The translations under genes were made by a program, and so were the position numbers. Source: Gammaproteobacteria bacterium (lineage in GTDB: Bacteria > Pseudomonadota > Gammaproteobacteria > JAABTG01). Taken from it: DNA of 64,000 nt. Position 1 is the stretch's first letter. Each line of letters opens with the position of its first letter. Below are positions 1-64,000 of the stretch, in pieces. Under the pieces are notes generated by a model. It saw nothing but the letters and a program-made list of their open reading frames with translations, searched no databases and was not told where the DNA came from. The stretch is taken from assembly GCA_034522055.1 (NCBI GenBank), contig JAXHLS010000002.1, positions 2,685,549-2,749,548 of the forward strand, in the 5' to 3' direction.

Positions 1-449
1 TACGACGCACGAAGTTCGGCAAGTCACGGTTGGTGCCAGTCCATCGCTCAACCCGCGATGCGCTGGAAAGCTACGACACGCAAAGAACGCGTGTGTTTCC
101 CCGCCCGGAAACACCGGCATTCTTTCTCTCCGAGCGTGGTCGACGCATCACGGAGTGGAGCGCGCGTTACACCTTCGCGAAACTCTCCCAACGGATCGGC
201 CTGCGCGGCGCCGCGAAGGGTCACGGGCGCGGACCGCGGATTCATGACATGCGCCACCGATTTGCGGCCCGCACGTTACTGCAATGGTACCGCGCGGGGG
301 TCGATGTCGAGCACGAGTTACCCAAGCTTGCCACCTATCTTGGCCACGTTCACGTGAATGAGACCTACTGGTATCTCGAGGCCGTCCCGGAACTCCTCCA
401 GTTGGCCACCAAGCGCCTGATGGAGAAGGCCGAGGAGGTCCGCTCATGA
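1..449 (+). CDS. Tyrosine recombinase, second gene of a RIT module (5' end outside window)
   Basis: This is the C-terminal half of a phage-type tyrosine recombinase. The reading frame is open from base 3 and enters the window mid-domain with TKFGKSRLVPVH, so there is no start codon here. The catalytic core is visible as HDMRH (box II His-x-x-Arg) and LGHVHVNETYWYL (late His and the nucleophile Tyr). Its TGA overlaps the next start as ATGA, so the two are translationally coupled. The segment TKFGKSRLVP recurs almost exactly in the minus-strand recombinase at 1442-2278, so this is the middle member (RitB-like) of a recombinase-in-trio element whose first member lies left of the window. RIT modules are known as three adjacent tyrosine recombinases that move as a unit; the role of each subunit is not settled. 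Confidence 0.85.
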   Translation, partial: RRTKFGKSRLVPVHRSTRDALESYDTQRTRVFPRPETPAFFLSERGRRITEWSARYTFAKLSQRIGLRGAAKGHGRGPRIHDMRHRFAARTLLQWYRAGVDVEHELPKLATYLGHVHVNETYWYLEAVPELLQLATKRLMEKAEEVRS

Positions 450-1441
450 TCGCCAACAGCTTTCCCGCCATGCTTCAATCCTTTTTCACGGAGCGCCTAT
501 TTCGGCAACGCTGCGCCAGCGGACACACCATCGCTGGATACCGTGATGCCTTCCGTCTTCTTCTGCGTTACGCAGCAGAACGCCTCGGCACAGCGCCCTC
601 GAAACTGCGGCTCGAGGATCTCGATGCGTCCTTCATCGGGCAGTTCCTCGATCATCTCGAACAGGAGCGGGGAAACAGCGCGCGCACCCGCAACGCCCGC
701 CTGGCTGCAATCCATTCGTTCTTTCAATATGTCGCTTTGGAGGAGCCCGCCCATGCGCTGCTTTGCCAGCGCGTCCTGGCCATGCCGAACAAACGCCATG
801 AGCGCCGGCTGATCGAGTTTCTCCACCGCGATGAGATCGATGCATTGATCGCCGCTCCAGACCCCTCCACGTGGATCGGCCGCCGGGATCGAACCTTCCT
901 GACCGTGGCCGTTCAGACAGGACTGCGGGTTTCTGAACTGATCGGACTTCGCTGTCAGGACGTCGTTCTGGAAACCGGGGCCCATGTGACATGCCTAGGA
1001 AAAGGCAGAAAACAACGCGCAACACCACTGAGTGAGGAAGTTGCGGCCATGTTGGGCAGTTGGCTGCAAGAGCGTAACGGCTTGCCTCAAGAGCCAGTCT
1101 TTCCCAGCAGCCGCGGCGGGCCACTCAGCCGGGATGCGATCGAACGCCTGGTCGCAAAACATGCCAAGATAGCCGAGCAAAGCTGTCCCTCCCTGCGCCG
1201 CAAAAAAGTGACCGCCCATGTCCTGAGGCACAGCGCCGCGATGGACCTTTTGCAGCACGGTATCGATCGATCGGTGATTGCCCTCTGGCTGGGACATGAG
1301 TCCGTGGAAACGACACAGATGTATCTCCATGCAGACCTCCGCCTGAAGGAGCAGGCGCTGTCTCGCACCACGCCCCGAGGGATCGAACCGGCTCGCTACC
1401 GCCCCGACGACCAGCTGCTGGCATTCCTCGAGAGCCTGTGA
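446..1441 (+). CDS. Tyrosine recombinase, third gene of a RIT module
   Basis: A full-length XerC/D-like integrase of 331 residues. An N-terminal SAM-like core-binding domain (about residues 1-110) precedes the catalytic domain. Visible catalytic motifs are TGLRVSELIGL (box I Arg), HVLRHSAAMDLL (His-x-x-Arg), LGHESVETTQMYLH (His and Tyr nucleophile), and a lysine in the GKGRKQR beta-hairpin. It overlaps the upstream recombinase by 4 nt. Its stop codon is followed at once by ATTATGCCGA, an arm of the inverted repeats that mark the end of the element. It corresponds to the third (RitC-like) member of the trio. Nothing suggests inactivation. Confidence 0.9.
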   Translation: MIANSFPAMLQSFFTERLFRQRCASGHTIAGYRDAFRLLLRYAAERLGTAPSKLRLEDLDASFIGQFLDHLEQERGNSARTRNARLAAIHSFFQYVALEEPAHALLCQRVLAMPNKRHERRLIEFLHRDEIDALIAAPDPSTWIGRRDRTFLTVAVQTGLRVSELIGLRCQDVVLETGAHVTCLGKGRKQRATPLSEEVAAMLGSWLQERNGLPQEPVFPSSRGGPLSRDAIERLVAKHAKIAEQSCPSLRRKKVTAHVLRHSAAMDLLQHGIDRSVIALWLGHESVETTQMYLHADLRLKEQALSRTTPRGIEPARYRPDDQLLAFLESL

Positions 1442-1521
1442 TTATGCCGACTCGAGGCACCGCCCGAGCGCCGCCAGCCGCTTTCCAGCAGCGCGATTCG
1501 GCATAATCCGGTTGTCGGCAT
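1441..1521. repeat. RIT element end with inverted TCGGCATAAT sites
   Basis: ATTATGCCGA (1441-1450) faces its exact reverse complement TCGGCATAAT (1498-1507), followed by a third partial copy, TCGGCAT (1515-1521). The same TATGCCGA core occurs several times at 3529-3640. These look like recombinase binding sites at the end of the plus-strand RIT element. The end sits exactly where the minus-strand recombinase loses homology. Confidence 0.6.
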
Positions 1522-2278
1522 GATGACGCAAGTCGTGTAGCCGGGGTCGCCGCCGTCCGTTTTGGTCGGGCAGAGTGGCGGTCAGGCGACGGAAAACGGC
1601 CCTGACGTTGTCGTAACCCAGCGGGTTGCCTTGAGTGTTGACGAACCAGTGGCAAGCCGCACGGCCGGCCAAAAAGTGGTCGCGTCGGCGCCGATAATCG
1701 GCCAATACCGCCACACTCGTAGCGTGGAGTGGCACCAGCCGGGACTTGCCAAACTTGGTGGAGCGCAACGTCAAGACCCCCTCATCGAGATCGACGTCAT
1801 CGATTGTCAACGCCAGGGCTTCGCCGATGCGCAGACCCGCGACGCTGAGTAGGCCAAATAGACAATGGTAGGTGTGATTGGCCAGTTCATCCTGGGCTGG
1901 CAGCCGCGACGCGCCCAGCAGCAAGGTTTCGATGTCCCCGTTGGTAAAGAAGTAGGGTCTTGGCGAGCGGCGGGGAAATGGCAGCAACTGTGAGGGTGGG
2001 ATCTCTGTACGCTCATCGAAGGCCCGGCAGTACCGGGCGAAGCCGCGCACGAAGCCCAAGCGCCTCGCCCATTGCTCCGGCCGGACCGCTGTGGGTTGTT
2101 TCGCCCAGGCGAGCGCGAGATCTGTGCGGATGGTATCGGCCTGTTGCTGTTCCATGAAACCGACAAAAGTCGACAGCCCTGTTCCGTCGCTGTGTAATTT
2201 GAATCCGAGGGCGCGGCGCATCGTCAGGTAATCGTCCAGTAAATCCCGCAACGTGCTCATATCGCACCCCCCGGCCAC
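1442..2278 (-). pseudogene. Tyrosine recombinase, second gene of a second RIT module, 3' truncated
   Basis: The middle recombinase of a minus-strand RIT module. The N-terminal core-binding domain is intact, and box I (AGLRIGEALAL) and the RSTKFGKSRLVP hairpin are present. The protein ends just after HDLRHH (codons near 1525). The last 25 or so residues are encoded by the abutting element end, so the late His and the Tyr nucleophile are missing. The plus-strand homologue continues this position as HDMRHRFAARTLLQWY. It overlaps the upstream recombinase gene by 22 nt. Without the tyrosine it cannot act as a recombinase alone. The likely cause is arrival of the converging plus-strand RIT element inside this gene. 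Confidence 0.85.
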
Positions 2279-3492
2279 GGCGCGCTCAACGGTCGCAGCG
2301 CCGCAAAATCGACTTTCGCGTAAATACTGGTGGTCTTTATATGACGGTGTCGCAAGACGCTGGCGATCTCGGTCAGCGCGGCGCCGTGACGCAACATGTC
2401 GATAGCCAGGGCATGGCGGAACTGGTGGGCTCCGTGGTGCGGGGCGTCCACACCAGCGCGCCGAAGGGCAGCCCCCACGAGAGTAGTAACAGTCTGCGCT
2501 GCTCCCAGCCCACGCAACGGCGCCACGGCGCGCAAAAACAGGCGGCGACTGTCACTGCGGGGGCGTCCGTGACGCAGGTAATCGGCAATCGCTTCGCCTA
2601 CATCCGTCGGCAAGGGCAGACTGGCGGGCTGTGCGCCTTTTCCACAGATGCTGATCACGCCCGCTTCCCAATCGATGCTCTCCAGGGACAGCGAGACGAT
2701 TTCGCCCGCCCGCAGACCCAGGCGCGCCAGTAGCAGGAGGATGGCGTAATCACGGCGTCCGACTGGCGTGTTGCGCGGACAGTGGGCGAGAACGGCGCGC
2801 ACATGCTCCGCGGCGATGGCGCGAGGGATCCCGGTCATCGACCAGTTGGGTACGGTCGGCACCGCCGCGACCAGGTCGCATGACAGCAGACCGCTATGGT
2901 GCAGGTAGCGAAAGAACGCCCGAAGCGCCGTCGTTGCTGACTTGGCTACAGACGGGCTCAGATGAGCGGCTTGTTGCCGGACGAATCTGATGACGTCCGC
3001 CGCCCGTAAGGTCTGGAATTTTACCTGGCCTTGGCCGAAACACTCGGACAGGAATTGCTCGACAAACGGGCAGTATTTGATCAGCGTGCGATCCGACAGC
3101 GCCCGCTCCTGCTGCAGGTACTCGGCGAAGGCGCGGACGGTTTGTTGGACCGGCGTAGCCTGCGTGGGCACGGGCAGCGGGCCAATGATGTCGCGCTGGC
3201 GCAAGAAATCCACAAAGCGGCCCAGAGCCGCCCGCTCACCCGCCTGAACCACGGGTCGTCCTACCATCGAACCGAAGAAACGCCCGACCTGCTCATCGGT
3301 GATCGACCTGGCGGGGATCTGCTTAGCCTCAAGCCAGCAGCTGAAATACGCGACCACCCGGATCTGCCGACCGAGTAGATGGCGTTTAAAACCTTGAGCG
3401 TCCAAGTGACTGGCGAAGGCATCTAGAAAGGGCGTTAACGGACCCACCGGCTCATGCCGCAACGTCCACAATCTTTCGACAATTGGTTGCAT
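2257..3492 (-). CDS. Tyrosine recombinase, first gene of a RIT module
   Basis: A full-length 411-residue tyrosine recombinase, the usual size for the first RIT member. After a long N-terminal region comes a core-binding domain (about residues 105-200). The catalytic domain has LARLGLRAGEIVSLSL (box I Arg), HQFRHALAIDMLRHG (His-x-x-Arg) and LRHRHIKTTSIYAKVD (late motif with Tyr; the usual LGH histidine is RHR here). Just upstream are a good purine-rich ribosome site (AGGGAGGAG near 3510) and TATGCCGAG repeats. Together with 1442-2278 it forms a RitA-RitB pair whose third member is gone. Confidence 0.88.
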   Translation of the reverse strand: MQPIVERLWTLRHEPVGPLTPFLDAFASHLDAQGFKRHLLGRQIRVVAYFSCWLEAKQIPARSITDEQVGRFFGSMVGRPVVQAGERAALGRFVDFLRQRDIIGPLPVPTQATPVQQTVRAFAEYLQQERALSDRTLIKYCPFVEQFLSECFGQGQVKFQTLRAADVIRFVRQQAAHLSPSVAKSATTALRAFFRYLHHSGLLSCDLVAAVPTVPNWSMTGIPRAIAAEHVRAVLAHCPRNTPVGRRDYAILLLLARLGLRAGEIVSLSLESIDWEAGVISICGKGAQPASLPLPTDVGEAIADYLRHGRPRSDSRRLFLRAVAPLRGLGAAQTVTTLVGAALRRAGVDAPHHGAHQFRHALAIDMLRHGAALTEIASVLRHRHIKTTSIYAKVDFAALRPLSAPWPGGAI

Positions 3493-3528
3493 TTTGACTC
3501 TCCTCTCTGATCAGGGAGGAGATAGCCT

Positions 3529-3640
3529 ATGCCGAGCACCGATGGGCTCAGAATCAACCTCTACCATGGATTTGCCGCTTTACTCGGCATAGTCTGAAAC
3601 TCGGCATAGTGGGGCCTATGCCGAGTTCGGCATAGGCCCC
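3529..3640. repeat. Cluster of TATGCCGAG palindromes, probable RIT end or recombination site
   Basis: CTATGCCGAG or its complement occurs at about 3529, 3583, 3600 and 3616. The last is half of a perfect dyad: GGGGCCTATGCCGA, 2 bases, then TCGGCATAGGCCCC (3611-3640). The cluster sits between the first RIT recombinase and the IS21 gene it interrupts. Dyad sites of this kind are what tyrosine recombinases bind. The assignment to RIT ends is an inference from position and from matching copies at 1441-1521. Confidence 0.65.
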
Positions 3641-4031
3641 AGTCGACTTGGCTCTGTTCGCCGGGCAGGGTCTTCAGGCGCAGAAAGGCCTCGGGCTGGG
3701 GGCGTGGCCGGTAACAGGCGAGCTGATGGCGGAAGTGGTCGGGGCCGCCGGGGTAGCCCCGTTCACGCACCATGCCGTAGAGGCGGCTGGCGGTGAGCGT
3801 GGGGAACTGGGCCAGGGTGTCGGTGATGAACGGCAGATAAGGATCGATCATCGACGGCTGCGCAGCCCGCTCGACCTTCGGCATGCCGGCCTGGGAGAGC
3901 ACCCGATTGACGACGTTGTGGTGTACGCCCAACTGGCTGGCAATGGTGCCCACCCGCCACTTCTCGACGTAGTGATAGCGCAGGATCTGCGCCTCTTGTT
4001 CTTTGCTGATGGCCAATGCGTTTCTCCTCAT
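3638..4031 (-). pseudogene. istA: IS21-family transposase IstA, N-terminal fragment
   Basis: From the methionine at 4031 the product begins [18 protein letters not shown] and has a helix-turn-helix ([19 protein letters not shown]), then the linker ending [14 protein letters not shown]. The VDW motif opens the DDE catalytic domain in IstA proteins. Homology stops there at the RIT palindrome near 3638, so the catalytic domain is absent. The start at 4031 is chosen because IstA proteins begin there and because the preceding small gene ends at 4048. No IstB gene is nearby. The fragment is inactive. Confidence 0.85.
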
Positions 4032-4047
4032 CTCGTGGCCGGCCGGC

Positions 4048-4509
4048 TCAAGGGGGCTGAGCCCGGGCGCCTGGTGGCCCCTGTCGGGTGACTGTTCCAA
4101 GCGCAGCAGCGGCGGTGGCGCGATGAAGCGGGCCGGTACGCAGGAAAGGTCCGCACTCACGGCCGCAGAAGTGGCAGCGAATGGGCGCCATCATCGGCGC
4201 GCCATCCGCACCGCGGCGGCCAGCCGGCCTCGCCGGAACGGGGGGTAGTGGATCATGAGGGGGCGGGGCCGGGGAACCCTGATGCGTCACTTTCTGCCTT
4301 CTCGCCCGGTAGCGGCGTTGCCGCTCGGCATGCTTGTGCCGGCCCTGGCGGCTCTGCTGGTAGCGCCAGCCGGCGGCCCGCAGAGACGCGCTTCGTGCCA
4401 CCTGCGCACACCCCTCAGGGCAATAGATGTTGCCGCGGTCACAGCCGCTGCAGATCATCACTTGACGGTGACAACGGGCGCAGTTGTACAGGCGTGCAGA
4501 GTTCTCCAT
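4048..4509 (-). CDS. Small cysteine-rich protein linked to IS21-type elements
   Basis: A 153-residue protein with an N-terminal cysteine cluster ([17 protein letters not shown], then YCPEGCA) that looks like a zinc-binding ribbon. It continues with a strongly basic stretch ([21 protein letters not shown]) and a second cysteine pair (CHFCGREC). Similar [10 protein letters not shown] proteins are known beside IS21-family transposases in proteobacteria. It ends 17 nt before istA, so it is probably part of the element's operon. A role in DNA or RNA binding is plausible from composition but is not shown. No function is known to me. Confidence 0.6.
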
Positions 4510-4589
4510 CGGCGATCCAGGCCGATGAGGACTTGATTGTCAGGGGAAAACGAGAAATAGTGTGCGGGCTCGTGCTCTGCACGGCCCGG

Positions 4590-4639
4590 GGTGCGATACC
4601 GGGATCGACGGCCAAGTCAATTAGACCCGGTATCGCACC
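4590..4639. repeat. Perfect 14-bp inverted repeat
   Basis: GGTGCGATACCGGG (4590-4603) and CCCGGTATCGCACC (4626-4639) are exact complements separated by 22 bases. The pair lies between IS21 and ISAzo13 remnants. It could be a mobile-element end or a hairpin; no T-run follows, so it is not a classical terminator. Confidence 0.6.
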
Positions 4640-4794
4640 TGTCTCAACGGCCCCTCTTCATCTACCCGATTCCGGCACTCCTGTCACCGGTTGCTCGCGG
4701 CCGCCCGCCAGACGGCTCAGCGACTGGTTGGCCTGGCAATCAATCCTTCGCCAGATATGCGCGGGTTTTTACAGCCATCTACACGAGGGTATGG

Positions 4795-5130
4795 AAACAT
4801 GAATTGCAAGGATTCGCCGACGAGACGGGCCTGCGTATCCGCGTGAGCCACTTTCCTCCGGGCACGAGCAAGTGGAACAAGATAGAGCACCGCCTGTTCT
4901 GTCACATCACGCAGAACTGGCGAGGCAAGCCTTTGCGTACCTTCGAGACCATCGTCGACCTCATCGGCCATACGCGTACTGCCAAGGGGCTTCGCGTCAA
5001 GGCGAAGCTGGACGAGCGCAAATACCCCACCGGTGCGAAAATCACCGATGCTCAGATGAAGGCCATTGCGCTCACGCGCAACGACTTCCAAGGTGACTGG
5101 AACTATGAGATCCATCCGCGTACCGAGTAA
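4795..5130 (+). pseudogene. ISAzo13-family transposase, C-terminal fragment
   Basis: From about 4795 the frame reads HELQGFADETGLRIRVSHFPPG, then TSKWNKIEHRLFCHITQNWRG, then a tail ending DFQGDWNYEIHP. This is the characteristic C-terminal third of ISAzo13-family transposases. The glutamate of KIEHRLF corresponds to the last acidic catalytic residue. Everything upstream, including the first acidic residues, is missing, so this is a dead remnant. Just before it is a 27-base segment (4757-4783) that recurs in the RelE-type gene near 7368. Confidence 0.85.
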
Positions 5131-5156
5131 TGCCAACTTGGCAAGTTAATATCGAT

Positions 5157-5400
5157 CACTCTCCTTACTCTCCCTCTCCCTTGGGGAGAGGGCCGATCAG
5201 GTTACTCTCCCTCTCCCCCGGGGAGAGGGCCGGGGTGAGGGGGTGCGCAGCCCGGCCGGTGGCTCCGCCCTTGCGCCATATCCCCTCATCCTGTCCTTCT
5301 CCCCGGGGGAGAAGGGACCTTGCCGGTGGCGGTGGAGGGGGCGTCGAGGCCGTGCCATGGGGGACGCCGTTTCAGGTTACGCCCCCTGGCGCGGCCCGTA
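5157..5400. repeat. GC-rich composite intergenic repeat, copy 1
   Basis: Two hairpin blocks in a fixed order: CTCTCCC..GGGAGAGGG with GCCGGGGTGAGGGG, then TCCCCTCATCCTGTCC with CTTCTCCC..GGGAGAAGG. A tail with GTGACGCCGTTTCAGGTTA-like sequence follows. The two blocks are themselves imperfect inverted repeats. The same composite recurs at 6877, 7854, 10876, 11179, 18850, 20630, 24415 and 26890. It carries no credible reading frame. Confidence 0.85.
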
Positions 5401-5530
5401 GGGCGAGATGAATAGACGCTTACACAACCAAGAAGGACGCTATTTTCGTTACCGAACGGCAGCTCTCACCCGCGCAATTCATGCGTCGGGTGCAACGCTT
5501 TGCTGCACACATGGCGGTGCCCAGCGCGCA

Positions 5531-5947
5531 TTACGCCGCGGTCACGTATGGCGCCGCATCTGTGGCATTGAGGATCTGGATCCCTCGCCAGGAATGCAGT
5601 GTCAGCAAATCCTGGTCACCGGTTACGATCAGGTCGGCGTGGGCCGCCAGGGCCGTGGCGAGGACGGCGTCATCGTCCGGATCGCGCGCGGTGCGAGGGA
5701 TCTGTGCGGGACCGACCGGTGCTGCGAGTAGGGTGTAGCGCTCGGCCAGCTCTTCGACGGTGAAGCCGGAGGCGGCGATCTTCGCAGCAAACTTGCGCCG
5801 ACTGAGAATGTCGGCGAGTTCAACCAGCAGCGGGGTGCTGGTGTAGAGTTCGATTCACCGCTCCCGGGCGGCGTGCAAGAGTTCACCTGGTACGCCGCCC
5901 CACAGCAGTGCCGAGGCAACGACGTTGGTGTCGAGCACCAGGCGCAT
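5531..5947 (-). pseudogene. PIN-domain toxin with one in-frame stop codon
   Basis: Reading from ATG at 5947 gives MRLVLDTNVVASALLWGG, then HAARER, a TGA at 5855-5857, then IELYTSTPLLVELADILSRR in the same frame to a TAA at 5531. The product would be a 138-residue PIN nuclease. All acidic residues expected of the fold are present: D6 in LDTN, E in LVELADIL, DPDDDAV, and D in VTGDQDLL. Such toxins cleave RNA and are held in check by the partner antitoxin. The start overlaps the antitoxin stop as TGATG. The TGA is one transition from CGA (Arg), so the break looks recent. No selenocysteine machinery or element is evident. Confidence 0.85.
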
Positions 5948-6192
5948 CAACGCGCATTCTGTGAGCGGCTCTCGGCGCGCATTCTGCGGAGCTCCTCGGT
6001 AATCTCCTCCGGCGACATGACCGGAGGCGTGTCCACGGTCCCCATACGGTCCATTGCCTGGAACAATTCATCGACGCCCTGCCGGCGCAGGTTTTCGCGC
6101 AGCATGGCCGCGATGGAATCGCGGTCGAGCAGTCCGGCGTCCTGAGCTGCCTTGGCTAGCTCGTCTGGCAAATCAATGGTCAGCGTCGTCAT
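5947..6192 (-). CDS. Antitoxin of a PIN-type toxin-antitoxin pair
   Basis: An 81-residue protein beginning MTTLTIDLPDELAKAAQDAGLL, which is a ribbon-helix-helix-like N terminus. It continues DRDSIAAMLRENLRRQGVDEL and ends with an acidic, probably unstructured tail, the usual toxin-binding part of VapB-like antitoxins. It is first in the operon and overlaps the PIN toxin by one base, typical of tight coupling. The antitoxin is intact while the toxin carries a stop codon, so the pair is probably silent. Confidence 0.8.
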   Translation of the reverse strand: MTTLTIDLPDELAKAAQDAGLLDRDSIAAMLRENLRRQGVDELFQAMDRMGTVDTPPVMSPEEITEELRRMRAESRSQNAR

Positions 6193-6876
6193 AGCTTGTC
6201 CTCAACGCGCGGGGGGTTGCCGCGCACCGGGTCAGGAAGACATGGAACAGCGTTTTGTCCCTTGTCATGTAAAGGCAGTTTAAACTTTCAGCGGCAGTCG
6301 GTCTCTCGCACAAAGGGACGCGCTGAACAATTCAGTGCATCCCGTCGGGTGCGGGACAGGCTGCCCGGAGTACAGGGCCTTACAGCTTACGCCACGGCGC
6401 GTTCGGACAGCGCCCATAGCATCGTCCTCAGGCGCTCCAGGCTCCGGGTGATGGGATACGTAGTGGCGTGGGTGGTCTCGGCGTGAAATACTGGTATTGG
6501 GGCAGCCCTCCGGAGTGGTTTCGCTTTCTCACCGAACATTCTTCCAGAGGTCCACTGCCCCTTCCCCATTCCTGCGGCGCCCCTTTCACAACGACAAACT
6601 GTCACCGATGCCGACTTGGCAAATCCCGACCCCGAATACAACTCGAAATAATTCGATAACTTACGTTGACTTGTTAAAGTCAGTTCGATATCAAAACTCA
6701 ATGGCTATTCGTCAATCGTATTATCAATTAGCCAGATCGTCGGGCGCGGCTTGCTCCAGCGCCAGGACCGAACCGCTTGATCGACAATTGAGTGGCTGAC
6801 TTGTCAGGGGAGCCTAGAACACCGAGAACGCTATCAAGAGCCAGATCGGGATCGCAGTATCGGGCTACGTGCTGGT
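6193..6876. other. Intergenic region without a supported gene
   Basis: No frame here has plausible protein composition. A short CCCGGAGTACAGGGCC fragment of the GC-rich repeat family lies near 6366. An AT-richer patch (6640-6730) stands out from its surroundings but shows no recognisable element. Confidence 0.6.
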
Positions 6877-6965
6877 GGCTCCGCCCCTGCGCCGTATCCC
6901 CTCATCCTGTCCTTCTCCCCGGGGGAGAAGGGACCTTGCTGGAGACGGTGGAGGGTCAACCGGGT
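6877..6965. repeat. GC-rich composite repeat, half copy
   Basis: Only the second block is present: GGCTCCGCCCCTGCGCCG, then TATCCCCTCATCCTGTCC with the CTTCTCCCCGGGGGAGAAGG hairpin. The first block and tail are missing. The stretch 6966-7183 after it shows no convincing gene. Confidence 0.8.
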
Positions 6966-7183
6966 CCCGGGGTCATCAACGGGTCACGGGGTCCGGTCCA
7001 TCAATGTTGCATCGGCAGGCCTTGGTGCTGGATGCGGCCGGTGGGTCTGGCGCTTCGTGCCTCCGCCGATCAGCGGCGAAGTCTAGCAATGTGCTAGCAG
7101 CGGTTGCCGCCTTGCGTTCGGGTCGTAGGAACGCGGCAATCGGGTCAGCAGTCTCACTGACCGGTCTTCCTGGATTCACCGGG

Positions 7184-7569
7184 TCAACTTCTTCCCTCGA
7201 GTGAACTCTTGATCCACTCGGGCGCACGACGCATCGGCAGAACGGCGATGACGTATGCTGTGTGGGCATTCAGTTCGTAGTAGACCGCATATGGAAAGCG
7301 TTTCGAGAGCATTCGATAAAGGCCAAACTCCTTCTGGTGCACACCGCCATAGACGACCAGCGACTTCTGTAGATGGCTGTAAAAACCCGCGCATTATGTA
7401 TTGCGTGACATAATGAGCGGTTTTGCTCAGCCGTTAACAACTCCAGGTCGGATAGCAGACTATCCCGGAAGTACTCGCCCAAGCCACGTTGCCGGCGTTC
7501 GTAGAACCGCTCGCCGTTCTCGATATCGGCGGCGGCCTCCCCGAGGAGGAGAACCTCCGTTGGTGCCAT
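7184..7569 (-). pseudogene. RelE/ParE-type toxin disrupted by a short palindromic insertion
   Basis: The N-terminal part (ERFYERRQRGLGEYFRDSLLSDLEL) and, in another frame, the C-terminal part (SLVVYGGVHQKEFGLYRML, then FPYAVYYEL and MRRAPEWIKSSLEGRS) together make a complete RelE/ParE-superfamily toxin. Between them lies about 60 bp of foreign sequence with a palindromic core (7381-7425) that breaks the frame. The reading frame from the start therefore ends at 7270 in a nonsense tail. Such toxins act on ribosome-bound mRNA or on gyrase. This one is presumably dead. The antitoxin gene precedes it with a 3-nt gap. Confidence 0.85.
7368..7425. repeat. Short palindromic MITE-like insertion
   Basis: The core reads, on the minus strand, CCGCTCATTATGT, 8 bases, ACATAATGCGCGG, so 12 of 13 arm bases pair. 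The arms are extended by AAAA and TTTT runs. The flank TGTAGATGGCTGTAAAAACC (7368-7387, part of 27 bases to 7394) matches 4757-4783 in opposite orientation. It interrupts the toxin gene. Confidence 0.75.
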
Positions 7570-7572
7570 CGC

Positions 7573-7776
7573 CTAGTCTCCGCGCGACTTGAACTCCCTG
7601 ATGGAAAGAAACGTCGCGGTTCCTTCCTCAATCTTCTTCTTCCTTTCTGTGAGGACATCTCCATGCCAGTCCGGAGATGCAATCTCCGCGTCCTCGTGTA
7701 GGAGCGAGTCCCATATCGCCTCCATCGTCCGAAGTCGCTCTGGAATGCTCATCTTTCGAATGTCCGCTACGATCAT
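7573..7776 (-). CDS. Addiction-module antitoxin (TIGR02574-like)
   Basis: A 67-residue protein: MIVADIRKMSIPERLRTMEA, then IWDSLLHEDAEIASPDWHGD, then VLTERKKKIEEGTATFLSIREFKSR. The pattern SIPERL, IWDSL, SPxWHxxVLxERxxKIExG is that of the small antitoxin family usually paired with RelE/ParE toxins. It lies 3 nt upstream of the toxin remnant in the same direction. It is intact although its partner is not. Confidence 0.85.
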   Translation of the reverse strand: MIVADIRKMSIPERLRTMEAIWDSLLHEDAEIASPDWHGDVLTERKKKIEEGTATFLSIREFKSRGD

Positions 7777-7853
7777 CTCGAGATTACCTCTCTACTCGCG
7801 TAGGAATGCAGGTTAGCTCTGGCAATGTACTACCGCCGGGGCATGCTATGGAA

Positions 7854-8180
7854 GGAGCAAAGGGGTCGTTTGTTGACTCGGAAGGTAGCTCCATGCCTGC
7901 GCCATATCCCCTCATCCTGTCCTTCTCCCCGGGGGAGAAGGGACCTTGCCGGAAGCGGTGGAGGAGTCATTGAGGTCGTGCCGTTGGTGACGCCGTTTCA
8001 AGTTACTCTCCCTCTCCTCCGGGGAGAGGGCCGGGGTGAGGGGATGCGGAGCCCGGCCGGCGGCTCCGAGCCTGGGCCATATCCCCTCATCCTGTCCTTC
8101 TCCCCCGGGGAGAAGGGACCTTACTGGAGACGATGGAGGGTCAACCGGGTTCCGGGGTCAGGTCCATCAATGTTGCCACG
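7854..8180. repeat. GC-rich composite repeat, with AAAGGGGTCGTTT leader
   Basis: It starts with AAAGGGGTCGTTTGTTGACT, a leader also present at about 9747, 10876 and 11154. A second-block copy, a tail (GTGACGCCGTTTCAAGTTA), a first block and another second block follow. One and a half composite units are therefore joined head to tail between the addiction module and the MNT gene. Confidence 0.85.
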
Positions 8181-8200
8181 CCGCCCCCTGACCCGGCGGT

Positions 8201-8578
8201 TCAGTCGGCGGCGCCACCCGGGGGCGCGGCGCCGGGGTAGAACACACGCCCGTCCGTCTCGATGTGGGCCCGTAGTCGCGGGTCGCGGATGTGGTCCAGA
8301 AGGGACAGGTCGAAGGTGTAGGGGAGCAGCAGGTCGTCCAGTTCCGCCGCGATGGCGAGGAGTTCCTCCCGAGAGATGGCGCCCACCAGGGCGAGGTCGA
8401 TGTCCGACCCGGGGCGGTGCCGGCCGGTGGCCCGGGAGCCGTAGACCATGGCCGCCGTGACGCAGGGGTGGCGGGCGAGGACCTCCCGGGCGCGGCGGTA
8501 GTCCGCCTCCGGGATGCCGAAGGGCCGCGGGTCAGTCGCTGGCGCTTTGGCGGTGCGCGAAGGTGCTGGCAAGCTCAT
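8201..8578 (-). CDS. MNT-type nucleotidyltransferase (MntA-like antitoxin)
   Basis: A minimal nucleotidyltransferase with the pol-beta motif VYGSRATGRHRPGSDIDLAL (Gly-Ser, then Asp-x-Asp) and a third acidic position in FDLSLLD. Members of this family pair with HEPN proteins and, in the studied MntA/HepT case, AMPylate the toxin. The start at 8578 is favoured because the region just upstream is low-complexity and belongs to the HEPN reading frame. The genes then overlap by about 47 nt. A longer start at 8638 is possible. It lies downstream of the HEPN gene in one operon. Confidence 0.85.
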   Translation of the reverse strand: MSLPAPSRTAKAPATDPRPFGIPEADYRRAREVLARHPCVTAAMVYGSRATGRHRPGSDIDLALVGAISREELLAIAAELDDLLLPYTFDLSLLDHIRDPRLRAHIETDGRVFYPGAAPPGGAAD

Positions 8579-8951
8579 CGAGATGACGGGCGTAGCGGTC
8601 GCGGATGGCGCTGACGATGGCGTTGGCGGTGTCCTCATTATAGGTGTGGGCGGAGCGTTTGCGGTCCTGGAGCATGGCCATCCAGGGGTGACCGTCGCTC
8701 ACCAGGCCCACCTTGAAGGCCTCGCGCAGGGTATCCCGGGGGCCCGCCAGCCCGGTCGTGCCCTGCCATTCCAGGTAGTCCTTGAGTAATTTCCAGGCGA
8801 GTTCGTAGGTGAACTCGAAGGACTGGATGGTCCCTTGTTTCTCCAGGTCCGTCAGGGGACGCTCCGCCATCAGGGCGACTGCTTCGTTCAGGCGTGTCAG
8901 CGCCCGGCTGTAGCTGGTGTAGCGTTGGGCCCAGCGGGGTGTCTCGGACAT
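8532..8951 (-). CDS. HEPN-domain protein (HI0074-like nucleotidyltransferase partner)
   Basis: From the methionine at 8951 the product is 139 residues, the normal length for HI0074-type proteins. Helical segments include QSFEFTYELAWKLLKDYLEW and DTLREAFKVGLV. The motif RKRSAHTYNE fits the HEPN Arg-x4-His nuclease signature. In the frame upstream of 8951 the composition is Pro/Arg/Gly-rich and unlike the family, so the longer start at 9158 is rejected. It forms an operon with the MNT gene at 8201-8578. The likely role is a toxin RNase neutralised by its partner. Confidence 0.85.
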   Translation of the reverse strand: MSETPRWAQRYTSYSRALTRLNEAVALMAERPLTDLEKQGTIQSFEFTYELAWKLLKDYLEWQGTTGLAGPRDTLREAFKVGLVSDGHPWMAMLQDRKRSAHTYNEDTANAIVSAIRDRYARHLDELASTFAHRQSASD

Positions 8952-9194
8952 GGGGAAACTCGGTCGGGGCTGGGCCTCGATGGGTGGGGTCGGTCCGTTG
9001 CGATGGTTCGCCATGGCGACCCCGCGCGCTGGCCAGCCGGAACCCGCCGCCGGGACTTCGGCTGCGCCGCTCCATGGTATGCGGCCCGGTCGGGGGCGGC
9101 AACCCGACCCCTCCCCCCGACCCCGCTCCCCGCAGCGAGGTGTGGGCGCGGTGGGCATATTGCCGGTCCCAAGGGAAGCTGTTAGCGTAAGCCT

Positions 9195-9680
9195 ATGACT
9201 TCAGTCGTGGAATTCTACGAACAACTGGCCTCTGCGCCGGATGATAAGACCCGGGCGCGGCTGATTGCCGAGGCGTTCGAGCGCGTGGAGGAGCGCTACC
9301 CGGAGGTCAAGGAGCTGGCGACGCAATCCGGTCTGCGCGATACGGAGCTTCGCTTGCAGAAGGAGATCGCGCAGGTCCGGGCGGAGATGCGCGAGATGGA
9401 TGGGCGGCTCACGAAGGAGATCGCGCAGATCCGGGCGGAGATGCACGAGATGGACGGCCGGCTCACGAAGGAGATAGCGCAGGTCCGGGCGGACATGCAC
9501 GAGATGGATGGTCGGCTCACGAAGGAGATCGCGCAGGTCCGGGCGGACATGCACGAGATGGGCGGGCGGCTCGCGAAGGAGATTGCCCAGACGAAGGTGG
9601 ACACGATCAAGTGGACGGCGGGGATGCTGGTGGTCCAGCTCGGTCTGTTCGGTGCGTTGCTGAAGTTGCTTCTTCCCTGA
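9195..9680 (+). CDS. Coiled-coil protein with four 18-residue repeats and a C-terminal membrane anchor
   Basis: A 161-residue protein. Residues 1-55 are helical and charged. Residues 56-127 are four near-identical 18-residue repeats of the form KEIAQVRADMHEMDGRLT, encoded by 54-bp DNA repeats. Residues 140-161 form one hydrophobic helix (GMLVVQLGLFGALLKLLLP). It resembles DUF1640/CCDC90-like small membrane coiled coils, which lack a clear bacterial function. The repeat number is probably variable between strains. It sits between two HEPN/MNT modules, with no sign of belonging to either. Confidence 0.8.
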   Translation: MTSVVEFYEQLASAPDDKTRARLIAEAFERVEERYPEVKELATQSGLRDTELRLQKEIAQVRAEMREMDGRLTKEIAQIRAEMHEMDGRLTKEIAQVRADMHEMDGRLTKEIAQVRADMHEMGGRLAKEIAQTKVDTIKWTAGMLVVQLGLFGALLKLLLP

Positions 9681-9746
9681 CGGACGGGGTCGCCGCTCTC
9701 CATTGTGTTCTTTCTTGGCCCCGTTCCTCGCACCACGAAAGAACAC

Positions 9747-9990
9747 AGGGGTCGTTTCTTGACCTTTAAGTCCTGGGCTCCGCTTCAATCCACAGCCGTA
9801 GCGCAGCTGGGAGGCGCAATGGGGTTAGCCTCGGTTGCTGTCGCCCTCACCCCAACCCTTTACTCCGGGCATCCTGCCCTTCGCCCCTGCGGGGCCGCAC
9901 TTCGTGCGTTCAAATCCGCGCCCGGCGGATTTGTCCCCCCCGATGGGGAGAGGGGGGGCGTGCTTCGCGACTTTCACGTTAAAGTCTGTG
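9747..9990. repeat. Repeat region: AAAGGGGTC leader and inverted CGAAGGGCAGGATGCC block
   Basis: ACAGGGGTCGTTTCTTGACC near 9747 is the leader seen at 10876 and 11154. From 9840 the sequence is the reverse complement of a block also found at 26925-27030 and partly at 20640-20700. That block has the order AAATCCG..CGGATTT hairpin, GCAGGGCGAAGGGCAGGATG, then CCCGGAGTA. No gene is seen. Confidence 0.75.
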
Positions 9991-10011
9991 CCATCAGGGG
10001 GGATAAGGGTG

Positions 10012-10443
10012 ATGAGCCATTCCGAGTATGAGCAACCAAATGGGCTGGATATGTCGACTCTGGCAGAAGAGTTGAAACATGTCTTCCAGGGAACAACCGT
10101 CATTGCCGCCGTCTATGTCCTGGGGTCTGCCGTGACCGGCCATCTGCGCCCCGACAGCGACATCGATATTGCCCTGCTTCCCATGGACGAGAACGGCATA
10201 TCGATGCAGGCCCGCCTCGCTATCGCCGGCCGGCTTGAAGCCAGATTGAAGAGGACGGTGGATGTGGGCGTGATCACGGCGCGCAACCTCGTCTATGCCC
10301 GGGAAGCGATACTCAATGGCCGGCGCATTATCACTCTGGAGGAAGATTATGCCGAAGCGACAGAAACACGGTTGTTGGGCTGCTACTTGACCTTCCGCCA
10401 GGATCGCCAGGTGGTCGAGGAGAGCTACCGTGCCCCTGGATGA
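10012..10443 (+). CDS. MntA-like nucleotidyltransferase antitoxin
   Basis: A 143-residue product from the ATG at 10012, which follows a purine-rich stretch (GGGGGGATAAGGGTG). The pol-beta motif is VLGSAVTGHLRPDSDIDIAL, giving Gly-Ser-x10-Asp-x-Asp. A further acidic residue follows in KRTVDVGVI. This matches MntA enzymes that inactivate HepT toxins by adding AMP. The gene overlaps the HepT gene by 14 nt. Gene order is antitoxin first, opposite to the pair at 8201-8951, and the sequences are clearly different, so the two pairs are not a recent duplication. Confidence 0.88.
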   Translation: MSHSEYEQPNGLDMSTLAEELKHVFQGTTVIAAVYVLGSAVTGHLRPDSDIDIALLPMDENGISMQARLAIAGRLEARLKRTVDVGVITARNLVYAREAILNGRRIITLEEDYAEATETRLLGCYLTFRQDRQVVEESYRAPG

Positions 10444-10843
10444 CGTCAGCCTGAACAAGGCGGCGATCATCGAGCGCTGCATTCGCCGCATGCGGGAAGA
10501 GTATGATGCCGACCGGAGCCTGACGAACCCCACTCATTTGGATGCGCTGGTTCTCAATATCGAGCGGGCCTGCCAAGCGGCCATCGACCTGGCCATGCAC
10601 ATCGTCTCGAAAGAGCATCTCGGCATGCCGCAAAGCAGTGCCGAAGCCTTCGGCCTGCTTCAGCACGCGGGGAAAATAAACCATTCCCTGGCATCACGCC
10701 TTTCCGGCATGACCGGTTTCCGCAATATCGCCATCCATCAATATCAGGATATCGAGCCGCAGGTCATCCATTGGATCGTCCAGGAAGGCTGGCGGGATTT
10801 CGTCGCCCTGTGCGCTGCTGTCGGTCTGAAAATAGAGCCCTGA
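10430..10843 (+). CDS. HepT-like HEPN toxin (DUF86)
   Basis: A 137-residue all-helical protein with the signature GFRNIAIHQYQDI, that is Arg-x4-His-x-Tyr, the catalytic and AMPylation motif of HepT RNase toxins. The N-terminal helix (LNKAAIIERCIRRMREEYDA) and the segment HLDALVLNIERACQAAIDLA are typical of DUF86. It is co-transcribed with MntA and starts inside its 3' end, so translation is coupled. The Tyr and RNase residues are intact, so the module is predicted to be functional. Confidence 0.9.
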   Translation: MPLDDVSLNKAAIIERCIRRMREEYDADRSLTNPTHLDALVLNIERACQAAIDLAMHIVSKEHLGMPQSSAEAFGLLQHAGKINHSLASRLSGMTGFRNIAIHQYQDIEPQVIHWIVQEGWRDFVALCAAVGLKIEP

Positions 10844-10875
10844 AACAGGACAAAGGACCCGAGGATACGAGGATA

Positions 10876-11160
10876 AAGGGGTCGTTTCTTGACCTTTAAA
10901 TTACTCTCCCTCTCCCTCTGGGAGAGGGCCGGGATGAGGGGATGGGAGCCCGGCCGGCGGCTCCGAACTCGGGCCGTATCCCCTCATCCTGTCCTTCTCC
11001 CCCGGGGAGAAGGGACCTTGCCGGAAGCGGTGGAGGAGTCATCGAGGCCGTGCCATTGGTGACGCCGTTTCAAGTTACTCTCCCTCTCCCCGGGGGAGAG
11101 GGCCGGGGTGAGGAGATGCGGAGCCCGGCCGGCGGCTCCGTGCCTGGGAGCAAAGGGGTC
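10876..11160. repeat. GC-rich composite repeat with leader
   Basis: The leader AAAGGGGTCGTTTCTTGACC (10876) opens a full unit: first hairpin block, second hairpin block, tail with GTGACGCCGTTTCAAGTTA, then another first block ending at a new leader (11154). It follows the HepT gene directly. Confidence 0.85.
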
Positions 11161-11178
11161 GTTTCTTGACCTTTTCAA

Positions 11179-11845
11179 TTACTCTCCCTCTCCCCGGGGA
11201 GAGGGCCGGGGTGAGGGGATGGGAGCTTGGCCGGCGGTTCCATTCCTGCGCCGTAGCCCCTCATCCTGTCCTTCTCCCGGGGGAGAAGGGACCTTATCTG
11301 CGACGGTGGAGGGGGCATCCGGGCCGTGCCATTGGTGACGCCGTTCAGGTTACGCCCCTCTCCCCCGGGCAGAAGATCCATCAAGTTACTCTCCCTCTCC
11401 CCAGGGGAGAGGGCCGGGGTGAGGGGATGGGAGCTTGGCCGGCGGTTCCATTCCTGCGCCGTATCCCCTCATCCTGTCCTTCTCCCCGGGGGAGAAGGGA
11501 CCTTATCTGCGACGGTGGAGGGGGCACCCAGGCCGTGCCATTGGTGACGCCGTTCAGGTTACGCCCCTTTCCCCCGGGCAGAACATCCATCAAGTTACTC
11601 TCCCTCTCCCCCGGGGAGAGGGCCGGGGTGAGGGGATGGGAGCTTGGCCGGCGGTTCCATTCCTGCGCCGTATCCCCTCATCCTGTCCTTTTCCCCGGGG
11701 GAGAAGGGACCTTATCGGCGACGGCGGAGGGGGCGTCCCGGCCGTACGATTGGTGACGCCGTTCAGGTTACGGCCCTCTCCCTTGGGGAGCGGGCCGATC
11801 AGGTTACTCCCCCTCTCCCCCGGGGAGAGGGTTGGGGTGAGGGAA
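11179..11845. repeat. Three tandem about 208-bp GC-rich units plus a partial fourth
   Basis: TTACTCTCCCTCTCC-type unit starts occur at 11179, 11386, 11595 and 11804, giving periods of 207, 209 and 209 bases. Each unit holds the two hairpin blocks, then GACGGTGGAGGGGG, then CCATTGGTGACGCCGTTCAGG, then a CCCCTCTCCCCCGGGCAGAA spacer. The units are nearly identical, unlike the dispersed copies, which points to recent unequal recombination. No spacers or cas genes are present. Confidence 0.9.
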
Positions 11846-11944
11846 GGACCGTGGCGATACGCGCTCCTCTTTCATCATCTGGGGCGGCGCGTATCGCCAT
11901 GAGAGTCAAACAAAGGTCTGGAGAACAACCAATCGGGTTTATTT

Positions 11945-11974
11945 TTGACATTTTAAACCATTATTATTTAATAT
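11945..11974 (+). promoter_or_regulatory. Probable sigma-70 promoter for the SatD operon
   Basis: A consensus -35 TTGACA (11945-11950), an 18-base spacer and a -10 TAATAT (11969-11974) lie in an AT-rich stretch 29 bases before the SatD start. This is a strong contrast to the GC-rich repeats just upstream. Confidence 0.6.
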
Positions 11975-12002
11975 GCGCCTAAACAACCAAAAAGGTTGAG
12001 CC

Positions 12003-12644
12003 ATGCCGTACCTGGTTCTCATTGGTGATCTGATTGCTTCGCGGCACTCGCAAAACCGTAGAGATCTCCAGAATCGACTCAGAGCGATACTGAAGAACCT
12101 GAATAGTCGGGTACCAAAACCGGTCTCACCTTACACTCTGACCCTGGGCGATGAATTCCAGGCTGTGTTCAATGCGGCAGACCATGTTTTCGACGATATG
12201 GTACAAATCATGGCGGCACTGCATCCTGATCAGGTGCGCTTTTCCTTAGGCCTTGGCAATATCACCACCGACCTGAATCCCGAACAATCCCTGGGCATGG
12301 ACGGCCCGGCCTTTTATCGGTCTCGCGAGGGCATCGACCGGCTGAAGGATAGCGGTGACCTGCTATACCTGGGTGGCCTGCCTGACAATTGGGCCTTGCT
12401 GGCTGAGGGGTCTTTGCGCCTGCTTAGCCAACGGTTCCAAAGATGGGAAGCCAACCGCTTTGCTATCCTGCATGGAATACTGGTTGGTGAACCAGTGAAA
12501 ACCATAGCCGCCAGACTTGAGATATCAGAGCAGGCCGTCTACAAGAACATCCATAGCGGCGGACTGGAGGCTGTGAAGCAAGTACTATCCGCCTTGACCG
12601 GGATTCTTAACAACTGCTTGGCGGAGGACGGGCCAATTGAATAA
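12003..12644 (+). CDS. SatD-family protein
   Basis: A 213-residue protein starting MPYLVLIGDLIASRHSQNR, followed by YTLTLGDEFQAVFNAAD; both segments are hallmarks of the SatD family. The C terminus has a helix-turn-helix-like segment (TIAARLEISEQAVYKNIHSG) that may bind DNA. SatD is named from a Streptococcus acid-tolerance locus; its biochemical role is not established to my knowledge. It is followed after 15 bases by a membrane-protein gene, the usual arrangement for SatD in proteobacteria. Codon use is less GC-biased than in the neighbours, so lateral acquisition is possible. Confidence 0.8.
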   Translation: MPYLVLIGDLIASRHSQNRRDLQNRLRAILKNLNSRVPKPVSPYTLTLGDEFQAVFNAADHVFDDMVQIMAALHPDQVRFSLGLGNITTDLNPEQSLGMDGPAFYRSREGIDRLKDSGDLLYLGGLPDNWALLAEGSLRLLSQRFQRWEANRFAILHGILVGEPVKTIAARLEISEQAVYKNIHSGGLEAVKQVLSALTGILNNCLAEDGPIE

Positions 12645-12659
12645 ACAGGGAACGAACGC

Positions 12660-13421
12660 ATGGAAGAATTGCTGTTTCTGAACGGCCTGTTGTTCAGCCG
12701 ACTGGTCTTCATATTTAACGACAGTCACCTGCCCGGAAGGGCAATCACGCTTTTGGTTTCAGTTCAGGTAGTGCTCTGCCTCCTGCTCTTTACGGTAGGC
12801 TGGCCGGCGATGCTATTAGCGGTTGTGGTCTTGCTTGTTCACCTGGCAACGGAGTACTGGCCAAAAGAAAGCTGGCTGAATGAAAGCCGCATATTGAGTG
12901 TTGTGATCATTCTGGTCGCAACAACGCTCCTCAGAGAGCAGCTCACCCTGGCAACCTGGTTAAACGCGGTCCTCGCCGAACTGGTGAGTTTCTTTGGAAG
13001 CGCTGGTGCCAACATCGATGGCTTCCTTAGTCCGGCACTTTGGTTTCTCCTGGGTTTTCTGCTGGTGGCAAACGAGGCCAATTTACTGATCCGCAGCCTG
13101 TTTCACCGCTTTAACTTGGAGCCACGTCTTCACGCTGATAATGATGGGACTAAATCACCTGATCAACTCGACGAACAGGAATACAACGCCGGGCGAGTCA
13201 TCGGTATCCTCGAGCGTTGGTTAATGTACAGCGTTTTGTTGGTCAGCCAGAACTTCAACGTAATTGGCTTAATTATAGCGGCTAAAGCGTTCGCAAGATT
13301 TCGTCAGATGGAAGAGCGCACCTTTGCCGAGTACGTCCTGATCGGAACCCTCTCTTCAATGCTCCTGACTGTACTGGTTGCCCAAATCATAGGTGGATTG
13401 AGTGGCAGCTGGTTCACCTGA
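12660..13421 (+). CDS. Polytopic membrane protein paired with SatD
   Basis: A 253-residue integral membrane protein. Hydrophobic segments lie near residues 25-45, 48-68, 77-95, 118-140, 180-210 and 225-248. The C-terminal part (GLIIAAKAFARFRQMEERTF, then AEYVLIGTLSSML) is the conserved region of the membrane partner commonly found with SatD and related to DUF3307 proteins. A soluble loop lies around residues 145-175. Function unknown. The gene ends about 60 bases before the left end of an ISL3 insertion, which has not damaged it. Confidence 0.75.
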   Translation: MEELLFLNGLLFSRLVFIFNDSHLPGRAITLLVSVQVVLCLLLFTVGWPAMLLAVVVLLVHLATEYWPKESWLNESRILSVVIILVATTLLREQLTLATWLNAVLAELVSFFGSAGANIDGFLSPALWFLLGFLLVANEANLLIRSLFHRFNLEPRLHADNDGTKSPDQLDEQEYNAGRVIGILERWLMYSVLLVSQNFNVIGLIIAAKAFARFRQMEERTFAEYVLIGTLSSMLLTVLVAQIIGGLSGSWFT

Positions 13422-13482
13422 CACGACGTGCACTCAGTAACTCCGTAACAACCCTTTCAGCATCCCTTGCAGAACAAAGTAA

Positions 13483-14891
13483 GCCTCGTCAGAAAAATTC
13501 GTGGGCCGTTTCCGGGACAGGTAATGCTCCAAGCGCATGATATAAAGCGATTTCTGCCGCATGATAAGTCCTGAAGCCATATGCTTTTCTGGTGGTCAGT
13601 TTCGCTTTGTTATTGAAACCTTCGACAATGCCGCTCGAAAACTGCTTTTTTGCCCGGAACCAGTTCAGCAGCAGGGGCCGATGGTTTCTCAGCATGCGGG
13701 CCACCTTCTTCATCGGCTCAATCTTGGAACGCATCGTTTTCGTACACCACTTATCCAGGAACTCACCGGCCCAATAGGGCGACTGATACGACCAGAAGAG
13801 CTGAAACTCTTCTTTGAGCAGATAGCTTCTGACCGACTTCAAATTGTACTGCAGCAGATCCGCCAGTTTGGTCTCCTGTTTCTCCGTCAGATTCTCCGGA
13901 CGCTTGAGCAGCAGCCAGCGGGTCTTCGTCAGTACCGGATCGTAGCCCCTTTTCTTCAGCTCCTTCGCCTCCCCGGCCCGCACCTCGTCGATCGCTTTAC
14001 TCAAGTGCGCCATGATGTGGAACCGGTCCAGGATGTGGAGTGCACCTCCCGCCTTCTTGGCGATCACCCTCAGGTAGGGCTTCCACATATCGCTGCAGAT
14101 ATAGCGCAATTCAGCGGTTCGTTCCTTGCCAAGCCACCGGAAGAATCCCAGCAAAGTTTTGACCTTCCGTTTCTTGCCGATCCACAGCAACCGTTTACAG
14201 CCCACGTCGATCTGGTAAACCAGCGTCAGGTACTTGTGGCCCCTCTGCCATTGGATCTCATCGATACCAATAGCTTCAATGCCCGACAGGTCTCTATGTT
14301 CCCGGCCCCAGGTGACAGCCATCTCGACCGAGCAGAACACATGGTCCCAACTGGTGCGAAAGGCTTCAGCAACTTCCTTCCAGCTCAGGCGTTTGGCCCA
14401 GCTCGCCAGAAACCAGGCATAGGCCTCGGTCAGGCGATGTTTGCCTTCGGCCCAAGGCATCCGCTCCACCACGATGCCACAGCTAGGACAGTCGACGCGG
14501 CGTGGTGCATAGAGAAAAAACACCTTAATACCCCACACCGGAATAAACTCAAATCTTCGAACCGGCAGTGTGTCGTAACCCGGCCTTCGCCGGCCGCACT
14601 TCGAGCACTCCGGCCGCCCATTACCGCGAGGGTGGAGTTCGGCCTCGATTGTCGGCACCTCCGTGCCATCTACCCAACGGATGGCGCCGTACACAAAAGA
14701 TTTGAATTTCTGGACGCGATTAAGGATAGTCTTGACTTGCATCCTCGCTCCTTTTTTCTGATTGACGGTTGGTCGTACTTCCATCATCTCAGAGTTAGGG
14801 AGCAGGATGCGCTTCCCCTAATAAAATCTAAATTTGCATCCCTGGAGTGCTAGTTATCTACGTTTTTACCCACAAATTTTCCTGAAGAGCC
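13483..14891 (-). mobile_element. ISL3-family insertion sequence, complete copy
   Basis: The left end GCCTCGTCAGAAAAATTCGT (13483) and the right end, read inward GGCTCTTCAGGAAAATTTGT (ending at 14891), are imperfect terminal inverted repeats with 4 mismatches in 23 bases. The element is about 1.41 kb with a single transposase gene. No direct repeat flanks it: the right end abuts an internal fragment of a second copy of the same element, so the region has been rearranged since insertion. Confidence 0.85.
13489..14742 (-). CDS. ISL3-family transposase
   Basis: From the methionine at 14742 (MQVKTILNRVQKFKSFVYG) the product is 417 residues, normal for ISL3. An N-terminal zinc-finger-like region (PECSKCGRRRPGYD, then CPSCG) precedes a helix-turn-helix region (RLSWKEVAEAFRTSWDHVFC). 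The DDE domain follows: first Asp in IEAIGIDEIQWQRGHKY, second in LRYICSDMWKPYLRVI, last acidic in SSGIVEGFNNKAKLTTRKAY. All catalytic residues are intact, so it may be active. The longer start at 14787 adds 15 residues unlike the family. Confidence 0.9.
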   Translation of the reverse strand: MQVKTILNRVQKFKSFVYGAIRWVDGTEVPTIEAELHPRGNGRPECSKCGRRRPGYDTLPVRRFEFIPVWGIKVFFLYAPRRVDCPSCGIVVERMPWAEGKHRLTEAYAWFLASWAKRLSWKEVAEAFRTSWDHVFCSVEMAVTWGREHRDLSGIEAIGIDEIQWQRGHKYLTLVYQIDVGCKRLLWIGKKRKVKTLLGFFRWLGKERTAELRYICSDMWKPYLRVIAKKAGGALHILDRFHIMAHLSKAIDEVRAGEAKELKKRGYDPVLTKTRWLLLKRPENLTEKQETKLADLLQYNLKSVRSYLLKEEFQLFWSYQSPYWAGEFLDKWCTKTMRSKIEPMKKVARMLRNHRPLLLNWFRAKKQFSSGIVEGFNNKAKLTTRKAYGFRTYHAAEIALYHALGALPVPETAHEFF

Positions 14892-14992
14892 CCAATAGCT
14901 TCAATGCCCGACAGGTCTCTATGTTCCCGGCCCCAGGTGATAGCCATCTCGACCGAGCAGAACACATGGTCCCAACTGGTGCGAAAGGCTTC

Positions 14993-16698
14993 GGGTGCAG
15001 ATCTTATAGAACGAGTTGATCGGCCAATAGAAACAAGTAGTTGCATATTTCATGGAGAAAATACAGGGTGTAACCAACGGGGAGACAAGCAGTTTGAGGC
15101 CAACTCCCCCCCCATTGGAGACACCCTGTGCAAAAAGCATATACGAAAGTCGAGCCGACCACATTCGATGAATTCACCGCAACGAGGGATCAGCTAGAGC
15201 GAGTGATCAGCCGTTTGCGGTCGCCTGAAGCGTCCAATCAGCGCCATGACGAACTGGAAAGCATGATCCACCAGGAAGGGCAGGAGCTGTGCCGGCTGCT
15301 GTATCAGGCGGGGCTTGATGTGCGCTCGAATGAAGAGGTGAAGCGGGAAGCCGTGACGGGCCATGACAACGTCGTGCGCACCTATTACCGGGAAGGCTGC
15401 GAGCGCCAGATAGAGAGTATGTTTGGCGAAGTCATCTATCGCAGAAAGGGTTACAGCCACCCCCAGGGTGAGTGTCTTTTTCCGCTGGATGAAGCCCTCA
15501 ATATGCCGAAGAGGAAGTACACCTACGGTCTGAGGGCATGTATCAGTCTGGCCGTGTGTCAGAACGCATTCGATGCCTCGCTTGAAGGACTGTCCACTTT
15601 GATAGAGGGCAAGATACCGAAGCGTCAGGCACAAGAGCTGGTGTCGGAGGTGAGCACGGATTTCGAGGCATTCTACGCCCAGCGCGCCATCACGCCGGTA
15701 CAGTTGCCGGGCACCGTGCTGGTGATGAGCCAGGATGGCAAGGGGATCGCGCTACGTCATGAGGATCTGCGCGAGGCCACACGCAAAGCGGCACAGCAGG
15801 AGCACCATACGCTGTGTACGCGTCTGAGCACGGGGGAGAAACGCAACCGCAAGCGCATGGCGACGGTAGCCACGGTCTATGATGTGGCGCCCCACGTTCG
15901 CTCAGCGGTGGACGTGATAGGGAGACAGGGGGAGGACGGTAAGCCTTCACGCAAGGACGCGCCGAAGGCGCAGAACAAGCGAGTATGGGCCTCGATCGAA
16001 GCAGACATGGAGCGGGTCACGGAGCAAATTGTGGAGGAATCCCTGCGCCGGGATCCGAAACGCGAGCGGCCTTGGGTGATGCTGGTTGACGGGCACAAGG
16101 ACCAAATCAAGGTAATCAAGCGGGTGTTCAAGCGACACGCCATTAAGGTCCCGCTGATCCTGGACTTCATCCATGTCCTGGAATACCTGTGGCGCGCGAC
16201 CTGGTGCTTCTTTGACAGCAAAGATAAGGAGCAGGCGCAGGCGGCCGAGCACTGGGTGTTGGAGAAGGCGCAAGCCATCCTTGAAGGACGTTCCGGCCCA
16301 GTGGCGGCCGGGATAAGGATCAAGGCCAAGCGCTGCGCGCTGTCAGCGAAGAAGCAAGAGGTCATCGCGACAGTGGCGAATTACTTGACCAACCATACTG
16401 CGATGTTGCGTTACGACCAGTTCATGCAACAGGGTTACCCGATAGCAACCGGCGTGATCGAAGGCGCGTGCCGCCATCTGATTGCTGATCGGTTCGAAAT
16501 AACGGGGGCGCGTTGGTCGCTAAAAACCGCGGAGGGCATCCTTCGGCTTCGTGCGATCCGCGCCAGTGGCGACTGGGATAGGTATCAGGCATTCCACAAG
16601 AAGCAGGAGTGGAAAAGAAACCACCTTCAGCGCTTCCACGGGCCGGAAACACAAGCCATGGTTTGGGCGGAATGAGTCGTTCTAAAAGAGCCGCACCC
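14993..16698 (+). mobile_element. ISKra4-family insertion sequence with 9-bp target duplication
   Basis: The ends are GGGTGCAGATCTTATAGAAC (14993) and, read inward, GGGTGCGGCTCTTTTAGAAC (to 16698), forming imperfect inverted repeats. The element is flanked on both sides by AAAGGCTTC. The uninterrupted ISL3 copy has this sequence once, so the duplication and the insertion point are certain. Length is about 1.7 kb. Confidence 0.9.
15128..16675 (+). CDS. ISKra4-family transposase
   Basis: A 515-residue DDE transposase. The first Asp is in VLVMSQDGKGIALRHEDL, the second in PWVMLVDGHKDQIK, and the acidic residue of GVIEGACRHLIADRFEITGA provides the last. The region RQIESMFGEVIYRRKGYSHP and the tail TGARWSLKTAEGILRLRAI are typical of the family. 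Both inverted repeats are present, so the element could still move. Confidence 0.9.
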   Translation: MQKAYTKVEPTTFDEFTATRDQLERVISRLRSPEASNQRHDELESMIHQEGQELCRLLYQAGLDVRSNEEVKREAVTGHDNVVRTYYREGCERQIESMFGEVIYRRKGYSHPQGECLFPLDEALNMPKRKYTYGLRACISLAVCQNAFDASLEGLSTLIEGKIPKRQAQELVSEVSTDFEAFYAQRAITPVQLPGTVLVMSQDGKGIALRHEDLREATRKAAQQEHHTLCTRLSTGEKRNRKRMATVATVYDVAPHVRSAVDVIGRQGEDGKPSRKDAPKAQNKRVWASIEADMERVTEQIVEESLRRDPKRERPWVMLVDGHKDQIKVIKRVFKRHAIKVPLILDFIHVLEYLWRATWCFFDSKDKEQAQAAEHWVLEKAQAILEGRSGPVAAGIRIKAKRCALSAKKQEVIATVANYLTNHTAMLRYDQFMQQGYPIATGVIEGACRHLIADRFEITGARWSLKTAEGILRLRAIRASGDWDRYQAFHKKQEWKRNHLQRFHGPETQAMVWAE

Positions 16699-17082
16699 AA
16701 AGGCTTCAGCAACTTCCTTCCAGCTCAGGCGCTTGGCCCAGCTCGCCAGAAACCAGGCATAGGCCTCGGTCAGGCGATGTTTGCCTTCGGCCCAAGGCAT
16801 CCGCTCCACCACGATGCCACAGCTTGGACAGTCGACGCGGCGTGGCGCATAGAGAAAAAACACCTTGATACCCCACACCGGAATAAACTCAAATCTTCGA
16901 ACCGGCAGTGTGTCGTAACCCGGCCTGCGCCGGCCGCACCTCGAGCACTCCGGCCGCCCATTACCGCGAGGGTGGAGTTCGGCCTCGATTGTCGGCACCT
17001 CCGTGCCATCTACCCAGCGGATGGCGCCGTACACAAAAGATTTGAATTTCTGGACTCGATTAAGGATAGTCTTGACTTGCAT
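16699..17082 (-). pseudogene. ISL3 transposase, 5' fragment
   Basis: It encodes the first 128 or so residues of the ISL3 transposase (MQVKTILNRV to RLSWKEVAEAF), then runs into the inserted ISKra4 sequence. One visible substitution against the intact copy is CSRCGRRRP for CSKCGRRRP. The catalytic domain is missing. Confidence 0.9.
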
Positions 17083-17231
17083 CCTCGCTCCTTTTTTCTG
17101 ATTGACGGTTGGTCGTACTTCCATCATCTCAGAGTTAGGGAGCAGGATGCGCTTCCCCTAATAAAATCTAAATTTGCATCCCTGGAGTGCTAGTTATCTA
17201 CGTTTTTACCCACAAATTTTCCTGAAGAGCC

Positions 17232-17702
17232 GAATATCATTGCACCGTGCACAGCGAGCTCGGCGAGACACCGCTCGATCGCTTACTCGCCGGCCCCAAC
17301 GTCGCGCGCGAGTGCCCCGGCAGCGACGACTTGCGCGCCGCCTTCCGCCTCGAGGTCAAGCGCAAGCAACGCCGCTCTGACGGCACCGTCAGTCTCGACG
17401 GCCAGCGCTTCGAGCTGCCGTCGCGCTATCGTCATCTGAGCGAGGTGCATCTGCGCTATGCCCGCTGGGACTTGAGCCGCGTCGACCTGGTCGATGCGCG
17501 CACGGGCACCATCCTCTGCCCGGTGCGCCCGCTCGATAAAGCGGCCAACGCCGACGCCCTGCGCCGGCGCATCGAGCCGACCCACCCAGCGCCGAGCGCC
17601 GCGACCAACACCGGCATCGCACCGCTGATGAAAAAAATGATCGCCGACTACGCCGCCACCGGCCTGCCGCCGGCCTATTTACCCACCAACGAGAAGGATT
17701 GA
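17232..17702 (+). pseudogene. Mu/TniA-type transposase, C-terminal fragment
   Basis: The frame is open directly from the ISL3 end: EYHCTVHSELGETPLDRLLA, a segment typical of the end of the DDE domain in Mu- and Tn552-like transposases (WxxxYHxTxHSxLGxTPL). A basic beta-rich C-terminal domain follows (KRKQRRSDGTVSLDGQRFEL, then LVDARTGTILCPVRPLDK). The upstream catalytic part is missing, displaced by the ISL3 insertion. The fragment ends 6 nt before the ATPase gene, the usual TniA-TniB order. Confidence 0.75.
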
Positions 17703-17708
17703 CCCCGC

Positions 17709-18557
17709 ATGAACCAGAAACTCCTGGCGCTCTATGGCCTCAAATGGAACCCCTTTACCCCCGACGTGCCGACCGAAGCGCTCTATGTGCCGCCCCAGAT
17801 CGAGAACTTCTGCTGGCGTATCGAGCAGGCGCACCTGCGCGAGGGCGGCTTCGCGCTTGTCCATGGTGATCCCGGCTCCGGCAAAAGCGTCGTCATGCGA
17901 CTGCTTGCCGAGCGCCTCTCACGCCTGGCGGACTTGTCGGTCGGCGTCATCCACCATCCGCAAAGCAACTTGAGCGACTTCTACCGCGAACTCGGGGACA
18001 TCTTCGGGATCGCCATGCGCATGAGCAATCGCTGGGGCGGCTTCAAGGCGCTGCGCGCCCGCTGGCTCGACCATCTCGGCTCCGCCAATCGACGCCCCGT
18101 CATCCTCATCGACGAAGCCCAGGAAATGACCCCCATGGTCTTGAGTGAGCTGCGCCTGCTGGCCAGCGCACGCTTCGATTCACAATCGCTCCTGTGCGTG
18201 GTGCTCTCAGGCGATGCTCGCCTGCTCGACAACCTCCGCCGCGAGGAACTCATCCCCTTGGGCTCGGGCATTCGCACACGCCTCGCCACCGGCGTCGCAA
18301 CCCGTGAAGAACTCCTCGCCTGCCTCGAACACCTGCTCGCCGCCGCCGGCAACGCCGGCCTCATGACCCAGGAACTGCGCCACACGCTCGCCGATCACGC
18401 CGCCGGCAACTACCGCATCTTCATCAGTATGGCCGCCGAACTTCTCATGGCCGCCGCGCAGCGCGACATCACCGTGCTCGACGAAAAACTCTATCTGCAG
18501 GTCTTCGCTGCGCCCGCAACGCAACCGCCTCGACGCACCGCCGCTGGAGCCCGCTGA
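17709..18557 (+). CDS. AAA ATPase, TniB/ExeA-like transposition helper
   Basis: A 282-residue ATPase with Walker A (GDPGSGKS, residues about 55-62), Walker B (VILIDEAQEM) and an arginine in SGIRTRLATG. It resembles ExeA-family ATPases of two- or three-gene transposons, where they bind DNA and guide the transposase to a target. The N-terminal LYGLKWNPFTPDVPTEALYV is typical of that group. The gene is intact but its transposase is truncated. Confidence 0.85.
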   Translation: MNQKLLALYGLKWNPFTPDVPTEALYVPPQIENFCWRIEQAHLREGGFALVHGDPGSGKSVVMRLLAERLSRLADLSVGVIHHPQSNLSDFYRELGDIFGIAMRMSNRWGGFKALRARWLDHLGSANRRPVILIDEAQEMTPMVLSELRLLASARFDSQSLLCVVLSGDARLLDNLRREELIPLGSGIRTRLATGVATREELLACLEHLLAAAGNAGLMTQELRHTLADHAAGNYRIFISMAAELLMAAAQRDITVLDEKLYLQVFAAPATQPPRRTAAGAR

Positions 18558-18558
18558 C

Positions 18559-18747
18559 ATGCACGACGATGCCGATCGCTTCGCCTTCCCCGAACTGCCC
18601 GACGCAGCCGTCGTTGCACTCAATGAGTTCCTCGAAGACTTCTATACCGCCTTCCAAAACCACTACTTCCCACAAATACACCGCTGGTACCACGACCAGC
18701 GCTCCCACGACAATCAACTGACCTTGCCTCTCGACCCCTCGTTCTGA
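18559..18747 (+). CDS. Small protein of the Tni-like element
   Basis: A 62-residue acidic protein (MHDDADRFAFPELPDAAVVA, then LNEFLEDFYTAFQNHYFPQI) whose ATG overlaps the ATPase stop region (GCTGACATG). Close coupling and codon use suggest a real third gene of the element. No function known. Confidence 0.6.
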   Translation: MHDDADRFAFPELPDAAVVALNEFLEDFYTAFQNHYFPQIHRWYHDQRSHDNQLTLPLDPSF

Positions 18748-18849
18748 TCTATGCACCTGACCGCGGTGGCAACGCCACTGTCACCGCTGTCGATAGAACC
18801 ATCACCAATCGTGAAAATCAGTCCATCAAATCGGGTGACCGCTCTCATC

Positions 18850-19240
18850 AAGTTACTCTCCTCTCCTGCTGGGAGAGGGCCGATCAGCTTACTCTCCCTC
18901 TCCCTGTGGCCGAGGGCTGACCATTTTACTCTCCCTCTCCCCCGGGGAGAGGGCCGGGGTGAGGGGATGCGAAGCCCGGCCGGTAGCTCCGTGCCTGGGC
19001 CATAACCCCTCATCCTGTCCTTCTCCCGGGGGAGAAGGGACCTTGCTGGAGGCGATGAAAAGGGAGTCCCGGCGTGCTATCGGAGGCCTCCTTCTATTAC
19101 TCTCCCTGCCCCTCCGGGACCCGTCCGCAGGCGTCCGCGGCGCTTGACCCGCCCGCCAGTGCGCTTGATCCTTCGTCCGCGGCTGTCATCCCCCTGGGGA
19201 AAGCACCATTTTTGATGCGGCGGAGGGGCTGTTCAGGCCG
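18850..19240. repeat. GC-rich composite repeat, degenerate
   Basis: Three first-block hairpins in a row (from about 18850, 18890 and 18925) are followed by one second block (19005-19040) and a diverged tail. A faint further fragment is at 19180-19240. It fills the gap between the transposon remnant and the acyltransferase gene. Confidence 0.8.
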
Positions 19241-19277
19241 TACCGCGGGAGGACGCCGCCGATAAGGCCTGCTGGCG

Positions 19278-20477
19278 TTAAGGGCCTTGGCTTGCCGACA
19301 GGCGTCTGGTGGCCTTGAGAATCGGTTTTTCCACCAGTAGGTATGAGCCGGCGGAGACCACGATGGTCAGCCCCAAGGCGATGGCGGCGTAGAGCGCCAT
19401 GTTTTCAGCTGGCGGAACGCCGTAGCGCTCCATCACCCTGCCGGTCAGATTGAGGGCCGGATAATGATAAATATAAATGCCATAGGAGATCAGCCCCAGG
19501 GTGCGGATAGGCAGGCTTTCCAGGATCAGGCGCGCCATAGGGGCACGTGGCGTCCACAGCACCAGTAACGCGAGTCCGATGGGGACCAGCGGCAGTGCAT
19601 AGCGGCCGTGGGGCAGGGACGCCAGGTCGCCTGCGGCGGTGCCAAGCATCACGGTTACCAGTCCGGCCATCACCAAAAAGGAGATATCGAACCGTCGGCC
19701 ATGGGGCGATGTCGTATCGGCCGTCGGCGAGTGCGATGTTATCCAATAATGGCCGGCCAATGCCCCTAACAGGAAGTGGGGCAGATGGGCGAGCAGTGAG
19801 CGGCTGAGTACGTAGCCTTCCGGGCGCAGGATGTGCTCCGGGAACGGCCAGGGCTGGAGCGCGGGCACTATCGTCGCCATCAGGGCCAGGTGAAGGAGGT
19901 AGCCACCTATGGCCAGCGCGCCCACTATCCAGGGGGCACCCCGCCTACCGCCCAGGCGTGCGACGGCGAACAGCAGTGGAAAGAGAATGTAGAACTGGAA
20001 GATGATGCCCAAGGCCCAAAAGGGTGGGTTTATGGAGTAGAAGGAGAACTCGGCGAAATTGAACAGGAAGAGGAAGTGCAACACCGTATCCGCCACGCCG
20101 CGTGGTTCGTCCCAATGGCTGTTGTGGACGATTAGAATCGTCAGACAGACGAAATAGGCGGGTGCCAGGCGTACGAGTCGGCGGGCCCAGAAACCGGCAA
20201 GCCGAGGCGGCGGGCTGCCGGTGTGAAGATTGCGCCACAGAGGAAGGCTGAGCAGAAATCCACTCAAGGAAAACAGTAGAGCGACGCCCCAACCACTTAG
20301 CAACCACCGTTCCACATCGAAGGGCCCGAGGGTGCCGCCGAGCCCCGTCTTCTGCTGGAAGTGCTCCGCGAAGACGGCGAGGCACGCCAGGGCACGCAGG
20401 CCATCGAGACCCGGGATATAGCCCTGGGGCCGGGCGTCAGGCGTATGGGTGGGGGCGTATAATCGGGGCGACGACAC
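19278..20477 (-). CDS. Acyltransferase 3 family membrane protein (OafA/YrhL-like)
   Basis: A 399-residue membrane protein with about ten hydrophobic helices. The N-terminal IPGLDGLRALACLAVFAEHF has the signature histidine, and FWARRLVRLAPAYFVCLTIL is the conserved arginine motif. The family transfers O-acetyl or other acyl groups to sugars of the cell envelope or exopolysaccharide. Here the VanZ-like membrane protein, wecB and PEP-CTERM genes in the region fit envelope or exopolysaccharide work. The start at 20477 gives 17 residues before the first motif. The exact substrate cannot be told. Confidence 0.88.
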   Translation of the reverse strand: MSSPRLYAPTHTPDARPQGYIPGLDGLRALACLAVFAEHFQQKTGLGGTLGPFDVERWLLSGWGVALLFSLSGFLLSLPLWRNLHTGSPPPRLAGFWARRLVRLAPAYFVCLTILIVHNSHWDEPRGVADTVLHFLFLFNFAEFSFYSINPPFWALGIIFQFYILFPLLFAVARLGGRRGAPWIVGALAIGGYLLHLALMATIVPALQPWPFPEHILRPEGYVLSRSLLAHLPHFLLGALAGHYWITSHSPTADTTSPHGRRFDISFLVMAGLVTVMLGTAAGDLASLPHGRYALPLVPIGLALLVLWTPRAPMARLILESLPIRTLGLISYGIYIYHYPALNLTGRVMERYGVPPAENMALYAAIALGLTIVVSAGSYLLVEKPILKATRRLSASQGP

Positions 20478-20629
20478 GAGCAGGGTTCACCGGAGCGACA
20501 GACTGTAAGTATGAGAGGGGAACAACTGCCAGGCAATCGCGATGGCGCCGTGGCGTACTCATCGGCGTTGGCGCGGCTGGCCACCGTGCTCTATCTGGCG
20601 AAGGTGGTTGTCGATGTGTTCTGGGTGGC

Positions 20630-20815
20630 CTGGGCCGCCCAGGGAAGTGGCGCGGCGCGCAGGGCGAAGGGCAGGATGCTCGGAGTACAGGGCCGGGGTG
20701 AGGGATGCGAAGCCAGGCTGGAAGCTCTGTCCCGGCCCGGTATCCCCTCATCCTGTCCTTCTCTTTGGAAGAGAAGGGACCTTATCCGAGAGGGTGGTGG
20801 GGCCCGCAGGCCAAA
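20630..20815. repeat. GC-rich repeat copy overlapping the end of a membrane-protein gene
   Basis: It starts with GCAGGGCGAAGGGCAGGATG and GGAGTACAGGGCCGGGG, then the second block with the CTTCTCTTTGGAAGAGAAGG hairpin. Its last part (20748-20800) supplies the C-terminal codons and stop of the minus-strand gene next to it. Confidence 0.75.
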
Positions 20816-21704
20816 ACGGACTGAGGATGATTGACAGCAGACCGATGGCGGTTAAATAGGCGATTCCATATCGCAACCACAGGTCCATTCCGTGGACGAG
20901 GGCGTCCCGATTCGCGCTCAGGAGAAACTGCAGAGCGCTAAATCGCTGGCCGTACTTGATAATGTCGTTTTCGGTGCCGAGCCACAGGCCACCGTAGGCA
21001 AGAGGAGCGGTGGCGAGGATGATGGGCAGGATGAACCATGGCCGGCGGTTGGCACCGGACAGGAGCGCGGCCAGCAGGCCCGCGGCGAGCCCCGCCATGA
21101 CGATGGACGACGCAATGAAGAACGCCCCCAGGGCCCGGTTCGATTGCTCGATGAGCTCGACCAGGTTGACCGTGGCTGCATAGGGAACAACCAGCAGATA
21201 GGCCAGCACCAGGTAAACGAGCGGCCCGCCCGCCCAGCGCCGCAAGGCGCTGGCGACGGTTTCGGCCCTCTGTGCAAGTCCAGCAGCGAGCAGTGTTCCC
21301 AGAAGCAGCAGCAGGAAGATCGAGGAAAAGAGTGCGATGAACCGGATCAGGCGCTCCACTTCCGGCACTTGACCCCATACGGGGTATCCCACCACGTCGT
21401 GGATGGCCTCGAGGGGGACCACCATGCGGAGGAGGGCGTAGGCCAATGCGGCGTGACCAATGACGAGCCCGACCAATGCGGCGCCGCGGCCCGCACCACC
21501 GCTTCCGATCCATGGGGTAACCAACGCCAGGGGTGAGAACAGCAGATATAGGCCGGCCACCAGGAGCAGGCTCGAGAGGGTCGGGCCCAAGGCAAAGAGC
21601 TCGCGCACGTTGTAGGGCACGCCTTCATGGACCGCAGCGAACCGCAGCACCAGGAAGGCGCCGCAGGCCCCAGCCACCAGCCAGAGCAGTTGTCGCTGGC
21701 TCAT
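20748..21704 (-). CDS. Polytopic membrane protein of unknown function
   Basis: From the methionine at 21704 (MSQRQLLWLVAGACGAFLVL) the product is 318 residues with about nine hydrophobic segments. The start is chosen because it overlaps the upstream VanZ-like gene stop as ATGA, and because the sequence before it is the wrong-frame reading of that gene. I do not recognise a family. The last 15 or so residues (DKVPSLPKRRTG) are encoded by the GC-rich repeat, so the natural C terminus may have been replaced. Coupling with the VanZ gene suggests a shared envelope role. Confidence 0.75.
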   Translation of the reverse strand: MSQRQLLWLVAGACGAFLVLRFAAVHEGVPYNVRELFALGPTLSSLLLVAGLYLLFSPLALVTPWIGSGGAGRGAALVGLVIGHAALAYALLRMVVPLEAIHDVVGYPVWGQVPEVERLIRFIALFSSIFLLLLLGTLLAAGLAQRAETVASALRRWAGGPLVYLVLAYLLVVPYAATVNLVELIEQSNRALGAFFIASSIVMAGLAAGLLAALLSGANRRPWFILPIILATAPLAYGGLWLGTENDIIKYGQRFSALQFLLSANRDALVHGMDLWLRYGIAYLTAIGLLSIILSPFWPAGPTTLSDKVPSLPKRRTG

Positions 21705-23074
21705 GAGCCTCGCGCCCCGCCGCGCGACCGTGCCACGGCCCACAGGGTCACAGCATAGCCCGCCATTCCGCCGATCAACTCCAGGGCCCAGTCGGTGGAA
21801 TCCGCGTTCTTGCCGGGCAGAGCTACCTGTCCCAGTTCGGCCACCATGGCCACACCCGCCAGGACGGCGACGGCCACCAGATGGAAGGTCCACCGGAGGG
21901 CGCGGTCACGCAGGGGTGTGACCATCAGAGCCAGCCCGGCCCCCAGGGGCGCGAAGAAGGCGAGGCGCTGGATGAGGGAGGTCACGGCACGGAACTCCGT
22001 TCCATAGTAGTAGGCCCGGAAGGGCACCTGGTAGAGCAGCTGGATGCGTTCGCGCAGGAAACTGCGTTCGAGGACGAAGTCGTAGGGGTACCAGAACACC
22101 GCCAGCATAACCAGGGTGCCCAGGGAGAACACCGCCATGCCCAGCCACACCAGGCCCCCGCGCCCCTCGTGGTTCCGTGCCCGTGTCTGCGGACGTCCCT
22201 TGGCCGGCACCAACCATACGCCGATGCCTGCCCCCACCATGGCGGTAAGGATGTCGCTGATGTCTGTCACCCGGCTATAGACCAGCAGCTGCAGGCCTTC
22301 CAGGATCAAGGCGGCCAGCACCGCCCAGCGCCAGGCGCCAAGGCGGCTGCGGCGCCCTGAGACCGCCCACAGCAACGACACCGGGATCCACAGGGCAATA
22401 TCGGTGGCCACTTCGTACAACCATTCCGCCGTGCCCCCGGGGTATCCGGAGAAGGGCACGAGGACTACCTTGCCCTCCTGCCACTTGTGATACACCTCGA
22501 CGGGGCTGATGGTGAGATCCAGCGGCAGCAGGCTGTAGCCGAACAGCACGACGAGATAGGCCACCAGCAGGCGCTCGGCTACACTGGCAGGGCCCCGGGC
22601 GGTACGCCAGGCCGCCAGCCAGCGCGACACCGCGGCACCGTTCCACCACCACAGGCCGATGCCCACCAGACCGCCCAGGCTCTCGGCCAGGATGTCGTTC
22701 TGGGACACGGTGCGCTGGGGAAAGAATATCTGGGTGAACTCGATGGCGAAGGCCAAGCCCACCAGCACCGGCCACAACAGGGCCGAGATGATGATCCGCG
22801 CGGCCGTGCTCTGGCGAGGCCATAGGGCGGCCAGCGCCAGGTAAGCCAGGGGGATGAACAGCAGCAGGTTCGCCACCCAGTCGGCCCGGGAGCCGATGCC
22901 GAGGTTGAGGAAGGGGATATGGCGGAAGCGCTCGACGGCCTCCTCCCACGACACGGGCCGGTATTCGAGGGGCACCAGGCTGCCGTAGATCACGAACACC
23001 AGGTAGCCGAGGGCGGCGATGAGGAAGAGGCTCCGGCCGGTCCGGGGGCGGTCTGCCGGTTCTGGTGGTTTCAT
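21701..23074 (-). CDS. VanZ-like membrane protein with three VanZ-type units
   Basis: From the methionine at 23074 (MKPPEPADRPRTGRSLFLIA) the product is 457 residues. Three segments share the VanZ pattern of a polar loop with VPF/IPF, then two helices, a Glu-x2-Q motif and a D(I/W) turn. They are IPFLNLGIG to EFTQIFFPQRTVSQNDILAE, VPFSGYPGG to EGLQLLVYSRVTDISDIL, and VPFRAYYYG to ELGQVALPGKNADSTDWALE. VanZ is named from a teicoplanin-resistance gene, but most homologues have unknown envelope functions and many lie in exopolysaccharide/PEP-CTERM clusters. The start at 23203 is rejected because the extra N terminus is Arg/Pro-rich and not membrane-like. Confidence 0.85.
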   Translation of the reverse strand: MKPPEPADRPRTGRSLFLIAALGYLVFVIYGSLVPLEYRPVSWEEAVERFRHIPFLNLGIGSRADWVANLLLFIPLAYLALAALWPRQSTAARIIISALLWPVLVGLAFAIEFTQIFFPQRTVSQNDILAESLGGLVGIGLWWWNGAAVSRWLAAWRTARGPASVAERLLVAYLVVLFGYSLLPLDLTISPVEVYHKWQEGKVVLVPFSGYPGGTAEWLYEVATDIALWIPVSLLWAVSGRRSRLGAWRWAVLAALILEGLQLLVYSRVTDISDILTAMVGAGIGVWLVPAKGRPQTRARNHEGRGGLVWLGMAVFSLGTLVMLAVFWYPYDFVLERSFLRERIQLLYQVPFRAYYYGTEFRAVTSLIQRLAFFAPLGAGLALMVTPLRDRALRWTFHLVAVAVLAGVAMVAELGQVALPGKNADSTDWALELIGGMAGYAVTLWAVARSRGGARGS

Positions 23075-23169
23075 TTCAGAGTACTTTGGCAACGCCGGAT
23101 GCCCGGCTCTAAGGCTCCCGCGCCTGCTCCGGGGGCGACGGCGGCCGTCAGCCCGTGGCGGCACGGGGA

Positions 23170-23549
23170 GTGGCCGGGATGCCCGCGATGCCAGCCTGGC
23201 CATGGGCCTCCAGCTACAGGTCGAGCATCATGATCACTCACATCAGCTCGCCGTAGTAGGCGGCGTGGCGGGTGCGGTGTTGTTCCAGGGCCCGGTCCAG
23301 GAACTCGGGGCGGAAGATGCCTGCGCCCTTCTGGCGCTCCAGGGAATGGGTGGCGAGGTCTCGCAGGGGGGTGTAGTCGGCCATCCATACCCCGAAGGGC
23401 AGGCCAAAACCGTGCTTGGACTTGCGCAACACCTGCTCCGGCAGGTAGCCCTCCATGGCATGGCGGTAGAACCACCGCAGCCGGTTGTCCTTGAGCTTGA
23501 GGCGGGTGGGGATGCGACAGGACAGTTCCACCATCCCGTCGGAGATCAT
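23170..23549 (-). pseudogene. Asparagine-synthetase C-terminal duplicate
   Basis: MISDGMVELSCRIPTRLKLK and the following 100 residues match the C terminus of the intact synthetase at 24723-26564 almost identically. At 23238 a TGG tryptophan codon of the intact gene has become TGA, and a second TGG four codons or so later has become TAG. Homology continues beyond both to about 23170. The 5' end is joined directly to a fragment of an acyl-CoA ligase gene. This is a decaying partial duplication. Confidence 0.88.
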
Positions 23550-23913
23550 GACAGGCGGGCAGCACTTCGGCCAGCAGCTGTACCGGGTGGGCCGTGGTGA
23601 CCAGAACGCGGGCGCCGGAGTCCCTGAGGATGTGGGCCACTTGGTGGGGCTTGAGGAGCGGGTTCACCGGCACGAGGATCCCGCCGGCCGCCGCCGCACC
23701 GAAGAGGGCGGTTACAGTCTCGAAGCGCTTGGGCAGGTAGACCGCCACCCGCTCGGCGGGGCCGAGGTCCAGCGCGACGAGTCCGGCGGCGAAGGCCTCT
23801 ACCTCGGCGGCAACGGCGGCGTAGTCCCGGCTACCGCCCTGCCAACCGAGACACGACACGTCGCCCTGTCGCTGGGCGCCATCGAAGAGCAGTTCGTGGA
23901 GGAGGTCGGCCAT
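23550..23913 (-). pseudogene. Acyl-CoA ligase, N-terminal fragment (exosortase-associated type)
   Basis: About 121 residues of an AMP-forming ligase: MADLLHELLFDGAQRQGDVS, then FAAGLVALDLGPAERVAVYL, then GGILVPVNPLLKPHQVAHIL. The segment YLPKRFETVTALFGAAAAGG is closest to the ligases named as associated with the exosortase A/PEP-CTERM system. The frame then passes at LPACHDL into the out-of-frame asparagine-synthetase duplicate, so the adenylation core is missing. The fusion reads on to 23071 as meaningless Pro/Gly/Arg-rich sequence. Confidence 0.85.
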
Positions 23914-23984
23914 GGAATACTCGAATGGAGTTGCGCGCCGCGCCGACCTGAGGGTATCGCAGCCGGGGGCGGAGTTTCAGGCCT

Positions 23985-24254
23985 TCAATCAAGGTCGCTT
24001 GCCGGCCCGTCGCTCGTGTTCAACCGGAGCACCCGGCCCGGCGCATCCGCCCGCCTGTATTGCGGTATGGCCCGGCCTGAGAGCAGCCACGCGTCCAGCG
24101 CCAAGCGCCACATCATGCCCACCCGCTCCTCCGGCGCGAGGTCTCGGAGATCGGCGGTGGTATCCTGGTCTTCAAGGGTCGTGCGCTTGACTGGCCAATG
24201 TCGCCGGGTGGCGGCCCGGTTGCCAGTCTGCCTGTCTTCAGTTTCTTCGCTCAT
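23985..24254 (-). CDS. Small conserved-looking protein of unknown function
   Basis: An 89-residue protein: MSEETEDRQTGNRAATRRHW, then DLAPEERVGMMWRLALDAWL. The pattern (P-x-E-R-x-x-M-M-W-x-L-x-L-D-A-W) recalls small proteins found beside nucleotidyltransferases in some proteobacteria; I recall the pattern but cannot confirm the family. It lies alone between gene remnants. Confidence 0.45.
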   Translation of the reverse strand: MSEETEDRQTGNRAATRRHWPVKRTTLEDQDTTADLRDLAPEERVGMMWRLALDAWLLSGRAIPQYRRADAPGRVLRLNTSDGPASDLD

Positions 24255-24414
24255 GGGCTCCAGGTTCTCCGTGGGCGGGTCGGTGACGAACCGCAGATTC
24301 TGGTGGGCGTCCGGGCTATGCTCTGCTCACCCCGGCTCTCTCCCAGAGAGACCTTTTTGGGCAGCGCATACGCACGGACCCGGCATGCGGTCCCCTGACA
24401 CCACAAGATAGCAG

Positions 24415-24720
24415 GTCCCCTCTTCCTCGGGCAGAGGATCCATCAAGTTACCCTCCCTCTCCCTTGGGGAGCGGGCCGACCAGGTTACTCTCCCTCTCCC
24501 CCGGGGAGAGGGCCGGGGTGAGGGGAAAAGGAGCCCGGCCGGCAACTCCGCCCCTGGGCCGTACCCCCTCATCCTGTCCTTCTCCCCGAGGGAGAAGGGA
24601 CCTTGCTGGAGGCGGTGGAGGGGGCGTCCAGGCCGTGCCATTGGTGACGCCGTTCTGGTTACGCCCCTCTCCCCCGGGGAGAGGGCCGGGGTGAGGGGAT
24701 GCGGAGCCCGGCCGGGCCGG
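24415..24720. repeat. GC-rich composite repeat, full unit plus extra first block
   Basis: Two first-block hairpins, one second block (24560-24605), the tail GTGACGCCGTTCTGGTTACG, then another first block ending right at the stop of the asparagine-synthetase gene. Confidence 0.85.
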
Positions 24721-24722
24721 GC

Positions 24723-26564
24723 TCAGGGGTGTCCGTCGTGGGTCTCCAGCCACAGGTCCAGCATCATGATCACCCACACCAGTTCGCCGTAGTAGGCGGC
24801 GTGGCCGGTGCGGTGCATTTCGAGCAGGCGGTCGAGGAATTCCGGGCGGAAGATCCCCGCGCCCTTCTGGCGCTCCAGGGAGTGGGTGGCGAGGTCCCGC
24901 AGGGGGGCGTAGTCGGCCATCCATACCCCGAAGGGCAGGCCGAAACCGTGCTTGGACTTGCGCAACACCTGATCCGGCAGGTAGCCCTCCATGGCCTGGC
25001 GGTAAAACCACCGTAGCCGGTTGTCCTTGAGCTTGAGGCGGGTGGGGATGCGGCAGGACAGTTCCACCATGCCGTCGGAAATCATGGGGTAGCGGACTTC
25101 GACGCCGGCCAGCTCGGCGGTACGGTTGACCTTGCGCAGGTCGTTGTCGGCCAGGGTGAACTTCCAGTCGAAGTAGAGCATGCGGTTGACGCGGGAGGCC
25201 TCGGCCGGTTCCCGGTAGCGGTTGCGTTGCAGCTCCAGGGGCAGCTCCTGGTCCACGCCGGCAAGGAAGTCGGCGCTGAACATCTCGGCGGTGGCCATGC
25301 GGTGCAGGAAGTTATAGCGCTGGAGTCGATCCGGTAGGGGTACTTTGGCCTGGGTGATGTAGCTGTGGGCCTTGCGCAAGAGCGGCAGGGTCTTGAGGAA
25401 CGGCAGGGCGGCGAAGGGGAGGTCCATGAGGCCGCGCAGGGGGGCAGGGGCGCGACCGTAGCGCTCGAACACTTCCTGGGTCACGTAGCGCTCGTTGCCG
25501 GCGAAGATCTCGTCGCCGCCGTCCCCCGCCAGCAGGACGTCGATGCCGTGGTCCCGGGCCATGCGGGCGCAGTAATAGGCGGGCAGGGCGGAGGAGTTGC
25601 CGAAGGGCTCGTCGTAGGCCCCGGCGATGCGCTGTACTCCGGCCACCACGTCCTCGGGGGTGACGTAGTATTCGTGGGGGCGGGCGCCGAAGTGGCTGGC
25701 GGTGGCGCGGGCGTAGGGGGTCTCGTCGTAGCCTTCGGCGTCGAAACCGATGGAGAAGGTGTCGGCGCCCGGCTGAGTCTCGGCCAGCTTGCCGGTGACG
25801 GTGGAACTGTCGAGCCCGCCGCTGAGGTAGGCGCCCACCGGCCTGCCGCCGGCGGCGTCGGCGGCGACGGAGCGGAACAGGGTGTCGTGGAGTTCGCGGC
25901 TGAGTTCCGCGATGTCGGCCGCCCCGTCCTCGGCGAAGGTGGGACACCAATAGGTGTCGAGGCGCGGGGCCCCCGAGCCGAAGTGCAGCCGCGCCGCCGG
26001 GGGGAGTTTCTGCAGGCCGCGGTAGATGGTGCCCGGCCCCGGGACCATGTGGAAATAGGCGTAGTGATAGATCCCCTGGGGGGACAGCCGCCCGTCGATG
26101 CCGGGGAAGCCCAGCAGCGGTGCCGCGCCGGTGCCAAAGACCAGGGCCCCGGCGTTCGTGACGCCGTAATACAGGGCCTGTACCCCGAGCCGGTCCACCG
26201 CGAGTTGGGCCTCGCCGCGCCCGGGGTCGATGACCGCCACGGCGAAGTGTCCACCCACGTGGTGGACCCAGCGTTCCGGGTCGTCGCCATAGGCCGCCGC
26301 CAGGGCGGCGGCGGGGGAGATATCGGACGCCAGCGCGGCGAGTCGACCGTCCCGCCACAGGGGGCGACCGGCCACCGCGGCGAGCAGGCCGTCCTGGCGG
26401 TGGACGGTGGCGCCGGCCATGGCCGCCGCGGGCCGCTCCGCGGCCCCATTTTCGGCCATCTGGACGGCGTTTTCCGGCAACCCCGCCCGTTCCGCCATCG
26501 CCTGGGCGGTGGCGCGCGTGGGGGCGCCGTCAGGGGGAGCCAGATAGCCCAGCAGCATCGTCAT
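24723..26564 (-). CDS. Asparagine-synthetase-like amidoligase lacking the glutaminase cysteine
   Basis: A 613-residue two-domain protein. The N-terminal Ntn-type domain (residues 1-200; GGHFAVAVIDPGRGEAQLAV, then DRLGVQALYYGV) is recognisable but begins MTMLLGYLAPP, without the Cys-2 nucleophile of glutamine-dependent enzymes. The synthetase domain has the ATP pyrophosphatase loop YLSGGLDSSTVTGKL and the conserved LLAGDGGDEIFAGNERY and KVNRTAELAGVEVRYPM. It should therefore activate a carboxylate with ATP but not hydrolyse glutamine. Lasso-peptide cyclases have just this degenerate form, as do some exopolysaccharide-associated amidotransferases. Neighbouring kinase, PqqD-like and nucleotidyltransferase genes favour a peptide-modifying role. 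An upstream small membrane-protein gene may be co-transcribed. Confidence 0.85.
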   Translation of the reverse strand: MTMLLGYLAPPDGAPTRATAQAMAERAGLPENAVQMAENGAAERPAAAMAGATVHRQDGLLAAVAGRPLWRDGRLAALASDISPAAALAAAYGDDPERWVHHVGGHFAVAVIDPGRGEAQLAVDRLGVQALYYGVTNAGALVFGTGAAPLLGFPGIDGRLSPQGIYHYAYFHMVPGPGTIYRGLQKLPPAARLHFGSGAPRLDTYWCPTFAEDGAADIAELSRELHDTLFRSVAADAAGGRPVGAYLSGGLDSSTVTGKLAETQPGADTFSIGFDAEGYDETPYARATASHFGARPHEYYVTPEDVVAGVQRIAGAYDEPFGNSSALPAYYCARMARDHGIDVLLAGDGGDEIFAGNERYVTQEVFERYGRAPAPLRGLMDLPFAALPFLKTLPLLRKAHSYITQAKVPLPDRLQRYNFLHRMATAEMFSADFLAGVDQELPLELQRNRYREPAEASRVNRMLYFDWKFTLADNDLRKVNRTAELAGVEVRYPMISDGMVELSCRIPTRLKLKDNRLRWFYRQAMEGYLPDQVLRKSKHGFGLPFGVWMADYAPLRDLATHSLERQKGAGIFRPEFLDRLLEMHRTGHAAYYGELVWVIMMLDLWLETHDGHP

Positions 26565-26663
26565 GGGGATCTTCCTTCAGGCGCGGTCAGGGACGGATCC
26601 CTGTGTCGGCAGGAATCCCGGAGACTTGTGCCGGCGGTGCCCCCTCAGAACCCGGGCACGGCT

Positions 26664-26876
26664 TCAGAAGCGGTCTTCGGTCCTGAGCACCAGCAGGGCC
26701 TCCACCTTCGCCAGGCAGGCAAAGACCATCAGGCCGGTGCCGCCGATGAACAGGGTTAGCGCCTCATAGTTGAAGATGTAGTAAAAGCCCGCCACCCGGG
26801 CGCCACCGGAGACGAGGCAGATGAGTATGCCGAGGATGGCGGCGATATTGCCGAGGGTGTTGCTGAGTTCTCGCAT
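26664..26876 (-). CDS. Small two-helix membrane protein
   Basis: A 70-residue protein with two hydrophobic segments (IAAILGILICLVSGGARVAG and LTLFIGGTGLMVFACLA) and a polar C terminus. It is well preceded by an AAGGAG ribosome site (near 26886) and lies 99 bases before the asparagine-synthetase-like gene. No family recognised. Confidence 0.6.
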   Translation of the reverse strand: MRELSNTLGNIAAILGILICLVSGGARVAGFYYIFNYEALTLFIGGTGLMVFACLAKVEALLVLRTEDRF

Positions 26877-26889
26877 GGTTTGAATCTCC

Positions 26890-27318
26890 TTAACGTAAAA
26901 GTCGCGAAGTACGAACGCTCCCTCTCCCTCCGGGACAAATCCGTCGGGAACGGATTTGAACGCGCCCTGGCGCGGCCCGCAGGGCGAAGGGCAGGATGCC
27001 CGGAGTACAGGGCCGGGGTGAGGGGATTAAAAGCCCGGCCGGCGGCTCCGCCCCTGCGCCGTATCCCCTCATCCTGTCCTTCTCCCCGGGGGAGAAGGGA
27101 CCTTGCTGGAGGCGGTGGAGGAGTCGTCGAGGTCGTGCCATTGGTGACGCCGTGTCCAGGTTACTCTCCCTCTCCCCGGGGAGAGGAGCCATCCAGTTAC
27201 TCTCCCTCTCCCTCTGGGAGAGGGCCGGGGTGAGGGGATGCGAAGCCTGGCCGGCAGCTCCGCTCCTGCGCCGTATCCCCTCATCCTGTCCTTCTCCCCG
27301 GGGGAGAAGGGACCTTTC
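26890..27318. repeat. GC-rich composite repeat, longest dispersed copy
   Basis: It opens with ACGTAAAAGTCGCGAAGTAC, the AAATCCG..CGGATTT hairpin and GGGCGAAGGGCAGGATGCCC, then first block, second block, tail, two further first blocks and another second block ending at 27318. It separates the asparagine-synthetase pair from the kinase operon. Confidence 0.85.
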
Positions 27319-27339
27319 CGCCCATGTTTCGCTGACATT

Positions 27340-28467
27340 CTACGCCTTTTGGGTCCTTCTGCCGGCCTTGCGCACCAGGTGGGGGATGAGCAGGTGCAGG
27401 GGCATGCGCAGCCAGTGGGAGCGTACGTATAGGGCCCAGCGGGCCACGCCTGTCAGTGCATCGTCGCAGCTTGGATGGTTGGGAGCGAGGCCGCGGCGTA
27501 GCAACTCGTCCATCAGCCAAGCGACGGGGGGGCGAGCCCGTCCCTCCTGGATGCGCCGCAGCGTCGCGTCCGGAATCGGGGTGCCCAGATATCGTGGCGC
27601 CTGCGTCAGGGCATAGTAAAGCGGGCGCGCGAGGTCCTGCTCATGGGCACGGTCCACGAGGGCATCCCAGAAGCCGTCGTCGGCACCGAAGTGGCGTAGC
27701 AGGGCGTCCAGGTCAACCAGGTCGCGCAAACCGTTCTCCAGGTCGCCGTCATGGAACAGGTGGGTGGCGCTGTGGAGGACCATGTCAGTGGGGGCCAGCA
27801 CATAGAGTTCTTCCTTGCCTTTTACAGGCTGGGCCGCGGCGAGTAGCGCTGCCGGGTCGGGCTTCAGGCGGGCGGTGGGCGGCAGGATGGTGTGGTGTAC
27901 ATCCAGCACCGTCTGCCGGAAACCGTGCTGCAGGGGGGGGATCTCGTGCATCCACTCCCGGTAGTACTGCTGGTCGTAGGAGTCCTGGTGCATGCTCTGC
28001 CACCCCCGGCGTCGGAGTGCCTTCTCCACTGTAGGAATCGCCGCCTTGGGTACCATGATGTCCACGTCGCTGAAGATCCGTCCGGCTGCGGGGGGCAGCC
28101 CGGCGAGCACGTAGGCGGCGCCCTTCAGAAGAATCACGGGCACACCGGTGGGCTCCAAGGCTTCCTGGATACGGTTCACTTCCCAGTGGACCGTCTCGAC
28201 GTGGCGTTCCGACAGGCGGCGCGCCGATTCCAGGTGGTCGAGTACCTCGGGGGGTACACTGGACAGCAGCCCGTTCTCTTCCAGGACCACCGCCAGGCGG
28301 GCCAGCAGGTTGGACTGGCGGGCCTGGGGGGCCAGCAGGTCCCATTTCCCGAGGCCAAGGCTGTTTACGAGCCGGGGATCCCGAAATACCGTGGTGCACA
28401 GATCCCGGTTCAGCGGGATGGCCTCAGGCAATGTCGCGGCTGTCAGTGGCGTCGCGGGCGAGTTCAT
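27340..28467 (-). CDS. Nucleotidyltransferase family protein (NTP_transf_5 type)
   Basis: A 375-residue protein. The nucleotidyltransferase core is VILLKGAAYVLAGLPPAAGR followed by IFSDVDIMVPKAAI, with the Asp-x-Asp pair in SDVDIMV and a further acidic strand in TVLDVHHTILPP. Mainly helical regions flank it. Such proteins occur with HprK-like kinases and PqqD-like proteins in peptide-modification loci, including some lasso-peptide clusters; their substrate is not established. The start overlaps the kinase gene by 44 nt, so the two are co-translated. Confidence 0.85.
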   Translation of the reverse strand: MNSPATPLTAATLPEAIPLNRDLCTTVFRDPRLVNSLGLGKWDLLAPQARQSNLLARLAVVLEENGLLSSVPPEVLDHLESARRLSERHVETVHWEVNRIQEALEPTGVPVILLKGAAYVLAGLPPAAGRIFSDVDIMVPKAAIPTVEKALRRRGWQSMHQDSYDQQYYREWMHEIPPLQHGFRQTVLDVHHTILPPTARLKPDPAALLAAAQPVKGKEELYVLAPTDMVLHSATHLFHDGDLENGLRDLVDLDALLRHFGADDGFWDALVDRAHEQDLARPLYYALTQAPRYLGTPIPDATLRRIQEGRARPPVAWLMDELLRRGLAPNHPSCDDALTGVARWALYVRSHWLRMPLHLLIPHLVRKAGRRTQKA

Positions 28468-29356
28468 TGAAGATGGTTATCGCTTCTTCCAGATTTCCGT
28501 AGCGGAAATCATAACAGCCACATTGATCGATGACGTCGCCGAGCAGGTTAAAGCCGAGCTTGCCGAGGATGCTGTAGTTGAAGGCATTCTTCGCGAGTTC
28601 CATGAACGCCCGGCCCTTGGAGTGAGGCGAGAGGGTCGCAGGGGCGTCGCGTTCGAATTTCGGAAATATCACGAACAGGGGGGTGGCCTTTTCGTTGCTG
28701 CGGCGCACGCTGTCGAGTGGTGCTTTCATATGTCCCACGGTGCCCTTGATGGTGTCATGGGCAAGGTGGCCGATGTCGGCGCCAGGGGCGAAGCGCTTCA
28801 TGACGTCGATGGACTCGTTCTTCAGGCTGATGGGGCGGGGGATGGGTACGAGGGCGCCGGAATCAGTGGCCACCAGCGCCATCTCGTCCGACAGCAGCCG
28901 CCAGCCGCGGCTCACCAGCCCCGCACAGAGGGTGCTCTTTCCCGAGCCGGGTGGTGCCGGCAGGATGAATGCCCGTTCGTCTTTCGCCACAGCCGCCGCA
29001 TGGATAATCAGATAGCGGTTGGAATGGGCGGAGACACACCAGTTCATGCCCCACTCGAGGATGGCATAGGCGTGGGCGAGGGGTAGCGGCGTGAACGGAT
29101 GGCGGCCGTCGAAGGCGAAGCGGACCTGTGGACGAACCCAGCGGCGCAGGCCGCGGGGCGGGGCGACCCTGACATGGAAGTCGGAGAAGCCACTGGGGGC
29201 CTCCACCTCGTAATCCGCGTAGAAACGGCCAATCCCGTCTGCCACGCTTCGGATGGGAGAGCGGATGCACGTCACGAAGGGCCCGGTGCGCAGAGGCAGT
29301 CCTTCATTCCTCAGGTGCCCCGCGAACTCCTTCTTTGACAGCGACGAAAGGATCAC
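28424..29356 (-). CDS. HprK-related kinase A
   Basis: A 310-residue protein related to the C-terminal domain of HPr kinase. Walker A is PAPPGSGKSTLCAGL (residues about 152-166), preceded by YLIIHAAAVAKDERAFIL. A conserved acidic motif follows in GWRLLSDEMALVATD, then PIPRPISLKNESIDVMKRF. No PTS genes are near, so carbon regulation is unlikely. Homologues in some lasso-peptide clusters phosphorylate the peptide. Its start overlaps the PqqD-like gene stop as ATGA. The databases name this set the HPr-rel-A system without a defined function, as far as I know. Confidence 0.88.
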   Translation of the reverse strand: MILSSLSKKEFAGHLRNEGLPLRTGPFVTCIRSPIRSVADGIGRFYADYEVEAPSGFSDFHVRVAPPRGLRRWVRPQVRFAFDGRHPFTPLPLAHAYAILEWGMNWCVSAHSNRYLIIHAAAVAKDERAFILPAPPGSGKSTLCAGLVSRGWRLLSDEMALVATDSGALVPIPRPISLKNESIDVMKRFAPGADIGHLAHDTIKGTVGHMKAPLDSVRRSNEKATPLFVIFPKFERDAPATLSPHSKGRAFMELAKNAFNYSILGKLGFNLLGDVIDQCGCYDFRYGNLEEAITIFNELARDATDSRDIA

Positions 29357-29670
29357 TGAACGCGGGTAATGAGGCCGTAGTTGAGGAAAAGACTCAGGGT
29401 TCGCTTGACGGCGAAGCGAAGCTCCATATCCTCTGAGTCACCCTCGTCTCCGGTGGGGGCAACGCGATGAATCAGCGTCGCGACGTCGACCGGACCGTCA
29501 AGCAAAAGGCGCAGCAGGCGGGCGCCCACCTCGTTCAACAGCAGGGTATCGCCAGACCCCGCGCTGTATATTACGTGCTCGTCACCCCAGTGACGCCACA
29601 GGATATCAAAGTCGGTGATGCGCCAGACTTCCCGCTCGATTGCAGGAACGCTATCCTCATCGGTAGCCAT
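29353..29670 (-). CDS. PqqD-like protein of the HPr-rel-A system
   Basis: From the methionine at 29670 the product is 105 residues: MATDEDSVPAIEREVWRITD, then EHVIYSAGSGDTLLLNEVGA. The pattern (V-I-Y-x3-SGDT-x-LLN-x2-GA-x-LL) is the winged-helix fold of PqqD/RRE peptide-recognition domains. RRE proteins bind the leader part of a precursor peptide and bring it to the enzymes. The start at 29760 is rejected because it would run through the end of the upstream gene. It is joined to the kinase gene by a 4-nt overlap. Confidence 0.85.
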   Translation of the reverse strand: MATDEDSVPAIEREVWRITDFDILWRHWGDEHVIYSAGSGDTLLLNEVGARLLRLLLDGPVDVATLIHRVAPTGDEGDSEDMELRFAVKRTLSLFLNYGLITRVQ

Positions 29671-29711
29671 AGTGGCGTTTCCCGTTACCCGGGTGGGATG
29701 GGGGGCCTCTG

Positions 29712-30449
29712 TCAGTCGAGCGGGCAGGGTTTGTTGCTTCCCCACCCCGGCAGGACACACCCTTCTTCGCCTTCATCCCACCAAGTCGCCAAGATTTCAA
29801 CATCGTCGCGCATGGTTGCCTCGTTTGCCGTCGCATGCCCGCTAACGTCGAAGCCAGGGCTCAGGGGAAACAGTTCGAGCAGCCGTGATTTCACGACAGC
29901 GGCATCGGCATCGCTCCAGAAAGGGACGCCGGCATGATAGCCGTTCAGCATGCCCGCGATGGCGGCCCGGACGAACTTGGCGATGACGTTGTTGCCCAAG
30001 CCAGTGTTGGGAAAGAAATCGATGAGGGCTGTGTCAAGGGTGGCGAGTATTTCGCTCTTGGAAGGATAACCGCTATCGTTCGGGTAGACGAAATCGTCGT
30101 AGGCATCACGGTCATAACCGAACGCCGAGTGGAGTTGGGTGGTCTTGAGGGTGTCCAATTCGCTCGGCCAGCAAACGCCCTGATGCCAATAACCCGGGCT
30201 GCAGCCCCGGCAGGTGGTCATATCCACGGGGCGCGACGGGTTGGCGGAGGCAAACGCCGAGGCCGTGCACAGCCTGCCGGCACCCCACACGGGCTGGCTC
30301 GCCAAGGACATGATCACCGGAGTCGCAAGGCCCGCCTTGGTGAAGCGTCTGCGGGAGGCCTCGGGGGCGTCACCATCGTTGTGGTGAGTCCCCTCCGGAA
30401 GGTTTCGCAACTTTCCGCCCTTGGGCAGTTCCTCGTGTTTGTCAGCCAT
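29712..30449 (-). CDS. Tat-exported protein with a CSPGYW motif
   Basis: A 245-residue protein with a long polar N terminus, then a Tat-like signal: SRRRFTKAG (residues 32-40) followed by LATPVIMSLASQPVWGAG. The mature part begins with a cysteine-rich patch (TTCRGCSPGYWHQGVCW) that resembles the CTPGFW motif of many secreted proteins of unknown function. The middle holds YDRDAYDDFVYPND and IDFFPNTGLGNNVIAKFVRA. No catalytic signature is recognised. Its start overlaps the stop of the 50-residue peptide gene by 8 nt. Being first in the operon with the peptide, it may be a substrate or partner of the modifying enzymes. Confidence 0.75.
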   Translation of the reverse strand: MADKHEELPKGGKLRNLPEGTHHNDGDAPEASRRRFTKAGLATPVIMSLASQPVWGAGRLCTASAFASANPSRPVDMTTCRGCSPGYWHQGVCWPSELDTLKTTQLHSAFGYDRDAYDDFVYPNDSGYPSKSEILATLDTALIDFFPNTGLGNNVIAKFVRAAIAGMLNGYHAGVPFWSDADAAVVKSRLLELFPLSPGFDVSGHATANEATMRDDVEILATWWDEGEEGCVLPGWGSNKPCPLD

Positions 30450-30594
30450 AGTGTCCTACCTGAATGCTTGTTCGGTCTGAAATCCTTACGACGTTTCCGG
30501 CGTCCGGCAGCTTGCGGGCATTGGCCTCGGAGCCGTAGACGGTCTCCAGGAAGGTCTTGCCCCCGAAGGGGTCGAAATCGCTTTTCTTTGCCAT
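30442..30594 (-). CDS. 50-residue peptide, candidate precursor of the HPr-rel-A locus
   Basis: ATG at 30594 (preceded by AGAGCTCAGGCAACC, a weak ribosome site) to TGA at 30442-30444 gives a 50-residue product: MAKKSDFDPFGGKTFLETVY, then GSEANARKLPDAGNVVRISD, then RTSIQVGHYG. It overlaps the start of the Tat protein gene by 8 nt, which is strong evidence that the frame is real. It is soluble, carries Ser/Thr/Tyr residues a kinase could modify, and has Asp/Glu side chains an amidoligase could use. It does not show the Thr at -2 and Gly-1 pattern of lasso precursors. Its role as a precursor is inferred only from position and neighbours. Confidence 0.65.
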   Translation of the reverse strand: MAKKSDFDPFGGKTFLETVYGSEANARKLPDAGNVVRISDRTSIQVGHYG

Positions 30595-30696
30595 GGTTGC
30601 CTGAGCTCTTTATCGGGTGTTCTGCCCAACGTCCCCGGAGACTACTACAGCGGAAGAATCCCGGGAAACTGGAATAGCAGGATTTGTGAAGGATAA

Positions 30697-30712
30697 TGCA
30701 AATTCCAGGCCC
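30697..30712 (-). promoter_or_regulatory. Sigma-54-like -24/-12 element before the 50-residue-peptide operon
   Basis: Read on the minus strand: GGGCCTGGAATTTGCA, which has GG at -24, GC at -12 with correct spacing, and TTGCA intact. It lies about 100 bases upstream of the peptide start and 86 bases downstream of the conserved 19-bp motif. Confidence 0.5.
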
Positions 30713-30797
30713 GTTTGCGAGAGCCCTTGTTAAATGATTGAATCCAAAGGCCATAGAGGCTATGGCACGAACCGGATTCAGGTTCGTGTTCCGTCGG

Positions 30798-30816
30798 TCG
30801 TTAACTTTTCCAACAG
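30798..30816. promoter_or_regulatory. Conserved 19-bp motif, proximal copy
   Basis: TCGTTAACTTTTCCAACAG matches 15 of 19 bases of the motif upstream of the PEP-CTERM gene at 33771 (TTGTAAATTTTTCCGACAG). It is in the same orientation relative to the downstream gene. It is a probable activator site. Confidence 0.55.
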
Positions 30817-30918
30817 GATTTTTCTGAAAAGTCTTGAATGACATCACAGTATGGCACCGCAATCCGGGCGTTTCCCCGTAAAAACAAGCAGTTGAATGTT
30901 CCGGGGCGGGGTCAGCCG

Positions 30919-30937
30919 GTGTAAAGAAATCCGACAA
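30919..30937. promoter_or_regulatory. Conserved 19-bp motif, distal copy
   Basis: GTGTAAAGAAATCCGACAA matches 15 of 19 bases of the motif at 48385 (GTGTAAAGTTTTCCGACAC). It lies between the minus-strand peptide operon and the plus-strand wecB gene, so it could serve either. Confidence 0.6.
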
Positions 30938-31065
30938 TGGCCCTCAAATACGCGGCACTGGCGGGTGCAGGGCCCGGCCCGCGGGTAGTGCAGCGCCGAC
31001 TGACCGGGTGGATGACGGCGCCTATGCGTTAGAATCCGCCCAAATCAAATTCTTCGCGAGCAGTC

Positions 31066-32193
31066 ATGAACAAACTAAAAATCCTCAACGTCGTGGGCGC
31101 CCGCCCCAATTTCATGAAGATTGCCCCTCTCTACGAGGAGATGCTGCGCTATCCTGGCATCGACGCCAAGATCGTCCACACCGGGCAGCATTACGACAAG
31201 CAGATGTCGGAACTCTTCTTCGACAACCTCGGCCTGCCCAAGCCTCACTTTTACCTGGGGGTGGGCTCCGGTGGCCACGGCGAGCAGACCGGGCGGGTGA
31301 TGATCGAGTTCGAGAAGGTGGTGCTGGCGGAGCGTCCTGACATCGTGCTGGTGGTGGGGGACGTGAACTCCACCATCGCCTGCAGCCTGGTGGCGGTGAA
31401 GCTCGGCATCAAGGTGGTCCACGTGGAGGCCGGGCTGCGCTCCTATGACCGCGACATGCCGGAGGAGGTGAACCGGGTGCTGACGGATCAGATCTCCGAT
31501 TATCTATTCACCACCGAGCGCGCGGCGGCCGACAACCTGGCGAAGGAAGGCATCACCGGGGACCATGTCATCTTCGCGGGCAACGTGATGATCGATTCCC
31601 TGCTTCATCATCGCGAGAAGGCCGCCTCCAGCACCGTCCTCGCGGACCTCGGGCTCGAGCCCCGGGGCTACGGCCTGATTACCCTGCATCGGCCCTCCAA
31701 CGTCGATGATCCGGAGGTTCTGGGGCGCCTGCTGGATGTGCTGGGTGAGCTGTCGGCGCGCCTGCCCCTGCTCTTCCCCATGCACCCCCGCACCCGCAAC
31801 AAGATCGAGGAGTTCGGGCTCCAGGGCAAGGTGGAGGCCGCCGCAGATCTGCGACTGATGGAGCCCCTGGGCTATCTCGATTTCATGAAGTGCACCGACA
31901 ACGCCCTGTTCGTCCTCACGGATTCCGGGGGCGTGCAGGAGGAGACCACGGTGCTCGGCGTGCCCTGCATCACCACCCGGGAGAACACCGAGCGCCCGAT
32001 CACCGCCACGGTGGGCACCAACGTGGTGGTGGGCCGGGATACGGCGCGGATCCGGGAAGAGGTGGTGAGGATCCTCGATGGCAGGGGCAAGCAGGGCGAG
32101 ACCCCCGAACTTTGGGACGGCCACGCCGCCGAACGCATCGTGGGTAAACTCTGGGAACTGGAAGGCGGGTCGGCCGATGCCGGCGCGGCCTGA
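31066..32193 (+). CDS. wecB: UDP-N-acetylglucosamine 2-epimerase (non-hydrolysing)
   Basis: A 375-residue enzyme that interconverts UDP-GlcNAc and UDP-ManNAc for envelope polysaccharides. Family motifs are clear: VVGARPNFMKIAPLYEEM, then HTGQHYDKQMSELFF, GDVNSTIACSLVAVKLGI, HVEAGLRSYDRDMPEEVNR, and near the end LTDSGGVQEETTVLGVPCIT with the UDP-binding Ser and Glu residues. Length is normal. It starts about 470 bases from the divergent peptide operon and is followed after 10 bases by a secreted protease gene. Exopolysaccharide genes commonly sit near exosortase/PEP-CTERM loci, which fits the region. Confidence 0.93.
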   Translation: MNKLKILNVVGARPNFMKIAPLYEEMLRYPGIDAKIVHTGQHYDKQMSELFFDNLGLPKPHFYLGVGSGGHGEQTGRVMIEFEKVVLAERPDIVLVVGDVNSTIACSLVAVKLGIKVVHVEAGLRSYDRDMPEEVNRVLTDQISDYLFTTERAAADNLAKEGITGDHVIFAGNVMIDSLLHHREKAASSTVLADLGLEPRGYGLITLHRPSNVDDPEVLGRLLDVLGELSARLPLLFPMHPRTRNKIEEFGLQGKVEAAADLRLMEPLGYLDFMKCTDNALFVLTDSGGVQEETTVLGVPCITTRENTERPITATVGTNVVVGRDTARIREEVVRILDGRGKQGETPELWDGHAAERIVGKLWELEGGSADAGAA

Positions 32194-32203
32194 GCCCCGG
32201 GCA

Positions 32204-32980
32204 ATGGGCAGGCACCAACTTAACGTGAAAGTCGTCCTGGTAGGGGCGGCGCTCGCTCTGTTTGCCTGGGGGCCCCCGGCCTGGTCCGATTTGCCGGACA
32301 CCATCGAACGCGTGAAGCCCAGTATCGTCGGGATCGGCACGGTGCTGCCCACCCGGCGCCCGCCGGGGAACTTCGTGGCCACCGGCTTCGTGGTGGGGGA
32401 TGGCCGCCATGTGTTGACCAACGCCCACGCCCTGCCCGAGGACATCAACGATTCGCGTCGCGAGCACCTGGCGGTGATCACCATCGGCAGCAAGGTGTTG
32501 AAGGCCGAGGTGGTGGCGAAGGACATGGACCACGATATTGCCCTGCTGCGCTTCCAGGGTTCCGCCCTGCCGCACCTGCGGTTGGACGCAGGGCGCACCA
32601 TTCGCGAGGGCGAACTCTACGCCTTTTCGGGTTTTCCCATCGGCATGGTGCTGGGGCTCTACCCGGTGACCCATCGCGGCATCATCGCCGCCGTCACCCC
32701 CGTGGCCATCCCCCAACTCTCCGGCCGCAGCCTGAACTCCAAGATGGTGCGGCGCCTGAGCGCCCCCTATGACGTCTACCAACTGGATGCCACCGCCTAC
32801 CCCGGCAACAGCGGCAGCCCCCTCTACGATCCCGAGACCGGCGCCGTGGTGGCAGTCATCAACAAGGTGTTCGTGAAAGAGACCAAGGAGAACGTGCTGG
32901 AGAAGCCGAGCGGCATCACCTACGCCATCCCCATCCGCTGGGGCGTCGCGTTGATGAAAAAGGCCGGGGTGGGGGATTAG
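32204..32980 (+). CDS. Secreted trypsin-like serine protease
   Basis: From the ATG at 32204 (MGRHQLNVKVVLVGAALALF) the product is 258 residues with a signal peptide ending near AWS-DLP. The chymotrypsin-fold triad is visible: His in HVLTNAHALPE, Asp in MDHDIALLRF, and Ser in YPGNSGSPLYD. The order matches DegP/HtrA-like proteases but there is no PDZ domain. The start is chosen because it lies after the wecB stop and opens a signal peptide. Probably in one operon with wecB. The substrate is unknown; a role in envelope or surface-protein processing is possible. Confidence 0.87.
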   Translation: MGRHQLNVKVVLVGAALALFAWGPPAWSDLPDTIERVKPSIVGIGTVLPTRRPPGNFVATGFVVGDGRHVLTNAHALPEDINDSRREHLAVITIGSKVLKAEVVAKDMDHDIALLRFQGSALPHLRLDAGRTIREGELYAFSGFPIGMVLGLYPVTHRGIIAAVTPVAIPQLSGRSLNSKMVRRLSAPYDVYQLDATAYPGNSGSPLYDPETGAVVAVINKVFVKETKENVLEKPSGITYAIPIRWGVALMKKAGVGD

Positions 32981-32986
32981 GCGCCG

Positions 32987-33530
32987 GATGTCGGGATGAA
33001 TCCCGACCTACAAAAAGCGTAACCGCGAAAGACGCGAAAAGTAAAGCGGGTAACCACGAACCACACGAAATAAAACGAAATTTTGGAAAGGACTGGAGGT
33101 TGGGAGGGGCTTGCAAACCCCAACCTTGTACGCTCTAAAAACGGGGCAAAAACAGTTAACTTCGAAAGACGCGAAAGACGCGAAGGATTTAAAGGTACGC
33201 CGGGAGAACCCACGCACCGTTCCCTTTTCGCGCCTTTCGCGTATTTCGTAGTTGTATTTTCTCTTAAACGATTAAAGGGCCTGTAGGTCGGCTGCTCTCG
33301 GCAGTAGGTCGGACTGTAGGTCGGGCTTCAGCCCGACAGCCCGCCGGCGGGGATTCCAACCCGGCGCGGGGTGTGGGCGTCGGGGCCGGGATGTCGGGAT
33401 GAATCCCGACCTACATCCGTGCCCCGGGAACAGACGGTGTTGGTGTAGCTGCAGGTCGGCTGTAGGTCGGACTTCAGTCCGACAGCCAGATGTAGGTAAG
33501 GGTGAGCTTGCGAACCCCCACGGGTATTCG
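32987..33530. repeat. Mixed palindromic repeats, including GTCGGGATGAATCCCGAC and CGAAAGACG runs
   Basis: ATGTCGGGATGAATCCCGAC at 32989 and 33393 and GTCGGGCTTCAGCCCGAC or GTCGGACTTCAGTCCGAC near 33320 and 33465 are perfect or near-perfect palindromes. The stretch 33300-33490 is an inverted copy of the unit that is tandemly repeated at 35078-35684. Between them, 33010-33260 holds CGAAAGACGCGAAAGACGCG and related runs. No gene is supported. Confidence 0.8.
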
Positions 33531-33696
33531 TCAAACCCATGGTCATGTTGGGGTTCGTTCCTCACCCCAACCTACGCCCTGGCCTCGGCGTTCGCGGGCA
33601 AGCCCGCTCCGGTGGCCGGGGATCCCCCTGTGGAGCGGCCTTGGACGCGTACAGGCCGTGGCGTGGGCGCCCTGGGACGAACCGCCGGGTAAGACG

Positions 33697-33742
33697 AAAA
33701 AAGGCCGGAGGCCGGGGCATCGGCCCTGGCGCTCCGGCCTCT
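33697..33742 (-). terminator. Rho-independent terminator of the PEP-CTERM gene
   Basis: On the minus strand, AGGCCGGAGCG, a loop, then CCTCCGGCC is followed by TTTTTTC. It lies 29 bases after the stop codon. Confidence 0.85.
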
Positions 33743-33770
33743 GTGGGGGGCGGGACGCTGGCGGTCGGGA

Positions 33771-34589
33771 TCAGCCCCTGGCCTTGCGCCGGCTGAAGCC
33801 GATGCCGGCCAGTCCCAGGCCCAGCAGGGCGAGGCTGGCGGGTTCGGGCACCGGAACCGTCTGCGCGGCTTGAACCTCCACGTGAATCGCCGAGCGTACG
33901 AGTTCGTTCAACACAGTCCGATCACTGGCGTCTTGCTGGCTCAAGACCAAGGCGAAACTGTATTCCCCTAGGGCATCCGGGTCGAAGCTGCCCGGGGGAG
34001 GCGTTATCCCGGGGACGGCACCATCGGCAAGAAACCCGAACATGAGATTCTGTGAACTTTGAACTGTCTTTACGTCAAACGGATCGCCGCCCCCGACCGA
34101 GATGGCGTCGTTGAAGTTCCAAACCCCGTGGCTGGACTCATCCGTGCCAGATGTGGGGTTAAAGTCGTAGAAGAGTTCCAGCACGAATTCACCCAGTGAA
34201 CTGTTGTCTATATCCATGAAGAAGTCGAAATTCCATGTCGCACCCTCGAAGGAGGTGCCGGCAGGGGTATTGGAACCCGCCTTGGCGAAGTATGTTCCCG
34301 CGCCATCGTTACCGTTCAGGGTGTTACTGAAGCGACCGTGGGCGGCGAGCCCCAGGGTGATGTCAGTTGGCGCGAGCGGATTGCCAAACAAGTCAGATCC
34401 GTTATCCCGACTGAACCGGGAGATGGCCACGGGGTCGTTGGGGATCCCCGTGCCCCCAAAATCGGCCTCGCTTAGCTCGTCGAACTCATCGAATGTGGGC
34501 ACGATGGGGGCCGCTACCGCCGGCATCCCACTACCCAGGGTGGCCACAGCCGCTAGAACCAGGGCGATGGGTTTGATGTGTCTACTCAT
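33771..34589 (-). CDS. PEP-CTERM sorting-domain protein
   Basis: From the methionine at 34589 the product is 272 residues. A signal peptide (MSRHIKPIALVLAAVATLGS, cleaved near AVAA-PIV) is followed by a beta-rich, Asp/Asn/Gly-rich exported domain with few cysteines. The C terminus is the sorting signal VPVPEPASLALLGLGLAGIG followed by FSRRKARG: the Pro-Glu-Pro motif, a hydrophobic helix and a basic tail. Exosortase recognises this signal for export to the surface or exopolysaccharide. A sigma-54-like promoter and the conserved 19-bp motif lie upstream. The exported domain has no recognised function. Confidence 0.9.
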   Translation of the reverse strand: MSRHIKPIALVLAAVATLGSGMPAVAAPIVPTFDEFDELSEADFGGTGIPNDPVAISRFSRDNGSDLFGNPLAPTDITLGLAAHGRFSNTLNGNDGAGTYFAKAGSNTPAGTSFEGATWNFDFFMDIDNSSLGEFVLELFYDFNPTSGTDESSHGVWNFNDAISVGGGDPFDVKTVQSSQNLMFGFLADGAVPGITPPPGSFDPDALGEYSFALVLSQQDASDRTVLNELVRSAIHVEVQAAQTVPVPEPASLALLGLGLAGIGFSRRKARG

Positions 34590-34752
34590 ATCATTGACTC
34601 CCGTTAATGCTCTGCATTGGCGATGGCGCCGATTTTCCGGGTCATGGGCCAACCGCGTTGTTCAACCCATGTGCCGGCTGGTTTCATTCCCGCGTTCGAA
34701 AGATGGCCCGATCGCACTCGATGTTAGGTTTTCAATCTTGCTTTATAAAGTA

Positions 34753-34768
34753 AGCACAAGCCGTGCCA
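34753..34768 (-). promoter_or_regulatory. Sigma-54-like -24/-12 element of the PEP-CTERM gene
   Basis: Minus strand TGGCACGGCTTGTGCT: TGGCACG, 4 bases, then GTGCT, one mismatch from the consensus TGGCACG-N4-TTGCW. It is 164 bases before the start codon. Confidence 0.65.
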
Positions 34769-34830
34769 TGACTCTAACTGGTTGTTTTTTATGTGCGTTC
34801 TAGATCCGTCGTGGATCTCGACTGGTCATC

Positions 34831-34849
34831 TTGTAAATTTTTCCGACAG
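34831..34849. promoter_or_regulatory. Conserved 19-bp motif upstream of the PEP-CTERM gene
   Basis: TTGTAAATTTTTCCGACAG, 63 bases upstream of the -24 box. It is a sister of 48385-48403, 30798-30816 and 30919-30937. The distance suits an enhancer-binding activator. Confidence 0.65.
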
Positions 34850-35077
34850 CTTTAGGGCAGGTCAAGCCTGGCAGACTTGGCCGCCCTGGGATGGGGTAAT
34901 TCCCCAAGGCCGGACTGGTGGAACCGCTGCGCTTGTTCCACCCTACGCCTGTTTCCGGCGCCCGCCCATGCTCGTGTGGTTGCGTAGGTCGGCTGCTCCT
35001 GGCAGCCGACGGAACCCCGGTGGTTTGCGGGGCGGGATGTCGGTTCCGGAGAGCAACCGACCTACGAAGACAAGATA

Positions 35078-35684
35078 CCGCCTGTTCCATCGGCACGGAT
35101 ATAGGTCGGGATTCATCCCGACATTCAACCTCGCCGCGCACTCCTCGGGCCGGGTCGGAATCCACCGTGGGCTGTCGGACTGAAGTCCGACCTACAGCCC
35201 GACCTACAGCCCGACCTACGAAGACAAGATACCGCCTGTTCCATCGGCACGGATGTAGGTCGGGATTTATCCCGACATTCAACCTCGCCGCGCACACCTC
35301 GGGCCGGGCCGGAATCTACCGCGGGCTGTCGGACTGAAGTCCGACCTACAGCCACACAACCACCGCCTGTTCCGTCGGCACGGATGTAGGTCGGGATTCA
35401 TCCCGACATTCAACCTCGCCGCGCACACCTCGGGCCGGGTCGGAATCTACCGCGGGCTGTCGGACTGAAGTCCGACCTACAGCCACACAACCACCGCCTG
35501 TTCCGTCGGCACGGATGTAGGTCGGGATTCATCCCGACATTCAACCTCGCCGCGCACTCCTCGGGCCGGGTCGGAATCCACCGTGGGCTGTCGGACTGAA
35601 GTCCGACCTACAGCCCGACGAAGACAAGATACCGCCTGTTCCGTCGGCACGGATGTAGGTCGGGATTCATCCCGACATTCAACT
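35078..35684. repeat. Tandem array of four units of 131-154 bp plus a partial fifth
   Basis: Unit starts (CCGCCTGTTCC) are at 35078, 35232, 35363, 35494 and 35632, giving periods of 154, 131, 131 and 138. Each unit contains GTAGGTCGGGATTCATCCCG, then a spacer with CAACCTCGCCGCGCA, then GTCGGACTGAAGTCCGACCT. The two inner palindromes could form hairpins. The array ends exactly at the stop of pilE. Units vary mainly at their right ends. Confidence 0.9.
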
Positions 35685-36148
35685 TAGTCCCAGCCTTCCT
35701 CTCCGGCGTCCAATGCGTCGTTGTCATTCAGATCACGGAACTGCTGGCCGAGCGACGTTAACCCGAGAATGGGTTCACCCGCATTTATACTACCCGCCAC
35801 CGGAACGGCCCTGATGATGTGGCTGGTGGCGTTGGCGGCGGCAATCTCTAAATTATAGACGGCGTTGCCGCCATCCACCGGGGATTGGGTGGCGTAGATG
35901 GCCGGGGCGCCGGTGTCGGCGCCCCCGGCGGCGGCGGCGGTGTAGGAACCGTTCTGGGTATAGTGGCGCTCCATGGCCGCGCCGAGGCCCGTCAGGGCGC
36001 CCTGGGCGTCGGCGCGATTGGCGCGGATGATGTATTCCTGGTAGCTGGGGTAGGCGATGGCGGCGAGGATGCCGATGATGGCCACCACGATCATCAATTC
36101 GATGAGGGTGATGCCATGCTGCTTGGCGTCATTGATGTATGGAGACAT
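35684..36148 (-). CDS. pilE: Type IV pilin, PilE-like minor pilin
   Basis: From the methionine at 36148 the product is 154 residues. The class III prepilin signal is MSPYINDAKQHG followed by ITLIELMIVVAIIGILAAIA, with cleavage after Gly and Glu at +5. YPSYQEYIIRANRADAQGAL is the conserved alpha-1 continuation of PilE. It is the last gene of the minor-pilin operon, in the position of pilE in Pseudomonas. There is no cysteine pair in the C-terminal region, so the usual disulfide loop is absent. The tandem repeat array begins at its stop codon. Confidence 0.88.
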   Translation of the reverse strand: MSPYINDAKQHGITLIELMIVVAIIGILAAIAYPSYQEYIIRANRADAQGALTGLGAAMERHYTQNGSYTAAAAGGADTGAPAIYATQSPVDGGNAVYNLEIAAANATSHIIRAVPVAGSINAGEPILGLTSLGQQFRDLNDNDALDAGEEGWD

Positions 36149-36170
36149 GGGCGCGTCCTTTAGCACGGTA

Positions 36171-36578
36171 TTAGTGGACCACGGCATCCGGGTCGTGGGA
36201 CAGGACATGTATCTCGGTGAGCGTTGGCCGGTGGGTGGATCCGAGCGGGGGCGTTTCGGACTGGTAACGCAGGCTCATGCCAGGCTTGAGATAATCCCGG
36301 CTGCGAATTGCGCCGTTGCGATCCAGCACGCGCAGGCCGGCGGGCAGGTGGTAAACCTCACCGCTGATAACGGCGATGCCTGCAGTCTTGTCCACACGGG
36401 TAAGCGTCCCGGGGGGCACGCCCACCTCGTTCAAACCGCGCCGGTTCCCAGGGGCGTCCGGCGAAGAGGAGGCATTGGGAGTGGCGCCCTGTCCGTGGGC
36501 GACTACGGGCCCGAGGGTGAGGAGACCGAGGGCCATTACGGCACCGAAGAGGCTCATCCAAAAGGATCTTGGGTTCAT
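36171..36578 (-). CDS. Small exported protein in the pilY2 position
   Basis: From the methionine at 36578 (MNPRSFWMSLFGAVMALGLL) the product is 135 residues with a signal peptide ending near VVAHG. The mature part has VPPGTLTRVDKTAGIAVISG and HLPAGLRVLDRNGAIRSRDY, a short beta-rich domain. It lies between pilY1 and pilE, where Pseudomonas carries pilY2. The identification rests on position and general character, not on sequence I can verify. Confidence 0.6.
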   Translation of the reverse strand: MNPRSFWMSLFGAVMALGLLTLGPVVAHGQGATPNASSSPDAPGNRRGLNEVGVPPGTLTRVDKTAGIAVISGEVYHLPAGLRVLDRNGAIRSRDYLKPGMSLRYQSETPPLGSTHRPTLTEIHVLSHDPDAVVH

Positions 36579-36641
36579 TTTCAGTATTCCTGATGTCATT
36601 GAGGTTGCGCCTCCGAGTCGTCTCGCTGGGCAAATAGGGGC

Positions 36642-39600
36642 CTAACGCAACTGGCGCCAGGACTGGCGGCCCATGGTGAGGGGGCCGGGATTCTCCACCG
36701 TGACATCGATGCCGCCGGCCGAGCCGCTGGCATACTTGAACTCCTTCAGTCCGGACACGAGGACGCCGGGCTTCTGGATGATGCCCTGTTTGGACTTGCG
36801 TCCGCTCGTGGGCACCCTGACTTCCACATCGTTGATGAAAATGGTGACGTAATCGCCTTCGTCGAACTCGCCGTCGTTGTTTAAATCGAAGGGCGTGAAG
36901 GCGAGCCGCGATCCGTCGTTGGCATCGAGTTCCATGATGAAGCTGTCACCGCCGAAGGCGCAGGGGGACTCGTTGGGCAGGGTGGTGATGAAGATGATGC
37001 GGCCGTTGCGCAGGATGGGGTCCGCATCCACCAGTTCGCCGCGGTTGTCGTCGCTGTCGTCGAGGATCAGATCCATGAGCCAGCCCTTGTGGGTGCCCCA
37101 GTCGATCTGGTAAGCGGTATCGTCCTCAGGGTCGGAGTCCTCAGGGTCGGAGGTGACCCGGATGGTCTCCGTGACACAGGTGCAGGTGTCATCCTCTTCG
37201 CCGATGCCGTCGGGGCAGACATCTGCGCCACCCTCTGCAACGGCACAAAACTCGTGCTCTTGTTCGTGGATGATGTCCTGCACCAGCAGGTCGTCGCGGT
37301 CGATGGAGGGCGAGGTGCTGCCGTCGTCCCAGATGCCGTAGAAGGTCTGGGTCTGGTTGTTGCTGGAGGAGTTATCAGTGGTCTCCACGTACTTGCCGGT
37401 ACCGAAGTAGATCATCACCCCCACGGGGCTGGTGGGATGGGGGCCGGTGACGATACGGGTGGTGATGGGCTGGGGGGCCCCGGTATCCGCAATCACGATG
37501 TCCGGGTCCTCGGTCACGAACAAGGGTACCGGGTTGTCGCTGCCATCACGATTGGCGATCTGCCATTCGTTGGGGTTGGTGGACGAGACATCGAATTTCC
37601 ACACGTTGCCGAACAGGTCGCCGCCGTAGATGGCCTCGATGAAGAGATCGCCGTTCTGGTCGATGGGGGTGACGGTGGCCAGGGCGTTGGGGCGGTCGTT
37701 TTCCGTGGGATCATCGGCGGAGCCCTTGCCGGTATCGAGCTTGCGCACCAGCTCGCCGGTCTGCAGGTCGACGATGTAGAGCACGGCGTTGCCCGTGGTG
37801 CTGGCACTGCCGTCGCTTTCCGTGTTGTTGTGGCCGTTGCCGAACATGGCTACCCACTGGCCGTTGGCCATGCGCCCCACTGCCGGTTGGCTGAAGGTGT
37901 AGCCGAGGTCGGGGTCGCCGTCCACCAGGGGGGCGCCGCCGTCGTCGGTGCTGGGGTTGTCCAGGTCCGTGAACTCCCACAGCACGGCATTCCCCGCGCT
38001 GGCCTCGCTTACGGCGTCGGGGTCGGTGACGTCCAGGGCGTAGATCCCCTGGCCCCCCGCCCGCAGACTGCCCACCACCACGGTGTGCCACTCGTTGTCG
38101 CCGTCGAAGAAGGCGTCCATGCGAGTGATGTTGCCGTTGACGAAGTACTTGTGCTCGTAGTTCGGTGACGTGAGTTCGGGCAGCCGGTCGAAGAGCACGT
38201 TGGGTACGTAGGCGAATATCTCCGTGCCCGAGTCCTCGGTGGGGTTGTTGTCGGCATCAAAGAAGGCGTTGATGGCGTGCATCATGCCGTCGTTGGCGCC
38301 CACGTAGATGGTGGGGGTGCGCCCCGCGCCGCTATTGAGGGCCGCCATGCGCTCGATGAACTCGGCGTAGGTCTCGGCATAGGTGGTTCCGGGGCTGGTG
38401 CGGGTGCCGCCCTTGAGAGAATTGGGGAAACCGAAGCTGGGGGCCCCCACGAACACCGGCGAGGACTGGATGATGTCCCCGAGCACCGTGACGTCGGTTC
38501 GCTCCACCAGATTGCCGTCGGTGTCCTCCACGATGACCGCCCGTTGGCGGAAGCCCAGGCCAGTTTCCTCGTTGCTGAAATCACCGCGCAGGAACTTGAG
38601 GCGCGCCTCGCCCGTGTCGTCGTCCTGCACCACGCCCGAGTCCGGGTCGGTATTGAGGCTCTGCTGCTGGGCGGAACTGAGATTCTCCCAGCGGAAGGCC
38701 ACACCCCCCGGGTCGGTGTCGCCCTCCCCGGGGAACAGCGTGAGGATCTCCCGGCCGTTGTCCCAGTCTTGGCCGCTCAGCTTGGTGGCGGCCCGCCACT
38801 CGGCGGGGCACAGCGCCCCCACGGGTTCGGTGGTGCAGGTGCTGCTGGCGGAACCGTTGGATATGGGGATGGACAGCAGCTCGCCGCTCCACAGCTCGCT
38901 GTCGAAGCGGGCCTGGTAGGTACGGGTATTCTCGTTCAGCGACCCGGAGTTCAGGGCCACCGAGGAGGCCGAACTGATGCGCTCGGCGATGTTGGACAGG
39001 GCACCCTGCATGGCCGCCACCAGCTCGTCCGGGGTCTGGGCGTTGATGTAGACACCCTTGCTGTTGAAGGCGGCGTGCCACATGTCGTCGATCTTCCGGC
39101 CGTCTTCCACGTTCAGCACATCGGCGTCGTACCAGCCCTGGTTCTCCTGAGGGGCATCGAACAGCGGCTGGTTGTTCGCGCCGTCCCCGTCCCACAGGCT
39201 GCCGTCCCGTTGCGTGTCCGGCAGGCCGTCCGGCGGGCCGCTGCCGGTGGCACTGGCGATGTCTCCCCCGGCCACGACGGTGTCGTTCTTGAACTCGTCC
39301 CGCAGTATGCCTGCGACACCGAAGGCCACGGACATGGTTACCATGTGCTGCCAGTCGGCGGGGTCGAAGCTGTCACCCGGGACGTCATTGTCCAAGGTGG
39401 GGGCGAGGTCGTCGACATAGTATTTGTGGGCCACGTCGGCCAGGGTATCGGCGATATCATCGCCATCCTCGTCGGCGATGCCTTCTGGGTCGTCGCCGTT
39501 CCAGAAGCCGTCGGTGAACAACAGGGTGAAGTTCTTCTGGCAGGATTCCACGATGGGGCTGGGCTTGCTGTCGAGACTGCCCTTGTAGTATTCGCCGGCC

Positions 39601-40856
39601 CGCCTGAGACCATTGCGCAACGGCGTGCCCGCCGCGGGCCAGTCGAAGTCGAAGAACTGATTGAGAAGACCGTTGTTATGGGTCACGTAGTCGCTGCCGG
39701 CCTCCGGCATCTCCACGAAAAGATCATCGTCTTCAAGATCATCGTCTTGGTTGATGACCGAGAGGCCGTAGCGATAGCCCGGGATGGCATCCAGCAACGC
39801 GGCGATGGCGCCCTTGGCCACGTAGGAGCGCTTGCGCGAATACTGGTACCAGTTGGCGACGTTTTGTTCCGCCTCGGCGATGGTGCGACAGCCGGCGCCG
39901 CCGGTGGCATCGATGGTGGCGGTGCCCGCGACTACTGCGGGAATCACCGTATCCGGGTTGTTGCCGAGGATATCGTAGCAGGCGGCTCCGTCGGTCAGGG
40001 TTTCCGTGGTGCGCGTCGTGCCGAGGCAGTCCTTGAAGCGGGGAGAATCCACGGCATCATCGATACCGCATGCGTCATCTGGATTGCTCGGATCTGTGGG
40101 ATCGTATGTGTAGGTTTCTACATTCACCGCGCCCCCGGTGAAACGAAACTGGACGTGCGAATCCCACACATCTATGAGGCCATTGCCATCGGGCGTTGCC
40201 GTTGCGCTCGCCGGCCCGGCGGGATGGGTGCCGCTGAAACCCATGTCGTCAATGGCGTACTCGTGGACGAAGCCCGCGCCGTCACTGATGAGCGTGGCAT
40301 TGCCCAGGTCGCGAGTGATGTCATAGCCATCGGTACCGTCCTTGGGATCGCTACGAACGGCCGAGAAGCTTGCATCTGGCATGCCCACCCAGGGCCTATA
40401 CTCACTCGTTGGGTCGTAATACATTACGTTGAATTGGGGGGCCAGGCCGCGCCAGTCTTGATCGTAATAACCCGCATTACGGTCCAGTTCAAAGAAAGTA
40501 CAGGTACTGTAGGCATTGTCGGTATTGCGAAAAAGGTAAGCGAGATTGCGCCACCCGGAACACGGGGTCACAGGTGTCCACGAGAGCCAGAGCCCGTTGT
40601 CCACCCATATCGGACCGGCCGCTTCGTCCCAGTAACTGAAGAAAGCCGAGTAACGGGAGGTTGTGACCTCCCAGTCCATGGAGCCCGAATCGTCGATCAT
40701 GAAGAACACGTTGGGTTCCATGCCGCCGAGGAACAGCGGGGTGTCGGCTAGGGTGAGCTGCGCCGCGTGGGTCGGCGGGGCCATGGCGCACAGGGCGCCT
40801 AAGCCCATGGCGGCCACCAGGTTGAGGGTCCGTTGCCGTAGCGTCTGGTGTTTCAT
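36642..40856 (-). CDS. pilY1: Type IV pilus tip-associated adhesin PilY1
   Basis: From the methionine at 40856 the product is 1404 residues with a signal peptide (MKHQTLRQRTLNLVAAMGLG, cleaved near THA-AQL). The N-terminal half carries a von Willebrand A-like domain starting at PNVFFMIDDSGSMDWEV, with the DxSxS metal site. The C-terminal half is the PilC/PilY1 beta-propeller, seen in RTPTIYVGANDGMMHAINAF and YGGDLFGNVWKFDVSS. Asp-rich loops such as DLNNDGEFDEGD and DQNGDLFIEA are likely calcium sites. PilY1 acts at the pilus tip in adhesion, surface sensing and control of retraction. Length is typical. The opposite strand is open for long stretches, which is a codon-bias effect. Confidence 0.92.
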   Translation of the reverse strand: MKHQTLRQRTLNLVAAMGLGALCAMAPPTHAAQLTLADTPLFLGGMEPNVFFMIDDSGSMDWEVTTSRYSAFFSYWDEAAGPIWVDNGLWLSWTPVTPCSGWRNLAYLFRNTDNAYSTCTFFELDRNAGYYDQDWRGLAPQFNVMYYDPTSEYRPWVGMPDASFSAVRSDPKDGTDGYDITRDLGNATLISDGAGFVHEYAIDDMGFSGTHPAGPASATATPDGNGLIDVWDSHVQFRFTGGAVNVETYTYDPTDPSNPDDACGIDDAVDSPRFKDCLGTTRTTETLTDGAACYDILGNNPDTVIPAVVAGTATIDATGGAGCRTIAEAEQNVANWYQYSRKRSYVAKGAIAALLDAIPGYRYGLSVINQDDDLEDDDLFVEMPEAGSDYVTHNNGLLNQFFDFDWPAAGTPLRNGLRRAGEYYKGSLDSKPSPIVESCQKNFTLLFTDGFWNGDDPEGIADEDGDDIADTLADVAHKYYVDDLAPTLDNDVPGDSFDPADWQHMVTMSVAFGVAGILRDEFKNDTVVAGGDIASATGSGPPDGLPDTQRDGSLWDGDGANNQPLFDAPQENQGWYDADVLNVEDGRKIDDMWHAAFNSKGVYINAQTPDELVAAMQGALSNIAERISSASSVALNSGSLNENTRTYQARFDSELWSGELLSIPISNGSASSTCTTEPVGALCPAEWRAATKLSGQDWDNGREILTLFPGEGDTDPGGVAFRWENLSSAQQQSLNTDPDSGVVQDDDTGEARLKFLRGDFSNEETGLGFRQRAVIVEDTDGNLVERTDVTVLGDIIQSSPVFVGAPSFGFPNSLKGGTRTSPGTTYAETYAEFIERMAALNSGAGRTPTIYVGANDGMMHAINAFFDADNNPTEDSGTEIFAYVPNVLFDRLPELTSPNYEHKYFVNGNITRMDAFFDGDNEWHTVVVGSLRAGGQGIYALDVTDPDAVSEASAGNAVLWEFTDLDNPSTDDGGAPLVDGDPDLGYTFSQPAVGRMANGQWVAMFGNGHNNTESDGSASTTGNAVLYIVDLQTGELVRKLDTGKGSADDPTENDRPNALATVTPIDQNGDLFIEAIYGGDLFGNVWKFDVSSTNPNEWQIANRDGSDNPVPLFVTEDPDIVIADTGAPQPITTRIVTGPHPTSPVGVMIYFGTGKYVETTDNSSSNNQTQTFYGIWDDGSTSPSIDRDDLLVQDIIHEQEHEFCAVAEGGADVCPDGIGEEDDTCTCVTETIRVTSDPEDSDPEDDTAYQIDWGTHKGWLMDLILDDSDDNRGELVDADPILRNGRIIFITTLPNESPCAFGGDSFIMELDANDGSRLAFTPFDLNNDGEFDEGDYVTIFINDVEVRVPTSGRKSKQGIIQKPGVLVSGLKEFKYASGSAGGIDVTVENPGPLTMGRQSWRQLR

Positions 40857-40899
40857 GTCCCTACCTCTTGCAGGCACCCACTATGGGGTGGGGCCGTGT

Positions 40900-41481
40900 C
40901 TAGTTGAAGCGTTTGACGAAGGTCGTCTGCACCACGGCCCTGGCCGTGGGCGAGATCCCCGTGCCGTGGCCGGTGACTCGGTAGAAGTGCTTTCCCGTGG
41001 GTTCTTCGAGCCCTACGTCGAAGGAGTCGGGGCGGAAGTCCAGGTACTGCATGACATAGCGCGGCTGTTCGGCCACCATGTCGTTGCCGTCGGCGTCCTC
41101 AAGGGGTTCTGCCGGCAGGGTGTTTTCGTCGGTGCCCCACCAGGCCTGGTCCTCGCGGTTCAGGTCTGAGAGATCGGCGTCTTCGGAGTAGACGTTGGCC
41201 CCGGGCGGGCCCGCGAGATCGGTGGGCGGTGGATCGGTCTGCTGGGCTATCCATTTCTCCCCCGCGCGCACCGCACCCTCGGAGGCCTGGAAGGCTACGT
41301 TGCGGTCCCGCATGTTGCCCGCCATCTTCTCCTCCATGGTGGTGCCCCGCATGCCCGCCAGGCCGATGAGGGTGAGGGTGACCAGCAGCAGCAGGCTCAC
41401 CACCAGGGCGGCGCCGCCCTGGCGCTGGCGAATCGCGGGAGGAGGCGCGGGACGATGATGTCTCTGGGGAGAGGGATTCAT
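40900..41481 (-). CDS. pilX: Minor pilin assembly protein PilX
   Basis: A 193-residue protein. The membrane helix QGGAALVVSLLLLVTLTLIG followed by LAGMRGTTMEEKMAGNMRDR is the PilX N-terminal signature. The prepilin Glu at +5 is missing, as is usual for PilX (Ala-Leu there). It overlaps pilW by 4 nt and precedes pilY1 by 43 bases. PilX joins PilV, PilW and PilE in priming pilus assembly and carrying PilY1. Confidence 0.87.
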   Translation of the reverse strand: MNPSPQRHHRPAPPPAIRQRQGGAALVVSLLLLVTLTLIGLAGMRGTTMEEKMAGNMRDRNVAFQASEGAVRAGEKWIAQQTDPPPTDLAGPPGANVYSEDADLSDLNREDQAWWGTDENTLPAEPLEDADGNDMVAEQPRYVMQYLDFRPDSFDVGLEEPTGKHFYRVTGHGTGISPTARAVVQTTFVKRFN

Positions 41482-42431
41482 GGTGAGCCTACGGGAATGC
41501 GGTTACGCAGTGCGATGGTGGTGGTGTAGACATGCCGCATGTATCGATCATTAGGATTTATGGCCGTGCCGCCGTCGCAATCATCATCCATGGGGTCTCC
41601 CAACAGACAATGCGGCCGTGGGGGCTCTTCGGGAGAAGTCTTGACCGGTTCAATACTTCTGATTAACAGCGCGATCTGGACGGAGACCACATTCTCCCAC
41701 TCTGTCGGCGCATTCGTATAGCGGTTGGCGAATCCATTGCCGTTCTCATCAACACCATAACGAATCGCCATGGTTTCCACGCCGCTCACCAGCTCCATCG
41801 GGGCCTCGGTGTCGGTGCGCCGGAACAGCGCCGGAACGCCATCGCCGTTGAGGTCTACGTAGTAGACCCGGGTGGCTATGCGGTATACCTCGGTGAGATT
41901 GGCGCCGAAGGTGCGCCCCAATGTGGCGGTGGGGGTAATGAGAGCCTCCTCGGCCGTCGGGCATTCGACGTCGACGTCCTGAAGGATCATGGCGCCCCGA
42001 CAGTCGGCCAGTACGACATCCATGCCTGTTTGGATGTCATCAGAGGGTTCGCCCGCGCAGCGATCGACATTGACGGTGAAAGGTGTGGTATCCGCATCTG
42101 CCGTCAGGGTGAAGGACTCGGTGAGGGGGACGCGCAGCGCGAGGGTGTCGCCAGTACTCGTGGCCGTATCGAAGGCTTCCAAGTCGGGTGCTTCATCGCC
42201 CAACTGGCGGCTGTTGCAGCCGTAGTACCCGGCTCTTCTCAACTCATCGGCGAGGAAGTTGATAGCGAAGCGGCCGTCCTCTTGGAGCCGTGAGGCGGCA
42301 TCCATGGTGGTATAGGCCTGGCGGGTGCTGAGGAAGATCTGGACCACGCCCGCCAGCAGGATGCCGCTGATGGCGACGGCCACCAGGACCTCGACGAGGG
42401 ATACGCCGGATTGTGTCTTGGCGCTCTTCAT
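41478..42431 (-). CDS. pilW: Minor pilin PilW
   Basis: A 317-residue protein with the prepilin start MKSAKTQSG followed by VSLVEVLVAVAISGILLAGV (Gly at -1, Glu at +5). RLQEDGRFAINFLADELRRA and GYYGC follow, a typical PilW stretch. The long soluble domain includes cysteines near CPTAEE and the C-terminal LIRSIEP. It overlaps pilV and pilX by 4 nt each, so the operon is tightly coupled. Confidence 0.9.
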   Translation of the reverse strand: MKSAKTQSGVSLVEVLVAVAISGILLAGVVQIFLSTRQAYTTMDAASRLQEDGRFAINFLADELRRAGYYGCNSRQLGDEAPDLEAFDTATSTGDTLALRVPLTESFTLTADADTTPFTVNVDRCAGEPSDDIQTGMDVVLADCRGAMILQDVDVECPTAEEALITPTATLGRTFGANLTEVYRIATRVYYVDLNGDGVPALFRRTDTEAPMELVSGVETMAIRYGVDENGNGFANRYTNAPTEWENVVSVQIALLIRSIEPVKTSPEEPPRPHCLLGDPMDDDCDGGTAINPNDRYMRHVYTTTIALRNRIPVGSP

Positions 42432-42988
42432 GGTTCGAACCGCATTACGAAACAGTATTGATCAGGCTGGCCATCGGGATCCGGACTGTCCGGGACGCAA
42501 TCCCCATCGTCGTCCGGACCCACTAGATCCACCTGCTCGGTCCACGATACCGTGATCTCGACCAATTCGGCAGTGGGCTGGGACACCACGCCGCAGCCGG
42601 CGGGCAAGGTGGCGCGGATGGTCTGGTTCCATATGAAGAAATCGGTCTCAGCCACATCCTCGGCCTCAGCACAGCCGGTAGCAGTTTGAATACAGCCGGG
42701 ATCTGCCGGCAGGTCGGCTGCGGTGCAGTTGTAATCTGCGAAGGTGTTGTAATCGCCAGCCTCGATCGCCGGCAAATTTGCCCGCATGCGGTCCGCCATG
42801 TCATAAGACAACTGCACCGCCTGGGAGCGGACGTAGGCGGAGTTGTTGAAGCGCAGGGCCTGGGTCTGCAGTGCCGCCAGCCCCAGCAGGCCGACCGCCA
42901 GTACCACCATGGCGATGAGCACCTCGAGCAGGGTGAAACCCCGAACACTGCGGTGGCGTGTCATGGTCCTGGGGGCAGGGATGATCAT
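42428..42988 (-). CDS. pilV: Minor pilin PilV
   Basis: From the methionine at 42988, which overlaps the fimT stop as ATGA, the product is 186 residues. The prepilin signal is SVRG followed by FTLLEVLIAMVVLAVGLLGL (Glu at +5), then AALQTQALRFNNSAYVRSQA and YDMADRMRAN, all typical of PilV. Paired cysteines lie in DYNCTAADLPADPGC. Confidence 0.9.
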   Translation of the reverse strand: MIIPAPRTMTRHRSVRGFTLLEVLIAMVVLAVGLLGLAALQTQALRFNNSAYVRSQAVQLSYDMADRMRANLPAIEAGDYNTFADYNCTAADLPADPGCIQTATGCAEAEDVAETDFFIWNQTIRATLPAGCGVVSQPTAELVEITVSWTEQVDLVGPDDDGDCVPDSPDPDGQPDQYCFVMRFEP

Positions 42989-43563
42989 GGGGTGCAGTGC
43001 CCGTCGGTTGGAGGGTCTTCTACATCTGCGATTCGGACTATGTTCGGGCGCCCCGTCGGGCTGATACGGATATAGCGGCCGAACTCTCCGCCGCGATCGT
43101 CGCACAGGGCCAGGGTCGCTGCCGCACCGTTACCCAGGGAAGCGTCAGCGTTGAATATCAGGTTCTCTTCGGCGTTGTCGTCGGCCATCAGGGTTAAACC
43201 ACCCTCCAGCCCCGAAGAGACGCGTAGAAGCGTCTCGCTGCCGTCATCATAGGCCGCGGCCAGCACATCATTATCATTGACGAAGGTAATCCAGCCATCC
43301 GTCCAGGTGTTGGCGGTGCCGGCGCCACACACCGGCGGGTCGGCGTTGGGGGCGTTGGTGCGGCACACCACCACCTGCACTCCCCTCTTGATGGCCTCGC
43401 TGCGCGCCAGGTTGAGTTCCGTCAGGAAGTTGTTGGCCGAAGAGGTGAGGCGGTTGTTCATGATCAGGGTCTGCATACTCGGTACACCGATGGCGAGCAG
43501 GATGGACACGATGAGTATCGTGATCATCAGTTCGATAATGGTGAAGCCGCGATAGGTGTCCAT
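42985..43563 (-). CDS. fimT: FimT/FimU-type minor pseudopilin (GspH family)
   Basis: A 192-residue protein starting MDTYRGFTIIELMITILIVS with Gly at -1 and Glu at +5, then GVPSMQTLIMNNRLTSSANN and FLTELNLARSEAIKRG, the GspH/FimT signature. A cysteine-containing insertion (PPVCGAGTANTWTDGWITFV) is typical of FimT/FimU. It is the first gene of the operon. FimT versus FimU cannot be told apart here. No sigma-54 element or 19-bp motif was seen upstream. Confidence 0.85.
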   Translation of the reverse strand: MDTYRGFTIIELMITILIVSILLAIGVPSMQTLIMNNRLTSSANNFLTELNLARSEAIKRGVQVVVCRTNAPNADPPVCGAGTANTWTDGWITFVNDNDVLAAAYDDGSETLLRVSSGLEGGLTLMADDNAEENLIFNADASLGNGAAATLALCDDRGGEFGRYIRISPTGRPNIVRIADVEDPPTDGHCTP

Positions 43564-43969
43564 GAGTGTTGTTTAGCATCCGCGGGCCGGCGGTTCCAGC
43601 CTGGATGGAGCGGACGGCATGAACCGCCGGACGAGTGGTGGCGGGGCGCGCGTAGTGAGGCGACGAGAAGCCGTGATAGAGTTTCACCACAACGAACGAG
43701 GGGCTCTCGCCAAGAACGCTTTAGCTCATTGTTTTCATGTGTATTCGTGGCCTGTTCGCTGCTGGCCAAAAAAAGCGTTATCTCTCACGGAGGCACTGAG
43801 ATTATGGGACTTGGCGCTCTTGACGGCTTGGCGAGAGGAACTCTTCTCATCTACACGCATGAATTCTGCTGATGAGCTATAAAGTATTTGAACTCCTGCC
43901 TTCAGTCCGTTGGATGATGAGCCTTAAAATGCCGAATAATCCAACAATGAGAGCCTGAGCCAGGAAGCC
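43564..43969. other. Intergenic region between divergent operons
   Basis: No frame has credible protein composition. The region separates the minus-strand pilus operon from the plus-strand DUF4124/thiO genes and must hold promoters for both. I could not assign convincing -35/-10 boxes. Confidence 0.6.
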
Positions 43970-44488
43970 ATGAAGACCATTCATCATCCATCGTCGTCCT
44001 TGCGGCCAGGCCGTTCGATCTGGTGGGGGGGGCTGGCGGTTTGGGCCCTCGCCGGGGCCATGTCCGCGGCTCAAGCCGGGGGCGTCACCTTCTACAAGTG
44101 GACGGACGAGGCGGGCGTGCCCCAGTTCTCCGGGCAGCCGCCGGCCGGCGTCGACAGCGAGGTGATAACCGTGCGCACCCAGGCCCCGGCGACGCCGAAG
44201 GCCGAGGGATCGCCGGACGAGTCCGCGCCGGCGGCTGGAGAGGGGGATGGCACGGGGGAGGATGTCGAGGGAGAGACGAAGACGGTGCCCGTGCCGCCCG
44301 ACCCCGAGGCCGTGGCCGCGGCCCGCCAGCAGAACTGTCAGGCCGCCCGCAAGGAGCTGGAGTCCCTGTCCAACTCCCCCCGGCTGCGCGCCCGGGGCGC
44401 CGATGGCGAGGTGACCTGGATCCAGGGCGAGGAGCGCGAGACGCGCCTGGACGCCGCCCGGGCCGCGGTGAGTCGTTTCTGCGAGTGA
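43970..44488 (+). CDS. DUF4124-domain exported protein
   Basis: A 172-residue protein. After a Ser/Pro-rich start comes a signal peptide (WWGGLAVWALAGAMSAAQAG). The DUF4124 segment is VTFYKWTDEAGVPQFSGQPP, then AGVDSEVITVRTQ. An acidic Pro/Glu/Gly linker follows, then a helical C terminus (QQNCQAARKELESLSNSPRL). Such proteins are common in gammaproteobacterial envelopes with unknown function. The GTG start of thiO lies 7 bases after the stop. Confidence 0.85.
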   Translation: MKTIHHPSSSLRPGRSIWWGGLAVWALAGAMSAAQAGGVTFYKWTDEAGVPQFSGQPPAGVDSEVITVRTQAPATPKAEGSPDESAPAAGEGDGTGEDVEGETKTVPVPPDPEAVAAARQQNCQAARKELESLSNSPRLRARGADGEVTWIQGEERETRLDAARAAVSRFCE

Positions 44489-44495
44489 GTCTCTA

Positions 44496-45611
44496 GTGTC
44501 ATCTGTGGCCTTCGATATCGTCGTTGCCGGCGGCGGCATCAGCGGGCTGCTGGTGGCCCGTGAATTGCGCGCCGCCGGTCTCGCCGTGTGCATCGTCGAG
44601 CGCGGCGAGGTGGGCGCGGAGGCCTCGTGGGCCGGCGGCGGCATCCTTTCGCCCCTCTATCCCTGGCGCTATGACGCGGCCGTCACGGCCCTGGCCCGCT
44701 GGGGGCAGGCCCGCTATGCGGCCCTGTGCAGGGAGTGGCAGGAGCAATCCGGCGTCGATCCCGAGTACCAGGCCAGTGGCCTGCTGATGCTGGACGAGGA
44801 CGAGGTGACCCCCGCCCTGGTATGGGCCCCGGCGGCGGGGGCCGAGGTGGACGGCCTCGACCGGCCGGAACTGGCGGCCCTCGCCCCCGAAGTGCAACCC
44901 CCGGGACGCAGCGCCGCCTGGATGCCGGCGGTGGGGCAGGTGCGTAACCCCCGCCTGGTGCGGGCGCTCGAGGGGGCAGTGGAGGCGATGGGGGTGGTCG
45001 TGCGCACCGGCGAGGCGGTGGAGGGGCTGCTGGGATCCCGGGGCCGGGTGGATGGCGTGGTCACCGCCGCGGGCCGTATCCGGGCCGGTGCCGTGGTGGT
45101 CACCACGGGCGCCTGGGCCTCCCGACTCCTGGAACCCTTCCTCACCGTGGCTATCAAGCCGGTACGGGGCCAGATGCTGCTCTACCGCGCCGCCTCGGAT
45201 ACCGTGGGTCCCATGGTGCTGGCCGGCGGTCGCTATGTCATACCCCGTCGCGATGGCCGCGTGCTGGTGGGCAGTACCCTGGAGGATGCCGGCTTCGACA
45301 AACGCACCACCGCCGCCGCCCGCGCCGATCTCGAGGCCGCCGCGCGGGCCATCGTGCCCGCCCTCGGCGACCATCCGGTGGAGCACCACTGGGCGGGACT
45401 GCGCCCCGGCAGCCCCGACGGCGTGCCCTACATCGGGCCTGTACCCGGCACGGAGGGGCTCTACGTCAACGCCGGCCACTACCGCAACGGCATCGTCCTC
45501 GGCCCCGCCGCGGCGCGCCTGTTGGCGGACCTGGTGCTGGGACACGCCCCCATAGTCGACCCCGCACCCTATGCCGTGGACCGCCCCCGCCGGGGCGCCT
45601 TCGGTTTGTGA
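44496..45611 (+). CDS. thiO: Glycine oxidase ThiO
   Basis: A 371-residue FAD-dependent amine oxidase that makes iminoglycine for the thiazole ring of thiamine. The Rossmann motif is FDIVVAGGGISGLLVARELR, then EASWAGGGILSPLYPWRYD. The C-terminal WAGLRPGSPDGVPYIGPVPG and GHYRNGIVLGPAAARLLADL are characteristic of ThiO. GTG is the start, 7 bases after the DUF4124 stop, suggesting co-transcription. No other thi genes are seen nearby. Confidence 0.9.
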   Translation: MSSVAFDIVVAGGGISGLLVARELRAAGLAVCIVERGEVGAEASWAGGGILSPLYPWRYDAAVTALARWGQARYAALCREWQEQSGVDPEYQASGLLMLDEDEVTPALVWAPAAGAEVDGLDRPELAALAPEVQPPGRSAAWMPAVGQVRNPRLVRALEGAVEAMGVVVRTGEAVEGLLGSRGRVDGVVTAAGRIRAGAVVVTTGAWASRLLEPFLTVAIKPVRGQMLLYRAASDTVGPMVLAGGRYVIPRRDGRVLVGSTLEDAGFDKRTTAAARADLEAAARAIVPALGDHPVEHHWAGLRPGSPDGVPYIGPVPGTEGLYVNAGHYRNGIVLGPAAARLLADLVLGHAPIVDPAPYAVDRPRRGAFGL

Positions 45612-45753
45612 GGCAGTCGGGGTTTTGATTTCATAAAACCTTTGTTTTCAATGGTCTTTTGCTTGGCTTGCGGGCCCATCGCGGGCTACACTCCGGGGCA
45701 AAACCGGCGGGCCGTTGCGGGCGATGCCGGGAGATCGAACGAGAACCCGAGCC

Positions 45754-46179
45754 ATGGAATCCAAGCGAGACACTTTGATAAAGCTGCTGCGGGAGCGGGG
45801 CATCACCCCCACTCAGCAGCGCCTGGAGATCGCGGAACTGTTGTTCTCGCGCCGCCAGCACCTGTCCGCGGATCAGGTCCTCGGCCGCATCAACGCCTCC
45901 GGCGGTAACGTTTCCAAGGCCACCGTCTACAACACCCTGGGCCTGTTCGCCGACAAGGGGCTCATCCGCACCGTCATCGCCGATTCCACCCGCGTGTTCT
46001 ACGATTCCAACACCCGGCCCCATCATCATTTTTATGACACCGACACCGGCCGGCTCACGGATATCGAAATGGACGACGTCCATCTGCACCAGCTGCCCGA
46101 CGTCCCCGAGGGCCGGGAAGTGGAGGGCGTGGACATCATCGTCCGCCTGCGCCCCAGCCCCCCGCCGGGCCGCGACTGA
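45754..46179 (+). CDS. Fur-family transcriptional regulator
   Basis: From the methionine at 45754 (MESKRDTLIKLLRERGITPT) the product is 141 residues. The winged helix (QQRLEIAELLFSRRQHLSAD, then SKATVYNTLGLFADKGLIRT) has the Fur recognition helix. The metal region is RPHHHFYDTDTGRLTDIEMD. The CxxC structural zinc sites common in Fur and PerR are absent, and the His-rich stretch recalls the Irr branch. It could respond to iron, haem or peroxide; the sequence does not decide. The upstream start at 45715 adds an Arg-rich segment and is less likely. Confidence 0.87.
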   Translation: MESKRDTLIKLLRERGITPTQQRLEIAELLFSRRQHLSADQVLGRINASGGNVSKATVYNTLGLFADKGLIRTVIADSTRVFYDSNTRPHHHFYDTDTGRLTDIEMDDVHLHQLPDVPEGREVEGVDIIVRLRPSPPPGRD

Positions 46180-46225
46180 GGGTTTTTCCGAACCCCTCTC
46201 GAGCCGCTATAATCCGCCCCACACC

Positions 46226-46302
46226 GCCTGTGTAGCCCAGCCGGTAGAGCAACCTGATTCGTAATCCGTAGGCCGGGCGTTCGATTCGTCTCACCAGCAC
46301 CA
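46226..46302 (+). tRNA. Degenerate tRNA-Thr (CGU anticodon), probable pseudo-tRNA
   Basis: The 77-base sequence has the D-arm GTAGCCCAGCCGGTAGAGCA, the anticodon loop TTCGTAA, the T-loop TTCGATT and an encoded CCA, aligning well with gammaproteobacterial tRNA-Thr(CGU). Pairing is poor: two mismatches in the acceptor stem (GCCTGTG with CACCAGC), two in the anticodon stem (CCTGA with TCCGT) and one in the D stem. A strong -10 box, TATAAT (46209-46214), precedes it. Transcription is therefore likely, but a functional fold is doubtful. Confidence 0.6.
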
Positions 46303-46417
46303 AATAAGCGCCTGCAAACAAACGGTTACGCTTTTCGCCGTTTTAACTCCGCTCCATGGGGCTAAATGATGGTGCGATGGTCGAGGATGAATCGCCGAGG
46401 GGGTCGACCCACGCTAC

Positions 46418-46906
46418 TCAGCCTCTGGGCTCCGGCCCCAGGGCCGCGTGGCCAGCGGTGAAACCGCGCAGGGACAGAGTCACTTCCAACGGGTCATCCG
46501 AGGCCTGATAGAAGCGCAGTCGCAGGCGCTCACCGCGCTCCATGGCGTCCAGCAGTTCGTCGTCCAGGGGCAGCAGCACCTTGCAGCCACCGGGCAGGCA
46601 GACGGTCACCGGTAGTTCCCTGGTCAGACCTTGGTCTACCCGCACTGCTATCCCCGTCGGCAGATAGATGCCCAGCGGCAGAGTGATGGACGCATAGGCC
46701 CCGCCCTGGTTGCGGCGCACCACCTCCATGGTGACAAAGGCCCGCTCGGCCCCCCGCTCGGCGAGGGACTGGTAGATGCGGCAATTCTGACCCTGGGGGC
46801 AGTCATAGCGCCAGTCGCCGTAGTTTCGCTCCTGGGCGTGGGCCATGGCGACGGCCAGCAGGGTTGCCACGAGGGTACCTGCGAGGCGAGGCAAAGCAGA
46901 GTTCAT
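46418..46906 (-). CDS. Invasion-associated locus B (IalB) family protein
   Basis: From the methionine at 46906 (MNSALPRLAGTLVATLLAVA) the product is 162 residues with a signal peptide ending near AHA-QER. NYGDWRYDCPQGQNCRIYQS and the later VTVCLPGGCKVLLPLDDELL give the paired cysteines and folds of the IalB family. LRFYQASDDPLEVTLSLRGF follows near the C terminus. Despite the name, most members are periplasmic proteins without a proven role in invasion. The upstream start at 46963 adds an Arg/Cys-rich segment before the signal peptide and is rejected. Confidence 0.82.
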   Translation of the reverse strand: MNSALPRLAGTLVATLLAVAMAHAQERNYGDWRYDCPQGQNCRIYQSLAERGAERAFVTMEVVRRNQGGAYASITLPLGIYLPTGIAVRVDQGLTRELPVTVCLPGGCKVLLPLDDELLDAMERGERLRLRFYQASDDPLEVTLSLRGFTAGHAALGPEPRG

Positions 46907-47087
46907 GATAGTGCATCTCCTAGTGCAACGTGGCTTGGTGCCCCGCCAGTGGGCCAAGGCCATAGGCGGCCGCGGAACTCGCTAGCCCGGGTCGCATGAA
47001 CTGCGCCCTGGCCAAGGCGCCCGAAATGCCGCCAAGTCTAGCCCCCGGGCCGCCGGAAAGTCCACTGGCGACCCGCGCCCGGCAACG

Positions 47088-47113
47088 AAAAGGGGCGGCC
47101 TGTGGGCCGCCCC
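47088..47113 (-). terminator. Rho-independent terminator after the second PEP-CTERM gene
   Basis: Minus strand: GGGGCGGCC, CACA, GGCCGCCCC, then TTTT. It is a perfect 9-bp stem with a 4-base loop, 58 bases after the stop. Confidence 0.85.
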
Positions 47114-47170
47114 GTAAAAGCCGAGCCGGCGGGGTGACGGGAGCCCGCCACCCGTGCCAACCGGGGGTGC

Positions 47171-48193
47171 TTAACGGCCGCGCCGGCGCCGCACGGCACC
47201 CAGGCCCAGCAACCCGCTGCCCAGCAGGAACAGGGTTGCCGGCTCGGGGACGGTTGGGGTCGGGTCGGGAACCGCCACGCCGCCTACTCCGGAGAAGCCG
47301 AAGATGAACGTGTTGCTGCCGTCGATGCCCTGGCCGCCAGGGTCACGCTCCGGCTGACCCAGCGAGAACACTTCGGCACCGACCTCGCCCAGACTGGCAA
47401 GGGCATCGACCTCGGTGGCCGCGCCGCCGTAGAAGATGTCGAAGGTGAAGGTCTCGCCGGCCAGCAACTCGCCGAAGCCGAAGTCGAAGTTGCTGCCGTG
47501 GTCTGCGGGCCCGAGGTCTTCGAAGTCGCCGACGCCCCCTGCCACAATGGGACCGAATCGAGCGGCGAAGGGATTCGAGTCGACGAAGCCGTCGTCGACC
47601 GCCGCCAGCACGGCCGTCGCCTCGGCCACACCGTCGTGGGTGACGAACTCACTGAACGTGTCCGGCTCGATGTCCCAGTCGAAGGTGCGGGTGTAGCGCA
47701 GGTCCGCCACGTCGGTGGCTCCCTGGTTCTCGATAGAGACCGTCACCCGATACAGGTTATCGGTCTCCGCCGCCGGGGCGAAGGCGTGGGTTATCTCCAG
47801 GTCGGTGCCGTCGAGGGTCACCACCGAAGTGGCGCTGCTGGCGTCGGAGGCGAACGCGACCAGGGTCAGTCCGCCGGTGCCGCTGGCATTGTTCGCGCTG
47901 CCGCTGGCGATCTCGGTGCCCCCACCGTCGGCGATGCCGACGCCCCAGCCCTCACACAGGCAGCCGTGGGAGGTGGACTCGTTGCCGGTGGGCAGGTAGC
48001 GCAGCCCGACGACAGTGGTGCCCGTCACGGGCGAGGCGACGCCCAGGGGCGACAGGGGGTTGAGCTGGCCCAAGTCGTCCACGCCCAGCTGGATGGTGCC
48101 GTTGTCGATGATGGCGGCACCATGGGCTGCCCCCATCGCCAGGGTGAGGGCCGCCGCCCCGCCGAATTTCATAGGTGAATTCATGATGTTCAT
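47171..48193 (-). CDS. PEP-CTERM sorting-domain protein
   Basis: From the methionine at 48193 (MNIMNSPMKFGGAAALTLAM) the product is 340 residues with a signal peptide ending near GAAHGA-AII. The mature part is Gly/Asp-rich and beta-strand-like, with one cysteine pair (HGCLCEGWGVG). The C terminus is TVPEPATLFLLGSGLLGLGA followed by VRRRRGR: the Pro-Glu-Pro motif, hydrophobic helix and basic tail read by exosortase. A sigma-54-like element and the 19-bp motif lie upstream. It is not a close relative of the PEP-CTERM protein at 33771 beyond the sorting signal. Confidence 0.9.
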   Translation of the reverse strand: MNIMNSPMKFGGAAALTLAMGAAHGAAIIDNGTIQLGVDDLGQLNPLSPLGVASPVTGTTVVGLRYLPTGNESTSHGCLCEGWGVGIADGGGTEIASGSANNASGTGGLTLVAFASDASSATSVVTLDGTDLEITHAFAPAAETDNLYRVTVSIENQGATDVADLRYTRTFDWDIEPDTFSEFVTHDGVAEATAVLAAVDDGFVDSNPFAARFGPIVAGGVGDFEDLGPADHGSNFDFGFGELLAGETFTFDIFYGGAATEVDALASLGEVGAEVFSLGQPERDPGGQGIDGSNTFIFGFSGVGGVAVPDPTPTVPEPATLFLLGSGLLGLGAVRRRRGR

Positions 48194-48293
48194 TAGTATG
48201 TCTCCAGGTATCGTCCGTTTTCTGAATATCCGCTGATTGCAAAGGTCCGACAGGGCTACTCGCTGGCCAAGAGCCTCCATCGCACAAGTTTCT

Positions 48294-48309
48294 TGCAGGA
48301 TTCTTGCCA
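48294..48309 (-). promoter_or_regulatory. Sigma-54-like -24/-12 element of the second PEP-CTERM gene
   Basis: Minus strand TGGCAAGAATCCTGCA: GG at -24, GC at -12, two mismatches from the consensus. It lies 101 bases before the start codon. Confidence 0.6.
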
Positions 48310-48384
48310 GAGTTTGAGAAACATTTTTTAATCAAAGAGTTATCATGCGTTTATAGAATCTGTTCTCAACTCATCGAGGCCGGC

Positions 48385-48403
48385 GTGTAAAGTTTTCCGA
48401 CAC
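48385..48403. promoter_or_regulatory. Conserved 19-bp motif upstream of the second PEP-CTERM gene
   Basis: GTGTAAAGTTTTCCGACAC, 76 bases upstream of the -24 box. Its ends GTGT and ACAC are inverted, as in a dimer-binding site. Confidence 0.65.
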
Positions 48404-48517
48404 CTCCAGGCGCCGACACTCTCAGTCTTACCGCAGTCCTTTGAATCGGTGGCAAGCCCTCCCCCTTATACCCACAAATACCCCGCCACATTTACGTCGT
48501 TGGTTCGGTGCATCGGG

Positions 48518-48811
48518 TCAGTCTTCCAAATCGTACAGTTCCACCACCTCGCACATCGCCGCCAGTTTCATGCGGCCGTACCACGTCAGGTCGGCACCCG
48601 GTGGGGGGGCGTGCTTGCGGTTCTGATACCCGCCAAGGATGGCCGTCCACGTCACCGCATCACGCAGGGTGTGGATCTCCTTACCCTTGCGCTTCATCGC
48701 GTAGCGGCGCAGGACTTTCAGCTCGACGTCCGTGAATAGCAACTCCGGCGGCAGTTCGGGCGATTCCCGTCCCAGCAGCGTCATCAGCATGATCCGCCAG
48801 GCAATCACCAT
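48518..48811 (-). pseudogene. IS4/Tn5-like transposase, C-terminal fragment
   Basis: The 97 residues WRIMLMTLLGRESPELPPEL, then VTWTAILGGYQNRKHAPPPG and LTWYGRMKLAAMCE match the C-terminal part of IS4-family transposases (LGGY-x-RKxDPPPG pattern). The catalytic DDE region is missing and no inverted repeats were found. The remainder to the tRNA (48812-49134) holds no supported gene. Confidence 0.75.
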
Positions 48812-49134
48812 CCGGAGCCTCTGGGGTCTTGAGTGTCACGATCATCCCCCTATGGCCTCAGACGCCAGATCGCTTAAGACTCGTGTGTCGTTGGAAGCTG
48901 CCGTCAATTGCCATCCGCCCCGTTCTGTTATACCCTGCGCGCCCTTCGGCCGGCCCTGCATGCCGTCGCATGCCGCCCTCGGGGCGCCAAGCAAGCCGGA
49001 CCCGGCGCCGCGCCGGGAACACTTGGCGCGCCGGCACCGGGAGGCAAAGCGACCAACGCGCGGCATGACAGCCGAGCTGGGTGCGCCGTCAGGGATGATT
49101 TCCCGCGAGGGGATAAGAGACGAAGCAAAGACCT

Positions 49135-49225
<91 letters not shown>

Positions 49226-49247
49226 ATAAATCAATAACTTAGATGCC

Positions 49248-49305
49248 AATCGTGTCTAATTTTAGGGGTGTTTTAGGGTGGTTTGGGCTCCAGTTAGACA
49301 CGATT
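49248..49305. repeat. Perfect 12-bp inverted repeat beside tRNA-Ser
   Basis: AATCGTGTCTAA (49248-49259) and TTAGACACGATT (49294-49305) are exact complements. Between them, TTTTAGGGGTG and TTTTAGGGTGG repeat in tandem. There is no T-run, so it is not an ordinary terminator. Position 23 bases after a tRNA suggests an attachment or recombinase-binding site. Confidence 0.6.
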
Positions 49306-49429
49306 TCGGACATGTTCTATGCGCAGCTCTGAGGGTGGAGCAGATCCCGTCGAGAGGTGCTTGCTTCCGTATTGCCTGTCCGCGATCAGCGACTGCCGAA
49401 GGAACGAGTGAACGCGTGAGGAAGTAGAT

Positions 49430-50071
49430 GTGCTCAAGGAGATTCTTCCGCCTTTCGTAGCGGTCGCCGATATTACTGACTCGGAGGTTGAGGTACGGCT
49501 GTTTCCGGAGGAAGAGGCCGCTGTCCGTGCCGCATCGACAAAGCGACGTCGTGACTTCGCTCTGGGGCGTCATTGCGCGCATCGCGCTCTGGCAGCTCTC
49601 GGCGCATCGTGTGGACCCTTACTCAACGACCCTAGCCGCGCGCCCAGGTGGCCGCAGGGTTTCGTCGGAAGCATTACTCACTGCACTGGATATTGCGCGG
49701 CCGCGGTCGCATCCAAGCAAGATGTCAAGTCCATCGGAATTGACGCCGAGCCGGCGAGACCGTTGCCTCCGGGTGTACTCGGCCTCATCGCGCATCACGA
49801 AGAGGAAAAGACCTGGATCGAGTCGCATCCGGATTACCCCTGGGATCGGCTGCTGTTCAGCGCGAAGGAGAGCGTCTTTAAGATGTGGTTTCCACTCACC
49901 GGACAGTGGTTGGGCTTCGAGCAGGCCCGTGTCAGCTTCCTCGCAAGATCCCAATCATTCACGGCAACCCTGCTTGTTCCAGATCTGGATTCAATCGATA
50001 GTAGCTTACGCATCGTCACCGGGCGCTATGTTCAAACCGACCAACTAGTAGGCACGGCGATCGTGGTGTGA
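49430..50071 (+). CDS. 4'-phosphopantetheinyl transferase (EntD/Sfp type)
   Basis: A 213-residue enzyme that would attach phosphopantetheine to the carrier domains of the NRPS. Motifs: RRRDFALGRHCAHRALAALG, FVGSITHCTGYCAAAV, SIGIDAEPARP (metal-binding Asp and Glu) and LFSAKESVFKMWFP (WxxKEAxxK-like). These are typical of EntD-like enzymes. GTG is the start, with GAGGAAG seven bases upstream. It is the first gene after tRNA-Ser and belongs with the NRPS genes downstream. Confidence 0.92.
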   Translation: MLKEILPPFVAVADITDSEVEVRLFPEEEAAVRAASTKRRRDFALGRHCAHRALAALGASCGPLLNDPSRAPRWPQGFVGSITHCTGYCAAAVASKQDVKSIGIDAEPARPLPPGVLGLIAHHEEEKTWIESHPDYPWDRLLFSAKESVFKMWFPLTGQWLGFEQARVSFLARSQSFTATLLVPDLDSIDSSLRIVTGRYVQTDQLVGTAIVV

Positions 50072-50237
50072 GCGCTCGCGTGGTACGGATGAGATTGAGA
50101 GTAAATAAGGAAACGCCGCCGTCAACGCGTTTAAGCAGCCGCTGACTAGGTGCCGGAGTGATCACGAATGAAGATTCCGCTTACGATACTGCCCAGATCT
50201 CAGGGTCTGCTTATCTTTCTTTTGGCGTGACAGTAAG

Positions 50238-50600
50238 ATGCCAGGCTTCAATCCTGAACACGGCGATTTGGTGCGCGACCTCGACGCATTCCTAAGGGAT
50301 CCGCTGGACGGGCGGTCGCCGCTCTCGTTCGCGCAGGCCGTCGTGCTGGACGAAGCCGACGCTTATCCGCAGGAACTATGCCCTCGTGACACCGCGGCGG
50401 ATGCAGGAAGTAGCCAGAACGGGCGTCCATTTCGGCAACGACCCCGACATGTCGGCGCGCGTCGTCGCCGCCTGCCGGGCGCTGATAACCAAACCGATCA
50501 TCACGAAGCTGTCCCCGAACCAGACCGACATCGCGTTGAACGTGAAGTTCTGGCCTCGAGGCCGACTGATGGCAGGTCAACAACGACAAAGGAGGCACCG
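50238..50600 (+). pseudogene. Fused remnants: possible acyl-CoA-dehydrogenase start and dihydroorotate-dehydrogenase piece
   Basis: The first 45 residues (MPGFNPEHGDLVRDLDAFLR, then VVLDEADAYPQEL) look like the start of an acyl-CoA-dehydrogenase-like protein of NRPS clusters; this is a weak call. From about 50370, in the next frame, RNYALVTPRRMQEVARTGVH and ARVVAACRALITKPIITKLS followed by PNQTDIA match the substrate-binding region of class I dihydroorotate dehydrogenases. Neither is complete. The region 50072-50237 before it has no gene. Confidence 0.45.
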
Positions 50601-50602
50601 CC

Positions 50603-50836
50603 ATGACCAATCCGTTCGACAATGAGGACGGCACGTTCCTCGTGCTCGTCAACGACGAGGGCCAGTATTCGCTCTGGCCAGAGTTCCTCGAGATCCCGGC
50701 CGGCTGGCGCGCAACGGGACCGACGGGCAGCCGCAGTGAGTGTCTGGCCTGGGTCGACGAGCACTGGACCGACATGCGGCCGCTAAGCCTTGTTCGTCAG
50801 ATGGAGCAGGACGCGAAAGACCGCGCCAGCCGTTAG
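50603..50836 (+). CDS. MbtH-family protein
   Basis: A 77-residue protein: [40 protein letters not shown], then [18 protein letters not shown]. The three conserved tryptophans and the pattern [26 protein letters not shown] define MbtH proteins, which bind NRPS adenylation domains and aid their folding or activity. A strong AAAGGAGG ribosome site lies 8 bases before the ATG. It overlaps the convergent Rieske gene by 4 bases. Confidence 0.95.
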
Positions 50837-52047
50837 GACGACTGACCCGGCGGCGTCTCGCCCATCCGTTCGGCCACAGCGCGATGGAACCATTGCAGCG
50901 CCGGCTCGTTCTGTCCGTACACGAATCGAAATCCGTCCGGCGCTGCCAGGGCATTTGCGTAAGCCGCCTCGGCCATCGCATAGTCCTCGTGCGTGATCGG
51001 ACTCTCTGCATCGTCCTGCGCGAAGTAGCGCTCGACCAGCGTGTTGTCGTCCGCGACTGAACGCGTCGCATACGCCGCGATGTGGCAGGACATCGTGCCG
51101 GGTCGCGCGCCCGGAAACAGCCGGAACATACGCAAGCAGGCGTTTCCACCTTCAAGTTCGCCGGCGACGACGACGACATTCGGAAACAGGCAGTACACGG
51201 CGTTGAACGCAGGCACTGGCCACGCGCCTTCGGGCCGATCGAGGAGCGGATCGAGTGTGCGTTCGGCAAAACCCAGGCGCCAGTGTGGGCCGTAAGCATC
51301 GAAGATGGCGACGTTGCTGTGATAGGCATCGCCAATCGAGTCGCGATGCAGTACACCGAAATGATACCCCTCGCAGTACGTGTCCATAGCGAGCTTCCAG
51401 TCGGTCGCTGCCTGCAGACGGCTGTGACGGATCGGCGCCAAGTCCTCGAACTCGATGTCAACGAGTTGTGCCGCGAGGTCGCCTAGGTGCCGATCGACAT
51501 CGATCGTTGCGCCGCGCAATTGCACGAAGACGAGTCCGTGCCGCTCTGCCACGGCAACAGACACGAGCCGTCGCCCAGCCAGCACCGCGTCGTCGAAGCC
51601 AGCGCGGCCCGGCACGCCTACGAGCCGCCCGTGGAGATCGTAGGCCCAGCCATGAAACGGGCAGACCAGCTGACGGTGTCGCGAACACCGCCCCGTTTCG
51701 TTGGGGCCGAGGAGCCTCGCGCCACGATGCACGCACATGTTGAGGAACCCGCGCAGCTCGCCGTCGTCGCCGCGAACGATTGCGGCTGATGCACCGACGG
51801 CCTCGAACAACAGACAGTCACCCGGCTCGGCCACGTCGCACGAGAGTCCGGCGACGAGCGGCAACGCGCGAAACAGTCTGTCTTTTTCCCGCTCGGCCCG
51901 GGCAGGATCGATGTACACGTTGCGATCGTTCGTCATCGCCGCCGCCGCACAGTCGGTCGTACCGCCCGCGGCGAGGTGTGCCAGCAGTCGTCGCCGCATG
52001 CCAGCCGCGGTCTGCCGGCGTCGCGCCGTAGGGTTGCCGTCGTCCAT
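50833..52047 (-). CDS. Rieske non-haem iron oxygenase, alpha-subunit type
   Basis: From the methionine at 52047 ([20 protein letters not shown]) the product is 404 residues. The Rieske centre is [20 protein letters not shown], then [16 protein letters not shown] (CxH..CxxH). The catalytic iron site is in [20 protein letters not shown] (Glu, His, His); a carboxylate for the third ligand should lie near the C-terminal HEDYAMAE. These enzymes hydroxylate or oxidise small substrates using a reductase. The setting within an NRPS locus suggests tailoring of an amino acid or the peptide. No partner reductase gene is seen. The start at 52047 is uncertain; 51999 is also possible. Confidence 0.88.
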
Positions 52048-52123
52048 AGTCCTGTTGACGTACCGTGTAAGCACTGCAATAGTCACAGCAAGACATCGGA
52101 TTATCAAGAATGACTAACGGCGG

Positions 52124-53308
52124 ATGACCGGGCGAGACGAGCACATACCGCCGCACGTGCCGCCGGACCGCGTCGTCGACATCGACATCTATCGCATGCC
52201 GGAGGCCGAGTGCGATCTGTATAAGGCGTGGAAGCGCTTGCAGGACGAGCACGCGTTCGACCTGTTGTGGACCACGCAGAACGGCGGCCACTGGATCGCG
52301 ACGCGGGGTCGCGACATCGCCCACGTCTACGCCGACCACGAGCACTTCTCGTCGAACATCACGATCGTGCCGCGCGAGTTCGGCGAGCGATTTCCGCTCA
52401 GGCCGACGACGCTCGACCCGCCGGCGCATCGTCCGTATCGCAAAGTGATCGCGGCCGCTTTGACGCCTGCGCGCGTCAGGGAAGCGGCGCCCATCCTCGA
52501 GACGCTGGCGCGAGAGGCAGTCGCTCGCGTGCGTGACGTAGGCCGGTGCGAGTTCGTCATCGACGTTGCGGAGTCGATCCCGGTCCGGTTGTTCCTCGCC
52601 CTGGCCGGTGTGCCCGCGTCCTCGGCCGCCGATCTGCCGCGCTATGGCGAAGCCCCCGATGCAACCGACGTACCGCTGATGCAGCGCTACGCTGACTTCT
52701 TACGACCGTACATCGTCGATCGCCGCCTGAGTCCAGGTGATGACTTACTGAGTCGACTGTCGGTCGGCGAGGTCGAGGGCCGCGCACTGTCCGAGGACGA
52801 AGCGGTCGACATCGCGACGGCGGTACTGACCGGTGGCTTCGACACGGTCGTGTCCGCCGCTGGCCTGATGATGGCGTTCCTGGCCCGGAACCCCGAACAC
52901 CGTGCCCGACTCGTCGCCGATCCCGGCGCGATCGAACGGGCCGTCGGCGAGATGCTCAGGCGCTTCCCGCTCATGACCAAGGCACGGCTCGCGAAATGCG
53001 AGCAGTACCTGCATGGCGTCGTGATCCAGGCCGGCGACATGATCGTACTGCCGCCGCTGCACGGACTCGACGACCGCGAGTTCGCGCAGCCGCTCGACGT
53101 CGACTTCGATCGCGATCCCAAACCGAGCAGTGTGTTCGGCAACGGCGTTCATCACTGCCCCGGTCACCTGCTCGCTACGGCGGAACTCCGGGCGATCATC
53201 GATGCCTGGCTCGCCGCCATACCGCAGTTTGAGGTCGACCCGGCCAGACCGCCGCGCATGCAAAGCGGCATCCTGGGCGCCATGCTCGAACTCGGGTTGC
53301 GCTGGTAG
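52124..53308 (+). CDS. Cytochrome P450 (first of a pair)
   Basis: A 394-residue bacterial P450. The I-helix has LTGGFDTVVSAAG, with the acid-alcohol pair Asp-Thr. The ExxR motif is GEMLRRFPL. The haem-binding loop is SVFGNGVHHCPGHLLATAEL with the Cys ligand (F-G-x-G-x-H-x-C-x-G). Upstream WIATRGRDIAHVYADHEHFS is typical of class I P450s. It is divergent from the Rieske gene and stops directly before the second P450. Such enzymes in NRPS loci often hydroxylate carrier-bound amino acids; the substrate is not known. No ferredoxin gene is seen in the window. Confidence 0.92.
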   Translation: MTGRDEHIPPHVPPDRVVDIDIYRMPEAECDLYKAWKRLQDEHAFDLLWTTQNGGHWIATRGRDIAHVYADHEHFSSNITIVPREFGERFPLRPTTLDPPAHRPYRKVIAAALTPARVREAAPILETLAREAVARVRDVGRCEFVIDVAESIPVRLFLALAGVPASSAADLPRYGEAPDATDVPLMQRYADFLRPYIVDRRLSPGDDLLSRLSVGEVEGRALSEDEAVDIATAVLTGGFDTVVSAAGLMMAFLARNPEHRARLVADPGAIERAVGEMLRRFPLMTKARLAKCEQYLHGVVIQAGDMIVLPPLHGLDDREFAQPLDVDFDRDPKPSSVFGNGVHHCPGHLLATAELRAIIDAWLAAIPQFEVDPARPPRMQSGILGAMLELGLRW

Positions 53309-54532
53309 ATGCCATCGATCGCCGACGACGCGGAGCCGCTGGCCACACTGGACGTCAGCGATCCCGAGCGCTTCCGTTGCGGCGGTCACTGGTCGGTGTT
53401 TGCACGCTTGCGCCGCGAGGCGCCCGTGCACTATTGCGCCAACAGCGCATACGGTCCCTACTGGTCGGTGATGCGTCACGACGACATCGTTCGGGTCGAG
53501 AAAGACCCCGCGATTTATTCGTCGCAGGGCAACATCATCATCGGTGACGTACCGCCCGAGTTCGACTGCACGCAGGCCTTCGCCACGGCCGACCCACCCG
53601 TGCACGCCCGTGAGCGCAGACCCGTCGTCCCGTGTGTATCACCGCCGAGACTCAAGGCGCTCGAGGCCGAGACGCGGGCGTGGATCGCGACGATACTCGA
53701 CGGTCTGCCGCGAGCCGAGACGTTCGACTGGGGGTGCCGGGTCGCGCGCGAGTTGACGACGCGCATGGCGGCGCGGCTGTTCGACTTTCCGCAACACGAG
53801 CGCGAGCAACTCGACCGATTGTATAAAGTGCTCGTGACGACGCCGACACCAGACGGCCTCGTCACCAGCTGGGTCGAGCGTGACGAGGCGCTCGCCGCCT
53901 ATCGCGAACGCCTACTCAGTCTCTGGCGGGCGCGTGTCGGCCAGGGCGGCCCAGACATCCTCTCGGCACTGGCGAACGACCCCGGCACGGCCAGCATGGG
54001 CGCCGACCCGATGCGCCTCGTTGGCACGGTCTCCTTGATCGCGGGCGCGAACGAGGCGGCACAGGCGGCGTTGTCCGGGTGCGTCGTCGCGTTCGATCGC
54101 TATCCCGAGCAATGGGCCAGTCTCAAGCAGGCGCCCGGGCTGATAGACAACGCCGTCGAGGAGATTGTGCGCTGGCAGTCACCGATTACGCACATGCGCC
54201 GGACGGCGACTGAAGACACGGAACTCCGCGACCAGACGATACGCGCGGGCGACAAGGTCGTGCTCTGGTATTGCTCGGCGAACCGCGACGAGACGGTCTT
54301 CGATGACGGCGACCAACTCCGGGTCGATCGGCCGAACGCGCGCCGCCACCTGGGTTATGGCTCGGGCATCCATCGCTGCTTAGGTCACCACGTCGCCCGA
54401 TTCGAGCTCGGCCTGTTGCTCGAAGCGATGCTCGTGCGTTTCGACCGCATCGAAGTCGTGGACCGGGCCGAACCCCTGGCCTCGAACTTCTCGTCGAACT
54501 ATCGCGAGGTTCGCGTGCGCGTGTTCGACTGA
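53309..54532 (+). CDS. Cytochrome P450 (second of a pair) with altered I-helix
   Basis: A 407-residue P450 whose ATG follows the stop of the first P450 without a gap. The haem loop is LGYGSGIHRCLGHHVARFEL (Cys ligand) and ExxR is EEIVRWQSP. The I-helix reads SLIAGANEAAQAAL: the usual acid-alcohol pair [DE]-T is replaced by Asn-Glu, so the normal oxygen-activation threonine is missing. This is known in some P450s with unusual chemistry. It is not a duplicate of the first P450, since they differ throughout. They are co-transcribed, so they probably act on the same product. Confidence 0.9.
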   Translation: MPSIADDAEPLATLDVSDPERFRCGGHWSVFARLRREAPVHYCANSAYGPYWSVMRHDDIVRVEKDPAIYSSQGNIIIGDVPPEFDCTQAFATADPPVHARERRPVVPCVSPPRLKALEAETRAWIATILDGLPRAETFDWGCRVARELTTRMAARLFDFPQHEREQLDRLYKVLVTTPTPDGLVTSWVERDEALAAYRERLLSLWRARVGQGGPDILSALANDPGTASMGADPMRLVGTVSLIAGANEAAQAALSGCVVAFDRYPEQWASLKQAPGLIDNAVEEIVRWQSPITHMRRTATEDTELRDQTIRAGDKVVLWYCSANRDETVFDDGDQLRVDRPNARRHLGYGSGIHRCLGHHVARFELGLLLEAMLVRFDRIEVVDRAEPLASNFSSNYREVRVRVFD

Positions 54533-55334
54533 TCAGCCGAACACCGCGAGCACGCGCTCGTCGATGCTCTCTCGCGGCCGGCCATCGACCGACGGATCAT
54601 CGAACGCCGCGTGCTGTACGCCGCCGGGCGCCGCCGTGTCGAAGCCCGCGAACACGATGACCTCGTCGGGCGTCATATTTGAGTAGTAGGACCACGCCTG
54701 CGACTCGGCAAACCGCTCCAGCTCGATCTCTGTGCACTGTTCTGGCGCATCTCGCCGGTCAATGACCTGATCGGTGACCACGAGGTCCGCTCGCATCGAG
54801 CGAGCGACTGTCGCAGAGTGCGAGCAGTGTGTCCTGCGGCGGCGGCGGCAGGCTGCGCCAGACGTTGAAGATCGCAATGCGCTCGGTCGGGTACGACGGC
54901 GCCTGATCCGGCGGCAACTGCTGCCGCACCCAGTCAGGATCCATGCCGGCCGCGAAGTCGCAGTGCACGAACCGAGCGGGTACGGTCGTTCCGTCCAGAA
55001 GATGCCTCGGTGCGTGCTCGCTGCGGCGAACGACGCCCCTGCCGAGCGTCCGGGCGACGAGGGCCGCGGTGTGCTTGATGATCAAGGCTTCGGTCTCACG
55101 CGCATGAGCGCGTCGGCCAGCCGGCGTGACGACGTCGGTCACCCGGGTCGGCCAGCTGAGGAGCTCGAAATCCTCGATCGCGAGAGTCGGTCGGCCTGTC
55201 GACGCATGTCGATCGAGAACCCGCGCGCGGTGCCCGATAAGCGGCAGGTTGTCGTGCTAGAGTTGCCGTTTGTGGAAGCGCGGACGGCCGTCACACGGCG
55301 GTCCGAGGAAACGCACCGTTGTATCGATGTCCAT
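54533..55334 (-). pseudogene. CmcJ/NvfI-family oxygenase-like gene, broken twice
   Basis: From ATG at 55334 the frame reads MDIDTTVRFLGPPCDGRPRF, then HKRQL and a TAG stop at 55257-55259. It continues HDNLPLIGHRARVLDRHAST, then IAIFNVWRSLPPPPQDTLLA and LCDSRSL. Near 54790 one extra base shifts the frame. It resumes ADLVVTDQVIDRRDAPEQCT, then SYYSNMTPDEVIVFAGFDTA and HAAFDDP, ending RPRESIDERVLAVFG. FNVWRSL, LCDxRS and YYSNMTPDEVIVF are the signature of the CmcJ/NvfI family. Members are linked to antibiotic and natural-product modification. The gene cannot give a full protein. Confidence 0.8.
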
Positions 55335-55548
55335 CACGGGCGCCCAGAGTGACCTTCTGCAGGTGTTTCTTAAACTCAAGGTGCGACTTATACTAACCAA
55401 GGAGTCTGATCGAAATTAACTTGCCATCTTTCGATCTGGCGACCACTACGGATAAGCTCGATGCGGGTATAAGAGTGACAAGCTAATTCTCGTCAGTGGC
55501 CTAACCACAACGAAGCGCCGGCGGTACGGACGCCATGCACACGACGCC
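55335..55548. other. Intergenic region before the iron-importer operon
   Basis: AT-richer than its surroundings. TATACT (55390-55395) and TATAAG (55470-55475) could be -10 boxes. No convincing Fur box was found. A 17-base direct repeat, GACGCCATGCACACGAC, occurs twice at the start of the next gene. Confidence 0.45.
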
Positions 55549-56418
55549 ATGCACACGACGCGACGAAACTTCCTTGCCGGACTGCCGCTAGTTTTCCTGG
55601 GCTGGATTCCCGCGATCGCGGCGCACCCACGCGTCGCGAGCCTGGACTGGGCCCTCGCAGAGACCCTGCTCGCACTCGGTCATGCGCCGGTCGCCATCAT
55701 TGCGGCCAGCGACTGGCGGCGCTTCGTCATCGAACCGGCGCTCCCCGCCGCCGTCACAGACCTGGGCCTGCAGCAGGAGATTAACCTGGAGCTGCTCGCA
55801 CGCCTGCGACCCGATCTGATACTGACGTCGCCGTTCGTGCAAAGCCTCGACGACGTCCTGCCGCGCATTGCCGAAACCCATAGCCTGTCGATTTTCGAAC
55901 CGGGCCCGGTGCCGCTCGAACATCCACGCACACTGATGCGTTCGATCGCCGCGTTACTCGGCCTCGAAGCCCGCGCAGAGCACCTGCTCGCGGACGCCGA
56001 ACGCACGTTCGACGCGTGTCGCGCGAGGCTTGACCGGCTGTCGCTGCCGCCGCTCCTGATCGTGACGTTCATCGACCCGCGGCACGCGCGCGTGTATGGC
56101 GGCGCCGGCATCTTCCAGAACGTGCTCGACCGGCTGGGCCTTGCCAATGCCTGGCCGGGCGAGACGGGCTACTGGGGCTTCACGACGACGGGCATCGAGC
56201 GACTCGCGATCGATCGTCGTCTGCACCTCGTGGCGATCGGCCCCGTCCCGCCCGACATCGACAACGCGCTGTCGAAGAGCCCGCTGTGGCGTCGACTCCC
56301 GTTCGTCGTGGCCGGCCGCACGACGACCCTGCCGCCCGTGTTCATGTTTGGCGCGATGCCGGCCGCACTGCGGTTCGCCGAACTGCTAACCGCGGAACTC
56401 GAGGTTCGCTACGCGTGA
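55549..56418 (+). CDS. Iron-siderophore ABC transporter, substrate-binding protein (FhuD-like)
   Basis: A 289-residue protein with a Tat signal (TTRRNFLAGLPLVFLGWIPA) and the two-lobed periplasmic-binding fold: RVASLDWALAETLLALGHAP, then LARLRPDLILTSPF and FIDPRHARVYGGAGIFQNVL. WGFTTTGIERLAIDRRLHLV is typical of FhuD-like ferri-siderophore binders. It is first in the operon and overlaps the permease gene by 4 nt (GTGA). The ATG lies in a duplicated ATGCACACGACG motif; an earlier ATG at 55534 is also in frame. Confidence 0.9.
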   Translation: MHTTRRNFLAGLPLVFLGWIPAIAAHPRVASLDWALAETLLALGHAPVAIIAASDWRRFVIEPALPAAVTDLGLQQEINLELLARLRPDLILTSPFVQSLDDVLPRIAETHSLSIFEPGPVPLEHPRTLMRSIAALLGLEARAEHLLADAERTFDACRARLDRLSLPPLLIVTFIDPRHARVYGGAGIFQNVLDRLGLANAWPGETGYWGFTTTGIERLAIDRRLHLVAIGPVPPDIDNALSKSPLWRRLPFVVAGRTTTLPPVFMFGAMPAALRFAELLTAELEVRYA

Positions 56419-58406
56419 CCACGAGCCGAGTCAATGGGCCGCTCCTGCTCACGCTCGCCCTGGGAATACTCGGAACCGCGTCAGCCACCCTGTTGCTGGC
56501 TGGCCCGCTCACGGAGCTGCTGCAGCGCTCCGCACCAGTGGACGGCTACGACGCCGAGCGCCTCGTGCTGCTGCACTCGACGCTGCCCCGGCTCGTCATG
56601 GCGCTCCTGTGCGGTGCCGGCCTCGGCGCTTCGGGCGCCATCCTGCAGCAGGTGCTCAGAAACCCGATCGCCTCGCCGACGACGCTGGGCATCGATGCCG
56701 GTGCGCGACTCGCGCTCGCCATCGCGGCCGTGTCCATGCCGCAGCTTGTCGGTTGGGGACGTGACGTCGTCGCGCTCGTCGGCAGCGCCGTGACAACGCT
56801 GATCGTCTTCGCCGTTGTCAGGCAGCGCGGTTATACGGCGTTGTCGATCGTGCTGACCGGCCTGGTCGTCAGCCTGTATTGCGGTGCGCTGTCGTCGATC
56901 CTCGTGCTGATCGGCGACCGTTACGTGCAGAGCCTTCACATCTGGGGCTCCGGTTCGCTCAACCAGCAGAGCTGGGAGCCGAGCCTCGACCTGATGCTGC
57001 GCCTCGCTGTGCTGAGCCTGCCGATCATCGTGCTGCTGCGGCCGCTCAGTTTGCTCGACGCCGATGAACGCAGCGCGGCGACGCTCGGTGTCCCGGTGGC
57101 GAAACTGCGCGTCGCGGCTGTTGCGATCGCGGCCGCGATGGCGGCGGTCGTGACCAGCAGCGTCGGCGTGATCGGCTTCGTCGGGCTCGTCGCGCCGATC
57201 ATCGCGCGACTGTCGGGCGCCCGGCGCTTCGGCGAGCGTTTGCTGTTTTCGGCGACCACCGGGGCGTCGATCCTGCTCCTGACGGACACGCTCGTGCAAA
57301 ACGTGGCGGGATCATCGGCGCTGTTCGTACCAACGGGGGCGATTACGGCGGTGCTCGCGTCACCATTGCTGTTGCTGCTGCTGCCGAAGCTCAAGACCCA
57401 GCTGCGGCCGCCGCCGGTCTTCGTGCCGCCGAGAGCGGGTGGGCGGGCCGGCGGCTACACGATCGTGGCCGGCCTGATCGCGGCAGCCGTCGTGGCGGGC
57501 TTGGCTCTCGCGCTGGGCCGCGGGATCGACGGCACCTGGCAGCTCGCATCCGCCGCCGAATGGGCCGAGATTTGGGCCTGGCGCGTCCCTCGCTTCGCGG
57601 CCGCGGCGCTGGCCGGGGCCTTGCTCGGTGTTGCCGGCGTGATACTGCAACGCGTGACCAACAACGAAATGGCCAGCCCCGAGGTGCTCGGTGTTAGCGC
57701 CGGAGCGATCCTGGCGGTAGCCTGCGGCCTGTTCGTGTTCGGCGAGTTGGGTCGCATCGGCATGAACGTCGCGGCGGTCGCAGGCAGCCTGACGGTCCTC
57801 GGCATCATCCTCCTGATCGGCCGGCGAGCCGGTTTCGCGCCCGAGAAAGTGCTGATCGCGGGTATTGCGTTGAATGCGTTGATCGATGCGGTCGTCGGCG
57901 TGATGACGGCGGGCGGCAACCCGCAGGCGATGGTGTTGCTCGGCTGGATGAGCGGTTCCACCGGCGGCACGACCGGCGCCGAAGCGCTGCAGGCAGGTGC
58001 CGCCGTGACTTTGCTCGTGCCGCTGGCAGCGCTGATGGCGCGCTGGCTCAACCTGCTGCCGCTCGGCGGACCGCAGGCCTCGGCGCTCGGCGTTCCCGTC
58101 GTCAACGCGCGCCTGGCGTTGCTCACACTCGCGGCCGTTCTGACGGCCGTTGCGACATTTATCATTGGACCGTTGACTTTCGTGGGCCTGATGGCACCCC
58201 ATGTGGCTATGATGATGGGAATCAGACAGTCGCTACCGCTGCTCGTCGGTGCCGCCATCTGTGGCGCGAGCATCATGGCGCTGGCCGATACGCTCGCACG
58301 AACGGTCGCGTTTCCGCTGCAGCTGCCGACCGGCCTGACTGCGGCGATCGTCGGTGCGCCGTTCCTGTTGCTGCTGCTCGGCCGCAGACAGTCGGTGACG
58401 TCATGA
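56415..58406 (+). CDS. Ferri-siderophore ABC permease, fused FhuB type
   Basis: From the GTG at 56415, which overlaps the previous stop, the product is 663 residues. Two FecCD-type permease halves are fused, as in FhuB. The first contains LPRLVMALLCGAGLGASGAI, then LQQVLRNPIASPTTLGIDAG and GFVGLVAPIIARLSG. The second has VPRFAAAALAGALLGVAGVI, then LQRVTNNEMASPEVLGVSAG and FVGLMAPHVAMMMG. It is followed by the ATPase gene with a 4-nt overlap. The start at 56286 is rejected as it runs through the upstream coding region. Confidence 0.92.
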   Translation: MTTSRVNGPLLLTLALGILGTASATLLLAGPLTELLQRSAPVDGYDAERLVLLHSTLPRLVMALLCGAGLGASGAILQQVLRNPIASPTTLGIDAGARLALAIAAVSMPQLVGWGRDVVALVGSAVTTLIVFAVVRQRGYTALSIVLTGLVVSLYCGALSSILVLIGDRYVQSLHIWGSGSLNQQSWEPSLDLMLRLAVLSLPIIVLLRPLSLLDADERSAATLGVPVAKLRVAAVAIAAAMAAVVTSSVGVIGFVGLVAPIIARLSGARRFGERLLFSATTGASILLLTDTLVQNVAGSSALFVPTGAITAVLASPLLLLLLPKLKTQLRPPPVFVPPRAGGRAGGYTIVAGLIAAAVVAGLALALGRGIDGTWQLASAAEWAEIWAWRVPRFAAAALAGALLGVAGVILQRVTNNEMASPEVLGVSAGAILAVACGLFVFGELGRIGMNVAAVAGSLTVLGIILLIGRRAGFAPEKVLIAGIALNALIDAVVGVMTAGGNPQAMVLLGWMSGSTGGTTGAEALQAGAAVTLLVPLAALMARWLNLLPLGGPQASALGVPVVNARLALLTLAAVLTAVATFIIGPLTFVGLMAPHVAMMMGIRQSLPLLVGAAICGASIMALADTLARTVAFPLQLPTGLTAAIVGAPFLLLLLGRRQSVTS

Positions 58407-59182
58407 CCGCCGTGATGCAGGTGACGAATTTGCGCGTCGACATCGCCGGTAGTACGCTGCTCGAGCTTCCCGCACTCGATCTACCGGCCACGGGCGTGAC
58501 GGGGCTCGTCGGGCAGAACGGCTCGGGCAAATCCACGCTGCTCAGAATACTGGCGCGGCAGCAGTCGCCGAGCCAGGGCGATGTGCGCTACGATGGGCGG
58601 CGCCTCTCGGACTGGGGCGAGCGCGAATTCGCGCGTCGCGTTGCCTACCTGCCGCAACAGACGCCGCTCGCGGCCGGTCTGACCGCGCGCGAACTCGTCG
58701 CACTCGGTCGCTATCCCTGGCATGGCGCACTCGGACGCTTCCAGGCACAGGATGCGGCGCGCGTCGACGAGGCGCTGGTCGCGACCGAGACCGTCGGCCT
58801 TGCCGACCGCTTCGTCGACTCGCTGTCGGGCGGCGAGCGGCAGCGCGTATGGCTCGCGATGCTGCTCGCACAGAATGCGGATCTACTGCTGCTCGATGAA
58901 CCGATATCAGCGCTCGACCCGGCACATCAGACGTCCGTGCTGTCTTTGATCGGCCGTATCAGTCGTGACAAAGCGGTCGCGGTGCTGGTCGTGCTGCACG
59001 ATGTCAACCTGGCGGCGCGCTACTGCGACTATCTGATCGCACTCAAGCAGGGTCGCCTGATCGCCGCCGGCGCACCCGCTGACATCATGTCGTCCGAGCA
59101 ACTCAGCGCCGTCTACGACGTCGATATGGGCGTGTTTCCGAACCCCGACACCGACGGCGTCATCGCCTACGTGCGTACCTAG
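58403..59182 (+). CDS. Ferri-siderophore ABC transporter ATPase, FhuC type
   Basis: A 259-residue ABC ATPase: Walker A GLVGQNGSGKSTLLRIL, Q-loop VAYLPQQTPLAAGLTARELV, signature DSLSGGERQRVWLAMLLAQN, Walker B DLLLLDEPISALDP, H-switch VLVVLHDVNLAARYCDYLIA. LPQxTPLxxGLTxRELVxLGRYPWHG is the FhuC branch. It pairs with the FhuB-type permease and the NRPS gene begins 11 bases later, so product synthesis and uptake appear to be one operon. Confidence 0.93.
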   Translation: MTAVMQVTNLRVDIAGSTLLELPALDLPATGVTGLVGQNGSGKSTLLRILARQQSPSQGDVRYDGRRLSDWGEREFARRVAYLPQQTPLAAGLTARELVALGRYPWHGALGRFQAQDAARVDEALVATETVGLADRFVDSLSGGERQRVWLAMLLAQNADLLLLDEPISALDPAHQTSVLSLIGRISRDKAVAVLVVLHDVNLAARYCDYLIALKQGRLIAAGAPADIMSSEQLSAVYDVDMGVFPNPDTDGVIAYVRT

Positions 59183-59193
59183 CACTTGAGAAT

Positions 59194-62100
59194 ATGGCGC
59201 GCCGACAGCGAGACGACAACGCCTACCGCGACACTCTCAGTGCCTCTGCGAGCGGTGCGACGCTGGTCTCGCTGTTCGAGGCGCAGGCCGCACGCACGCC
59301 ACACAAGAACGCAGTAGTCGCCGGCGACGCCCGGCTGCGCTATGCCGAACTCGACCGCGCGGCCAGCCGGCTGGCGTGGCAGTTGATCGGGGCCGACGCC
59401 AAGCCTGAAAGCGTCGTCGGCCTGCTGCTCGACCACTCGGTCGACAGCGTGACGGCGATACTCGGCGTGTTGAAGAGCGGCGCCGCCTACCTGCCACTCG
59501 ACCCCGAGCACCCGGCCGAGCGCCTGCGCTACGTGCTCGGCGACGCCACCCCCGACATCGTGCTGACGACCGCGGCGCTGGCCGGACGACTAGCGGACTC
59601 GCGTGTCCGCGTCATCAGGATCGACCAACTCGAGAGGCGTGCCGAGTTCACGCAGCTGCCGTCGCACGCACCAGGCAACCCGGAGCGCAACGGGACGCTC
59701 CTTCCCGACCACCCGGCCTACATCATTTACACGTCGGGCAGCACGGGCCGACCCAAAGGCGTCACGAACACCCACAGGAACGTCGTCCGGCTTTTCGATG
59801 CCACGCGACGACATGTCGACTTCGACGAAGACAGCATCTGGGCGTTGTTTCACTCGCTGGCGTTCGACTTCTCGGTGTGGGAACTCTGGGGTGCGCTGCT
59901 GCATGGCGGCTCGGTCGCCATCGTGCCCCGCGAGATCGCGCGCTCGGCTCGGGATCTGTCCGGTTTCCTTGTCGAGCACGGCGTCACGATCCTCAATCAG
60001 ACGCCGTCGGCGTTCTTCTCCCTGCTCGAGCGACCCGGGGCACTGCGCAAGATCATCTTTGGCGGCGAGGCCCTCGATCTGCCCGGCCTAGCGCCGTGGT
60101 TCGAGCAATATGGTGATGTTGAGCCGGAACTGATCAACATGTACGGCATCACGGAGACGACCGTACACGCGACCTGTGCGCCGCTGCGCAACTGCCATGC
60201 TGCACCGGGCAACGCCGGCCTCATCGGTACGCCGCTGGACGACCTCGACGTCTATGTACTCGACGAGCGACTCGAACCCGCGGCCGTAGGCAACACGGGT
60301 GAGCTGTACGTCGCGGGCCCGGGGCTCGCGCGCGGATACTGGCGTCGCGGTGCAATGACGGCCGAGCGGTTCGTCGCGGACCCGCATCGGCCCGGCGAGC
60401 GAATGTACCGGAGCGGCGACCTTGCCGCACGGCGCGCCGACGGCAGCCTCGTCTATCGGGGCCGGGTCGACGAGCAGATCAAGATTCGAGGCTACCGCAT
60501 CGAGCCAGCAGAGATCGAATCGGCATTGATCGCGCACCCTGACGTGTCCCGCGTCGCGGTCGTCGCGCGCGAGAACCACCTGGGCGAGACGATACTCGTC
60601 GCCTACGTCGTCGCGAACGTCCGGCATTCACAGCAGGCCTTCCGCGCCTGGCTTTCGGAGCGGCTGCCCGACTACATGCTGCCGACGTCGTACGTGGCGC
60701 TCGACGCGCTGCCACTGACGGCCAACGGCAAGCTCGACCGCGACTCATTGCCGGTGCCGCAGGATGCCGGCATGCACGCGCGCTATATCGCGCCGGAGAC
60801 GCGTGCTGCGGTGCAGCTGTGTGCGCTCGTCGCCGAGCTACTCGACGTCGAGCGAGTCGGCCTCGGCGACCACTTCTTTCACCTGGGCGGTCACTCGCTG
60901 TCGGCAACACAGCTCTGTGCACGCCTTCGCGCGGACCTCCGCCTCGATCTGCCTATACAGGCGGTGTTCGAGACGCCGGTAATGCGCGAGCTTGCGGCAG
61001 CCCTCGAGCGGCTGACGCCGGCATCCGGTCTTGCGCTGGCAGCAGGCCCACGGCCGGAGCGGCTGCCGTTGTCGTTCCCGCAGGCGCGGCTGTGGTTCCT
61101 CGATCAGCTCGAGGGCGGGAGTCCAGGCTACAGCATCCCGATCGTGTTGCGGCTTTCGGGACCACTGGATGCGCGCGTGCTCGAGCAGGCGTTCTCGGAT
61201 GTCATCGGACGCCACGAGAGCTTGCGCACGTTGCTCGTCGAGGACGGGGGCGAGCCGTGGCAACAGATCGTGGACGCCGCCGATGCGCACTTTGCGCTCG
61301 AACGCCGCCGCGTGTCTTCGACCGATCTCGAGGCATCGATTGCCGGGTTTGTCTGGAACGCGTTCGTGCTCGATCGCGACCTGCCGATACGCGCGGTTCT
61401 GCTGCGCCACGACGTCGCCGTCCATGTGCTCGTCATCGTCGTCCATCACACGGCCGCCGACGGCTGGTCGATCCGGCCGTTGCTGGCCGACCTGTCGCGG
61501 GCGTATGCGGCCAGGCGGCGGGGTGCGGTACCCGCATTCGACCCGCTGCCCGTGCAGTACGCCGACTACGTGCTGTGGACGCGTGAATACGCGGCACGCG
61601 GCACGCTCGCGCGCCACGCCGTCTACTGGCAGGGGCAGCTCGAGGGCCTGCCGGAGGAACTCGCTCTGCCCTATGACCGGCCGCGCACGCCCGACGCCCC
61701 GGCGGGTCGCATCGCGTTCACTCTGCCGGCCGAGCTGCACCGGCAGTTGATTGCGCTTAGCCTCGACGCCGATACAACGCTGTTCATGACCTTGCAGACC
61801 GCACTGGCTGCGTTGCTGTCGCGCCTCGGCGCCGGCAACGACATTCCGCTTGGCACGGCGATCGCTGGTCGGGCGGAAGCCGTGCTCGAGCCGCTTGTCG
61901 GCTTCTTCGTCAACACGCTCGTGCTGCGCAACGACACGACTGGCGACCCGACGTTCCTCGAGCTTATCGAGCGCGCGCGCAGCACCTGTCTCGCCGCGTA
62001 TGCGCACCAGGACCTGCCCTTCGAACGCCTAGTCGAACAACTCGAACCGGCGCGCAGACGCGGGCGGCAACCGTTGTTCCAGACGATGCTCGTGCTGCAC

Positions 62101-64000
62101 AATACGCCGCCGTTTGCGCTTGAACTGGACGGCGTGGAAGCAACGGCGATCTCGGTACCGTCGACGACTGCGAAGTTCGACCTGTCGTGGAGCTTCGTCG
62201 AGCGCCGCGATACGGACGGGTGTGCCGCTGGCCTCGAAGCGGAACTCGAGTATAACGCTAGCCTGTTCGAGGCGGCGACGACCGAGGCACTCGTGGCCCG
62301 CTACCGTCGTCTGCTGGAACACATCGTCGACCATCCTGAGTGCCGGTTGGCAACGCTGCCGCTGCTCGACGACGCCGAGCGCCGCCGGTTAGTTGAAGGG
62401 TTCAGTCAGGGTGAGTCAGGGTCGAACGCCGTCGACGTCATTGCGCGGTTTGAGGCGCAGGCGCAGGCGGCGCCCGATACCGCGGCGCTCAAGTTCGATG
62501 GCAGAGCCGTGTGCTACCAGGAACTCGATGCGGTCAGCAACCGGCTTGCACGCCAGCTCCTGGGCGCTGGCGTCGGCGCCGAGCGGATCGTAGCCACCGA
62601 GCTGCCGCGATCGGTCGAGCTGGTCGTGGCAATACTCGGGATCCTGAAGGCCGGTGCCGTCTGGCTTCCGCTGGCCCCCGGAATGCCGCCTGCCCGCCGT
62701 CGACACGTGCTTGAGGACGCGCAACCCGTCGCGGTGCTGGGCACGGGCGACGGCGTTGCGCTCGACGGCCATGGCCCAGCGCTCCACATTCCCGCGCTCG
62801 ACGTTCGCGCGCTAATCGACGACGACACGCGGTCTCTGGGGCCGATCGCCTACGAAGAGCGCACGGCGCCGATGTGGCCACAGCACGCGGCGTACGTGTT
62901 GTATACGTCGGGCAGCACGGGCATGCCGAAAGGTGTGATGATTAGCCGTGGCAGCCTGGCACGCTATGTCGGCCAGGTCATCGGTGTGCTTGGCGAGGAC
63001 AGCGCCGACATGGCGTTGCTGACGCCGGTTGTATTTGACCTGAGCCTGACGACGATCTTTGCTCCGCTCGTCACCGGCGGGACACTCAGGCTCATGCCCG
63101 AAGACGACACGGCTGCGGCGCTGGCTTCTGCATTGCAGGGAACGGCCGTCAAACTCACACCGTCGCACGTTGCCCTGCTGGCCGAGCTGCCGTTCGAAAC
63201 CGGTCGACTCGAGACGGCGATCCTCGGCGGCGAGGCGCTGACAGCTGCCCATGTCGAGACCCTGCGGCAGCGTTGCCCCGGAGTCCGCATCTTCAATGAG
63301 TATGGGCCGACCGAGGCCACGGTCGGCGTCACAGCAGCCGTCGTCGACGAACCCGCCGACATCACGATCGGCCGGCCGTATCCGGGCGTGCATGCATACG
63401 TGCTCGACGAGCGGCTGCGTCCGTGCCCCGTTAATGTCGCGGGTGAGCTCTATCTCGCTGGGCCGAGCCTCGCGCGCGGCTACCTCAACCGACCCGGGCT
63501 GACCGCCGTGCACTTCATCGCCAGTCCGTATCGACCCGGCGAGCGACTGTATCGCACGGGCGACCTCGCGGCCTGGCGCTCCGATGGCGAGCTGCGCTGC
63601 TACGGGCGCAACGACGAGCAGATCAAGCTGCGCGGCCATCGCATCGAGCCCGCGGAAATCGAGTCCACGCTGGCGCGCCATCCCGATGTCGTCAATGCGG
63701 TGGTCATAGCAGACAAGGCATCGAACGGCGAGACCCGCCTGGTTGCGTATGTCGTATCGCGTGCAGAGTTCGACACCGAAACACTGCGCGCACACCTTGC
63801 CATGCGGCTTCCGGACGTGTTCATTCCCGCTGTGTTTGTCGCCGTGGATGCGTTACCGCTGACACCGAACGGCAAACTTGATCGCGCCGCCTTGCCGGTT
63901 GCCGCCGACGCCGGCATGAGCAGCAACCATGGGGCGCCGACCAGCGAGGACGAACAGCTGCTGTGTGAACTCGTCGCTGAACTCCTGGGCGTCGATCGCG
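59194..64000 (+). CDS. Non-ribosomal peptide synthetase, A-T-C-A-(T), 3' end outside window
   Basis: ATG at 59194 opens a frame that stays open to the window edge (1602 residues). Order: adenylation 1 (core IIYTSGSTGRPKGV at residues 177-190), thiolation 1 (LGGHSLSATQL, Ser568), condensation (VVHHTAADGWS, His751-Asp756), adenylation 2 (VLYTSGSTGMPKGV, from residue 1235), start of thiolation 2. There is no condensation domain before A1, so A1-T1 loads the first residue. The specificity residues of A1 read D-F-W-N-I-G-M-V, the Thr code; those of A2 read D-L-T-K-I-G-E-V, close to the Asn code. It lies in one operon with the siderophore-type importer. MbtH and the phosphopantetheinyl transferase are upstream. 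Confidence 0.92.
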   Translation, partial: MARRQRDDNAYRDTLSASASGATLVSLFEAQAARTPHKNAVVAGDARLRYAELDRAASRLAWQLIGADAKPESVVGLLLDHSVDSVTAILGVLKSGAAYLPLDPEHPAERLRYVLGDATPDIVLTTAALAGRLADSRVRVIRIDQLERRAEFTQLPSHAPGNPERNGTLLPDHPAYIIYTSGSTGRPKGVTNTHRNVVRLFDATRRHVDFDEDSIWALFHSLAFDFSVWELWGALLHGGSVAIVPREIARSARDLSGFLVEHGVTILNQTPSAFFSLLERPGALRKIIFGGEALDLPGLAPWFEQYGDVEPELINMYGITETTVHATCAPLRNCHAAPGNAGLIGTPLDDLDVYVLDERLEPAAVGNTGELYVAGPGLARGYWRRGAMTAERFVADPHRPGERMYRSGDLAARRADGSLVYRGRVDEQIKIRGYRIEPAEIESALIAHPDVSRVAVVARENHLGETILVAYVVANVRHSQQAFRAWLSERLPDYMLPTSYVALDALPLTANGKLDRDSLPVPQDAGMHARYIAPETRAAVQLCALVAELLDVERVGLGDHFFHLGGHSLSATQLCARLRADLRLDLPIQAVFETPVMRELAAALERLTPASGLALAAGPRPERLPLSFPQARLWFLDQLEGGSPGYSIPIVLRLSGPLDARVLEQAFSDVIGRHESLRTLLVEDGGEPWQQIVDAADAHFALERRRVSSTDLEASIAGFVWNAFVLDRDLPIRAVLLRHDVAVHVLVIVVHHTAADGWSIRPLLADLSRAYAARRRGAVPAFDPLPVQYADYVLWTREYAARGTLARHAVYWQGQLEGLPEELALPYDRPRTPDAPAGRIAFTLPAELHRQLIALSLDADTTLFMTLQTALAALLSRLGAGNDIPLGTAIAGRAEAVLEPLVGFFVNTLVLRNDTTGDPTFLELIERARSTCLAAYAHQDLPFERLVEQLEPARRRGRQPLFQTMLVLHNTPPFALELDGVEATAISVPSTTAKFDLSWSFVERRDTDGCAAGLEAELEYNASLFEAATTEALVARYRRLLEHIVDHPECRLATLPLLDDAERRRLVEGFSQGESGSNAVDVIARFEAQAQAAPDTAALKFDGRAVCYQELDAVSNRLARQLLGAGVGAERIVATELPRSVELVVAILGILKAGAVWLPLAPGMPPARRRHVLEDAQPVAVLGTGDGVALDGHGPALHIPALDVRALIDDDTRSLGPIAYEERTAPMWPQHAAYVLYTSGSTGMPKGVMISRGSLARYVGQVIGVLGEDSADMALLTPVVFDLSLTTIFAPLVTGGTLRLMPEDDTAAALASALQGTAVKLTPSHVALLAELPFETGRLETAILGGEALTAAHVETLRQRCPGVRIFNEYGPTEATVGVTAAVVDEPADITIGRPYPGVHAYVLDERLRPCPVNVAGELYLAGPSLARGYLNRPGLTAVHFIASPYRPGERLYRTGDLAAWRSDGELRCYGRNDEQIKLRGHRIEPAEIESTLARHPDVVNAVVIADKASNGETRLVAYVVSRAEFDTETLRAHLAMRLPDVFIPAVFVAVDALPLTPNGKLDRAALPVAADAGMSSNHGAPTSEDEQLLCELVAELLGVDR

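Follow-up and report, generated by a model that had tools for sequence, protein, structure and literature searches.

A conserved four-gene HPr-rel-A unit with a proposed Tat-exported client in a gammaproteobacterial genome

Introduction

A run of genes on one strand of contig JAXHLS010000002.1 (Gammaproteobacteria bacterium, assembly GCA_034522055.1) raises the question of what a PqqD-like protein, an HprK-related kinase and a nucleotidyltransferase act upon when they are encoded together. The run lies in a stretch of 64,000 nucleotides, here called the window. A preliminary description had read it as a possible uncharacterised peptide-modification locus, with a 50-residue peptide or, alternatively, an exported protein with a CSPGYW motif as the substrate and a cysteine-less asparagine-synthetase-like enzyme among the tools. 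Our analyses indicated that the conserved PqqD/kinase/nucleotidyltransferase set most likely modifies a ribosomal product; this core of the description stood, while the 50-residue precursor and the asparagine-synthetase-like enzyme had to be given up.

Organization of the locus

All ORFs named in the preliminary description had been correctly read and lie on the minus strand (Table 1). The junctions are overlapping or short-gapped as described, with an 8-nt overlap, a 41-nt gap and overlaps of 4 nt (kinase and PqqD-like genes) and 44 nt (nucleotidyltransferase and kinase genes); the gap between the Tat gene and the PqqD-like gene follows from the likely ATG at 29670. The repeat block before the membrane gene was found again as two 96-nt copies, 94% alike, and also contains inverted arms.

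Table 1. Features of the locus (positions in the window)
Feature	Coordinates	Strand	Remarks
Exported trypsin/HtrA-like serine protease	32204-32980	+	accompanies the unit at a minority of loci
50-aa ORF	30442-30594	-	shares 8 nt with the Tat gene
Tat-signal CSPGYW protein	29712-30449	-	245 aa; proposed client/substrate; SRRRF..., GCSPGYW
C61-x2-S64-x3-S68 ... C80 stretch	30210-30269	-	directly after the Tat signal
S64 codon	30258-30260	-	candidate acceptor serine
S68 codon	30246-30248	-	candidate acceptor serine
PqqD-like RRE protein	29353-29670	-	TIGR04353 and PF05402; ORF open to 29760
HprK-related kinase A	28424-29356	-	TIGR04352
NTP_transf_5 nucleotidyltransferase-fold protein	27340-28467	-	PF14907
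Repeat block	26915-27316	.	between nucleotidyltransferase gene and 70-aa membrane gene
70-aa membrane protein	26664-26876	-	probable accessory member
Asparagine-synthetase-like ORF	24723-26564		begins MTMLLGY

Conservation of the unit and of its enzymes

The kinase scored 398 bits against TIGR04352 'HprK-related kinase A' (cut-off 200) and the PqqD-like protein 39.1 bits against TIGR04353 'HPr-rel-A system PqqD family peptide chaperone' (cut-off 35), so the enzyme set already has a name in NCBIfam, the HPr-rel-A system, with whose other members the locus shares the nucleotidyltransferase behind PqqD and kinase. The label uncharacterised holds for the literature searched and needs amending for the database, where the name exists. 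The HPr-rel-A records examined state neither a function nor a client, literature searches for HPr-rel-A, HprK-related kinase and PF14907 returned nothing relevant, and the RRE surveys searched do not mention the system.

The co-occurrence check suggested by the preliminary description revealed a conserved set, with Tat protein, PqqD, kinase and nucleotidyltransferase in this order on one strand in 74 of 80 named loci. The window shows the same neighbourhood, with a PF14907 protein as fourth member. Since this order is kept, and the PqqD-kinase and kinase-nucleotidyltransferase junctions overlap by a median of 3 nt in the 80 loci, the arrangement is not due to chance. When loci were sampled around the nucleotidyltransferase and not around the kinase, with a single genome taken from each family, 9 of 20 showed the same order. 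The enzyme set is spread over the Beta-, Gamma- and Alphaproteobacteria and beyond; the unit is a widespread bacterial one, and the locus here is one copy of it.

Judged from the alignments, the catalytic residues of the enzymes are intact. In the nucleotidyltransferase (215 bits against PF14907), K115-G116, R130, D134/D136 and D189 are invariant. Its AlphaFold2 model (pLDDT 92.7) appears to share the fold and the DxD...D active site with transferases such as ANT(2'')-Ia, MenT1 and FKRP, a remote likeness, since the nearest solved folds in Foldseek (MenT1, ANT(2'')-Ia and LnuA) all had E > 0.001. The PqqD-like protein narrowly passes the Pfam PqqD cut-off (PF05402; 23.8 bits, cut-off 23.4), which no other protein of the genome exceeds. 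In the kinase, H119, GxGKST and D157-E158 are invariant among 106 relatives, and across this region it aligns with solved HPr kinases (E 0.0024), with which it shares the catalytic His, the P-loop Lys and the Asp; its N-terminal half and its genomic partners are different from those of HprK.

This resemblance of the P-loop region would fit a kinase serving as a sensory HPr-type regulator of export or of the exosortase system, with the PqqD-like protein as a Tat proofreading chaperone only; redox-enzyme maturation chaperones retain Tat precursors in this way. The kinase, however, scored 12.3 bits against the true HPr kinase (HprK) family, where the cut-off is 240, and the nucleotidyltransferase would be left unexplained. 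We regard this regulatory explanation as improbable.

The proposed client of the unit

The 50-residue ORF possesses a start codon, shares nucleotides with the gene that follows and has a coding-like third-position GC of 0.71, as a precursor gene might; however, no relative turned up when 126 loci with kinases of this kind and 36 related genomes were searched, the latter including two of the same family that carry the kinase. A conserved short ORF beside the enzymes, expected of a RiPP with a short precursor, was thus not found, the outcome that the preliminary description itself had named as refuting the precursor idea. Its role as a RiPP precursor was rejected as largely refuted and is very improbable.

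The other substrate proposed, the exported protein, survived, and the Tat protein is the constant partner of the enzymes. A Tat-signal protein is the same-strand upstream neighbour of PqqD-kinase in 78 of the 80 named loci. Among 274 genomes (26 with the kinase and 248 without), full-length CSPGYW proteins occurred in 20/26 kinase genomes and in 0/248 of the others, and where found they were encoded only beside the kinase.

Analysis of the CSPGYW protein revealed all features of a Tat substrate, namely an n-region, a twin arginine, a hydrophobic core and an A-x-A-like cut site. The twin arginine (residues 33-34) is kept in 92/94 and 94/94 aligned relatives, respectively; of 96 relatives, 84 have RR and 12 have KR in the signal. 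Directly after the signal, C61 (95/95), S64 (94/96), S68 (95/96) and C80 (92/95) are nearly invariant among the aligned clients, above W88 of the CSPGYW motif (83/96). S64 and S68 are candidate acceptor serines, a site read from conservation; they could instead have a structural role. C61 was considered as a lipoprotein cysteine and rejected by eye, the A-x-A spacing being variable and no lipobox conserved. A TL signature in the signal was found in only 57/96 relatives (the control set of unrelated Tat signals had n=3), so that binding of the RRE to the client signal is a guess. The AlphaFold2 model of the protein has a mean pLDDT of 63 and PDB searches by fold and by profile gave no match; the fold therefore provides no functional hint. 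No NCBIfam or Pfam model covers the client, and nothing relevant to the CSPGYW motif appeared in the literature searched.

The mature domain varies among related units. A planctomycete HPr-rel-A locus encodes an 85-aa Tat peptide with TSGNMS and without the CSPGYW domain, and diverged HprK-related kinases are preceded by 56-90-aa Tat peptides that also lack it; in the sample of diverged kinases, roughly one in two had no Tat peptide nearby. Some HPr-rel-A loci (L039, L050, L055 and L057) carry a Tat protein with another mature domain, in which the C-x2-S-x3-S motif is not obvious. As such short Tat peptides can stand in for the CSPGYW protein, what stays constant in the client is its Tat signal together with a serine-bearing mature start. 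The modified product appears to be the CSPGYW protein and not the 50-residue peptide.

Alternatively, the substrate of the enzymes could be a small molecule or a nucleotide sugar used in making exopolysaccharide, with the Tat protein as a downstream effector. Exosortase A was found above cut-off in 21/26 kinase genomes and in 29/248 others (p = 1.8e-13, Fisher test ignoring shared descent), polysaccharide genes lie near many of the loci, and related kinases are fused to glycosyltransferases, as in a kinase-GT2-GT25 protein and a GT2-PqqD-kinase protein behind a GlcNAc transferase, while a further locus has GT2 directly after PqqD-kinase. A dedicated PqqD/RRE protein, however, also fused to related kinases (the latter fusion and a PqqD-kinase protein), implies that the client is a peptide; moreover, no other neighbour is as constant as the client gene, and related units hold short Tat peptides in its place. 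The small-molecule explanation is accordingly rather unlikely.

Proposed function

The reading that we prefer, with a probability of roughly 0.55, is that client and enzymes form one unit in which the Tat CSPGYW protein is phosphorylated, capped and exported to a surface role with the exosortase-A system. The link with exosortase A and the fusions of related kinases with PqqD and glycosyltransferases count in favour of this reading too, as does the precedent of lasso pathways. Before export, the PqqD-like RRE protein would hold the client precursor in the cytoplasm, probably by its N-terminal or signal region, and the kinase would phosphorylate a serine directly after the signal, S64 and S68 being the candidates. 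The nucleotidyltransferase-fold enzyme might then cap the phosphate, adding either a sugar or a group derived from a nucleotide. The modified client would leave through Tat in folded form, with cleavage of the signal and formation of disulfides, and may act at the cell surface, tied to the exosortase-A/exopolysaccharide system. Operon linkage is not proof of an enzyme-substrate relation.

More tentatively, and at less than even odds, a general pathway may be envisaged in which an RRE, an HprK-related kinase and a nucleotidyltransferase-fold enzyme or glycosyltransferase place a phospho-glycan or phosphodiester on a serine beside a Tat signal. Tat would be used because it exports a protein that is already modified and folded, and the polysaccharide matrices of exosortase-A systems would be the field of the HPr-rel-A branch.

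HPr-rel-A has been a database name without a function, and in the sources searched no client had been proposed before; now that a client can be named, and has two nearly invariant serines, the system is open to direct tests. If the proposal is true, RRE-guided tailoring is not confined to short natural products but extends to entire exported proteins, the use of Tat has a reason, and a protein modification is tied to the exosortase-A polysaccharide matrices of environmental bacteria.

Comparison with lasso-peptide systems and neighbouring genes

Lasso phospho-tailoring sets (PadeK/ThcoK; PsmK with PsmN) likewise combine an RRE (B1/PqqD-like), an HprK-like kinase and a nucleotidyltransferase-like enzyme, the three found here. 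PadeK phosphorylates a serine of the lasso precursor (PMC9266682), and PsmK/PsmN phosphorylate and hexosylate theirs, the hexose being added by a nucleotidyltransferase-like enzyme, as summarised in that review (PMC9266682). In a Deinococcus lasso-type locus (L190), a fusion of PF14907 with B2 accompanies PqqD and an HprK-like kinase. Unlike these sets, the unit here has no B2 protease, lasso precursor or committed cyclase (the macrolactam synthetase, or C protein), its client is a Tat-exported protein of about 220 aa, and its kinase motif is His-Lys-Asp-Glu where His-Lys-Asp-Asp is reported for lasso kinases. The absence of a B2-type protease, already noted for the locus, extends to the whole genome, which has no transglutaminase-like B2 above the Pfam cut-off.

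The start of the asparagine-synthetase-like ORF bears out the loss of glutaminase Cys2, and the match to the Pfam glutaminase domain does not begin until position 56 of the profile. This loss and a weak likeness to the lasso cyclases (NF033535, 124 bits, cut-off 525) would fit lasso-type amide cyclisation; however, the protein scored higher against XrtA amidotransferase and asparagine synthase, all below cut-off, no B2 exceeds the cut-off in the genome, and relatives of the gene were found in just 4-5 of 106 loci, 5-9 kb away. The gene does not belong to the unit, so that amide cyclisation is unsupported; the enzyme was rejected as a cyclase and dropped from the toolkit, and we consider lasso-type cyclisation by it exceedingly improbable.

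The 70-residue membrane protein probably belongs to the unit as an accessory member: its relatives adjoin the nucleotidyltransferase or lie just past it in five loci (L125, L043, L046, L039 and L104), and in L045 one is fused to the C-terminus of that enzyme (E 1e-10). Members of one serine-protease family are encoded no more than about 6 kb from the kinase in 27 of the 80 named loci, and in most of these the spacing is the same; the member in the window has HtrA/MarP-like matches.

Gene organization and family assignment

Reading of the ORFs of the window placed the 50-aa ORF and the genes coding for the Tat-signal CSPGYW protein, the PqqD-like protein, the HprK-related kinase and the nucleotidyltransferase in this order on the minus strand. 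A block containing two 96-nt repeats lies between the nucleotidyltransferase gene and the genes for a membrane protein of 70 aa and for an asparagine-synthetase-like protein devoid of Cys2. The gene content and arrangement of the preliminary description, overlaps included, were thus correct. The G+C-rich repeats found in several intergenic gaps look like a dispersed REP-like element.

Coordinates of the unit and of other features of the window
Feature	Position	Strand	Remarks
50-aa ORF	30442-30594	-	8-nt overlap with Tat CSPGYW gene
Tat-signal CSPGYW protein	29712-30449	-	41-nt gap to PqqD-like gene
PqqD-like protein	29353-29670	-	TIGR04353; 4-nt overlap with kinase gene
HprK-related kinase	28424-29356	-	TIGR04352; 44-nt overlap with nucleotidyltransferase gene
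Nucleotidyltransferase	27340-28467	-	PF14907
Exported HtrA-like protease	32204-32980		Counterpart of the protease near the kinase elsewhere
PEP-CTERM sorting-signal protein	33771-34652	-	26.6 bits against TIGR02595 (cut-off 16); a few kb away from the unit
Tandem-like repeated segments	34800-35650		Between PEP-CTERM protein and type IV pilin-like gene
G+C-rich repeats	26915-27316, 24450-24700, 20500-20750		Core CTCTCCCTCTGGGAGAGGGCCGGGGTGAGGGG
Exosortase-A-type acyl-CoA ligase (first ~125 residues) joined to a 103-aa 3' fragment	23071-23913 and 23238-23549 (-)		Fragment of a second asparagine-synthetase-like gene
Intact asparagine-synthetase-like gene	24723-26564		End nearly identical to the 103-aa fragment

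Against TIGR04352 (HprK-related kinase A, cut-off 200) the kinase scored 398 bits, while the PqqD protein reached 39.1 bits against TIGR04353 (HPr-rel-A system PqqD family peptide chaperone, cut-off 35); the enzyme set is therefore already named in NCBIfam. The open literature searched yielded no paper on the HPr-rel-A set and none naming PF14907, and the set is absent from two large RRE surveys. The unit belongs to a system that has a name but is uncharacterised, and for which a client and a testable mechanism are newly proposed.

Identification of the probable client

Two samples were assembled, 26 kinase loci out of a class-wide set of 274 genomes and 80 named loci taken from species genomes; Beta- and Gammaproteobacteria predominate, next to some Alphaproteobacteria, Malonomonas and one Planctomycete. 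All-against-all ORF comparison revealed that the constant members were the kinase, the nucleotidyltransferase, PqqD and the upstream Tat protein. All four genes lay on one strand and in order in 74 of the 80 named loci, the exceptions including short contigs and one tandem arrangement (locus L087, 9714-15123: PqqD, kinase, nucleotidyltransferase, CSPGYW protein, second kinase and second nucleotidyltransferase). In a sample with PF14907 as its anchor (one genome per family, 20 loci) the same order was found in nine. The kinase exceeded the cut-off in 26 of the 274 genomes; full-length CSPGYW proteins, adjoining the kinase, occurred in 20 of these and in 0/248 others. The remaining CSPGYW matches were either isolated CSPGYW domains that form the C-terminal end of larger secreted proteins, or N-terminal-only, and 6/8 of the latter adjoin an HprK-related kinase. 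The Tat-signal CSPGYW protein is very probably the client.

The stand-alone CSPGYW domain, seen in loci L158, L159, L160, L161 and L162 of genomes without the enzymes and often preceded by DUF11-like repeats, is an undescribed extracellular domain.

The preliminary description had proposed a modification locus acting on the 50-residue peptide or the exported protein. No relative of the 50-aa ORF was found in 126 kinase loci (best E 8.2) or 36 related genomes (best E 0.29), yet two genomes of the same family among the latter carry the kinase. The ORF was rejected as peptide precursor; at best it would be a leader ORF confined to the source genome. Amide cyclisation by the Cys-less asparagine synthetase was likewise discarded, the gene being rare near the unit in the comparison loci and 5-9 kb off where present. 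What stands of the interpretation is a probable modification unit, stripped of the peptide and of cyclisation. The junction between the ligase and the asparagine-synthetase-like fragment is probably a scar of duplication or recombination.

Conserved residues and Tat signals

Alignment of 96 clients revealed that the twin arginine was kept (92/94 and 94/94), as were C61 (95/95), S64 (94/96), S68 (95/96) and C80 (92/95), followed by W88 of the CSPGYW motif (83/96) and S72 (80/96), while the client is otherwise variable (mean column identity 15%). The C61-C80 segment begins a few residues past the expected signal cut. Because S64 and S68 are as constant as the twin arginine within this variable protein, they would be the obvious candidate sites for the kinase. 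Searches of the client for a family model, a relative of solved structure or a fold match were all negative, and its fold prediction was weak (pLDDT 63).

In the planctomycete HPr-rel-A locus L120 the Tat peptide is 85 aa long, contains TSGNMS and lacks the CSPGYW domain; in further HPr-rel-A members the Tat protein has another mature domain. Diverged HprK-related kinases, below the TIGR04352 cut-off, often have a 56-90-aa Tat peptide just upstream (L168, L169, L171, L176, L177 and L186); in that of a Leisingera plasmid (L191) the mature part holds one serine. Under a strict twin-arginine rule, the Tat rate in the 2 kb upstream of the kinase was 0.47 per kb vs 0.04 elsewhere for HPr-rel-A loci, and 0.21 vs 0.01 for the diverged group. 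Together with the PF14907 sample, these peptides and domains indicate that what the clients have in common is the Tat signal plus the start of the mature chain. Cys-rich Tat peptides (ASCAPCFCAPC, SACCPCVP) encoded divergently beside PF14907 genes in loci L240 (3937-4251) and L243 (5557-5976) are possibly another client type.

Predicted chemistry

The P-loop of the kinase, including K140, and residues H119, D157 and E158 were invariant in 106/106 relatives, and the H119/K140/D157 region aligned with solved HPr kinases at their His, Lys and Asp. The nucleotidyltransferase, whose fold was predicted with high confidence (pLDDT 92.7), keeps K115-G116, R130, D134-x-D136 and D189 and resembles MenT1, ANT(2'')-Ia and LnuA, with FKRP as a remoter match; E exceeded 0.001 for each of them.

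According to a review, lasso-cluster kinases share a His-Lys-Asp-Asp motif; the HprK-like PadeK phosphorylates the C-terminal Ser of its precursor, and the phosphoserine made by PsmK of the pseudomycoidin cluster receives one or two hexoses, for which PsmN, annotated as a nucleotidyltransferase, is required (PMC9266682). On a Deinococcus plasmid the genes of PqqD, an HprK-like kinase and a PF14907-B2 fusion cluster with one for a short peptide containing YSSPRL; the three families of HPr-rel-A are thus also at work in a lasso-type locus. Other relatives link the kinase to sugar transfer: L180 (3-2656) encodes GT2, PqqD and kinase in a single protein, its gene overlapped by a GlcNAc-transferase-like gene (PF11397), L173 a kinase-GT2-GT25 protein, and L187 PqqD, kinase and GT2 in a row. 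The PqqD-kinase fusion of L192 supports a direct partnership of the two proteins.

In the proposed mechanism PqqD would present the Tat precursor, the kinase would phosphorylate a serine just past the signal, the nucleotidyltransferase-fold enzyme would extend or cap the modified serine, and Tat, suited to a client needing ATP-dependent modification in the cytoplasm, would export the folded product. We give this scheme as a whole a probability of roughly 0.55; taken singly, serine phosphorylation of the client by the kinase is fairly probable, and capping with a sugar or nucleotide is tentative.

Probable accessory genes and neighbourhood

In several loci a relative of the 70-aa membrane protein immediately follows the nucleotidyltransferase (after 2 nt in L125), and in L045 it is fused to the C-terminus of that enzyme; the membrane protein is probably an accessory of the unit. 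In 27/80 named loci the kinase has an exported HtrA-like protease in its vicinity, which, at a guess, may act on the exported client.

Exosortase A exceeded its cut-off in 21/26 kinase genomes vs 29/248 others (p = 1.8e-13, a value that ignores relatedness), and in the source genome it lies ~108 kb from the unit on the same contig. In the repeated segments beyond the PEP-CTERM gene, one peptide (VGRDSSRHP.../MNVGMNPDLHPC...) recurs in many overlapping ORFs.
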